Positions 1-37,540 of a DNA stretch of 37,540 nt are shown here, piece after piece. The first letter of the stretch is position 1, and every line of letters begins with the position of its first letter. The notes beneath the pieces are model-generated. The model had not been told where the DNA came from. It was given only the letters and a program-made list of their open reading frames with translations, and did no database searches. The DNA is from a virus: IMG/VR virus record IMGVR_UViG_3300001450_000101, positions 1-37,540 of that record; one strand, 5' to 3'. Position numbers and translations under genes: made by a program.

Positions 1-20
1 AATTCTTTTACTTTAGAGGG
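1..20 (-). terminator. Right half of a minus-strand terminator spanning the window ends
   Basis: Bases 11-20 (CTTTAGAGGG) pair with bases 37529-37538 (CCCCCTAAAG) if the window is circular. This gives ten positions with one mismatch and a 12-nt loop made of the last two and first ten bases. Read on the minus strand, the hairpin is followed by seven T (37528-37522). It would end the minus-strand operon 1220-52. Confidence 0.6.
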
Positions 21-51
21 TTCAAACTAACTAACATAGAAAAAAAGAAGT

Positions 52-171
52 TTATATCTTTTTAATGATAATATTCTTTTTTGGCTTTAGTGTTTTTATT
101 TTACCATTTTTGGTTAGATAGGTAATACTTTTGTCTTTCCAAATAATAGCTTTTTCAAATTGTATTTGCAT
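52..171 (-). CDS. Small basic hypothetical protein (39 aa)
   Basis: This is an ATG-initiated minus-strand ORF of 39 codons starting MQIQFEKAIIWKDKSITYL and ending in a lysine-rich stretch (KPKKNIIIKKI). It is the last gene of a tight minus-strand series and lies 10 nt beyond the stop of the preceding one. I recognise no family. Support comes from its position, its start and the fact that the gap would otherwise be empty. It could be spurious because it is short and the region is AT-rich. Confidence 0.45.
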   Translation of the reverse strand: MQIQFEKAIIWKDKSITYLTKNGKIKTLKPKKNIIIKKI

Positions 172-181
172 AGTGATTAAT

Positions 182-277
182 TTAAAATTCCTTTGGTGGG
201 AAATATATTATATAAAATACATAACCATACATTGCACACGCAAAGAAAAACATAAAATAATTTAGTAATATTTCCAT
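182..277 (-). CDS. Small single-pass membrane peptide (31 aa)
   Basis: An ATG ORF of 31 codons begins MEILLNYFMFFFACAMYGYV and continues with further hydrophobic and aromatic residues before PPKEF. Nearly the whole peptide could be one transmembrane helix. It starts 2 nt after the stop of the 39-aa gene upstream, so translational coupling is plausible. Small membrane peptides are common in early phage regions, but no specific role can be assigned. Confidence 0.45.
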   Translation of the reverse strand: MEILLNYFMFFFACAMYGYVFYIIYFPPKEF

Positions 278-279
278 AA

Positions 280-399
280 TTAACGTTTGTAAATGTTAAG
301 TAAAATTTTGTCTAGTAATTTAATACTCAATTTTGATTTGTCATTCCTTAGTAATTCACAAATCAAATCTATTTCTTTTCCTTTGAGTTTTATTCTCAT
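280..399 (-). CDS. Small basic hypothetical protein (39 aa)
   Basis: An ATG ORF of 39 codons (MRIKLKGKEIDLICELLRND then a Lys/Leu-rich tail) follows the stop of the 94-aa gene by 3 nt on the minus strand. The pattern of charged and leucine residues suggests an amphipathic helical peptide. No family is recognised. The tight spacing on both sides supports it as a real member of the minus-strand operon. Confidence 0.5.
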   Translation of the reverse strand: MRIKLKGKEIDLICELLRNDKSKLSIKLLDKILLNIYKR

Positions 400-402
400 A
401 AG

Positions 403-687
403 TTAAGAATTTCGATCCGCTGACGTTGGTAACCTTTTTCGGAATTCTTTAGTCTTATTATTAAAGTATCTCCTTTTGATTACTTTTCCATCTAATAGAA
501 TTGCGTAAGAAAACCAATTTTCAAATAATGGCTTTCGATTGAATTCTATTTTACCTAATTGTTTAGAGTGGCTTGCACTACTTCCAAAATTAGATATTAT
601 AGTACTATGTTCTTTAATTCCATAGCTTTTTGAAGTCGAATAAATGCAAGAATCGATTTCGTTCCAAATATTATAAGACCTACTCAT
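403..687 (-). CDS. Hypothetical protein, 94 aa, minus-strand operon
   Basis: The protein starts MSRSYNIWNEIDSCIYSTSK, contains a Ser/Gly/Asn-rich segment (NFGSSASHSKQ), and has a beta-like stretch (FSYAILLDGKVIKRRYF) before a basic C-terminus. Its ATG overlaps the TAA of the upstream 177-aa gene (CTAATG on the minus strand), which indicates coupled translation. I do not assign a function. It resembles the small early proteins encoded opposite to the structural genes in many phages. Confidence 0.7.
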   Translation of the reverse strand: MSRSYNIWNEIDSCIYSTSKSYGIKEHSTIISNFGSSASHSKQLGKIEFNRKPLFENWFSYAILLDGKVIKRRYFNNKTKEFRKRLPTSADRNS

Positions 688-1220
688 TAGATACTATTTT
701 CAATTTTATTAAATTGGTGTATTAAGTGTCTAAAGGTCTCAAGGAACTTTTGAACATCTTCAAGTTCATCTTTTTTATTCCATTCCTTTCTTGTAGCTTC
801 TTGCAAACGTTGAAAGGTTTGTTGGTATCTATATCTATAATGTTTTATCATATATTTATAGTGTTTCAATTGTAAAGATTTGTTGAAAACATAGAGAGAG
901 TTTCCCTCTTCAATACATTCTTTTGAAAGGTGATATTTACCATTTTTAACAATGATGTTTTTTCTACCTATCCAATAAGAAATGTTAGTGCAATAATAAC
1001 CATTGACTTTTAGTTTATCTTTGGTTAAGGTTTTATCTACTATAAAGACCCATTGTACAAACGCATCAAATGAAACGTTTGTGTTATTGCTTTTGGTAAT
1101 CGTTGGAAGTTTCTTCGCATCAGATCCTATAACGTGGCAATACTTACAAAATATTTGTAATTGTTTGTACGTTGGTGTATGATACTCGATGAACTTCCTA
1201 ATTAATGGTTGTTTTTTCAT
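687..1220 (-). CDS. Hypothetical protein, 177 aa, first gene of minus-strand operon
   Basis: This is the promoter-proximal gene of the leftward operon, transcribed from the divergent intergenic region 1221-1476. The N-terminal part holds CKYC and later a single Cys in a Tyr-rich stretch (NGYYCTNISYWIGRKN). The C-terminal third (about residues 118-175) is rich in Tyr, Arg, Gln, Lys and Glu and probably helical. No known domain is recognised. Expression opposite to everything else suggests an early or regulatory role, but that is inference from position only. Confidence 0.7.
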   Translation of the reverse strand: MKKQPLIRKFIEYHTPTYKQLQIFCKYCHVIGSDAKKLPTITKSNNTNVSFDAFVQWVFIVDKTLTKDKLKVNGYYCTNISYWIGRKNIIVKNGKYHLSKECIEEGNSLYVFNKSLQLKHYKYMIKHYRYRYQQTFQRLQEATRKEWNKKDELEDVQKFLETFRHLIHQFNKIENSI

Positions 1221-1476
1221 AATTTAGTTATTTTAGTTTCGAGATGTCAATGAACGATAATTAATTACTTAGATTAATTACCCTTACAATATACAAAAAA
1301 ATAGTTATATACAATCATTGTAGATAATAATAAAATATAGTTATTTCTTATGGTGTTGATAATCAATATAAGTTAATCTTATGAAGTAATAAATGGATAT
1401 AGATTCAAATGGAATCCAGGTCGGAGATATTTTCTACTTTCTCGATTGATTCAATGTAATATAGGTTGATAATTCA
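1221..1476. other. Divergent intergenic region
   Basis: About 256 bases separate the minus-strand operon from the first plus-strand ORF. The region is very AT-rich and must contain the leftward promoter. I find no perfect TAnnTTTG box on the minus strand. GTTATA occurs at 1304-1309. An 18-codon plus-strand ORF (1393-1449) is present but has no independent support. Confidence 0.4.
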
Positions 1477-1623
1477 ATGAATGGACTAAAGTCATTAATT
1501 CAACGTAAAATGCGGTATACGTGGATTGATTACACTACTTACATAAATTCAAAGGGATATAAAAAAAACCCCTTAGAAAGAACAGGGCGTTTACGTGCGT
1601 GGAACTTTGCTAAAGGATTTTAA
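1477..1623 (+). CDS. Small basic hypothetical protein (48 aa)
   Basis: An ATG ORF of 48 codons begins MNGLKSLIQRKMRYTWIDYT and ends with an Arg/aromatic segment (RTGRLRAWNFAKGF). Its composition is more protein-like than the surrounding AT-rich DNA: it uses GCG, CGG, CGT and TGG codons. It lies alone between the minus-strand operon and the tail operon. No family is recognised. Confidence 0.4.
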   Translation: MNGLKSLIQRKMRYTWIDYTTYINSKGYKKNPLERTGRLRAWNFAKGF

Positions 1624-1752
1624 TAACTAAATTAATATGAACTCAGAAATGATCTGATTGAATATAATTTTGGTGAATCTATATATTTATCAAACAAAGA
1701 TAAGATAAACTATTTATTATTACAAAATATTCTTTAATATAACTACTTTTTC

Positions 1753-1760
1753 TATTTTTG
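1753..1760 (+). promoter_or_regulatory. Bacteroidetes-type -7 box ahead of the tail operon
   Basis: TATTTTTG matches the Bacteroidetes -7 consensus TAnnTTTG and lies 37 nt upstream of the ATG at 1797. No good -33 TTTG element is visible. A second motif, AAGTTATA (1784-1791), sits just before the start codon and recurs upstream of other structural genes. Confidence 0.4.
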
Positions 1761-1796
1761 TTATACGACAAATTACAAGACTAAAGTTATATAAGT

Positions 1797-2513
1797 ATGA
1801 TTAGAGAAATAAAAGTAAAAGTACCTAGAGAGTTATCTGATGTCAAGCTAAAGGAATATCAAAAGTACGTTAAGATCGTAGACTTTAATAGTGAGGGAGA
1901 ACATAGTAAAGAAAAAATAGACTTTGCTAATATGAAAATGCTCGAATACTTTTGTGGTATAGATTTAAAGGAAGCGTATGAACTACCTATGACTGCATAC
2001 TCCAACATAATAAACCACCTAGCGACAATATTTAAAGAAGAAACACCTTTACAACAAAGATTTACTATGATTGATCCTAATGGTAAAGAGGTAGAGTTTG
2101 GTTTTATACCTAAGATAGATGACATTACACTAGGTGAATTTATAGATTTAGAAAAATACATACAAAATTGGGAAGATATGCATAAAGCTATGGCTATACT
2201 ATATAGACCTATAATATTTAAAACAGGGAATTTATATGAAATAGAGGATTATGAGGGTAGTGAAAAGTATTCTGACATTATGTTAGATGCTCCAGTGAGT
2301 GTTCCGATAGGTGCTAATGTTTTTTTTTATCGTTTAGGGAAAGAGTTGTCGAGTCATTTGATTCACTCTTTGGTGGATCAAGTGAACAAGGACTTGACTC
2401 TACGTCAAACTTTGGAACAAAATGGGGTTGGTATCAATCAGTTTACGCAATCGCTAAAGGAGATGTCACGCAGTTTGAAAACATTACAAAATTACCCTTA
2501 TTTCAATGTCTAA
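1797..2513 (+). CDS. Tail assembly chaperone, short (zero-frame) form
   Basis: This 238-aa protein is the first gene of the tail operon. Tail assembly chaperones bind the tape measure protein during tail-tube assembly and are often made in two forms by ribosomal frameshifting. The zero frame continues for 61 codons past a T9 run and ends in a plausible sequence (GVGINQFTQSLKEMSRSLKT). The -1 frame over the same DNA contains KWGWYQSVYAIAKGDV and KLPLFQCLTWLEFEKEK, which I recognise as typical of the C-terminal part of phage tail chaperones. The gene lies 8.6 kb from the tape measure gene, which is unusual. The assignment rests mainly on the downstream frame. Confidence 0.6.
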   Translation: MIREIKVKVPRELSDVKLKEYQKYVKIVDFNSEGEHSKEKIDFANMKMLEYFCGIDLKEAYELPMTAYSNIINHLATIFKEETPLQQRFTMIDPNGKEVEFGFIPKIDDITLGEFIDLEKYIQNWEDMHKAMAILYRPIIFKTGNLYEIEDYEGSEKYSDIMLDAPVSVPIGANVFFYRLGKELSSHLIHSLVDQVNKDLTLRQTLEQNGVGINQFTQSLKEMSRSLKTLQNYPYFNV

Positions 2514-2581
2514 CTTGGTTGGAGTTTGAAAAGGAAAAGCAAGAATTAGAATCTAATATGATTAAAAAACACACAAGATGA
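1797..2581 (+). CDS. Tail assembly chaperone, long form by -1 frameshift (predicted)
   Basis: If ribosomes slip back one base on T TTT TTT at 2321-2327, translation resumes with TTA at 2327. It then reads 84 codons (LSFRERVVESFDSLFGG, then KWGWYQSVYAIAKGDV, TKLPLFQCLTWLEFE) and stops at TGA 2579-2581. The product would be 261 aa. The -1 frame is open from the T run to that stop and its stop overlaps the ATG of the next gene at 2578, as expected for a natural gene boundary. A homopolymer sequencing error that removed one T is an alternative that would give the same long protein without frameshifting. Confidence 0.55.
2320..2328 (+). promoter_or_regulatory. T9 slippery run, candidate -1 frameshift site
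   Basis: Nine consecutive T follow AATG in the zero-frame codons GTT TTT TTT TAT. The heptamer T TTT TTT (2321-2327) fits X XXY YYZ and allows both Phe tRNAs to re-pair in the -1 frame. It sits 177 codons into the tail chaperone gene, just where the -1 frame becomes informative. No clear downstream pseudoknot was identified by eye. Confidence 0.55.
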
Positions 2582-3039
2582 GACAAGTATATACAATACT
2601 AGATAAATTAAAAACATTATTAAGAGCAAATGGAATAACTAAATATGTTACGTTTGGTGATCTACTACAAATTGATCTGAACAAAACAACTATATACCCA
2701 TTAGCACATATAGTGTTTGGAGATGTAACATTTAATGATAGAATAATGAACGCATCAATACAAGTCTTATGTTTAGATATAGTAGATGACAAAAATACAA
2801 AAGAAGATGAAGATGAATTCTTTGGAAATGATAATCTACAAGATGTACTTAACACACAATTACAAGTAGTTAATCTATTACAACAAGAAATGAGAAGAGG
2901 AGATACTTTTTCGGAGAACTTTCAAATAACTACATCAGTAATCGCCAATCCAATAATCGACTCATATGAGAATGAACTAGCAGGGTGGGGTGTAACAATA
3001 GAAATAGAAGTACCTACTAATGAATTATCTCTTTGCTAA
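2578..3039 (+). CDS. Probable tail completion/terminator-like protein (153 aa)
   Basis: The ATG overlaps the stop of the -1 frame of the chaperone gene. The protein mixes an N-terminal helix (MRQVYTILDKLKTLLRANG), a beta-rich core (YPLAHIVFGDVTF, IQVLCLDIVDD) and an acidic loop (DDKNTKEDEDEFFGND). It ends in a strand pair (GWGVTIEIEVPTNE). Size, fold pattern and place next to a neck-like gene fit a tail terminator or tail completion protein that caps the tail tube. The family is not named with confidence, so this remains a structural inference. Confidence 0.45.
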   Translation: MRQVYTILDKLKTLLRANGITKYVTFGDLLQIDLNKTTIYPLAHIVFGDVTFNDRIMNASIQVLCLDIVDDKNTKEDEDEFFGNDNLQDVLNTQLQVVNLLQQEMRRGDTFSENFQITTSVIANPIIDSYENELAGWGVTIEIEVPTNELSLC

Positions 3040-3545
3040 TGATATATGAATTCACAGCACAAGCATTAAATAAACTCAGATCAAAAATACAAGCTGATTT
3101 AAAAGGTCAATTAGATGTAACTAGAGGTACACCACCATCAAAATTAAATGCAAGTGGTAATTTAAAGAGGAGTATGAATAGTGTTGTTTTTGTAAAAAAC
3201 CAAGATATATTCTTAAATTTCTATGCTGCTAAATATTTCAATGAAGTTGATAAAGGTGGAAATCCTAGAAAAGTAGATAGAGGTAAAATAGAGAGTTGGA
3301 TTAGTGCAAAAAATATAATTTCTAATTATGCTAATAATACAATTGAAGATTTAGCATATTTAATAATGAAGAAAATAGAACGTGATGGTACTATTGCAAG
3401 ATTTGGTGGTAGAAATAGAGGTGCTAATATTATAGATTACATTGATCAAAAATATTATGTATCAATAACAAAAGCCATAGAAGCAAGTTATAATATAGAC
3501 TTAGAAAAACATCTAAATAAAATATCAATAAATGGCAGTAAATAA
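3039..3545 (+). CDS. HK97 gp10-like neck/head-tail joining protein (probable)
   Basis: I place the start at the ATG at 3039, which overlaps the TAA of the preceding gene (TAATG), rather than the TTG at 3033. The 168-aa protein has an N-terminal helix, a basic stretch with SGNLKRSMNSVVFV, then FYAAKYFNEVDKGG. The last motif (residues around a Tyr, Asp and Gly triad before a helix) resembles the core of gp10-like neck and tail-completion proteins. The C-terminus is helical and basic. Neighbouring genes are the tail completion candidate and a giant tail protein, which supports a structural role. Confidence 0.45.
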   Translation: MIYEFTAQALNKLRSKIQADLKGQLDVTRGTPPSKLNASGNLKRSMNSVVFVKNQDIFLNFYAAKYFNEVDKGGNPRKVDRGKIESWISAKNIISNYANNTIEDLAYLIMKKIERDGTIARFGGRNRGANIIDYIDQKYYVSITKAIEASYNIDLEKHLNKISINGSK

Positions 3546-6500
3546 AGTAAATACTAGAAGTCCATACTACGTTGTAGCTTCAGGATCTGAGGGATCAACA
3601 ACAGGTAATGCATCAGAAACTCAAGAAGAAAGAGAAGCTAAACAAGAAATATATTTATTAAAGATAGTACAAGTAGTAAATAATGTGGAGAAAAATAGTC
3701 CAGGTGAGGGAACTTCTAATGCCAACATCACACTTCGTGCTATACCTGTAAACTTTACATCTAATGGAACTTATACTTGGACTGGTGGAAACGCTGCTGC
3801 TGCAGGAACGACATCAGACATTACATTTAAAGAAACTTTAGGTAGTGGAGTAGCCAATCAAGAATTTAGTTATGGTTGTAGTACGTTAGATTCTGATGGC
3901 AATACAATTACTGCTACAGCTTTTAAAGTATCTTGGGCGACAGCAACTCAATATACTGCAACGCTTACTATTGCAAATGGAATATTACCATCAATATCAT
4001 CAGTTGGTTATAGTGGTACTGTTACGAAGTCATCAAGTATACAAGCACAAGAAGTGGTTTCTTTAGAAAAATTAAACCCTGAACTCTTTGAAGTAAAAGG
4101 TCGTCAAGGTGATAGTTATAGTTTTGTTATTGCTTTAACACTATCAACTAATTATAATGCGACATCAGCTTTAGCAATATCAGTTGCTAGTTTTAGTGGA
4201 ACATTTGGTAGTGCCAATGTAGCATTAGCATCTTCGTTAACAGGTACACTTGCTTTAAAAGAAACATTTATATTAACACGAAGTGTTACAAGTGCAACTG
4301 AGGGTGATGCATTTACGATAGACCTTACAACAACAAACTTAGTAGACAATACACCTGTGCCATTTACAATAACAGGTGTTTCTAAAGATGATTTAGTTAG
4401 GAATGGATTAACAGGATCATTCCAAATATTTGAAAATGAAGCAAGTGAAACATTTCAAGCAGTTAAAGATACTTTAAGCGAACAACCTTATGAAACTTTT
4501 ACATTAACATTAAACGATATTAGTCCAACAATATCTACATCTGTAAAAATATATGATGAAGTTGCTCAAGTAACAACAACGTCAATTGATGTTTCCCCTA
4601 TTGGAAGAGCAAGTGATGAATTAGCTTGTTTAGATAGTGCGTCAGAAAAAGCATACTTTACTTTACTAGATGGTCAAGATGCTTTAGGAAATGGAGTTAT
4701 TCTATTTTCAGATCAATCACTACAAACTCCTTATGCAAGTGATGGAAAATATTATAAAATAGGTACTAATCACAATGGAATAATTGGAGAAGTAGCTAAT
4801 GGAAGAATTAGTGGTTATGTCGAGTGTGCTGCAGATATTGTGGTAAAGGTTATTGAAGAATCTGAAACAATACCAAATCCATCTATGATTTCATCAACAT
4901 CTGTATCTGTTCCTGGTTCTCGTGGAATCGATGCTTGTGAGCAAAATGCAGACACAGAAATATATTATGATAATTCTATAACTAAAGGAACTTTGTTATA
5001 TACACAAAAAGATGAAGATGATAATTTATCAAGTGTGTTTGGTGGGGTTGACAAATGGCATAAATTAACATTATATGACACAAGTGACAATCCACAAGAT
5101 CATTATGCATTAATAACTAGTTATCCCCCTGGTTATGTTTCAAGAATATTTGTTTGTGGAACTGGATTTATACCTGTAACAACAATTACATTAACACCTA
5201 GAGTTACTATTAATATGTCAACTAGTGATGGTAATAATCAAGGATTTGCTTTTGTTTCACAAAGAACTGAATTAACAGCGGTTGTACAAAACATAACAAA
5301 CGCATCTTATCAATGGGAAAAAGGTAGTTCATCAGGTGCAAGTAATATGACTAATATTAGTGGTGCAACATCATCAAGTTTAGTTATAAATGAAGTTGGT
5401 GGTGGTGGAGAAACACAAACAAGTGCTGGTGTTGTTTTTTATAATTGTAAAGTCATTGGAACTGGTGTTACTACTACAAGAGCTGATGTATTTAAAAGTA
5501 TAACTTGGCAATCAAGACCTAGTTTCCCATTAAAATTTGTAGCCGATCCATCTGATAATCGCATTGCAAATAATGCATCTTGTACTGGATCTAGTGTAAC
5601 CATACACGGTGATAGAGATGCAATAACAGCTTTTTGTGTTGGTACTAAATTTTTTGCTAATGCAGATGGAAGTGGTACTTTAACTCGTGGTACTTATTCT
5701 GATAGTACAAGTGGAACAAACAATAATTATAGATACATTGCAGCAAATGGAATCGCAGGTCCTTGTATTAATTATGGTTGTGCAGGTGCGCCGGTAAGTC
5801 AACCTACTACTAACATACAAAAAGTTGCTGTTAAGAGATGTGACAATCAAACAAATGCTGGTAGAACAGAATATATAATATTCAATAATTTTGAACGTCA
5901 GTTAGGTAACATAATAAAGTTAAAGGATTTTGGTCAAACAGGTGGTGAGGGTTGTTATGAGATTATAGAAATATATGCTGATAATTATGATTTACCTACA
6001 CCAAACTTTACTTTAGAAACAACAGACTTTGTACAATTACAACCATTTGGTAAATGTGAAACTTGTGTTGGAGATATTATTGTAGAGGTAGAGGAAGAAC
6101 AAGAAATTATAATTAACCCTAATAAATATTATGGTGCTTATAGATTGTGTGGAAGTACAGGTGGTGCATTAACATATATAGTGTCTGATTCATCTTTACC
6201 AAATGTATTAAGAGTTGGAGCAGATACTACAAAGTGTAGACACACAGTTTACACTCTACATAATAACGAGGGAGATGTTAAAGCATATAGTCCTGACGCT
6301 TTAATTCTTGAAGATTTGTTTTGGATTGAGTTTAATGAGTGTACTACTTGTATTGGTGGTTCTTCTGCTCCTACTATCACTGGTTTACCTTACAAAAGAA
6401 AATACAAACAATGTGATGATGCTTCTAAAACAATAGTATTTGGTCATAGTGAAAATTTAGCTGCAACTGAATGGGCTATAAGATACCCAAGTGTTGTATA

Positions 6501-6933
6501 TAATGGTATATGTTACGAAGATTCTACGACATCAACTGATACAACAAATATTAATATTGATGATTTGACTAACTTTAGAGATTGCCCTAGTTGTGATGCT
6601 TTTGTTAATCCACCATCAGCACCAGTGGTAGAAAGACCATCTAATATTAAGATTATGAGAATATCATCAAGTTCTGCTATTTCTCTTGAAACTGCTTGTA
6701 ATACTTTATACACTTATGATGTTAATGTTTATTATATTGGTACATTTGGTGACAACACAGTTTTGTATAGTGATACAGCATTAAGTACAATATATGCACC
6801 CACAAGTGAGACCAACTTTAGAATAAATGAAAATAGAAATGCATTTAAAATAGGTTATAGTGGAAACCCATCAGGAGTTAGACCAGGAGTAGTATATAAT
6901 TTTGGTTCTTGTGCGAACGTAAATATCTATTAA
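3532..6933 (+). CDS. Giant tail/adhesin-type structural protein with Calx-beta-like and Cys-module repeats
   Basis: This 1133-aa protein starts MAVNKVNTRSPYYVVASG. It has a beta-rich region around residues 45-240 and a Calx-beta-like module around 255-335 (TEGDAFTIDLTTTNLVDN then VPFTITGVSKDDL). Next come Cys-bracketed modules beginning near residues 362 and 467. The last third has three tandem modules each ending in CxxC (Cys842/845, 937/940, 1018/1021), and a final Cys-bracketed module runs to the C-terminus. Such mosaic, Thr/Ser/Asn-rich, beta-sandwich proteins are typical of tail fibres or tail-decorating adhesins in marine phages. Its place early in the tail operon fits a virion protein. 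The Cys pairs suggest disulphides or metal sites that stabilise it outside the cell. The exact virion position is unknown. Confidence 0.6.
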   Translation: MAVNKVNTRSPYYVVASGSEGSTTGNASETQEEREAKQEIYLLKIVQVVNNVEKNSPGEGTSNANITLRAIPVNFTSNGTYTWTGGNAAAAGTTSDITFKETLGSGVANQEFSYGCSTLDSDGNTITATAFKVSWATATQYTATLTIANGILPSISSVGYSGTVTKSSSIQAQEVVSLEKLNPELFEVKGRQGDSYSFVIALTLSTNYNATSALAISVASFSGTFGSANVALASSLTGTLALKETFILTRSVTSATEGDAFTIDLTTTNLVDNTPVPFTITGVSKDDLVRNGLTGSFQIFENEASETFQAVKDTLSEQPYETFTLTLNDISPTISTSVKIYDEVAQVTTTSIDVSPIGRASDELACLDSASEKAYFTLLDGQDALGNGVILFSDQSLQTPYASDGKYYKIGTNHNGIIGEVANGRISGYVECAADIVVKVIEESETIPNPSMISSTSVSVPGSRGIDACEQNADTEIYYDNSITKGTLLYTQKDEDDNLSSVFGGVDKWHKLTLYDTSDNPQDHYALITSYPPGYVSRIFVCGTGFIPVTTITLTPRVTINMSTSDGNNQGFAFVSQRTELTAVVQNITNASYQWEKGSSSGASNMTNISGATSSSLVINEVGGGGETQTSAGVVFYNCKVIGTGVTTTRADVFKSITWQSRPSFPLKFVADPSDNRIANNASCTGSSVTIHGDRDAITAFCVGTKFFANADGSGTLTRGTYSDSTSGTNNNYRYIAANGIAGPCINYGCAGAPVSQPTTNIQKVAVKRCDNQTNAGRTEYIIFNNFERQLGNIIKLKDFGQTGGEGCYEIIEIYADNYDLPTPNFTLETTDFVQLQPFGKCETCVGDIIVEVEEEQEIIINPNKYYGAYRLCGSTGGALTYIVSDSSLPNVLRVGADTTKCRHTVYTLHNNEGDVKAYSPDALILEDLFWIEFNECTTCIGGSSAPTITGLPYKRKYKQCDDASKTIVFGHSENLAATEWAIRYPSVVYNGICYEDSTTSTDTTNINIDDLTNFRDCPSCDAFVNPPSAPVVERPSNIKIMRISSSSAISLETACNTLYTYDVNVYYIGTFGDNTVLYSDTALSTIYAPTSETNFRINENRNAFKIGYSGNPSGVRPGVVYNFGSCANVNIY

Positions 6934-6936
6934 TAC

Positions 6937-6958
6937 TATTTTTGTTTTTTAGGTTATA
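6937..6958 (+). promoter_or_regulatory. Possible internal promoter before the 356-aa tail gene
   Basis: TATTTTTG (6937-6944) repeats the -7-like box seen at 1753-1760, and AGGTTATA (6951-6958) matches the recurring RGTTATA motif. Both lie in the 39-nt gap between two tail genes. No -33 element is clear and a chance match is possible in such AT-rich DNA. Confidence 0.3.
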
Positions 6959-6972
6959 TTAAAAAAGATAAA

Positions 6973-8043
6973 ATGGCTACACTAAATAGTTCTACGTTAA
7001 AATTGTATTGTTGGACAGGAAGTTTCAATTCACAACCAACCACGCAACAATACACTATATCAAAATCAAACCCTGATTCTAACAATACAGTAAGGTTTGA
7101 ATTGTCGGAACTTATTCAAGATTTTATAAGTGTAACATTTAACGATAATTATAATACAATAAATACAACTTGTTGGTGGTATTATGTAAAAACTAATCAA
7201 TATTCTGATTTATCAACACCTACTTCGACAACTAAATATGGTCTTGCAACAAAAGGGTATACATATTTTGAAGATGGATTAAACTCTATTCTTTCAACGT
7301 CTAAATTATTTAGCAATAATTATTTATATATACCAAGAAACATAGAATATAATATTCCAGTATATAAGGGGTTAAATGGAGTAACAAATGTAATATTTTA
7401 TACTAAAGATAGTACAGGTGTAGAATCGGTAGCTGATAGTAAAACTATTTCACCTATAACTAATATTCCTGGAATTGAAACTTCTGACGACTTTATCACT
7501 TATGTATCAAGTACTGTTCAAGCTACTAAAATAGAAATAGTGTCATCAAATAGTTCTGTTTCAACATATGACACTCAAACGAATAGTTCTATTGAAACTA
7601 TATATCCTATATTTACTTGTGATACTAAATACACAAATCATAAAGTGTCATTTATTAATAAGTTTGGTGTAATACAAGATATTTATTTTAATAAGAAAAG
7701 ACAAGATAGATTAAGCGTTAAAAAAGATAATTTTGTTACTAGTACAATCAGATCAACAACAAGTTCTGCTACTTATGATACATTTACACCATCTAACGTT
7801 GTACAAGATGTTGCTTCAACTAAGTCAATAACGTTAAACACAGGTTATCTTAGAGATGAATATAATGAGACAATAAGACAATTATTACAATCAGAAAATA
7901 TTTGGATTAGAGAAAGCAATAAAACCCTACCAATATTAGTAAAAGATTCTAACTTTCAATATAAAACAAGTCTAAATGACAAATTGATTAATTACACTAT
8001 AAACTTTGAGTATGCATTTGATGGTATCAATAATATTAGATAA
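6973..8043 (+). CDS. Tail structural protein, distal-tail candidate (356 aa)
   Basis: The N-terminus (KLYCWTGSFNSQPTTQQYTI) leads into strands and a segment (VRFELSELIQDFISVTF) of a type I associate with a family found just upstream of large hub proteins in Bacteroidetes phages. The rest is a beta-rich protein with conserved-looking aromatic clusters (TTCWWYYVK, GYTYFEDGLN). It ends at 8043 where the next gene starts (TAATG overlap). A role at the tail tip or baseplate is inferred from this pairing and not from a known catalytic or binding motif. Confidence 0.5.
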   Translation: MATLNSSTLKLYCWTGSFNSQPTTQQYTISKSNPDSNNTVRFELSELIQDFISVTFNDNYNTINTTCWWYYVKTNQYSDLSTPTSTTKYGLATKGYTYFEDGLNSILSTSKLFSNNYLYIPRNIEYNIPVYKGLNGVTNVIFYTKDSTGVESVADSKTISPITNIPGIETSDDFITYVSSTVQATKIEIVSSNSSVSTYDTQTNSSIETIYPIFTCDTKYTNHKVSFINKFGVIQDIYFNKKRQDRLSVKKDNFVTSTIRSTTSSATYDTFTPSNVVQDVASTKSITLNTGYLRDEYNETIRQLLQSENIWIRESNKTLPILVKDSNFQYKTSLNDKLINYTINFEYAFDGINNIR

Positions 8044-11030
8044 TGAATCAAAAAATACAATTATATATAGAAAACGAACAAGTTGATGTATTTCAAGATG
8101 GTTCAATAAACATTGTAAGTAGTATTAAAGACTTTAGGGAACCAGATAAAATATTTACTGATTTCTCTAAGAACTTTAATTTACCAGCTACATCTAGGAA
8201 TAATAAACTATTTAAACATTATTATAATTATGATCTTGTTGAAAACAACTTTGACGCTAGATCATCTAAAGAAGCTAGAATTGAAATCAATGATAGACCT
8301 TACAAAAATGGGTATATAACATTAGAAAGTGTAAAACTTCAATTTAACAAACCAAGTTCTTATAAGGTTACATTTTATGGTAATCTCAAATTGCTAAAAG
8401 AATTATTTAATAACGTCAAGCTGACAGGTTTAGATTGGCTAGAAAGATTTAATATTAATGATAGTCATTTTGATTCTAGTGGAGATTCATTTTATCATTA
8501 TTTATCACAAAGTAAAGATTATACATCTAGTGATGAGTTTACTATAGGAACTGGTGATGGTGTTAAAAAAACATTTAGATTATCATATTCACCATATCCA
8601 CAATTAGATACAGACTTTAAGTTGTATAATGCCGGATCTGAAGTTGGAACAAATAACTTTTCTTATTCCTATACTTCAGGTGATGTTATATTTAATACTG
8701 CTCCAAATGCTGGTAACGCAATAACAACTAAATTGTTTTACCCACAACCAATAATTGTTCCTTTAATATCTACTTCAGAAAGATTGTACTATACAAATAA
8801 CGCAAACTTTTATGGAGTTTTAAGTGATGGTAATTTATACTACAATTCAGGCAACTATCCACTAAACAACCAAGTAAATGGATTAAAATTTGAACACCTT
8901 AAACCTGGTGTTAGAGTTCATTTAATTTTACGTGCAATAGAACAACAGATAAATCGTGATCCTAATGTAAAAACTAAAATAGAATTCTCTAACGATTTCT
9001 TAAACGCATCTAATAAAGATTATTATAATTTATATATGTGGCTTAATAAAGATAAGAAAGCTAATACATTGTTTAGTCAAGGAAGTAAAGAAATAAAAGT
9101 AAATACATTTAACGTTTCTAGTAACATAATAGCTTTATATCAAGATGCATCAAGTCAAGGTTTATTAGAAATATCATCAGTAAATTCATCAGGACTTACA
9201 GGAACTCAATCTGGTGATACAATTATTGTAAGAAACTCAACATCTGACAACATAGATAATATAGAATGTAGATTTAGAGTCTTTACAAGTGATACATCAA
9301 ATGCATATGGTGTAAGGATTTATAGAAATGGATCAGTAATTAGAACATTTGAACCATCTATTGGAAATGGTACATCTAAAGAATATGATTTTTTTGTAGA
9401 ACAAGATGGTAGTTATCAATTTGAGTTGTTTTCTCCAACAGGTTTAAATATTAATAATGGTTTTGAAGCTAAGTTTGTAATAGCTGGAGATAGAGATGAC
9501 GAAGAGTATAATGATGTAATTATTGCTGGTGGTGCTTTAGTATTTAATAAAGGTAAATTTAGTATATCTAAAAATATGCCTGATATGAATGTTATTGAGT
9601 TTTTATCTGGTTTATTTAAAATGTTCAATCTAGTTTGTTTTGTAGAAAACACAGAAGATGGTAGTTATAGTACAACACAAAGTAATATGAAAAGAATTAG
9701 AATAATGACATATGATTCATATTATGCTTCGTCTAGTTCAGAATTAGACATAACAAGTAAAGTAGATACTTCTGAAAGTAGCGTAGAAAGATTAATGCCA
9801 TATTCACAAATAGAATTTAAGTATGCAGATACTAAATCGGTTCTTGCGGAACAACATAGTTCTGACTTTGGTTTTGAGTGGGGTGGTGAAAGTTGGACTT
9901 ATAGTGATTCAAGAGGTGAACAAAAGTATGAAATAATACCACCTTTTTCACACTTAAAGTATGAAAGATTATTATTGACTGATGGAACAACACCATCTAC
10001 ATTACAAGTAGGATTTAGCGTAAAGAGAAGTAATTCAGAAAGAAATGTAGCTATTGGTGGTGGTAGTACAGCTGGTTTTAAATCATTCCAAGAAGAAAAA
10101 TATAGTCCACACTTTAGTAAAAAGCCATTATTATTTTATGCACATCGAGAAACTAGTGGAACACAAATTCCTTATGTATATACTGATGCTTCTAATAATG
10201 CAATATTTTATGGTGCTTTAACAACTTATTTTGTACCCTTAAATTCAGTTGATATTAATACATCTCAATCAAATCACTTTGGAGAAGAAGTAGATGAATA
10301 TAGAGTTTACAATGCTAATGAACAAAGTAATGTAAACAATTTATTTAATATATATTACAAAAACTATATTGAACATTTATTCGATGTAAAATCAAGATTA
10401 ATAAAAGTAAATGCAAATTTAACTAATGCTTTTATATCAAAATACTCATTAGCTGATAAGATTAGAATACTAGACAAAACTTTTAGCATAAACAAAATTG
10501 ACATCGATTTACAAAATGGTGAATCAAAATTAGAGTTACAAAGATATTATGACGTAGTTTCTTTTGATTGTTTAGCATTGAACTTTAATGCAAGAGTAGA
10601 AGTGACATCAGGTGGTAATGCTTATGTTTTTGATAATAAATATGGTATATACCAAATGGGGTTAGGTACTTATGTTATGAATGATGTTCCATCAGCTCAC
10701 CCTATTGCATTTCACAACTTTGGTAAAGAAAGTAGAATTACTTATACAGGTACAACTAGTGGTGGTACAAAAACTGGTTTAGATGGTAATACATATACAT
10801 ACTATTATGGTAACATTACTATAACTGTTGCTGGTGATTTTGGTACAATGAGTTACGAGTGTTATAATCACGGGTATATGGGGGGTGAGAATAATCTAGT
10901 GTATAATGTAGATTGTTTAACTTCTACAACGCCACCAGCACCACCACCAGTAGTTGGAAACTTAACAGTAGATGCAACTGATATTTATGTAGATAGTGGA
11001 ATAATAACGTCAGATCAAACAGATGAATAA
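8043..11030 (+). CDS. Large tail hub/baseplate protein with C-terminal cupredoxin-like domain
   Basis: This 995-aa protein has an N-terminal domain (SIKDFREPDKIFTDFSKNF then LPATSRNNKLFKHYYN) that I recognise from tail proteins of Bacteroidetes siphophages. It is followed by long beta-rich regions and a section near residues 505-560 (NMPDMNVIEFLSGLFKMFNL) that resembles a hub core. The C-terminal 110 residues are different. They contain AHPIAFHN (His886, His891) and SYECYNHGYMGG (Cys940, His943, Met946). That His, Cys, His, Met arrangement is the type-1 copper ligand pattern of cupredoxins, although the C-x2-H-x2-M spacing is shorter than in plastocyanin. A Pro-rich linker (TTPPAPPPV) and a short acidic tail follow. 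The function of the appended domain is unknown. Confidence 0.6.
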   Translation: MNQKIQLYIENEQVDVFQDGSINIVSSIKDFREPDKIFTDFSKNFNLPATSRNNKLFKHYYNYDLVENNFDARSSKEARIEINDRPYKNGYITLESVKLQFNKPSSYKVTFYGNLKLLKELFNNVKLTGLDWLERFNINDSHFDSSGDSFYHYLSQSKDYTSSDEFTIGTGDGVKKTFRLSYSPYPQLDTDFKLYNAGSEVGTNNFSYSYTSGDVIFNTAPNAGNAITTKLFYPQPIIVPLISTSERLYYTNNANFYGVLSDGNLYYNSGNYPLNNQVNGLKFEHLKPGVRVHLILRAIEQQINRDPNVKTKIEFSNDFLNASNKDYYNLYMWLNKDKKANTLFSQGSKEIKVNTFNVSSNIIALYQDASSQGLLEISSVNSSGLTGTQSGDTIIVRNSTSDNIDNIECRFRVFTSDTSNAYGVRIYRNGSVIRTFEPSIGNGTSKEYDFFVEQDGSYQFELFSPTGLNINNGFEAKFVIAGDRDDEEYNDVIIAGGALVFNKGKFSISKNMPDMNVIEFLSGLFKMFNLVCFVENTEDGSYSTTQSNMKRIRIMTYDSYYASSSSELDITSKVDTSESSVERLMPYSQIEFKYADTKSVLAEQHSSDFGFEWGGESWTYSDSRGEQKYEIIPPFSHLKYERLLLTDGTTPSTLQVGFSVKRSNSERNVAIGGGSTAGFKSFQEEKYSPHFSKKPLLFYAHRETSGTQIPYVYTDASNNAIFYGALTTYFVPLNSVDINTSQSNHFGEEVDEYRVYNANEQSNVNNLFNIYYKNYIEHLFDVKSRLIKVNANLTNAFISKYSLADKIRILDKTFSINKIDIDLQNGESKLELQRYYDVVSFDCLALNFNARVEVTSGGNAYVFDNKYGIYQMGLGTYVMNDVPSAHPIAFHNFGKESRITYTGTTSGGTKTGLDGNTYTYYYGNITITVAGDFGTMSYECYNHGYMGGENNLVYNVDCLTSTTPPAPPPVVGNLTVDATDIYVDSGIITSDQTDE

Positions 11031-11179
11031 TGATTAAGAATTTAATAGAGTTATTAAAATTAGATAATCACTATGGAGTTAGTGAAAGAGTAGATATTGC
11101 TAAAGGTAAGTATAAAGCTAAAAGTAATCTAAAAGAATTGAATGAACATTTTAAGAGAGTAATCAATGGCAAAAGGTAA
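11030..11179 (+). CDS. Small basic hypothetical protein (49 aa) before the tape measure
   Basis: The ATG overlaps the stop of the hub gene (TAATG). The ORF reads MIKNLIELLKLDNHYGVSER and continues with Lys/Glu-rich helical sequence to NGKR. It overlaps the tape measure start by 14 nt. Both junctions suggest translational coupling in the tail operon. No family is recognised. A helical peptide in this place could assist the tape measure, but that is speculation. Confidence 0.6.
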   Translation: MIKNLIELLKLDNHYGVSERVDIAKGKYKAKSNLKELNEHFKRVINGKR

Positions 11180-13217
11180 AGAATTAATTTATACTATTAG
11201 GGTTATTGACAAAAGCAAAGTTGTCATTGACGAATTAGGTCAAGAAGTACAAACACTTGAACAAGCATTTGTTGAGATTAATAATGAGTTGTCAAAAACT
11301 GATACTCTTCTTGATGGTACAAGAGCAAGTTTCGAAAAGCAAATAAGAACCCTAAAACAACAAAGAGATAATTTAGCAAAAAGTTCTCAAGCATATAACG
11401 AATATAATATAAAGATATTAGCTGTAGAGAACGATATGCGTAAGTTAACTACTGCGACTAAAAATCAAGATCAAGTAAACGCAGATATGATTTCAAACAC
11501 TGGTCTTGCATCTAACACTATTGTAGAATTTGGTAGAACTATATCTGATGCACCATTTGGTATTATTGGTGTAACAAACAACCTTTCAGTAATGGCTACT
11601 AACTTTGAAACGTTAAGTGGTAAAATGGGTGGTACTCGAAACGCATTTAAACTATTAATAAGACAACTTAAAAAAGGTGGTGCTTTTGTATTAGCAATAC
11701 AAGTTGGACTTGCTGCGATGACACTTTTTAGAGATGAGATAACTGAGTTCTTTATGGGTACTAAAAAAGCTGAGGAAGCTGTAGTAGACTTAAAAGACGA
11801 ATTAGTAAACACAAATAAAGTATTAAGAGAGTATATTAAAACACTAAGAAATGTAAATGTTGAGTTAGCAGATCAATTAGAGTTAGTTAGTTTTATAAGA
11901 GAAGATTATAGTGAATTAGATAGAGCATTTAAAGATTCTAATGCTACTCAAGAAGAACAAGTAGCAATAACAAAAAACTATTTAATACTACAATCACGTT
12001 TAAGTACAGTAAACAAAGAAATAAATAAAGACTTAGAAAACTTAGATGAGAAAAGAGCAAAAGTTATTAGGAATAATGAATTTACAATTAAACAATCTAA
12101 AGAAGAGACAGATGGATACAAAAGAAGAGCTGATGCTTTAGCTGCAGCTAATGTAGAAGAGTCTGATTCAGAATTAAGATTAATGCGAAATTTAATAAAA
12201 ATTGGTGAAAACTATCAAGATTCATTATTTAAAGAGAATGTTAAATTAGGAATAAATGTTGAATTAATAGGTAAACGAAATGAGTTGATGCGTTTATCAG
12301 CAAAAGAATTAGCGAATGTTCCAAAAGATATAGAACCTATGACTGGTTTATTTGATGAAGCTGACGATTTTGTATTAGAAGATGATAGAAATGTTATAGA
12401 AAGATTCCTTGATCCTGAACAAGACATTAATGAGTTTGATGCAATTACGTTTGCAGAAGAAAGTGGTTTAGAGGGTGTATTAAATGATTTGAATGATTTT
12501 ATGAAAGAGTATCAAGGGGGAAATGCTCTTGAAAGACTAGAATTAGCAAAACAAGAAGCATTAAATCAATTAACTATTTTATATGATGCACAAGAAGAAG
12601 AGTTAGGTAGTAGAATAGGGTTTAATGAAGATGTAACTAAAATAGAAGAATTTTATGCTGAAAAAAGAGCAAAAATAGCTGATACAGAAAGTCAAGCAAA
12701 AGCAAAAAGTTTACGAGTGTCAGCTCAAGCCGCAGTACAAGTTGGTAAATTACTACAACAATTAGCTGATGGTAATAAAACAGTAGCAATAGCAGGAGTA
12801 GTTATAGAGAAAGCAGGTGCAATAGCTAAAATTGTAGCTAACAAAAGTATTGCTGACGCAGCAGCTTTAAAACTTTTATCAAACCCTGCTACAGCAGCGT
12901 TAGGTGGTGCTTTACTTACTACTAATAAAATAACAGCAGCGACAGGTGTAATTGCAACAACAGCATCAGCGGTTCAAGCTATAAAAGAAATTAGGAATCC
13001 AGAGAGTGCTTCAACGTCAGCTACAAGTATTGCTCAAGCACCAACACCAGTTATACAAGCACCAGCATTTAATGTAGTAGGTGCAACACAAACTAGTCAA
13101 CTAGCACAAACTATCGCTGGAGCTGAAGAGAAACCAATTAAAGCATTTGTAGTAGAAAGTGAAATAACATCAGCTCAAGCATTAGCAAGATCAGTTATAT
13201 TTAATGCTTCTATATAA
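11166..13217 (+). CDS. Tape measure protein (683 aa)
   Basis: The protein fixes tail length and passes through the tail tube at DNA injection. It begins with a beta segment (KELIYTIRVIDKSKVVI), then long charged coiled-coil stretches (about residues 28-95, 200-380 and 450-520). A hydrophobic segment near 170-190 (GGAFVLAIQVGLAAMTLF) and an Ala/Gly/Val-rich region near 535-620 (VAIAGVVIEKAGAIAKIVA) are typical of tape measures. The motif GRTISDAPFGIIGVTNNL is one I associate with Bacteroidetes phage tape measures. At about 1.5 angstrom per residue, the length predicts a tail near 100 nm. The tail chaperone gene is not adjacent. Confidence 0.85.
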   Translation: MAKGKELIYTIRVIDKSKVVIDELGQEVQTLEQAFVEINNELSKTDTLLDGTRASFEKQIRTLKQQRDNLAKSSQAYNEYNIKILAVENDMRKLTTATKNQDQVNADMISNTGLASNTIVEFGRTISDAPFGIIGVTNNLSVMATNFETLSGKMGGTRNAFKLLIRQLKKGGAFVLAIQVGLAAMTLFRDEITEFFMGTKKAEEAVVDLKDELVNTNKVLREYIKTLRNVNVELADQLELVSFIREDYSELDRAFKDSNATQEEQVAITKNYLILQSRLSTVNKEINKDLENLDEKRAKVIRNNEFTIKQSKEETDGYKRRADALAAANVEESDSELRLMRNLIKIGENYQDSLFKENVKLGINVELIGKRNELMRLSAKELANVPKDIEPMTGLFDEADDFVLEDDRNVIERFLDPEQDINEFDAITFAEESGLEGVLNDLNDFMKEYQGGNALERLELAKQEALNQLTILYDAQEEELGSRIGFNEDVTKIEEFYAEKRAKIADTESQAKAKSLRVSAQAAVQVGKLLQQLADGNKTVAIAGVVIEKAGAIAKIVANKSIADAAALKLLSNPATAALGGALLTTNKITAATGVIATTASAVQAIKEIRNPESASTSATSIAQAPTPVIQAPAFNVVGATQTSQLAQTIAGAEEKPIKAFVVESEITSAQALARSVIFNASI

Positions 13218-13248
13218 AACAAAATAATATAAGTTAAGTTATAATAAT

Positions 13249-14421
13249 ATGGAAAACGTAATAGAATTAATTATTGATGAAAATAATGAGATTAGTGGAA
13301 TTGAAGCTATATCAATAGTAGAGAACCCTGCTATCGAAGAAGATTTTATTGCACTTAAAGAACACAAAGAAGTAAGATTAGCAGAGGTAGATAAAGAGAA
13401 AAGAATTCTTATGGGGCCTGCGTTAATTCCAAACAAAAAGATATTTAGAAAAGGTGCAAGTGATGATGAAGATTACTATATCTATTTTAGCGAAGATACT
13501 GTTCGTAAAGCATCAGAGTTATTCTTTATAAAAAGCAAACAAAATAATTCAACATATGAACATCAAATTGATCTGAATGGTATGAGTGTTGTAGAATCTT
13601 GGATTATTGATGATCCAACAAATGACAAGTCTAATTCTTATGGATTTGATCTACCTAAAGGAACTTGGATTGTTTCTATGAAAGTTTTGAATGATGATAT
13701 ATGGAAGAAAGTAAAAAATGAGGAAGTTAAAGGTTTTTCGATAGAGGGTTTCTTTGCAGATAAAATGCAAAGCCCTAATGAAAGTATTGAAGAGAAAGCG
13801 TGTGAAAGTTGTCTAAGTGAATTAAATGCTCAATATGAATTATTAGAAGCACTAGAATCTTTAGAAGATAATGTTGAATTAGAAAGTTATGGTGGTTACC
13901 CACAATCAGCTAGAAACAATGCTAAAAGAGCAATTGATCTGAATAAAAAAGTAAACAATAAGTGTGCAACTCAAGTTGGTAAAGTGAGGGCGCAGCAACT
14001 AGCAAGAGGAGAAAAGTTTACATTATCTACTCTTAAACGTATATACTCTTATCTTTCAAGAGCAGGTGCATATTATGACGCAGGTAACAATGAAGCGTGT
14101 GGAACAATATCATATTTATTATGGGGTGGTAAATCAATGTTAAATTGGACTACTTCTAAGTTAAAAGGTCTTGATGCAATTGAAGCATCATCTACTATTA
14201 TAGATGGTAGAGCTGGGTACTCAACGCAAGAAGAAGCAGAGACAGCAGCAGAAGATATGGGTTGTTCAGGGTATCATACACACGAATACGAGGGTGATGT
14301 TTGGTATATGCCTTGTGAGGAACACAATCTCGATGATGATCCTTGTCAAGAAGGGTATGAGCAAATAGGAATGAAACAAAAGAATGGTAGACCAGTTCCT
14401 AATTGTGTTCCAAAAAAATAA
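13249..14421 (+). CDS. XkdF-like prohead protease with C-terminal helical and Cys-rich modules
   Basis: Residues 1-175 carry the XkdF-like serine protease pattern: a substrate-like N-terminus (SGIEAISIVENPAIEEDFI), GPALIPNKKIFR, a HQIDLNGMSVVESWIIDD stretch and LPKGTWIVSMKVLND with VKGFSIEGFFADK. His101 in TYEHQI and Ser168 in KGFSIEG are candidate catalytic residues. A helical module (SARNNAKRAIDLNKK, GKVRAQQLARGEKF, then LLWGGKSMLNW) follows near residues 220-310. This module often accompanies capsid maturation proteases in Bacteroidetes phages. The end is a Cys-rich tail (DMGCSGYHTHEYEG, GRPVPNCVPKK). The gene precedes the scaffold candidate and capsid genes, as expected. RGTTATA-type sequence AAGTTATA lies at 13236-13243. 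Confidence 0.75.
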   Translation: MENVIELIIDENNEISGIEAISIVENPAIEEDFIALKEHKEVRLAEVDKEKRILMGPALIPNKKIFRKGASDDEDYYIYFSEDTVRKASELFFIKSKQNNSTYEHQIDLNGMSVVESWIIDDPTNDKSNSYGFDLPKGTWIVSMKVLNDDIWKKVKNEEVKGFSIEGFFADKMQSPNESIEEKACESCLSELNAQYELLEALESLEDNVELESYGGYPQSARNNAKRAIDLNKKVNNKCATQVGKVRAQQLARGEKFTLSTLKRIYSYLSRAGAYYDAGNNEACGTISYLLWGGKSMLNWTTSKLKGLDAIEASSTIIDGRAGYSTQEEAETAAEDMGCSGYHTHEYEGDVWYMPCEEHNLDDDPCQEGYEQIGMKQKNGRPVPNCVPKK

Positions 14422-14425
14422 TATT

Positions 14426-14575
14426 ATGCATTATACTAAAAGAAGAAAAGATGCTACATTAAGCCATAGTTCACCTAAAAGTTCTGCAAGAGGTTGCTTA
14501 TGTCCAGATGGTCGTACTTATTCTACTAAATGTTGTGATGGAACATTAGAAGCACAAGGAATAGGTAAGGTTTGA
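14426..14575 (+). CDS. Small Cys-rich protein (49 aa)
   Basis: I choose the ATG at 14426, just after the protease stop, rather than an upstream in-frame ATG at 14384 that lies inside the protease gene. The protein ends with ARGCLCPDGRTYSTKCCDGT and AQGIGKV. Four Cys in CLC and CC pairs separated by eleven residues could bind a metal or form disulphides. I recall similar small GCLC...CCDG proteins near capsid genes of Bacteroidetes phages. No function is known to me. Confidence 0.65.
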   Translation: MHYTKRRKDATLSHSSPKSSARGCLCPDGRTYSTKCCDGTLEAQGIGKV

Positions 14576-14624
14576 AATCCAAACAATAAAATATACTTAG
14601 GTTATACTATAAATTCGTAATCTT

Positions 14625-15161
14625 ATGAGAGCAAGTGAAATAGTTAATAAACTAAAAGATGTTCTTTTATCATCAACGGAAGTAGAAAAAGTAGAGAAAT
14701 CTACAATCGAAAACAAAGTTGATTTGAAAGAAGATGATCTACCTAAAACAAAAAAGGTAGAATCAAAAAAAGTAGAGGAATCTACAAAAGAAACTCCTAA
14801 GCAAAATGAGGACATTAGACAAGTGTCTTATTCTGCTGAAGAGGTACTAGCCGAAAATCCTATGGAAGATACTCAAGAAGAAATTGTTGAGGAAAAATCG
14901 CCACAATATGCAACAATAGAAGAAGTTGCAGAGATTAAAGCTATGGTTGAGAAACTTAGAGGTATGGTTGAAGCAACATATGAAACAAGTCCTGATGTTC
15001 CACAAGAACTATCAAGTGACCAAAAAGATGTTGAACTAACTGAACCACTAGCACATTCTCCAGAGAATGAAGTAAGTGAAAAACTAGGTGTTAAATATGC
15101 AACTAATGCAAATCACAACACTACTTACTCAAGAGTATTAAACGCAATATCTAATAATTAA
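14625..15161 (+). CDS. Probable capsid scaffolding protein (178 aa)
   Basis: The protein is highly charged, low in aromatics and rich in Glu, Lys, Val and Ser. Predicted disorder covers residues 20-85 and a helix or coiled coil lies near 95-118 (ATIEEVAEIKAMVEKLRG). It lies between the protease and the capsid gene, which is the normal place for a scaffold. The C-terminal segment (NHNTTYSRVLNAISNN) could be the capsid-binding end. AGGTTATA (14599-14606) lies about 19 nt upstream of the ATG. No sequence signature proves the scaffold role. Confidence 0.6.
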   Translation: MRASEIVNKLKDVLLSSTEVEKVEKSTIENKVDLKEDDLPKTKKVESKKVEESTKETPKQNEDIRQVSYSAEEVLAENPMEDTQEEIVEEKSPQYATIEEVAEIKAMVEKLRGMVEATYETSPDVPQELSSDQKDVELTEPLAHSPENEVSEKLGVKYATNANHNTTYSRVLNAISNN

Positions 15162-15173
15162 TTCTTAATAAAT

Positions 15174-15581
15174 ATGTCAACGACAATAACAACTTCAAAT
15201 AGTGTTTTAAGAGTTAGATCAAAGCAAGAGACTTTGACTACAACTCAAGATATAAACACGAATCAAGCTGGTACTGAGTTTAACATTGCAACTGATGCAA
15301 AAATAATGACTCTACCTGCTATTACTGCTGAGAATATCGGAATGGAACTAACATTTCGTAATACTGGAGCAGATGGTAATAATATTATTACTCTAAGTCC
15401 AGCTGCAAGTGATGCAATTCACGGTACAGTTGCTGCAGTTCAATCTGGTGGTGTAGACAACAAAGATTGGATCAACACAAAAGCAACAGCAAATAAAGGT
15501 GATTGGTGTACAATCAAAGCAGTAGCATTAACAGACTGGTATCTAACTGGTGGTGATGGTGTATGGGCATCTGAATCATAA
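15174..15581 (+). CDS. Head decoration-like beta-sandwich protein (135 aa)
   Basis: The sequence is almost entirely beta-strand-forming and Thr-rich. Its pattern (FNIATDAKIMTLPAITAENI then MELTFRNTGADGNNIITLSP) is seen in phage decoration proteins and in fibre head domains. It lies 32 nt before the major capsid gene and is probably co-transcribed with it. A similar beta-pattern (LSADAILSFSNAKTG) appears in the fibre protein at 20129-20665, so the two may share a fold. It could also be a head fibre. No enzymatic motif is present. Confidence 0.5.
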   Translation: MSTTITTSNSVLRVRSKQETLTTTQDINTNQAGTEFNIATDAKIMTLPAITAENIGMELTFRNTGADGNNIITLSPAASDAIHGTVAAVQSGGVDNKDWINTKATANKGDWCTIKAVALTDWYLTGGDGVWASES

Positions 15582-15612
15582 TCTAATATTAATCAATTTT
15601 AAATCGTAAAAA

Positions 15613-16542
15613 ATGGCGACAACAAATAACTTAACAACTACTTACGCAGGTGAATTCGCAGGAAAATACATTTCCGCAGCGTTACTATCTGGTAAAACTT
15701 TGGCAGAGGGTAATATTACTATCAAGCCAAATATCAAATTTAAAGAAGTAATGAAAAAAGTAGCAACAAATGACATCGTAAAAGATGCTTCTTGTGACTT
15801 TGACGCAACTTCGACACTAACTCTAACTGAAAGAATATTAACTCCAGAAGAGTTTCAAGTTAACTTACAATTATGTAAGAAAGACTTTAGAGCAGATTGG
15901 GAAGCTGTACAAATGGGATATTCTGCATTTGATAATCTTCCACCATCTTTTTCTCAATTCTTAATTGCTCACGTAGCAGATAAGGTAGCACAAAGAATGG
16001 AAACAAACATTTGGAATGGTACTAATGCTAACGCTGGTCAATTCGATGGATTTAGAACTACATTATTAGCTGATGCTGACGTAAATGACGTTGCTGCAGT
16101 TGGTGGTGGTGTTACTGCTACGAACGTAATTGCACAAATTGGTGCTATTGTTGATTCAATTCCAAGCGCAGTATATGGATCTGAGGATTTATTAATTTAT
16201 GTTTCAAACAATATATATAGAGCATATGTTAGAGCATTAGGTGGTTTTGCAACAAATGTAGGTGCTTCTGGTACTGACAACAAAGGTACTCAATGGTTTA
16301 ATGGTGGTGCTTTAACGTTTGATGGTATAAATATCGTAATGGCTTCAGGGCTAGCAGACAACACAGCTGTAGCTTCTGAAAAATCAAACTTATTCTTCGG
16401 AACTGGTCTACTAAACGATCAAAACGAAGTAAAAGTAATTGATATGGCAGACATTGATGGAAGTCAAAATGTAAGAGTAGTAATGAGGTTCACTGCGGGT
16501 ATTCAACACGCAATAGGATCTGACATCGTTCTTTACTCTTAA
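15613..16542 (+). CDS. Major capsid protein (309 aa)
   Basis: The protein forms the icosahedral shell with the HK97 fold. Features I recognise are an N-terminal arm (LTTTYAGEFAGKYISAALLS), an E-loop region (ITIKPNIKFKEVMKKVATND) and a spine-helix segment (PPSFSQFLIAHVADKVAQRM then ETNIWNG). The P-domain beta-sheet includes EDLLIYVSNNIYRAYVRALG, and the C-terminus is VVMRFTAGIQHAIGSDIVLY. The length is normal. There is no long cleavable N-terminal delta domain, which fits the separate scaffold candidate upstream. An A-rich leader (CGTAAAAAATGG) marks the start, and a strong terminator follows the gene. Confidence 0.85.
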   Translation: MATTNNLTTTYAGEFAGKYISAALLSGKTLAEGNITIKPNIKFKEVMKKVATNDIVKDASCDFDATSTLTLTERILTPEEFQVNLQLCKKDFRADWEAVQMGYSAFDNLPPSFSQFLIAHVADKVAQRMETNIWNGTNANAGQFDGFRTTLLADADVNDVAAVGGGVTATNVIAQIGAIVDSIPSAVYGSEDLLIYVSNNIYRAYVRALGGFATNVGASGTDNKGTQWFNGGALTFDGINIVMASGLADNTAVASEKSNLFFGTGLLNDQNEVKVIDMADIDGSQNVRVVMRFTAGIQHAIGSDIVLYS

Positions 16543-16565
16543 TAAATAGATTGTATAACTCAAAG

Positions 16566-16600
16566 AAAGGTGGGCGAGTTAGACTTACCTACCTTTTTTT
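16566..16600 (+). terminator. Rho-independent terminator after the capsid gene
   Basis: AAAGGTGGG (16566-16574) pairs with CCTACCTTT (16588-16596), with one G-T wobble, and the right arm runs into seven T. It should limit read-through from the abundant capsid transcript into the tail tube gene 16 nt further on. Confidence 0.75.
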
Positions 16601-16615
16601 ATAAAAATAATAATT

Positions 16616-17179
16616 ATGGCTTGTGATTTAACACTTGGAAGAAAAGAACCTTGTAAAGATGTCGTTGGTGGAATAAAAAATGTTTATTTCGTTGACTTTA
16701 GCAAACTAGGAACTGTGACTCTTACTAATGACGAAATAACTAATATGACCGGTACTGCTGGTGCATTAACTTATTACGTATATGAAGTAAAAGGTAATTC
16801 ATCATTAGAACAAACTGTAAACTCTTCAAGAGAAAATGGTACTACATTCTATGAGCAAACATTAAACTTAACACTTAAAAAGTTGTCTAAAGCTGATAAC
16901 AAAGAGTTAAAGTTAATGGCTTATGGTAGACCACATATTGCTGTTGAAGATTACAATGGTAACTTTATGATGATGGGATTAGTAAATGGTGCTGATGTTA
17001 GTGGTGGTACAATTGTGACCGGTGCTGCAATGGGAGATATGAGTGGTTATACACTTACTTTCACAGCGCAAGAAACTTTACCTGCATCTTTTATGGCAAA
17101 TACTCCTCCTCAACCTGTATTTAACTCAACTAATTTCGCTGGGTTATCTGGTACAATAACGAGAACAGTAGGTTCATAA
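16616..17179 (+). CDS. Major tail tube protein (187 aa)
   Basis: The protein polymerises into the tail tube. The N-terminus (MACDLTLGRKEPCKDVVGGI then KNVYFVDFSKLG) and the central block (TTFYEQTLNLTLKKLSKADN then LKLMAYGRPHIAVEDYNGN) are strongly reminiscent of the tail tube family in Bacteroidetes siphophages. The MGDMSGYTLTFTAQETLPA segment fits the C-terminal part. The size is typical. The gene stands alone between two terminators, which would allow high, independent expression. It is separated from the tape measure by the head genes. Confidence 0.75.
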   Translation: MACDLTLGRKEPCKDVVGGIKNVYFVDFSKLGTVTLTNDEITNMTGTAGALTYYVYEVKGNSSLEQTVNSSRENGTTFYEQTLNLTLKKLSKADNKELKLMAYGRPHIAVEDYNGNFMMMGLVNGADVSGGTIVTGAAMGDMSGYTLTFTAQETLPASFMANTPPQPVFNSTNFAGLSGTITRTVGS

Positions 17180-17201
17180 TAGAGTCTTTATTCTTAATAT
17201 T

Positions 17202-17234
17202 AAAAGGGGGATCAATTTGATCCTCTTTTTTTTT
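17202..17234 (+). terminator. Rho-independent terminator after the tail tube gene
   Basis: AAAAGGGGGATCAA pairs with TTGATCCTCTTTT (right arm from about 17216), including one G-T wobble, and runs into nine T at 17226-17234. It cleanly isolates the tail tube unit from the portal unit that follows. Confidence 0.85.
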
Positions 17235-17267
17235 GGAACAATATAGAAGATATTTAGTTATATACTT

Positions 17268-17630
17268 ATGACAACATTATTGCCAAATACAAATGCTCAA
17301 ACTATTAGTATAATACCAAGATCATATATTGTAGCTACTAATTTGACATTAAAAATTATAGAAGATGGAACTAAGAAAAATCAAACATTATCTAATCAAA
17401 CAAGTACACTATCTTCTAATGGTAATTTCTTAAATATGTCTTGTGCGTTTAGTATATTAGCTGAAGATGGAAATTATTCATTTGAAATAAAACAAGGAAC
17501 AACTTTAATATATAGAGGTAAAGCATATGCTAGTAGTCAAGTAGATTATACTACAAGTCATACTCTTAATCAAGGAAAATATAACGAGTTTGATTCTGAA
17601 ACAACTGAACAGAAATATATAGTGGTATGA
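17268..17630 (+). CDS. Small structural-type protein (120 aa) preceding the portal gene
   Basis: The protein is beta-rich (TISIIPRSYIVATNLTLKII then GNYSFEIKQGTTLIYRGKAY), with a repeated strand-turn pattern like a small Ig or jelly-roll domain. It carries no catalytic motif. I associate this small IIPR-containing family with structural operons of Bacteroidetes phages, often near the tail genes. Its stop overlaps the portal ATG (ATGA). TTAGTTATA (17254-17262) lies six bases before its start, after the upstream terminator, so this should be the first gene of a transcript. Confidence 0.5.
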   Translation: MTTLLPNTNAQTISIIPRSYIVATNLTLKIIEDGTKKNQTLSNQTSTLSSNGNFLNMSCAFSILAEDGNYSFEIKQGTTLIYRGKAYASSQVDYTTSHTLNQGKYNEFDSETTEQKYIVV

Positions 17631-19366
17631 GTAACAATTTAAAAATAATAAATTTAGGTGGGTATGAAATACCTAAAGTAATTGAAAACAAAAGAGATAA
17701 TTGGGTAGAGTATGGTGAAAACAACCAATACTTTGATGAGATTATAGAAAGATATTTAGGTAGTGCAACCAACTCTAGATGTGTAAATGGTATTGTAGAT
17801 ATGATTTATGGTAGAGGATTAGATGCAACTGATTCTCAAGATAAAGCAGAGATGTTTGGAAAGATGCAATCTATATTACAACCAGACCAATTAAAAAGAA
17901 TAGTAAATGATTTAAAACTTTTAGGTCAAGCGTCTATTCAAGTTACTTATGACAAAAAGAAAAGTCAGATCAATGGAATATATCATTTTCCTACTGAAAC
18001 ATTAAGAGCTGAGAAAGCAAAAGATGGTAAAGTAAAAGGTTATTATTATCACCCAAAATGGAGTGAGATAAAACCAAATGATAAACCAAAAAGAATACCA
18101 GCATTTGGATATGGAAGTAAAAAAGAATTAATTGAAATATATTGTGTAAAACCATATAGACCTGGTTTCTATTATTATTCTCCTGTAGATTATCAAGGTT
18201 GTTTACAATATTGTAATCTTGAGGAAGAAGTATCAAATTATCATATTCAAAATATCAAAAATGGATTACAGCCCTCTATGTTATTGAATTTCAATAATGG
18301 AGTCCCTGGTGATGAAGCACAAGAAATTATAGAAAGAAAGATATATGAAAAGTTTAGTGGATCATCAAATGCAGGTAGATTTATATTGGCTTTTAATGAA
18401 GATGCAGAAACTCAAGCATCAGTAGAACCAATAAACCTACCAGACGCACACGCACAATATGATTTCTTAGCAAAGGAATCGAGGGAAAAGATAATGATTG
18501 GTCACGGTGTTGTATCTCCTATATTATTAGGTATAAAAGATAATACTGGTTTTGGTAACAATGCAGAGGAATTAAGAACAGCATCTATATTAATGGACAA
18601 CATCGTTATAAGACCATTTCAATCACTTTTAATAGACTCTCTTAAAGCTATTTTAGCTTTTAATGAAATATATCTAAACTTATATTTTGTGACGTTACAA
18701 CCTATTGAATTTACTGAGTTAGATAATATAGCAACTAAGATAAAAAGAGAGGAAGAAACTGGAGAAAAGTTGTCTAGTGAGATAAAATTAGATCTGAATG
18801 ATGATGAAGCAGATGACTTGATGAGTCAGCTTGAAACATTAGGAGAAAAGATAGATGAAAGTCAATGGGAATTAGTTCATCAAGAAGTAGTTGAAGATTC
18901 TAATAAAGAATTTGATTTAGACACTTTTTCTAGTCAAGCTAGTAAATCCGATGCTAATCCTAATAAAGAATCATATCAAGATAATGCAACATTTAAAGTT
19001 AGATATTCATATACACCAATAAAAAAATCTATAAATAGTAGAAAGTTTTGTATTAGTATGGAAAATCTTGCTGATCAAAATATTGTGTTTAGAAAAGAAG
19101 ATATTTCTATGATGTCTTTTAGAGGACTAAATAAAGAATTAGGTCATAAAGGTCAAAGATATAGTTTATTTAAATACAAAGGGGGTGTTAATTGCCAACA
19201 CGAATTTATGTTAAACGTATATAAAAAGAAAGTTAAACAAGGAGATAAAGTTTCAATTGGTAAAGCAAAAGAAGATGGATTTAAAGAACCAAGAAATCCT
19301 AAAGAATATGCAATTGCACCAAAGGATATGCCGAATCAAGGTCATCACCCAAATTATAATAAATAA
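17627..19366 (+). CDS. Portal protein with C-terminal KGG..C-H domain (579 aa)
   Basis: The portal dodecamer is the DNA gate of the head. The N-terminal region (NWVEYGENNQYFDEIIERYL then NGIVDMIYGRGL) and the central stem-wing part (REKIMIGHGVVSPILLGIKD) are typical of Bacteroidetes phage portals. About residues 458-579 form a separate domain containing SINSRKFCISMENLADQNIV, FRKEDISMMS and YKGGVNCQHEF. I recognise it as a module fused to portals or minor head proteins in this host group, perhaps equivalent to the C-terminal part of Mu gpF-type proteins. No separate minor head gene is seen, so this tail may replace it. Confidence 0.8.
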   Translation: MSNNLKIINLGGYEIPKVIENKRDNWVEYGENNQYFDEIIERYLGSATNSRCVNGIVDMIYGRGLDATDSQDKAEMFGKMQSILQPDQLKRIVNDLKLLGQASIQVTYDKKKSQINGIYHFPTETLRAEKAKDGKVKGYYYHPKWSEIKPNDKPKRIPAFGYGSKKELIEIYCVKPYRPGFYYYSPVDYQGCLQYCNLEEEVSNYHIQNIKNGLQPSMLLNFNNGVPGDEAQEIIERKIYEKFSGSSNAGRFILAFNEDAETQASVEPINLPDAHAQYDFLAKESREKIMIGHGVVSPILLGIKDNTGFGNNAEELRTASILMDNIVIRPFQSLLIDSLKAILAFNEIYLNLYFVTLQPIEFTELDNIATKIKREEETGEKLSSEIKLDLNDDEADDLMSQLETLGEKIDESQWELVHQEVVEDSNKEFDLDTFSSQASKSDANPNKESYQDNATFKVRYSYTPIKKSINSRKFCISMENLADQNIVFRKEDISMMSFRGLNKELGHKGQRYSLFKYKGGVNCQHEFMLNVYKKKVKQGDKVSIGKAKEDGFKEPRNPKEYAIAPKDMPNQGHHPNYNK

Positions 19367-19863
19367 TGAAAGCACTATTTATAACATTAAAAGAGTTAAA
19401 AAGGAAGTCTATAATTGATGGAAATGTAGATCAAGATAAGTTAATACAATTTGTTGAAGTAGCACAAGACACTTATATACAAACACAACTTGGAACAAAA
19501 TTATATGATAGATTACAATTTGAGGTAATTAATAACTCATTAACTACTGATAATACAACTTTAGTTGATGATTATTTAAAACCTATGTTAGTTTGGTATT
19601 CTCAAGCAACTCTAATTCCATACATAGCATTTCAAATTTCTAATGGTGGAATCTATAAACATAGATCTGACAATTCAGATAGTGCTTCATTAAGAGAAAT
19701 TGATAGTCTAGCTGATGATGCAAAACAAAAAGCAGAGTTTTATACTCAACGATTTTTAGGGTATATGAATGAAAATAGTGAAAAATACCCTTTATATACA
19801 TCAAATCAAGATGGTGGTATGTACCCTGAGAGAGATCAAAACTTAACAGGTTGGGTATTATAA
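19366..19863 (+). CDS. Head-tail connector, DUF6712-like (165 aa)
   Basis: The ATG shares its A with the portal stop (TAATG). The protein is largely helical: KLIQFVEVAQDTYIQTQLGT, a loop, then KPMLVWYSQATLIPYIAFQI and a helix rich in Lys, Glu and Gln before PLYTS. This helix pattern, with the start of helix 1 predicting a connector ring interface, is the one I know from DUF6712 proteins that follow portals in Bacteroidetes phages. The role is likely to extend the portal and prepare the tail joint. Confidence 0.6.
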   Translation: MKALFITLKELKRKSIIDGNVDQDKLIQFVEVAQDTYIQTQLGTKLYDRLQFEVINNSLTTDNTTLVDDYLKPMLVWYSQATLIPYIAFQISNGGIYKHRSDNSDSASLREIDSLADDAKQKAEFYTQRFLGYMNENSEKYPLYTSNQDGGMYPERDQNLTGWVL

Positions 19864-19979
19864 TGAAAAGAGGAGAGTATATTAAATATAACAACAAGAC
19901 TAAAAAGCAGAACGAAATTAAATTAATGAGTTATATTAAAAAGATAAAAGATGGCATTTGGATCAATTTACGAAAGTAG
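19863..19979 (+). CDS. Small very basic protein (38 aa)
   Basis: The ATG overlaps the connector stop (TAATG). The peptide is Lys/Asn-rich (MKRGEYIKYNNKTKKQNEIK) and ends GIWINLRK. Its 3' end overlaps the next small gene in another frame by 29 nt. No family is recognised. The overlap with a better-supported ORF lowers confidence. Confidence 0.4.
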   Translation: MKRGEYIKYNNKTKKQNEIKLMSYIKKIKDGIWINLRK

Positions 19980-20118
19980 TTTTTTTGGTAATACAAATGA
20001 GATAAATGGTTGGGGTGCAATATACCCATTCGATGCAGATGGTTCTTTTTTACGAGTTGATACAACTTTAGAATTAGTTGATGATACAAGTATAACAGTA
20101 GATAAAACAATATATTAA
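19951..20118 (+). CDS. Small structural-type hypothetical protein (55 aa)
   Basis: The protein begins MAFGSIYESSFFGNTNEING, continues WGAIYPFDADGSFLRVD and ends in a beta-rich stretch. It lies 10 nt before the fibre gene at 20129, after an A-rich leader (AAAAGATAAAAG). I recall similar short MAFG-type proteins just before fibre genes in marine Bacteroidetes phages, without a known function. It is likely a small virion component. Confidence 0.55.
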   Translation: MAFGSIYESSFFGNTNEINGWGAIYPFDADGSFLRVDTTLELVDDTSITVDKTIY

Positions 20119-20128
20119 AAATTAAGCA

Positions 20129-20665
20129 ATGGCAAAACAAGTAATAGGAATAGGAACTACAGCTAATGATGGAACAGGTGATCCATTAAGAGAAGCTATG
20201 GATAAAACAAATGACAACTTTACGGAGTTGTATGCTGGTGCTGGTGGTGTTGCTGATGGAGCAATTACTACAGCAAAATTAGCAACAGATGCTGTAGATT
20301 CAGCTAAGATTGCTGATGGAGCAGTTGATACGGTTCATATTGCAGATAATAATGTTACCTATGCTAAATTAGGTATAGAATATACTGAAACAGTAGCATT
20401 AGGTTCAGGAGTAGCAATAAATTGGGACTCAGGAAGCACGTTTACTAAAACATTAAGTGCAGATGCTATATTAAGTTTTTCTAATGCAAAAACAGGTATG
20501 CAAATCAATTTAGTTATTAGTGGCAATCACGCTTTAACATTACCATCAAGTGTAAAAGAACTGACAAATGCAGCAACGTATGATGGAAGTGGAGAAAATT
20601 TAATAAGTATAGTTTCTACAAATGGAAACACAGAACAATTCGCAACAATAAATAAAGTAGCATAA
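20129..20665 (+). CDS. Tail fibre/whisker-type protein (178 aa)
   Basis: The N-terminus (IGTTANDGTGDPLREAMDKT then NDNFTELY) is a well-known start of phage fibre and neck-appendage proteins. Two or three short repeats of the type G(A)ITTAKLATDAVDSAKIADG follow. These build trimeric beta-helical or coiled shafts. The C-terminal 85 residues form a beta-rich head (FTKTLSADAILSFSNAKTG and beyond). The gene is followed by a fibre-assembly candidate and the large fibre gene. Confidence 0.65.
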   Translation: MAKQVIGIGTTANDGTGDPLREAMDKTNDNFTELYAGAGGVADGAITTAKLATDAVDSAKIADGAVDTVHIADNNVTYAKLGIEYTETVALGSGVAINWDSGSTFTKTLSADAILSFSNAKTGMQINLVISGNHALTLPSSVKELTNAATYDGSGENLISIVSTNGNTEQFATINKVA

Positions 20666-20666
20666 T

Positions 20667-21146
20667 ATGAAAGCAGTAAATAACGCAGGTGTAATAACAT
20701 TTTATCAATCATTACCTAATTCATTTAGGTCATCAACTGGATTACATTTAAACGTAAAAGGGTGGAGTGATAGTGAAATGAAAGCCAATGGTCTTTTTGA
20801 TGTAATCATAGATGAAAATTATGATTCAAGAATACACGATTTAGGAGAGGTATATTGGGACACAGGAGCAACAATATTTAGAAAAGACAAGTCTAATAAA
20901 ACATTTGATAAATCTGTAAGCGAATTAAAAGATCAAGCGATTAACAACTTTAAGAGTAGAATAGGTAGTCAGCTTGCAAAAACAGATTGGTATATTATTA
21001 GAGAGATGGATAATGGATCTGATGTACCAGAAGATATAGTTGATGCAAGAGTAGCTTTAAGAGAATTATCAAATACAGTTGAATCGGAAATAAATGCACT
21101 AACTACTAAAGCAAAAGTTATTACATACAATTTCCCAAACATTTAA
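20667..21146 (+). CDS. Tail fibre assembly-type protein (159 aa)
   Basis: The C-terminal half holds LAKTDWYIIREMDNGSDVPE followed by DIVDARVALREL. This is the D-W..R......P..V...R..LR pattern of fibre assembly and tail chaperone proteins (Tfa- and DUF4376-like). The N-terminal half (VITFYQSLPNSFRSSTGLHL) is a short domain I do not recognise. It sits directly before the largest fibre gene, the usual place for a fibre chaperone. It may alternatively be a virion subunit. Confidence 0.5.
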   Translation: MKAVNNAGVITFYQSLPNSFRSSTGLHLNVKGWSDSEMKANGLFDVIIDENYDSRIHDLGEVYWDTGATIFRKDKSNKTFDKSVSELKDQAINNFKSRIGSQLAKTDWYIIREMDNGSDVPEDIVDARVALRELSNTVESEINALTTKAKVITYNFPNI

Positions 21147-21149
21147 TAA

Positions 21150-24100
21150 ATGGGTTTAAATAAAAGATTAATTGGTGCAGGTGCTACAGCAAGTGGTGCA
21201 TTAACTCCAAGTGAAAACTTTAAGGCATTTGCTTATGCTGGTGATGGTGCTTCTACTCGTGCTATCACAAATATTGGATTTAAACCTGATGTGGTTTGGA
21301 TACTTTGTAGAACTACTTCACATTCACCAAAAATATCAGACAGTTCAAGAGGTTCTACAAAATACGTATATACAAATCAAGCACAAGTTGAACAAAATTT
21401 TTCTACAAGTATTAAATCGTTTGATGATGATGGCTTTACATTAGGAAGTGAAACAAATAGTAATCAAAATGGACAAGATTATGTGGCTTGGTGTTGGAAA
21501 TCAAATGGTGGTACTACAAGCAGTAATTCAGATGGTAGTACTACAAGTACAGTACAAGCAAGTCCTGCAGCAGGAGTTTCAATAATACAATATACTGGGA
21601 CAGGAAATAATGCTTCTGTCGGACACGGGCTTTCATCTCCTCCTGAATTAATCCTTATAAAAAAATTAAATGCTGCAACAGATTGGACAGCAGGTGCTTT
21701 AGATTGGACAAAATATTTAGAACTTAACGGAACACCACCATTTAGAACTGCAAATGTTTGGCAAAATACTGCACCAACAAGTACCGTGTTTACACTTGCT
21801 ACTGGTGGTGATTCAAATGGTAATGGCGATACAATGATTGCTTATGCTTTTCATTCAGTAGATGGATTCTCAAAAATTGGAAATTATGATGGAAATGGTT
21901 CTACAAATGGAACGACTGTAGAAACTGGATTTGAACCTGCATTTGTTCTCATTAAAAATACAACTTCTACTGATAATTGGATAGTATTTGACAATGCAAG
22001 AAATACTACGAATCCAAGAACTAAAGCTGCAATAACAAGTTCATCAGGTGAAAACACAGAAGCAGGAGCAATTTTAAATTTTTATAGTAACGGGTTTCAA
22101 TCAGTAGGTACAGGTGGTGGAGCAGGTTCAGGTGGAATAAATGCAAGTGGCGATACATATATCTATATGGCATTTGCTTCAGATCCTGACACAGAAGCAC
22201 CAACACTTGCAAGTAGTTTTAATATAGAAACTTATACAGGTTCAGGTGCAGCGAAAAGTATTACTGGAACGGGATTTTTACCAAATCTTGTGTGGATTAA
22301 AGACAGAGATACTAATTTTTCACACGCTTTAACTGATAGTGTAAGAGGGGTTGGTAACATAATAAAATCAAATTCTACTGATGCACAATCTACTGATGTA
22401 CAAACAATAACTTCATTTGATAGTAATGGATTTAGTATTGGAACTGCAGGTGGTAGTTTTGGGAATAATGGTGATGATTATGTTGCTTGGACTTGGAAAG
22501 CTGATGATAACGAACCGACTGCTTTTTTTAATAGTGTTGTAACAGGAGTATATAAATTTGAAGATAATGTTAATGATGTAGCAGGGAATAACAATGGTGC
22601 TAATGGAGTTGATATAGCTTATACTTCAAGTGGTAAATTTAATAAAGCAGTAATTAGTAATGGAACAAATACTTCATTATCTCTTTCTCAAACACCACCA
22701 ATGACAACTGCTTGGACTTTTTCTTTTTGGTTTTATGCAACTGAATCAGATTCTAATATTCGAGTAATATTACAAACAGGAACAGGTTTTGCAATAGGAT
22801 TAGAACTAAGCAAAATATATATATTTACTGGTGGTTCAAATAGAGGTAGTGGAACATCTATTAGCTTAAATACTTGGTATCATTACGCTGCAACTTATGA
22901 TGGAACAAGTGTAAAAACATACCTTAATGGTTCTTTAGCAGAAACAATAACAACACTTACAGGTATGTCAGTAGGTAATTTAAAATTATTTGACCCACCT
23001 TATGGAAGTTGGGCACACTATACAGGAAGATTAGACCAATTAAGGGTGTATAGCACAGGTTTATCATCAACTCAAATTACTGCTTTATATAACGAATCTG
23101 CTTCAGATAATGATACAGTAGAATTTCCAACTGGATTACCAAATGGTTCAGTTTCTTCTATAGTTAGTGCAAATGCAAATGCAGGGTTTAGTATTGTTCA
23201 ATTTACAAACAATAATCCTGGTGAAAAAGCACGAATCTTTCACGGATTATCAGCTACTCCAAATATGATAATATTAAAAAGAACTGATGGAACTGAAAAT
23301 TGGTATGTATATCATAGTTCAATGGGATTAACTAAATTTATGAGGTTAGATTTAACTGATGCACAAGGAAATGCAACTAATTTATTTAACACAGTAAATT
23401 CAACAGTATTTAATCCATCTTTTACTGGTACAACAGGACAAACTTGTATAGCTTACTGTTTCCACGATGTTGCAGGGTATCAAAAGTTTGGAACGTATAC
23501 TGGAACAGGAGCAACTGGTAATACTGTAGCATTAGGATTTAAACCTGACTTTGTAATGGTTAAATCATCAAGCACTACAGAACCCTGGTTTATATTGGAT
23601 AGTAAAAGAGATACAGGTAATCCGAGAGATAATCGTTTAATGGCAGATAGTGATGCTGTAGAAGATGATGGAAGTGTGCATACTATGAATTTTAATTCAA
23701 CAAGTTTTACATTAAATGGAACAACAGGAAATGGAACAAATGGTAATGGACAAACTTATATATATTGGGCAATAGCTAAAAATGTACCAAGCAACACAAC
23801 ATTAGCGAATAGCTTTAAAGCTGTAATATATAGTGGAGATGCTACTAACAATAGAGCTATTGATGTTGGATTTCAACCTGATATGGTTTGGTTAAAAACA
23901 AGAAATCAAACTAACGACCATAATATAATTGATACAATTAGAGGGGTAGATAAACAAGTAAGACCTAATAGAGATATTGCAGAAGTTAGTGCAACAGATT
24001 TAATAAAATCTTTTACTTCAACTGGATTTACATTAGGAACTGGTGGAGATGCAAATGCTTCAGGAAACACCTATGTTGCTTGGGCTTGGAAAGCAGGTAA

Positions 24101-24761
24101 TACTTGGCAATCTAATATAGATGGATCATCAGGAAGTATAGTAAATGTAAATACTGCAAATGGGTTCTCTATTGTGAAATATGTTGGAAATCAAACTGCA
24201 GGACACACAATTGGACACGGACTTGGTGCAGTTCCTCAAGTAATTATACTTAAATGTTTAGATGTAGTAAGACCGTGGTATGTATATCACGTTGGAGTTG
24301 ATGCAAGTAATCCTTCTCATTATAATTTAAGATTGAATGCAGGTGATGCAAGACAAGATTCTCAAACAGAATTTAATGATACAGAACCTACAAGCACTGT
24401 ATTTACTTTAGGTACTGCTTCAGGACCAAATGGAACAGGTAGTAATTACATTGCTTATTGTTGGACACCAAAATCAGGATATAGCAAGTTTGGAAGTTAT
24501 AGTGGAAATGGAAGTACAGGTCAAACTATACCAACAGGATTTAAACCTGACTTTGTAATGATAAAATCTACAAATAATGGTTCTGATTGGTATATGATAG
24601 ATTCTGTAAGACCTAATAATAAGTTTTTAGTTGCAAATGGTACTACTGAATATACTGCAAGTGATACTCATACATTTGTAGACACAGGTTTTACATTATC
24701 AGGTGAATCATATAATAATTCAGGTTATGATTGGATATATATGGCATTTAAAATGAATTAA
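21150..24761 (+). CDS. Receptor-binding tail fibre with repeated domains and an inserted LamG domain (1203 aa)
   Basis: The protein is built from tandem copies of a beta-rich module. Hallmarks are GFKPDVVWI-, YVAWCWK-, GHGL-, STVFTL- and FKPDFVMIK-type motifs (DUF7483-like by my recollection). Full copies cover about residues 1-355 and 890-1203, and a third is split. Between the two halves of the split copy, about residues 463-650, lies a LamG/concanavalin-like domain (VYKFEDNVNDVAGNNNG, AWTFSFWFYATE, WYHYAATYDG and RLDQLRVYSTGLSS). LamG domains bind glycans, so this is the best candidate for the host receptor-binding protein. It is the largest gene of the window and ends the structural region. 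Confidence 0.7.
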   Translation: MGLNKRLIGAGATASGALTPSENFKAFAYAGDGASTRAITNIGFKPDVVWILCRTTSHSPKISDSSRGSTKYVYTNQAQVEQNFSTSIKSFDDDGFTLGSETNSNQNGQDYVAWCWKSNGGTTSSNSDGSTTSTVQASPAAGVSIIQYTGTGNNASVGHGLSSPPELILIKKLNAATDWTAGALDWTKYLELNGTPPFRTANVWQNTAPTSTVFTLATGGDSNGNGDTMIAYAFHSVDGFSKIGNYDGNGSTNGTTVETGFEPAFVLIKNTTSTDNWIVFDNARNTTNPRTKAAITSSSGENTEAGAILNFYSNGFQSVGTGGGAGSGGINASGDTYIYMAFASDPDTEAPTLASSFNIETYTGSGAAKSITGTGFLPNLVWIKDRDTNFSHALTDSVRGVGNIIKSNSTDAQSTDVQTITSFDSNGFSIGTAGGSFGNNGDDYVAWTWKADDNEPTAFFNSVVTGVYKFEDNVNDVAGNNNGANGVDIAYTSSGKFNKAVISNGTNTSLSLSQTPPMTTAWTFSFWFYATESDSNIRVILQTGTGFAIGLELSKIYIFTGGSNRGSGTSISLNTWYHYAATYDGTSVKTYLNGSLAETITTLTGMSVGNLKLFDPPYGSWAHYTGRLDQLRVYSTGLSSTQITALYNESASDNDTVEFPTGLPNGSVSSIVSANANAGFSIVQFTNNNPGEKARIFHGLSATPNMIILKRTDGTENWYVYHSSMGLTKFMRLDLTDAQGNATNLFNTVNSTVFNPSFTGTTGQTCIAYCFHDVAGYQKFGTYTGTGATGNTVALGFKPDFVMVKSSSTTEPWFILDSKRDTGNPRDNRLMADSDAVEDDGSVHTMNFNSTSFTLNGTTGNGTNGNGQTYIYWAIAKNVPSNTTLANSFKAVIYSGDATNNRAIDVGFQPDMVWLKTRNQTNDHNIIDTIRGVDKQVRPNRDIAEVSATDLIKSFTSTGFTLGTGGDANASGNTYVAWAWKAGNTWQSNIDGSSGSIVNVNTANGFSIVKYVGNQTAGHTIGHGLGAVPQVIILKCLDVVRPWYVYHVGVDASNPSHYNLRLNAGDARQDSQTEFNDTEPTSTVFTLGTASGPNGTGSNYIAYCWTPKSGYSKFGSYSGNGSTGQTIPTGFKPDFVMIKSTNNGSDWYMIDSVRPNNKFLVANGTTEYTASDTHTFVDTGFTLSGESYNNSGYDWIYMAFKMN

Positions 24762-24762
24762 G

Positions 24763-24918
24763 ATGGAAGGATTTAAACCAACATTAATAGGGATAGGAGT
24801 ATATATAGTAAGTATGTCACAATTAAACGAAGCACTACAATCTCTACTAATAATAGCAACATTGGTTTATACAGTAATTAAGACAATACAACTTTTAGAT
24901 AAATACGATAAAAAATAA
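24763..24918 (+). CDS. Small membrane protein, holin/spanin-like candidate (51 aa)
   Basis: The ORF begins 1 nt after the fibre stop. It has two hydrophobic segments (LIGIGVYIVS and SLLIIATLVYTVI) and ends with the charged YDKK, the usual layout of a small two-pass membrane protein. It stands directly before the endolysin and holin genes, so a lysis accessory role is plausible but not proven by sequence. Confidence 0.5.
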   Translation: MEGFKPTLIGIGVYIVSMSQLNEALQSLLIIATLVYTVIKTIQLLDKYDKK

Positions 24919-24921
24919 ATT

Positions 24922-25020
24922 ATGGTAAGAATACTAAGATGGTTAGCGAGTCAATTCGAAACGTTTAATCATTATGTCTCAGCTAAGTGGAACGCTTGGT
25001 TGAAGAAAATAAAAATGTAG
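24922..25020 (+). CDS. Small amphipathic peptide (32 aa)
   Basis: The ORF (MVRILRWLASQFETFNHYVS then AKWNAWLKKIKM) is rich in Trp and Lys and can form an amphipathic helix. It lies 3 nt after one lysis-region ORF and 3 nt before the endolysin. Such a peptide could associate with membranes. The short length keeps confidence low. Confidence 0.4.
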   Translation: MVRILRWLASQFETFNHYVSAKWNAWLKKIKM

Positions 25021-25023
25021 TAA

Positions 25024-25485
25024 ATGGATCGTATAAGTAAACATATTAGCTATAGAGAAGCTATACATTCTAATACTAGTTTACGATTAAACATTGATAA
25101 TACTCCAAGTGATTATCAAATAACAAATATGGTTGGAGTCGCAACAAATATATTTGAACCTTTAAGAGATTGGGTAGGTGGTGCTATCAAAATTAATTCT
25201 ATGTTTAGATCTGACAAGCTGAATAAAGCAATTGATGGTAGCACAAAATCTCAACATTGTCAAGGTAGAGCAATTGACATAGATGATACTTTTGGTCATA
25301 AAACTAATTCTGAAATGTTTGACTATATAAAAGCTAACCTAGATTTCGACCAATTAATATGGGAATTTGGTGATGACAACAATCCAAATTGGGTACACGT
25401 TTCATATGTTAGTAAAGATGAAAATAGAGGTAGATGTTTGAAAGCATATAAAGAAAATGGTAAAAGTAAATATATGGTAATATGA
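25024..25485 (+). CDS. Endolysin, M15 family peptidase (153 aa)
   Basis: Peptidase M15 enzymes cut peptide cross-links of peptidoglycan. The zinc-site pattern is complete: SQHCQGRAIDID gives His78 and Asp85, and NWVHVSY gives His125. FRSD near residue 61 corresponds to the conserved Arg region. The protein has no signal peptide and no separate cell-wall-binding domain, so it needs a holin for release. The holin gene overlaps its end by 4 nt. A second, distinct M15 peptidase is encoded at 26939-27310. Confidence 0.8.
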   Translation: MDRISKHISYREAIHSNTSLRLNIDNTPSDYQITNMVGVATNIFEPLRDWVGGAIKINSMFRSDKLNKAIDGSTKSQHCQGRAIDIDDTFGHKTNSEMFDYIKANLDFDQLIWEFGDDNNPNWVHVSYVSKDENRGRCLKAYKENGKSKYMVI

Positions 25486-25931
25486 GTAAGAAGAAACTAA
25501 AAGACACTAAAGTAGGTAGGTTTCTTAAAGGTGCTGGATCATCTATAATAGATTCATTAGGTGATGTATTACCAGACAATGGAGTATTTGGCGTTGTAAA
25601 AAACTTAATTAATAAAGATAAAACTTTACCACAAGAAGATAAAGAAAAAGCATTAGCATTGCTTAATCAAGACACTATCGAGATGCAAGAAGTATCAAAA
25701 AGGTGGTCTAGTGATATGCAATCAGATTCTTGGCTAAGTAAGAACACGAGACCTATGGCGTTAATATTTTTAACTATATCTATGGTGTTATTAATATTTG
25801 TTGATTCGAGTGGGTTAGATTTTAATGTTGATAATGGTTGGATTGATCTTCTTAAATCTTTATTAATAACAGTGTATGTAGCATATTTCGGCTCAAGAGG
25901 GGCAGAAAAATTTAAATCAATAAGTAAATAA
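25482..25931 (+). CDS. Holin, 3-TM family (149 aa)
   Basis: An N-terminal soluble part is followed by the motif VSKRWSSDMQSDSWLSKNTR then PMALIFLTIS, which is characteristic of the 3TMs holin family also found in gene transfer agents. Hydrophobic segments are MALIFLTISMVLLIFV and LLKSLLITVYVAYFG. The ATG overlaps the endolysin stop (ATGA-type overlap), giving a two-gene lysis cassette. Pore formation in the inner membrane would time lysis. Confidence 0.7.
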   Translation: MSKKKLKDTKVGRFLKGAGSSIIDSLGDVLPDNGVFGVVKNLINKDKTLPQEDKEKALALLNQDTIEMQEVSKRWSSDMQSDSWLSKNTRPMALIFLTISMVLLIFVDSSGLDFNVDNGWIDLLKSLLITVYVAYFGSRGAEKFKSISK

Positions 25932-25933
25932 TT

Positions 25934-25966
25934 ATGTGTAATTGTGAATTTTGCATTTGTAAATAA
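25934..25966 (+). CDS. Ten-residue Cys-rich mini-ORF
   Basis: The ORF encodes MCNCEFCICK, with Cys at positions 2, 4, 7 and 9 (CxCxxCxC). Its TAA overlaps the ATG of the next gene (TAATG), as for most real gene pairs here. It lies 2 nt after the holin stop. A leader peptide or metal-binding peptide is possible. Such a short ORF may also be chance. Confidence 0.3.
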   Translation: MCNCEFCICK

Positions 25967-26100
25967 TGCCTAGAAAAGCTAAAGTATCAATATATATTCC
26001 ACCTAAAAAGAAGAAGCGACCTGGCGTTCATTCTAAGAACGCATCTAAGAATCAAGTAGGTTATAAGAAGAAGTATAGAGGTCAAGGTATAAAGAGATAA
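25966..26100 (+). CDS. Small basic conserved-type protein (44 aa)
   Basis: The protein is strongly basic: MPRKAKVSIYIPPKKKKRPG then VHSKNASKNQVGYKKKYRGQ. I recognise the KRPGVHSK...YKKKYRGQG pattern as a recurrent small protein of Bacteroidetes phages. Nucleic-acid binding is suggested by the charge only. The ORF ends at 26100, just before a polypurine region without genes. Confidence 0.6.
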   Translation: MPRKAKVSIYIPPKKKKRPGVHSKNASKNQVGYKKKYRGQGIKR

Positions 26101-26117
26101 TACTTTAGTTATTATAA

Positions 26118-26161
26118 TAAAAAGAAAAGAAAGAAAAGGGTAAAAGAAAGAAAAGAAAAAG
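26118..26161 (+). other. Polypurine tract and hairpin in the gap before the Mom-like gene
   Basis: From 26118 to 26161 the plus strand is all A and G except for one T at 26141. AAAGTTC (26158-26164) pairs with GAACTTT (26178-26184) around a 13-nt loop, but no T run follows. A further inverted repeat, CGTAG (26235-26239) and CTACG (26248-26252), lies 20 nt before the chosen ATG at 26272. I see no gene in 26101-26271. The gap could hold a regulatory leader. Confidence 0.4.
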
Positions 26162-26271
26162 TTCCCCTAGAGAAAAAGAACTTTCAATATTTACCTGAAC
26201 CAACAATATCTCTATTGAAGTTTGTAACTTTTTTCGTAGATTTACGACTACGTATTTGCAAATATATAAAA

Positions 26272-26949
26272 ATGTCACAAATAGAAAAATTTATAATCAG
26301 ATCAATTCCTAAAGAACAAACTAAAGAATGGTTTAAATATAAACACTATGCAAAACGTATTCCAAGCATTAGATATTCTTTTGGATTATATGATGGTGAT
26401 GAGCTGATAGGAGTTTGTACATATGGTAATCCTATATCAAAAGAGTTGTGTGAAAATGTTTGTGGTAAGAAATATAAACACAATGTATTAGAGTTAAATA
26501 GGTTGGTTGTCAATGATGGCTTACCAAAAAATACTTTATCATATTTTGTAGCACACACTTTTTATAAGTTACCACAACCAATGATTGTTGTTTCATATGC
26601 TGATACAGACCAAAATCATCAAGGTTATATATATCAAGCAACTAATTGGATATACACTGGGTTAACTAAGAACAATTGGGATTGGAAAGAAAAGGGTACT
26701 AATAAACATAGTAGAACTCTAGGTGATAGTTTTAGTACAGAATATATGTATGCACACCCTGAGAGGTTTGAAAGAATACCAAGATCAAGAAAGCATAGAT
26801 ATATAATGATATTAGCTAGTAAACGACTAAAGAAAAGATTAATAAATTTATTAAGTTATAATGTAGAACCTTACCCCAAAGGTAATAACAAACGTTATGA
26901 TGCTAGTCACAATACAACAACACAATTAAATATGTTTAATGGAACTTAG
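26272..26949 (+). CDS. Mom-like DNA modification protein (225 aa)
   Basis: I choose the ATG at 26272 after an A-rich leader rather than the upstream in-frame TTG at 26215. Mom of phage Mu converts adenine to a hypermodified base with a GNAT-type fold and blocks restriction. Motifs fitting this family are KHYAKRIPS, then FGLYDGDELIGVCTYGNP, VLELNRLVVNDGLPKN and VVSYADTDQNHQGYIYQATN followed by WIYTG. The enzyme-like core is residues 20-135, and the rest is a basic tail with QLNMF near the end. It overlaps the next gene by 11 nt. A cytosine methyltransferase at 31734 gives the phage a second modification activity. The exact base made is unknown. Confidence 0.6.
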   Translation: MSQIEKFIIRSIPKEQTKEWFKYKHYAKRIPSIRYSFGLYDGDELIGVCTYGNPISKELCENVCGKKYKHNVLELNRLVVNDGLPKNTLSYFVAHTFYKLPQPMIVVSYADTDQNHQGYIYQATNWIYTGLTKNNWDWKEKGTNKHSRTLGDSFSTEYMYAHPERFERIPRSRKHRYIMILASKRLKKRLINLLSYNVEPYPKGNNKRYDASHNTTTQLNMFNGT

Positions 26950-27310
26950 ATACTTTCAATATGATGAGTTTGATTCTCCTGATATGCAAGGGAGTGGTTA
27001 TGGTTATATGGATAGAGAATTTTTACATTGCTTAGACGAAGCTAGAGATATAGCTGGTGTAAAGTTTAAAATATTAAGTGGTTATAGAAGTCCTAAAGAG
27101 AATATAAAAAAAGGTGGTTTATCTACATCAAGTCATTTAATTGGTCGTGCTTGTGATATTAGATGTAGCGATACTAGGAAAAGATTATTAATTATAGAGG
27201 GTTTATCAATGGTTGGTTTTAGGAGATTTGGTATAGGTAAAGACCATATTCACGTAGATAGTGATGATCTGAAAAAACCTAGTATTTGGATCATTCCAAA
27301 TTATATATAA
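26939..27310 (+). CDS. Second M15 family peptidase (123 aa)
   Basis: The motif SSHLIGRACDIR gives zinc ligands His66 and Asp73, and KDHIHVD supplies His105. SGYRSPKEN carries the conserved Arg50. This is the compact M15_3 type. It differs clearly from the endolysin at 25024, so it is not a simple duplication. It overlaps the Mom-like gene and lies outside the lysis cassette. A virion-associated entry peptidase or a second endolysin are both possible. Confidence 0.75.
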   Translation: MELRYFQYDEFDSPDMQGSGYGYMDREFLHCLDEARDIAGVKFKILSGYRSPKENIKKGGLSTSSHLIGRACDIRCSDTRKRLLIIEGLSMVGFRRFGIGKDHIHVDSDDLKKPSIWIIPNYI

Positions 27311-27328
27311 AATGTTAATTATTTTTTA

Positions 27329-27336
27329 TACATTTG
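27329..27336 (+). promoter_or_regulatory. Bacteroidetes -7 box before the recombination operon
   Basis: TACATTTG matches TAnnTTTG exactly and lies 19 nt upstream of the ATG at 27356 in the 45-nt gap after the M15 peptidase gene. No strong -33 TTTG is visible. The position at the start of a run of DNA-metabolism genes supports it. Confidence 0.5.
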
Positions 27337-27355
27337 TATAACTAAATTAAATTAT

Positions 27356-27925
27356 ATGAATATTTCAGAAAAATTATTAGCAATTCAAACTGAACTTAAT
27401 GTGCCTAAGAAAAGACGCAATAATTTTGGTAACTATAACTATAGAAGTGCAGAGGACATTCTTGAGGGTGTTAAACCACTTACTATGAAATATAAACTAT
27501 CACTTAAACTTAGTGATACCATCAAAGAAAAGGGTGGGCGTTTATACATTGAATCTACAGCCAAGTTAATTGATTGTGATTCAGTAGATATGCAAATAGA
27601 AAGCAAAGCACAAGCTGTGATTGACTTTAATATGAAAGGTCAAGCCGATCCACAAAAGACTGGAAGTGCTTCTTCTTATGCAAAGAAATATGCTTTAGGT
27701 AATTTATTCTTAATAGATGATACACAAGATTCTGATGCATCAAATACACACGGTGTTAAGGTATTGGAAGTATTAAAAGATAAAACTGAGAAGTTTGATA
27801 AAGCACTCAATTATATTAAAGAGGGTGGTTCATTAAATTCTATTATGGAAAAATATAAAATGTCTAAAGTAGTAGAAAAGAAATTGCAAGAAGCAATTGA
27901 TAATCGTAAAGTAATAACTAAATAA
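27356..27925 (+). CDS. erf: ERF family single-strand annealing protein (189 aa)
   Basis: ERF proteins anneal complementary single strands in phage recombination and genome circularisation. The N-terminus (KLLAIQTELNVPKKRRNNFG then NYNYRSAEDILEGVKPL) and the GSASSYAKKYALGNLFLIDD motif are diagnostic, and the region ends with DTQDSDA. The last 50 residues are a Lys-rich helix. Its partners encoded nearby are an SSB-like protein, RusA and a RecE-like exonuclease. Confidence 0.85.
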   Translation: MNISEKLLAIQTELNVPKKRRNNFGNYNYRSAEDILEGVKPLTMKYKLSLKLSDTIKEKGGRLYIESTAKLIDCDSVDMQIESKAQAVIDFNMKGQADPQKTGSASSYAKKYALGNLFLIDDTQDSDASNTHGVKVLEVLKDKTEKFDKALNYIKEGGSLNSIMEKYKMSKVVEKKLQEAIDNRKVITK

Positions 27926-27932
27926 ATTTAAT

Positions 27933-28205
27933 ATGAGTGTATTAGGAACAATTGGAATTAAAGGTAGAGATGGTAAATATAAAAACTACACGATCTCTAT
28001 AAGCGACTTTACTAATGAGTATGGTCAAAATATATCAATGTACGATGAACAAACTGAGGAAGAAAGAAATGCTAAAACGCCTAAGAAGTATATAGGTAAT
28101 GGCAAAGTATTTTGGACTGATGGTAAAGTTAGCGTAGCAACAAAAGATTCCCAAGAAACAGCAAAGCAAGTAGTTTCTGCAGACAGTGACGACTTGCCTT
28201 TTTAA
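27933..28205 (+). CDS. Single-strand DNA binding-like protein with acidic tip (90 aa)
   Basis: A short beta-rich domain (MSVLGTIGIKGRDGKYKNYT then ISISDF) is followed by a linker and the C-terminal sequence SADSDDLPF. The acidic tip ending in DLPF is the hallmark by which SSB proteins recruit partners. It is shorter than cellular SSB and lacks an obvious full OB-fold. Its place 7 nt after ERF supports a role in annealing. A terminator follows. Confidence 0.55.
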   Translation: MSVLGTIGIKGRDGKYKNYTISISDFTNEYGQNISMYDEQTEEERNAKTPKKYIGNGKVFWTDGKVSVATKDSQETAKQVVSADSDDLPF

Positions 28206-28235
28206 TTAGTAGTTTTTTCAATAATTGGTAATTGT

Positions 28236-28264
28236 AAGGGGGGGTTAACGCTTCCCCTTTTTTT
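28236..28264 (+). terminator. Rho-independent terminator after the SSB-like gene
   Basis: AAGGGG (28236-28241) pairs with CCCCTT (28254-28259), with three further G in the loop, followed by a T run that ends at the ATG of the next gene (28265). Read-through must supply the downstream genes, or they have another promoter. Confidence 0.7.
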
Positions 28265-28657
28265 ATGGATAAAAAGATAAATAAAATATTTAATAGACTA
28301 TCAGATCAAAGAACAATAGATTTGTTTGATGATTTAGTTAATGATATAAACGATTTACAATTAAAGAATATGTTACTTGAAAGATTTCTAGTGTGGTACA
28401 TAACTGAGAAATTTGATAAACAAGAATTGTATAATGATAAACCAATGTTGTTACATTTTTTTAATACTTACATTTTAAATAACTTTAGAAGTGTAATACA
28501 AATAAGTAAGAAAGAGCATTTTGAAAAACTAAGAGTAAACCTATATGAATACATCGTTACTAATGAAATTAAAACTGATTTAGATATTGATGATTTTGTA
28601 GGTGATGTCAAGAATAAAATAACCCTTATAATAAACGACCTAATTAATGACTTATAG
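28265..28657 (+). CDS. Hypothetical helical protein (130 aa)
   Basis: The start directly follows the terminator T run. The protein is helical and acidic (RLSDQRTIDLFDDLVNDIND then KNMLLERFLVWYITEK), with many Asp, Asn, Ile and Leu. No motif is recognised. Its stop overlaps the ATPase gene by 11 nt, so the pair is probably translated together, and it may be a helper for the ATPase. Confidence 0.6.
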   Translation: MDKKINKIFNRLSDQRTIDLFDDLVNDINDLQLKNMLLERFLVWYITEKFDKQELYNDKPMLLHFFNTYILNNFRSVIQISKKEHFEKLRVNLYEYIVTNEIKTDLDIDDFVGDVKNKITLIINDLINDL

Positions 28658-29453
28658 TATAAATTTTGAAGAGAAGTTTGAGAAGATATTAAAAGAAAGC
28701 TACGTAGATTCTAATGAAGAAATAACAGAACCACCAATAGCTTTATCAAAAGGAGTTGCTTTTAACAAAGAACCTATACCATTAGGAACATATGGTAACT
28801 TTAGTTTCATTAGTGCAGGACCTAAAAGTAAAAAGACATTTCTAGTAAGTTTATTGGCGTCAGCTTATATGGGTTCACACGAAACTTACATTAAAGATAT
28901 AAGAGGTTATAGAGGTACTAAGAAAGTATTACACTATGATACAGAGCAGAGTAGGTATCACGCACAAAGAACTTTTAATAGAGTGCATAAAATGTGTAAG
29001 GATTGCACTGGATATGAAACATATGCATTAAGACAATTTTTACCAAAGGAAAGATTAGAGTTTATTGATTGGCATATATCTAAATCTGAGAATGTAGGAT
29101 TGGTTATTATTGATGGGGTTGCAGATTTATTAAACGATATAAATGACATAGAGAAATCTAATAAGGTCATTCATTATTTAATGAAATGGACTTTAGATTA
29201 CAACATACATATAATAACTGTGATACATAGTAATTTCTATAACTCAAAAGCTACAGGACATCTTGGTTCATTTCTTGAGAAGAAAACAGAGACACAAATA
29301 AGTGTACAAACATCTCCTGCGAACAAAGACATTGTTATTGTAGAATGTAAAAAAAGTAGAGGTATACCATTTTCTTCATTTGCATTTGAAGTAAGACAAG
29401 GACTACCAATTGTAATTGATAATGTAGAAGAATATAATAATTCACCTTTTTAA
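28647..29453 (+). CDS. RecA-fold ATPase, helicase-like (268 aa)
   Basis: The protein resembles DnaB/RepA-type or AAA_25 ATPases. A variant Walker A is AGPKSKKT (residues 57-64), in which the usual Gly before Lys-Thr is Lys. Walker B is GLVIIDG (151-157). YDTEQS (residues 97-102) and HIITVIHSN (near 188-196) fit the catalytic Glu region and motif 3. No N-terminal primase domain is present. It probably acts in replication or recombination as the phage helicase-type motor. The K-K-T variant of the P-loop is seen by me in other Bacteroidetes phage proteins, so it need not be inactive. Confidence 0.65.
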   Translation: MTYSINFEEKFEKILKESYVDSNEEITEPPIALSKGVAFNKEPIPLGTYGNFSFISAGPKSKKTFLVSLLASAYMGSHETYIKDIRGYRGTKKVLHYDTEQSRYHAQRTFNRVHKMCKDCTGYETYALRQFLPKERLEFIDWHISKSENVGLVIIDGVADLLNDINDIEKSNKVIHYLMKWTLDYNIHIITVIHSNFYNSKATGHLGSFLEKKTETQISVQTSPANKDIVIVECKKSRGIPFSSFAFEVRQGLPIVIDNVEEYNNSPF

Positions 29454-29866
29454 TGATACTAACTTTAGATATTCAGATCAAACCACAAGCACACCAATCT
29501 TTTAGATTTGCTAGAAATGGTAGAAGATATAAACCAAAAAAGATTACAGATTATCAAAATAAATTACGTAACTTAGTTAGTGAGCAACTACCTACCAAGT
29601 ATGAAATTGTACAAGCTGGATCAATAATTAAGATTAACTATTTAGAATATATATTTAGTTACCCTAAGAGTTTCTCTAAAAAGAAAAAGCAACAATTCAA
29701 CTATAAAACTACTAAACCAGATTTACCAGACAATCTAAACAAAGCGTTTTTTGATGCTTTAGAGGGTTTGGTTTACGAACAAGATCAAAACATTGTGGTT
29801 ATTAATAATATGACTAAGTTTTATGGTGAAGAAGATAGAATCAAAGTGCAATTTAATTTTATGTAA
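29453..29866 (+). CDS. rusA: RusA-like Holliday junction resolvase (137 aa)
   Basis: RusA cuts four-way junctions. The characteristic C-terminal part is present: TTKPDLPDNLNKAFFDALEG then LVYEQDQNIVVI. Acidic residues Asp90, Asp93, Asp101 and Asp111 are candidates for the metal site. The N-terminus (ILTLDIQIKPQAHQSFRFAR) fits the family's first strand. The ATG overlaps the ATPase stop (TAATG). The length is normal. Confidence 0.8.
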   Translation: MILTLDIQIKPQAHQSFRFARNGRRYKPKKITDYQNKLRNLVSEQLPTKYEIVQAGSIIKINYLEYIFSYPKSFSKKKKQQFNYKTTKPDLPDNLNKAFFDALEGLVYEQDQNIVVINNMTKFYGEEDRIKVQFNFM

Positions 29867-30009
29867 TGAGTATTCAATTTGAGTGGATTAAAGGTTTCGT
29901 AGTTGGTTTTGACTACGTTGAAGATATAGAAATATTCCCTGATGAATTTGCTGACTTAATAAGAATACATCTAGGTTTCTTTTGGATAAACATATTCTAT
30001 ATAAGATGA
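29866..30009 (+). CDS. Small hypothetical protein (47 aa)
   Basis: The ATG overlaps the RusA stop (TAATG) and the TGA overlaps the start of the sigma-like gene. The peptide (MSIQFEWIKGFVVGFDYVED then a segment ending GFFWINIFYIR) is aromatic-rich with an acidic middle. Both overlaps favour a real gene. The sequence gives no function. Confidence 0.55.
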   Translation: MSIQFEWIKGFVVGFDYVEDIEIFPDEFADLIRIHLGFFWINIFYIR

Positions 30010-30602
30010 TGGAACTTCTATCTAAATATCATAAACTTTGGATAGCAATGGGATTATCAATTGGCATACGCAATGACTTAGTAGAAGATTTCATTCACGA
30101 AATGTACCTCAAACTTAATAAGTATATATCAGATCCTCAAAAAATAATGTATAACGAAACTGAACCTAATAAGTTTTACGTTTATATAACAATCAAAAAT
30201 TTATGGAACGATTATTTAAGAGCTAAATCTAAGCATAGAATGGTTAGCATAGATGAACTAGAAGAAAACAATGAAAATCATAAAACTTATCTTCCATTGA
30301 TTTATGACGCTAATGATACATACCATAAGAGAAATAAAGATTATGCACAACAAATAATACTAGATAATATACAACAAGAAGTAGATGGTTGGGATAGATG
30401 GTACGATCAAAAGTTATTTAAAATATATTATGAAACTGATATTAGTATGAGGAAACTAGCTAAGGATTCTCATATATCAGTAACATCAATATTTAATAGT
30501 TGTAAGAACTATAAGCAAATAATAAATAGTAAGTTCAACGAAGATTACCAAGATTATATCAATGGTGACTTCCATTTAATTAAACATAAAAAAGATGAGT
30601 AA
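30006..30602 (+). CDS. Sigma-70-like factor (198 aa)
   Basis: I choose ATG 30006, which overlaps the previous TGA (ATGA), rather than TTG 29982. The layout is that of a small, ECF-type sigma factor. A region-2-like helix pair contains LVEDFIHEMYLKLNKYI and FYVYITIKNLWNDYLRAKSK. An acidic linker follows. A region-4-like helix-turn-helix is near the end: YETDISMRKLAKDSHISVTS then IFNSCKNYK. It may direct host RNA polymerase to phage promoters. A GTTATA-containing motif upstream of structural genes would be a candidate target. The match is to the pattern only. Confidence 0.55.
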   Translation: MMELLSKYHKLWIAMGLSIGIRNDLVEDFIHEMYLKLNKYISDPQKIMYNETEPNKFYVYITIKNLWNDYLRAKSKHRMVSIDELEENNENHKTYLPLIYDANDTYHKRNKDYAQQIILDNIQQEVDGWDRWYDQKLFKIYYETDISMRKLAKDSHISVTSIFNSCKNYKQIINSKFNEDYQDYINGDFHLIKHKKDE

Positions 30603-31023
30603 AATTCCTAACAAACCAAAAGACAAAAGAACCAAAGCGTATAAACAATGGGTTGCTAAATATGAAAAGCAATCTAGTGGTTTAGGTGATAGCGTTGAGA
30701 AGATAACTAAAGCAACTGGTGTTAAAAAAGTAGTAGATACTATCTTCGATGCTCTTGGAAAAGATTGTGGTTGCGATGGTCGTAAGAAAACATTAAATGA
30801 ATTATACCCTTATAATAAACCTAAGTGTTTAAGTGAGGGGCAATTTAATTATTTGTCTGATTTCTTTAGTGTTCAATCAAATACAATAACATCAGCACAA
30901 CAAAAAGACTTATTAAATATATATAACTATGTATTCAACACAAAAGATGAAGCAACAAGTTGTGGTAGTTGTTTTGCTTCTAAGATAAATAGACTAAAAG
31001 AAGTTTTTGAATTATACTTATGA
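30595..31023 (+). CDS. Conserved-type hypothetical protein with Cys pairs (142 aa)
   Basis: The N-terminus is basic (MSKIPNKPKDKRTKAYKQWV). Then comes a segment I recall from many Bacteroidetes phages: GLGDSVEKITKATGVKKVVD followed by CGCDGRKKTLNELYPY. A second Cys pair occurs in SCGSCFASKIN. CxC and CxxC could form a zinc site. It overlaps the genes on both sides. Function unknown. Confidence 0.6.
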   Translation: MSKIPNKPKDKRTKAYKQWVAKYEKQSSGLGDSVEKITKATGVKKVVDTIFDALGKDCGCDGRKKTLNELYPYNKPKCLSEGQFNYLSDFFSVQSNTITSAQQKDLLNIYNYVFNTKDEATSCGSCFASKINRLKEVFELYL

Positions 31024-31400
31024 TAGAAAAAGACTTATTCATATATTTAAAAGAAAGGATTTACCCTGACTTAGTTATGAGTAATAGTCCTATTAGTAGA
31101 TGGGATTGTTATAGTCCTATAACTAAACATAGAATAGAATTAAAATGTCGCAAGAAACATTATGACGAATTAGTTATAGAGAAAGGGAAGTTTGATGCAA
31201 TGATATTTAAAGCCAATGATAATTTTGATCTTCCTATATATATTAATTCAACACCAAAGGGTGTATACAAATGGAATTTGTTTTTCGTTAACCCATCTTG
31301 GTTTATGAAGCAATTACCTAAAACAACAGAGTTCTCTAACAATACCAAAATATCAAAAGAGATTGCAATGTTATCAATAATAGACGCAGAAGTATTATGA
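31020..31400 (+). CDS. PD-(D/E)XK nuclease-like protein (126 aa)
   Basis: The core SRWDCYSPITKHRIELKCRK gives Asp29 and the E-x-K pair Glu40/Lys42, which is the PD-(D/E)XK active site. HYDELVIEKGKFDAM then supplies a helix with Lys and Asp as in resolvase-type members. The size fits a minimal endonuclease domain. It overlaps neighbours by 4 nt on both sides. It could process recombination intermediates or degrade host DNA. The substrate cannot be told. Confidence 0.6.
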   Translation: MIEKDLFIYLKERIYPDLVMSNSPISRWDCYSPITKHRIELKCRKKHYDELVIEKGKFDAMIFKANDNFDLPIYINSTPKGVYKWNLFFVNPSWFMKQLPKTTEFSNNTKISKEIAMLSIIDAEVL

Positions 31401-31699
31401 GTAAAACAAAACATCAAATCAGAAAAGAGCAACCAGTATTTAGTGGTGTTCTTAAATATTTCCCAAAAGCAATTCGATACGTTTCTAAAGTAAGCTACAT
31501 TGGGAATGAACAACATAACCCTAACACACCTTTACATTGGGATAGGTCTAAATCAAAAGATGAGTTAGATGCTTGTGTAAGACATTTATTAGACCATACA
31601 GAAAACCCAATAGATGATGATGGTATTTTACATTTAGGTAAATCAGCTTGGAGAATATTAGGTGCATTAGAAAAATTCTTAGAAATGCAAGATGAATAG
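31397..31699 (+). CDS. DUF5664-like protein (dATP/dGTP diphosphohydrolase N-terminal family)
   Basis: The motifs VLKYFPKAIRYVSKVSYIGN, EQHNPNTPLHWDRSKSKDEL and DACVRHLLDH, together with DDDGILHLGKSAWRILGAL, match a phage family I know as DUF5664 or dATP/dGTP diphosphohydrolase N-terminal domain. Conserved His, Asp and Glu clusters would fit metal-dependent nucleotide hydrolysis. Only this 100-aa domain is present. A nucleotide-pool role alongside DNA modification is plausible, but the activity is not proven for the stand-alone form. Confidence 0.65.
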   Translation: MSKTKHQIRKEQPVFSGVLKYFPKAIRYVSKVSYIGNEQHNPNTPLHWDRSKSKDELDACVRHLLDHTENPIDDDGILHLGKSAWRILGALEKFLEMQDE

Positions 31700-31721
31700 T
31701 CTTTGTTTATAATTTGTTTAT

Positions 31722-31729
31722 TATATTTG
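31722..31729 (+). promoter_or_regulatory. Bacteroidetes -7 box directly before the methyltransferase
   Basis: TATATTTG matches TAnnTTTG and a TTTG lies 16 nt upstream (31702-31705), somewhat closer than the usual -33 spacing. It is only 4 nt from the GTG start at 31734, so a transcript starting about 5-7 nt after the box would be nearly or fully leaderless. Confidence 0.5.
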
Positions 31730-31733
31730 TCAA

Positions 31734-32384
31734 GTGAATGTTTTAGAGTTGTTTGCTGGTAGTTGTACTTTTAGTAAAGAAGCACAAAAATTAGGTCACA
31801 ATACATTTAGTTCTGACTATCGTCAATTTGGTAACGTTGACTATGTTGTTGATGTATTTGACTTTGACATCTCTAAAGTTCCATTTAAACCAGACTTAAT
31901 ATGGGCGAGTCCACCTTGTACTTCTTTTAGCGTCGCAGCACTATGGAGACATTGGGATAAGCTGACACCAATAAGTGACAAAGCAAAGTATGGAGTCAAG
32001 ATGGTACAAAAGACATTAGACATAATTAATGAATTTAATCCTAAGTATTGGTATATGGAAAACCCTAGAGGGAGACTCAGATCATTAGATGTAGTTAAAG
32101 ATTTACCTAGAACAACAATATGGTATTGTAAATATGGTATGACTATGGCTAAACCAACTGATGTTTGGACTAATAATTTGTTTGATCCGATGTTCAATAC
32201 GAGTGGGTGGAAACCTAGACTACAATGTTTTAATGGCAACAAAGATTGTCACCACGAAAAAACAGATCGTGAAGCAAAGAAAGTAAAACAAATGGGTATA
32301 TCTCAAGTAAGTGGGAATCACAATAGAAGTATGTTACCAAAAGAATTATGTATAGAAATATTAAAACAAAGCAAATATGATTAA
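31734..32384 (+). CDS. C5 cytosine DNA methyltransferase (216 aa)
   Basis: The GTG at 31734 gives the standard N-terminus MNVLELFAGSCTFSKEAQKL (SAM-binding motif I). Motif IV is ASPPCTSFS with catalytic Cys62, and motif VI is YMENP (109-111). The protein is short for the family (usual members exceed 300 aa), leaving a minimal target-recognition region after residue 130. Cys and His residues (DCHHEKTD) occur there. It overlaps the RecE-like gene by 8 nt. No cognate restriction gene is seen. An orphan phage methyltransferase usually protects phage DNA from host restriction. Confidence 0.75.
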   Translation: MNVLELFAGSCTFSKEAQKLGHNTFSSDYRQFGNVDYVVDVFDFDISKVPFKPDLIWASPPCTSFSVAALWRHWDKLTPISDKAKYGVKMVQKTLDIINEFNPKYWYMENPRGRLRSLDVVKDLPRTTIWYCKYGMTMAKPTDVWTNNLFDPMFNTSGWKPRLQCFNGNKDCHHEKTDREAKKVKQMGISQVSGNHNRSMLPKELCIEILKQSKYD

Positions 32385-33153
32385 ATTATTAGACAATTCC
32401 GAATGGAACAAAGATGAGTTAAAATTAAAAATGTATGATGATAGTTTTTATTATGGTTATCTAGGTAAAAACGCATTGTCATCAAGTAGTGCAAAACCAT
32501 TATATAAATCTCCACACGCATACAAGAGATTCACTAGAGAAAATATAAGTGGGAACAAAGCGATAAGAGAGGGGAAGTTATTCCATACTTTGTTATTAGA
32601 AGAGGAAAAGATTCAACATAATTACTTATTTGTTGACTCAAGCACTAGAACAACAAAGAAGTTTAAAGATGCTGAATTAGATAATCCACACTTAGAAGTT
32701 ATGACGAATAGAGAATTAGAATCTATGAGTTATTTAATTAGTACATTTGAATCTAACGTAGAAGCTAGTGAGTTTATGAGAAAAGGTGTAGCTGAGGAAC
32801 CAGGGATTGATACTCTATTTGATTTTCCTTTTCGTGCTAAAGCAGATTATCTACGATCTGATATGATAATAGATATTAAGACAACTCAAACATTAGATGG
32901 TTGGGGTTACAAAGCAAAAAAAGTATATCATTATGATATGCAGGCGTACATATATACAAAAATTTTCCAAGTACAAAACTTTGTTTTCTTGGTTATAGAT
33001 AAGAGTACAGGAGAGATAAAATCATTTCCTGTAACGCAAGAAACTTTAGATGGAGCAGAAAAGAAAGTACAAATAGCGTGTGAAACTTATAAAGATTATA
33101 TGTATGACAAAACAAAGAGCATCAATCAATACCTTACAACAGAATATTTATAA
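32377..33153 (+). CDS. RecE/exonuclease VIII-like PD-(D/E)XK exonuclease (258 aa)
   Basis: The motif order is that of the PDDEXK_12 family: SSSSAKPLYKSPHAYKRF, AIREGKLFHTLLLEE (His70), then FPFRAKADYLRSDMIIDIKT with Asp157, Asp166 and Lys168, and YHYDMQAYIYTK. These enzymes resect double-stranded DNA to provide 3' ends for an annealing protein. The phage encodes ERF at 27356 as that partner, but 5 kb away instead of next to it. Confidence 0.75.
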   Translation: MIKLLDNSEWNKDELKLKMYDDSFYYGYLGKNALSSSSAKPLYKSPHAYKRFTRENISGNKAIREGKLFHTLLLEEEKIQHNYLFVDSSTRTTKKFKDAELDNPHLEVMTNRELESMSYLISTFESNVEASEFMRKGVAEEPGIDTLFDFPFRAKADYLRSDMIIDIKTTQTLDGWGYKAKKVYHYDMQAYIYTKIFQVQNFVFLVIDKSTGEIKSFPVTQETLDGAEKKVQIACETYKDYMYDKTKSINQYLTTEYL

Positions 33154-33397
33154 AGAACAAATTAGTCAGAGTTATTATTTAACTCTAAGAGACTTAGTTG
33201 CAGGAGTATCGTATAAAGATTTAGTAGATGACTTGTATGAATTTGAACAAAAAGAAATGTATGAAGTTTGTGCAGGAATATTAAAAGCATTAAAATATGC
33301 AAAAGAGAAAACGTATAAACAAATAAAACTAGAATTAAACCAATATGAGTACAAACACGAACTTGACATTGTCACAAATAAAAATCTTAGTATCTAA
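33104..33397 (+). CDS. Hypothetical helical protein (97 aa)
   Basis: I choose ATG 33104 rather than the in-frame GTG 33080. Both lie inside the end of the exonuclease gene. The protein is helical: DLVAGVSYKDLVDDLYEFEQ then KEMYEVCAGILKALKYAKEK. It ends inside the next gene, with a 53-nt overlap. No family is recognised. It may be a small partner of the adjacent DNA-binding protein. Confidence 0.5.
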   Translation: MTKQRASINTLQQNIYKEQISQSYYLTLRDLVAGVSYKDLVDDLYEFEQKEMYEVCAGILKALKYAKEKTYKQIKLELNQYEYKHELDIVTNKNLSI

Positions 33398-33785
33398 GGA
33401 TCTGAAGATTAACATTAAGAAAGATAGTAGAATAAGAAAGTATGTTTATGCTAGAGCAATTTACTTTAAACTATGTAAAGAGTTTACACACGCATCATTA
33501 GCAGAGATAGGTGAAAGCGTTAATAGAGAACACGCCACAGTTATTCACGGACTAGAGGTATTCAATATGATTGCTTTGTATAATGATACGATTATGGCTA
33601 GTTACAATAGGATAAGAAATGCTTTACTACAAGAGGGTAATCAAGCACTTAAAAGATATAGTGAGGTTCACTATTGGAGAATTAAGTATGAGGACTTACT
33701 TAAAGACCACGATGAACTTCTCCGCGCACATTTAGATTTAGAAAGAAAAGTAGATAACCACGAAATTTATGGGGAGAAAACCTAA
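33345..33785 (+). CDS. DnaA domain IV-like DNA-binding protein (146 aa)
   Basis: Residues 20-70 resemble the C-terminal DNA-binding domain of the DnaA initiator: RKYVYARAIYFKLCKEFT, then SLAEIGESVNREHATVIHGL, the DnaA signature with its His-Ala-Thr-Val core. The ATPase domain is absent. A coiled coil follows (about 95-140). DnaA domain IV binds 9-bp DnaA boxes, so this protein could mark a phage origin or compete with host DnaA. It is located next to the terminase genes. Confidence 0.7.
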   Translation: MSTNTNLTLSQIKILVSKDLKINIKKDSRIRKYVYARAIYFKLCKEFTHASLAEIGESVNREHATVIHGLEVFNMIALYNDTIMASYNRIRNALLQEGNQALKRYSEVHYWRIKYEDLLKDHDELLRAHLDLERKVDNHEIYGEKT

Positions 33786-34158
33786 GCAATATAAATACGT
33801 TAAACAAAACGATGGTCGTAAGAATAATGGTAGGAAGAAAGGTGTAAGAAATATTGATGTACTAGATGCAAATAGTTCATTGCGAGTTAATAAAGCTAAA
33901 CGCAATAGAGCAACAATACATACACAAAATGCTATTAGTAAAGTGTTCGGATCACAAGAAGAGTTTTTTGAATCTACTGCAATGTTTGCTAAGAAAGGTT
34001 CTTTCCCACACGCAAAACTATTAATGGAATATGGTTTTGGTAAACCTGGCGATAGCGATGATGACAATCAAAAGAATGTTAACATCAATATAAAGAATTT
34101 ATTTACTGGTAACGAAGAAGAGAACACAATTGATATAGATGAAGAAACCAAGTCTTAA
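33769..34158 (+). CDS. Terminase small subunit (probable, 129 aa)
   Basis: The protein has a basic N-terminus (MGRKPKQYKYVKQNDGRKNN then GRKKGVRNID), a helical middle and the segment KGSFPHAKLLMEYGFGKPGD, a LLMEYGFGKP motif that I associate with small terminases. The acidic C-terminus (EENTIDIDEETK) overlaps the large-subunit gene by 20 nt. The small subunit recognises the packaging site on DNA. Confidence 0.65.
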   Translation: MGRKPKQYKYVKQNDGRKNNGRKKGVRNIDVLDANSSLRVNKAKRNRATIHTQNAISKVFGSQEEFFESTAMFAKKGSFPHAKLLMEYGFGKPGDSDDDNQKNVNINIKNLFTGNEEENTIDIDEETKS

Positions 34159-35344
34159 CCCAAAATATAATGCACTTGGAAATGACTCTAGGTATTTTGT
34201 AATAACTGGTGGTAGGGGTAGTGGTAAATCATTTGCAATAACTACATTCTTAGCGTTCCTAACGTTTGAACAAGGTCACAAGATACTATTTACTAGGTAC
34301 ACAATGATTAGTGCGTCTAACTCAATCATTCCAGAGTTCCTTGAGAAGCTACAACTATATGACATAATGCATCACTTTAGAATAACTAAAGATGAAATCT
34401 TAAACATAAGTACTGGTAGTTCAATAATCTTTAAAGGTATTAGAACAAGTGCTGGTAATCAAACTGCAGCACTTAAATCTATAAATGGAATTACTACTTG
34501 GGTTCTTGATGAAGCTGAGGAGATGACTAAGGAAGAGGACTTCGATAAGATAGACCAATCTGTCAGATCAAAAAATAAACCTAACAGGGTTATATTAATA
34601 TTAAACCCTGCGACCAAAGAGCATTGGATATATCAAAGATTCTTTGCTAGTAAAGGTGTAAACACAAGTGTAAATTTATCTAACGACAATGTTACATATA
34701 TTCACACAACTTTCAAAGACAATGAAGATAATCTTTCTGATTCATTCTTAATACAATTACAAGATATAAGACGTAGACGACCAGATAGATACAATCATCA
34801 AATACTTGGTGGTTGGTTAGATAAAGCTGAGGGTGTTATCTTCACTAATTGGAGAGTCGGTGAATTCAATGAGGAAGTAGATTCTATTTATGGTCAAGAC
34901 TTTGGCTTCTCAATTGATCCGACTGTGCTTATAAAAGTTGGTGTTAGTAAAGCATTAAAGAAGATTTGGATAAAGACAATGTATTGCAAACCTGGTATGT
35001 CGACACAAGAAATTGGTGAATCAAATCGTAGGTATGCAAACGATGAGCTGATTATATGTGATAGTGCAGAACCTAGACTAATCAATGAACTTAAAGGGTA
35101 TTGTAATATTAAACCAACTATAAAAAGGAAAGGTTCAATATTAACGGGTATAGCTTTATTACAAGATTATGATCTGATTGTAGATTCAAGTAGTATTGAA
35201 ATGATTAAGGAATTAAATAATTATGTATGGCACGAAAGAAATACTAAGCCAATACAAAAGTATGACCACCACATAGATTCATTACGTTATTGCACACAAT
35301 ACTTTTTAGCCAACTCAAATAAGGGCGTGTACGTTATACGCTAA
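34139..35344 (+). CDS. terL: Terminase large subunit (401 aa)
   Basis: The packaging motor has a Walker A motif GGRGSGKS (residues 24-31) and Walker B VLDEAEE (122-128). It also has a C-terminal RNase H-like nuclease with YGQDFGF (Asp254), IICDSAEP (Asp308) and HHIDSLRY (Asp380). The family is Terminase_3/XtmB-like. The length is normal for this type. The C-terminal end is 2 nt before repeats of a 15-bp unit, which may include the packaging or regulatory site. Confidence 0.9.
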   Translation: MKKPSLNPKYNALGNDSRYFVITGGRGSGKSFAITTFLAFLTFEQGHKILFTRYTMISASNSIIPEFLEKLQLYDIMHHFRITKDEILNISTGSSIIFKGIRTSAGNQTAALKSINGITTWVLDEAEEMTKEEDFDKIDQSVRSKNKPNRVILILNPATKEHWIYQRFFASKGVNTSVNLSNDNVTYIHTTFKDNEDNLSDSFLIQLQDIRRRRPDRYNHQILGGWLDKAEGVIFTNWRVGEFNEEVDSIYGQDFGFSIDPTVLIKVGVSKALKKIWIKTMYCKPGMSTQEIGESNRRYANDELIICDSAEPRLINELKGYCNIKPTIKRKGSILTGIALLQDYDLIVDSSSIEMIKELNNYVWHERNTKPIQKYDHHIDSLRYCTQYFLANSNKGVYVIR

Positions 35345-35352
35345 ACTTAACA

Positions 35353-35390
35353 GGGTTCAATACGATTGGGTTCAACATAATGGGGTTATG
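35353..35390 (+). repeat. 15-bp tandem repeats after the large terminase gene (copy A)
   Basis: Two full units (GGGTTCAATACGATT at 35353-35367 and GGGTTCAACATAATG at 35368-35382) plus a partial unit (GGGTTATG) stand directly downstream of terL. The same units recur at 37402-37454. The gap 35391-35518 after them holds no gene that I can support. Confidence 0.85.
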
Positions 35391-35518
35391 CAAACCACCA
35401 AAGTAGTAGATAAGTCCAAGCAAAGACCATCAAACTCCAAATTATCGATATGATTATATATTTTACTCTTTTCATTGAGCTGATAAATATATATATTTTA
35501 TTGTACATAAGTTGTATA

Positions 35519-35526
35519 TAAGTTTG
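35519..35526 (+). promoter_or_regulatory. Bacteroidetes -7 box before the 35566-37383 operon
   Basis: TAAGTTTG matches TAnnTTTG, 39 nt upstream of ATG 35566. A TTG (35501-35503) lies 15 nt further upstream, a little close for a -33 element. It is the best promoter candidate in the 221-nt gap after terL. Confidence 0.5.
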
Positions 35527-35565
35527 GTTTTTTATATCTTAGTAGCCTAATTAAAAACAATTACT

Positions 35566-36177
35566 ATGAGAATTTATATATTACATACAACACATAATTT
35601 ACAAGATTACAATGACCATCAAGTATTCACATCTTGGTCGGAAGCCATCAAAAAGTTTGATGAGATAAAAAAAGAAGCACGATCTGATGATAGCACTAGA
35701 GAAATTTATACTGATGAGTATGACGAATTTTATTTCGAGGGATCTGAGGGTAATGAAAAGATTTATATTACTGAGCATAATGTATATGATAATGAAAGAT
35801 ACGCTAGACAATGTAGCATTAGTGATGAGGGAATGAATGAGGGTTGGATAGATGAAGATACAGGAGTGTACTTCAAGTATAAAAAAGATGTTCTTAAGTA
35901 CATTAAAGATTTAATGTTGAATACATATGAATCAGAGGGTGATAGCATATTTGATATTGACAAGTATAAAAAAGATGATGACATTGTTGATGTTGGATAT
36001 GAACATTTCAATACTTATTGGACTTCTTGGGAATGTGAAACTGACTTACAATATAAGTTAGTCGATGGAGAATTAATAGAAGATTATGATTTTCAAGAGG
36101 AAGCAACAAGAAAGTTAAGAGACAAGATGGAACACGAAAGAGTCCAAAGATTAAGAGAACTAGGACAAATAAAATAA
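35566..36177 (+). CDS. Hypothetical acidic protein (203 aa)
   Basis: This is the first gene of the terminal operon. The protein is very acidic, with Asp, Glu, Tyr and Lys-rich stretches (DEYDEFYFEGSEGNEKIYIT, VDGELIEDYDFQEEA). It ends in a helical charged tail (LRDKMEHERVQRLRELGQI). The N-terminus is MRIYILHTTHNLQDY. No known domain is recognised. An acidic surface of this kind is seen in DNA-mimic inhibitors, but that is only a compositional analogy. Confidence 0.6.
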   Translation: MRIYILHTTHNLQDYNDHQVFTSWSEAIKKFDEIKKEARSDDSTREIYTDEYDEFYFEGSEGNEKIYITEHNVYDNERYARQCSISDEGMNEGWIDEDTGVYFKYKKDVLKYIKDLMLNTYESEGDSIFDIDKYKKDDDIVDVGYEHFNTYWTSWECETDLQYKLVDGELIEDYDFQEEATRKLRDKMEHERVQRLRELGQIK

Positions 36178-36178
36178 T

Positions 36179-36643
36179 ATGGGATATAACACACAATTTA
36201 TCGGTCAATTTAGGTTAAGTAAAAACTTAGATGATGTATTGGTTAATAGGTTTAACGAACTACAAAATAAAAGACACGATCTGAATTCGTACCCAAGTAG
36301 ATATAATCATTGGCATATTAAAAGACAATATGGTAATCAATATCTAGCGTGGAATGGTGGCGAAAAGTTTAGACATTATTTAGCTTGGCTTGACTTAGTA
36401 TGCAAACAATATTTAGAAATGTGGGGAGTCACCTTGAGTGGCTTCGTTACATATATTGGAGAAGATAAATCTGACTATGGAGTTATTGAGTGCGTAGAGA
36501 AGATGAATCTACAAAATGGAATTAGTTATACTAAAATGTTAGTGTACAAATTATCTGAACCAAAATGGGATAGACAAACAATTGAAGATTCTATCAAAGA
36601 AGAACAAGGAGAGTATAAAGAAATAAGAAGATGGATAAAATGA
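36179..36643 (+). CDS. Phage hypothetical protein (154 aa), MGYNTQF family
   Basis: The N-terminus (MGYNTQFIGQFRLSKNLDDV) and the later blocks (YNHWHIKRQYGNQYLAWNGG then EKFRHYLAWLDLVCKQYLEM, GVTLSGFVTYIGEDKSDYG) match a phage family that I recognise by its W-G-EKF..Y..WL pattern and have no function for. It is shorter in the middle than the forms I recall. It begins 1 nt after the preceding stop. Confidence 0.55.
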   Translation: MGYNTQFIGQFRLSKNLDDVLVNRFNELQNKRHDLNSYPSRYNHWHIKRQYGNQYLAWNGGEKFRHYLAWLDLVCKQYLEMWGVTLSGFVTYIGEDKSDYGVIECVEKMNLQNGISYTKMLVYKLSEPKWDRQTIEDSIKEEQGEYKEIRRWIK

Positions 36644-36996
36644 GCAAACAAGATAACACTTACGTAATAGAGTTTCAAGAACTCAAGAAGTTTGAATATA
36701 CTATTGAGGGTAAAGATAAAGCAGATGCATATAATAAATTTATGACAGAATATTATTATAGTATGAGAGATGTATCAGCAGATCCGAATTGTAAACAGTT
36801 AGGTTGCAAGTTTGAGCTGACTCATATATGGTTGATGACTAAATCTAAAAGCAATGTTAAAACACATTGCAAACAATGTGAATATGATAATCCAATAGAT
36901 ACATTGGTATTCTGTGAGTCGTGTGGGTTTCCTCTCGACCTTGATATAGAATATAAAACCTTTAATGGATTGCCAAACTTAATAGATAAAAAATGA
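36640..36996 (+). CDS. Zinc-ribbon hypothetical protein (118 aa)
   Basis: I choose ATG 36640, which overlaps the preceding TGA (ATGA), over ATG 36631. The C-terminal part has THCKQCEYDNPIDTLVFCES then CGFPLD, a CxxC...CxxC zinc ribbon. The N-terminal part (YVIEFQELKKFEYTIEGKDK) is a beta-alpha domain without a known match. It may bind nucleic acid or a host protein. Confidence 0.6.
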   Translation: MSKQDNTYVIEFQELKKFEYTIEGKDKADAYNKFMTEYYYSMRDVSADPNCKQLGCKFELTHIWLMTKSKSNVKTHCKQCEYDNPIDTLVFCESCGFPLDLDIEYKTFNGLPNLIDKK

Positions 36997-37142
36997 CAAT
37001 AAACGAATCACTTATCAAGTATCTCCACGCTAGAGTTGAGAGATTATCTGTAAACTACCAAAAGCTAAAAAAAGAGAATCGTAAGCTGAGGGAAGAAAAC
37101 ACTAGACTTAATAGGTCTACTAAATTTAAATCAAGTTTATAA
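36993..37142 (+). CDS. Small coiled-coil protein (49 aa)
   Basis: ATG overlaps the preceding TGA (ATGA), and the TAA overlaps the next ATG. The peptide is a heptad-like helix: SLIKYLHARVERLSVNYQKL then KKENRKLREENTRLN. This is typical of a dimeric coiled coil. The function is unknown. The junctions on both sides support it. Confidence 0.6.
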   Translation: MTINESLIKYLHARVERLSVNYQKLKKENRKLREENTRLNRSTKFKSSL

Positions 37143-37306
37143 TGGAAAATAAAATAATAACTATTGCAAACGTAATCAATCTAATAATGGCTATTGTATT
37201 TCTTACTTTAGCAATTATTGATCTGATACATCAAGGTAACTCGTATGGATATTTCTTTATGATATATCTAGCTACACTTTTAATAACGAAACTAATAAAT
37301 AAATAA
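37142..37306 (+). CDS. Small two-pass membrane protein (54 aa)
   Basis: The ORF encodes MENKIITIANVINLIMAIVF then LTLAIIDLIH and, after a polar turn with QGNSYG, YFFMIYLATLLITKLINK. The two hydrophobic helices are separated by a short loop. TAATG overlaps occur at both ends. A membrane-located early protein is likely, without a known role. Confidence 0.55.
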   Translation: MENKIITIANVINLIMAIVFLTLAIIDLIHQGNSYGYFFMIYLATLLITKLINK

Positions 37307-37383
37307 TGGAAGGACTAATATTTTTAGCACCCGGATTTTTACTCGTAGTAATTCTACTTGTAGATTTCTATATTAACGAATAG
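37306..37383 (+). CDS. Small single-pass membrane peptide (25 aa)
   Basis: The ORF MEGLIFLAPGFLLVVILLVD then FYINE is a single hydrophobic helix with an acidic C-terminus. Its ATG overlaps the preceding TAA. It is the last gene on the plus strand before the repeats and terminator. The short length limits confidence. Confidence 0.45.
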   Translation: MEGLIFLAPGFLLVVILLVDFYINE

Positions 37384-37401
37384 TAATTCATTAAACATAT
37401 T

Positions 37402-37454
37402 GGGTTCAACATAACAGGGTTCAACATAATGGGTTCAATACGATGGGGTTGATT
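37402..37454 (+). repeat. 15-bp tandem repeats (copy B) before the plus-strand terminator
   Basis: Three units (GGGTTCAACATAACA 37402-37416, GGGTTCAACATAAT 37417-37430, GGGTTCAATACGATG 37431-37445) and a partial GGGTTGATT are close copies of the units after terL at 35353-35390. A related half-unit GGGTTCAAACTAACTA stands at 18-33, which would be adjacent in a circle. Confidence 0.85.
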
Positions 37455-37475
37455 AATTTCTTCCCCATTTTTTTT
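37443..37475 (+). terminator. Rho-independent terminator of the plus-strand operon
   Basis: ATGGGG (37443-37448) pairs with CCCCAT (37463-37468) across a 14-nt loop, followed by T8 (37468-37475). The left arm belongs to the last repeat unit. It faces the minus-strand terminator that spans the window ends, giving a convergent terminator pair. The stretch 37476-37521 holds no gene that I can support. Confidence 0.7.
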
Positions 37476-37521
37476 GTGCTTTCGTCAGCTTGAGGAATCA
37501 GATCAAGAAATTAAAGAGCAT

Positions 37522-37540
37522 AAAAAAACCCCCTAAAGAA
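37522..37540 (-). terminator. Left half of the minus-strand terminator spanning the window ends
   Basis: Minus-strand reading gives CTTTAGGGGG followed by T7 (complement of 37528-37522). It pairs with bases 11-20 of the window, as described for the feature at 1-20. The half-hairpin here has no partner within the linear end, so the structure exists only if the ends are joined. Confidence 0.6.

Follow-up and report, generated by a model that had tools for sequence, protein, structure and literature searches.

A conserved run of nine or ten T's where two overlapping reading frames meet in a candidate tail-assembly chaperone gene of tailed phages

The slip-site gene and its neighbourhood

The window, by which we mean the whole stretch of DNA analysed, is a virus record of 37,540 nt (IMGVR_UViG_3300001450_000101) that carries the gene set of a tailed phage. 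One gene in it contains a run of nine T's at which an open reading frame in the -1 phase begins to overlap the frame that starts at the ATG (frame 0). The features of this gene and of the genes that bear on it are as follows.

1797-2513, plus strand: frame 0, from ATG 1797 to TAA 2511-2513, 238 aa
1797-2327, plus strand: N-terminal domain common to both predicted products, 177 aa, read in frame 0, with the C-end ...GANVFF
2315-2317, plus strand: TAA closing the -1 frame, three bases 5' of the T run
2320-2328, plus strand: T9 run, the slip site, read in frame 0 as GTT TTT TTT TAT
2321-2327, plus strand: in-phase T_TTT_TTT heptamer inside the T9 run, on which a ribosomal reading would rest
2327-2581, plus strand: -1-frame domain, 84 aa, LSFRERVVES...KWGWYQSVY...IKKHTR, stop TGA 2579-2581
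2328-2513, plus strand: frame-0 tail past the slip, 61 codons, YRLGKEL...PYFNV, stop TAA 2511-2513
2335-2337, plus strand: TAG in the +1 frame, just past the T9 run
2342-2401, plus strand: predicted RNA hairpin with an inner 14-bp stem at 2354-2385, present only in the window's nearest relatives
2578-3039, plus strand: next gene, 153 aa, possibly a tail terminator or completion protein
11166-13217, plus strand: candidate tape-measure gene, 683 aa, so called from its length, position and sequence character only

A sequence-only reading of this DNA had described a T9 run within a zero frame of 238 aa, a -1 frame open from that run to a TGA, and about 60 codons past the slip that appear to code in both frames. 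The run and the zero frame are exact as described, the -1 frame does extend from the run to the TGA at 2579-2581, and both frames are open together for 61 codons. Because the -1 frame is closed by the TAA at 2315-2317, entry into it must occur at the T9 run or 3' of it. From the slip it continues for 84 codons, giving a predicted fusion of 261 aa, and it ends in a TGA that shares the sequence ATGA with the start codon (2578) of the following gene.

In the two Nonlabens phages, P12024S and P12024L, the slip-site gene comes directly after terL, and it follows terL in five further loci that we checked. Five homologous loci (L018, L049, L114, L195 and L223) show the order terL, slip-site gene, a gene of about 150 aa and a putative gp10-like gene, and the gene that follows in the window has the same neighbour relationship in these five and in L005. 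Tail chaperones are expected to act on the tape-measure protein. In the window, the candidate tape-measure gene, for which neither Pfam nor NCBIfam gave an informative match, is located about 8.6 kb downstream of the slip-site gene, placing the latter outside the interval between major tail and tape-measure genes.

Homologues and selection on the two frames

Using tblastn, we identified the cultured phages P12024S and P12024L as homologues at ~25% identity. Their genes 38-39 and 40-41, respectively, contain the same T9 run and both frames, yet are annotated as two separate and unrelated hypothetical proteins directly 3' of terL, an annotation that the present analysis corrects. They differ from the window in this two-gene annotation, in a frame-0 tail of 25 codons only, and in a TAATG overlap; at this overlap in P12024S (L013:4538-4542) a free C-terminal domain could also arise by re-initiation. 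Scans of contigs added hundreds of further homologues from marine and freshwater viruses, and searches of bacterial genomes found no relatives there. Judging from the cultured relative, the hosts are presumably flavobacteria.

At 262 distinct homologous sites, frame 0 continues across the run with no stop and the C-terminal domain is encoded in the -1 frame, and every one of these sites has 9 or 10 T's in unbroken succession. Since homologues as low as ~25% identical in the shared N-terminal domain keep the T run and both frames, chance is excluded as an explanation for the arrangement. An alignment of 91 homologues gave the consensus FRxR..YDxLFG...KWGWYxSIYxLAxGD for the -1 domain, with F3 invariant and R4 near-invariant; the shared N-terminal domain was likewise aligned over 91 homologues. 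Had the run truly been a T10 or T7 that places the -1 frame directly in line with the ATG, there would be no frame change to explain; among the homologues we found none with such a fusion, and when T10 was sought in the commonest site context (VT10AYNATTTAGG), the 35 family loci retrieved were all unfused. L469 is the only family member in which the T run (near 4090-4111) is one T short and frame 0 is broken, reflecting either a mutant or an assembly error, and in L258 a stop lies inside the -1 domain (QFRE*LVQ) just past a T10 run, marking a broken copy or a sequence error.

A stop codon in the +1 frame occurs 2-8 nt past the end of the run in 191 of 191 non-redundant loci, so that loss of one T in the transcript would lead to a short product. 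We set this regularity aside as evidence, as it may simply follow from the dual coding of LG and FR.

To assess selection, substitutions were counted by frame-0 codon position in 58 independent, non-overlapping homologue pairs. Upstream of the run, the third position changes most (.049/.025/.177 for positions 1/2/3), whereas in the part read only in the -1 frame it is the frame-0 second position, which is the third of the -1 frame, that changes most (.025/.111/.050). The overlap follows neither single-frame pattern in full (.031/.069/.063), and pN/pS within it is lower in the -1 frame (0.36) than in frame 0 (0.54). Change that is synonymous in the -1 frame proceeds in the overlap at 0.52 times its level in the -1-only part (95% 0.41-0.69), a drop that is clearest in the first 16 codons of the overlap; towards its 3' end the frame-0 tail is under weaker constraint. 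In simulations in which the -1 protein was recoded synonymously, frame 0 would be expected to remain open for 12.7 codons past the run, as compared with the 57.7 codons observed on average, and this openness was significant (p<0.05) in 87 of 91 homologues. These patterns indicate that the -1 frame is strongly constrained and the 61-codon frame-0 tail more weakly but clearly so. Selection on both frames argues that both are used, which bears out the earlier suggestion of dual coding and runs counter to the possibility, raised with it, that only one frame might be conserved in homologues.

The length of the run and the agent of the frame change

For RNA polymerase to slip, the run must roughly match the RNA:DNA hybrid in length, and -1 slippage by the ribosome needs only an in-phase T_TTT_TTT. 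Bacterial transcriptional slippage usually involves stretches of 9 A or T (PMC5009743; PMC1088944), and the RNA polymerase of E. coli has a preference for poly(T), with 7 T as the minimum (PMC6260861). To compare sites we noted the codon register of each run as the number of T's before the full TTT codons, the number of such codons and the number of T's after them. The 262 sites fall into the registers 2,2,1 (153 sites), 2,2,2 (64), 0,3,1 (28) and 1,2,2 (17); a fifth register, 1,3,0, was found at a single site with an extra Phe (L165, AGT TTT TTT TTT CGT). All five total 9-10 T. Where Ser, Asn or Tyr precedes Phe-Phe, such that a T is lost on the 5' side, the next codon is always TTV and the T is regained on the 3' side. 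In a targeted scan at the commonest site context we found no family member with a T8 run that keeps the heptamer, whereas independent variation at the two ends would predict ~149, an expectation inflated by shared ancestry, as the polar-residue (1,2,2) sites represent about four lineages.

Long T runs are otherwise avoided in these phages. In the other genes of the same loci (526 kb), the depletion grows with run length, the observed and expected numbers being 55 and 85 for 7 T, 7 and 17.6 for 8 T, and 1 and 6.0 for 9 T or more. The slip site has one of the features by which transcriptional slippage sites are recognized, an A/T run of about 9 or more that genes otherwise avoid. It also has the in-phase X_XXY_YYZ heptamer of a -1 ribosomal site, both in the window (2321-2327) and at all homologous sites; what is conserved, however, is the length of the run rather than the heptamer, none of the 262 sites having fewer than 9 T. 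The conserved unit is not T_TTT_TTT; it is a stretch of 9 T or more, irrespective of codon register. A runs of 9 or more are likewise scarcer in coding sequence than expected (11 against ~49 over all loci), and the avoidance is therefore not specific to T.

With regard to signals downstream of the run, we found no stimulatory RNA structure common to the whole family. The mean folding z over 91 loci, computed for folds without pseudoknots, lies between -0.1 and -0.2 for the usual spacing past the run, and no conserved base pairs were detected past the run in 39 homologues. The window's own clade does have a strong hairpin 13-25 nt past the run (z about -2.5 to -2.9), the pairs of which are broken by one substitution in L003 and L004 and which is absent from L005. 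Rfam gave no match in 1500-3200. We also considered intrinsic termination at the T run and rejected it, there being no terminator-like site in 1300-3300.

Comparison of the homologues thus lends good support to a conserved and programmed change of frame, to -1, at the T run; to this extent the proposal of a -1 programmed frameshift at T9 stands. That the switch is made by the ribosome on T_TTT_TTT fits the data less well. In such a mechanism, two Phe-tRNAs on TTT TTT would slip back on the heptamer, producing a ratio of products like that of lambda G/GT. This is how tail chaperones are documented to be recoded (PMC5009743), every site has the in-phase heptamer, as must any stretch of at least 9 T, so that on sequence grounds the ribosome may still be the agent, and the window's own clade has a hairpin downstream; moreover, slippage at T9 is assumed for the RNA polymerase of Bacteroidota. 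However, no site has 7 or 8 T, none of T_TTT_TTC, T_TTT_TTG and T_TTT_TTA ever occurs alone among family sites, and the run stays at 9-10 T by trading T's between its ends. In-phase heptamers are, furthermore, common elsewhere (43 in 526 kb) and are avoided no more than out-of-phase runs, and the family as a whole lacks a stimulator. We therefore regard ribosomal frameshifting as a serious alternative that is somewhat improbable. Because of the length rule, the lack of heptamer sites with 7-8 T and the lack of family-wide RNA structure, we favour slippage by RNA polymerase, with moderate confidence.

Two further explanations would dispense with a fused product made by slippage. One is that the T run reflects sequencing or assembly error, or phase variation, and that the true gene has a single frame. 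Homopolymers are indeed error-prone and mutable, and the member whose run is one T short has a broken frame 0, but two cultured phages show the same arrangement as 262 distinct sites drawn from many samples, no in-line fusion occurs among them, and selection acts on both frames 3' of the run, leaving this explanation with hardly any credence. The other is that the -1 domain is made as a separate protein by re-initiation or internal initiation. In the Nonlabens phages the frame-0 stop does overlap an ATG of the -1 frame, annotated as the start of gene P12024S_39. In the window, though, there is no ATG in the -1 frame near the frame-0 stop, conservation of the -1 frame starts at the run, 5' to any such start codon, and no role would be left for the T run; we consider separate synthesis very unlikely.

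On the reading that we prefer, slippage by RNA polymerase, one gene would yield two proteins with a common N-terminal domain of 177 residues, an abundant form of 238 aa and a rarer form of 261 aa, the last 84 residues of which would come from the -1 frame. The host RNA polymerase would slip at T9 while the RNA:DNA hybrid is all rU:dA and would add one U, and the fraction of mRNAs with U10 would be translated in the normal way into the long form. We infer each of the transcriptional nature of the slip, the added single U, the ratio of the products and, as considered below, the chaperone function.

A candidate tail-assembly chaperone and its known counterparts

AlphaFold2 predicted the N-terminal domain with a mean pLDDT of 90.5 and the -1-frame domain, which is all-helical, with a mean pLDDT of 86.4. 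For the slip-site gene, Pfam and NCBIfam had no match and profile searches of solved structures returned nothing; the fold of the -1 domain had no useful match in the PDB. PHROG 166 ('tail protein') was matched by 28 of 91 members, at best with 1.7e-5. The predicted N-terminal fold resembles the HK97 chaperone 2ob9, its second match in the PDB, at a level that is not significant (E 0.61, probability 0.21), and in a viral library it strongly matched uncharacterised phage proteins and weakly matched two annotated chaperones (E 0.13-0.27). These weak fold and family matches, together with the two-frame architecture and the neighbourhood of tail genes, make a lambda G/GT-type tail-assembly chaperone our best guess, one that we consider likely from the sequences and predicted models. 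The earlier assignment as a tail chaperone gene is accordingly plausible, but the gene is not in the classical place beside the tape-measure gene. If the assignment is correct, the 238- and 261-aa forms would be a chaperone pair working like lambda gpG/gpGT.

Frameshifted tail chaperones are textbook ribosomal recoding, and tail chaperones that slip are already known. As in lambda gpG/gpGT (PMC5009743), a single gene within a phage tail gene cluster would give two products, here both predicted from sequence, with a common N-terminal part and a C-terminal extension in the -1 frame. Unlike the lambda gene, the present gene follows terL instead of lying between the major tail and tape-measure genes, and its slip site is a homopolymer without a family-wide stimulator. 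The 61-codon overlap also contrasts with annotated actinophage cases, in which the average distance from slip to stop is 26 nt (PMC10885494). The cases of bacterial transcriptional slippage (Thermus dnaX, Shigella T3SS genes and IS elements) resemble the present one in having an A/T run of ~9, a fused long product, no need of an RNA stimulator and avoidance of such runs in other genes (PMC5009743, PMC1088944); they differ in that ours is a tail gene of a phage, known here from sequence alone.

What is new is a widespread unannotated family, a length rule for the homopolymer that points to RNA polymerase, and an unusually long overlap of two frames. In the open-access literature searched, we came across no description of the frame transition in this family, nor of a tail-chaperone gene with transcriptional slippage; one paper briefly notes what looks like slippage in a prophage tape-measure gene (PMC6095929). 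For the proposal as a whole, that in a widespread clade of flavobacterial tailed phages RNA polymerase slips at an obligate run of 9-10 T and thereby sets the ratio of chaperone forms, with about 60 codons read in both frames, we would put the chances at slightly better than even. If it is true, the ratio of the proteins has been conserved while the machine producing it was swapped, as is known for dnaX in bacteria, and the 9-T rule makes the slippage reading directly testable.

A chaperone-like gene of Flavobacterium phage 6H (L330:10040-10927, minus strand) matches the N-terminal fold and changes frame near its 3' end, at a T6 run and beyond. We dropped it as a judge of the slip motif, since at least two shifts are needed. 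Elsewhere in the window, 26257-26946 encodes a Mom DNA-modification family protein (Pfam PF25680, E 4e-41) and 31734-32384 is a C-5 cytosine methylase-like gene, on the basis of which the phage probably modifies its own DNA. A prohead protease (Peptidase_S78_2) encoded at 13249-14421 has a C-terminal extension with DUF3721.
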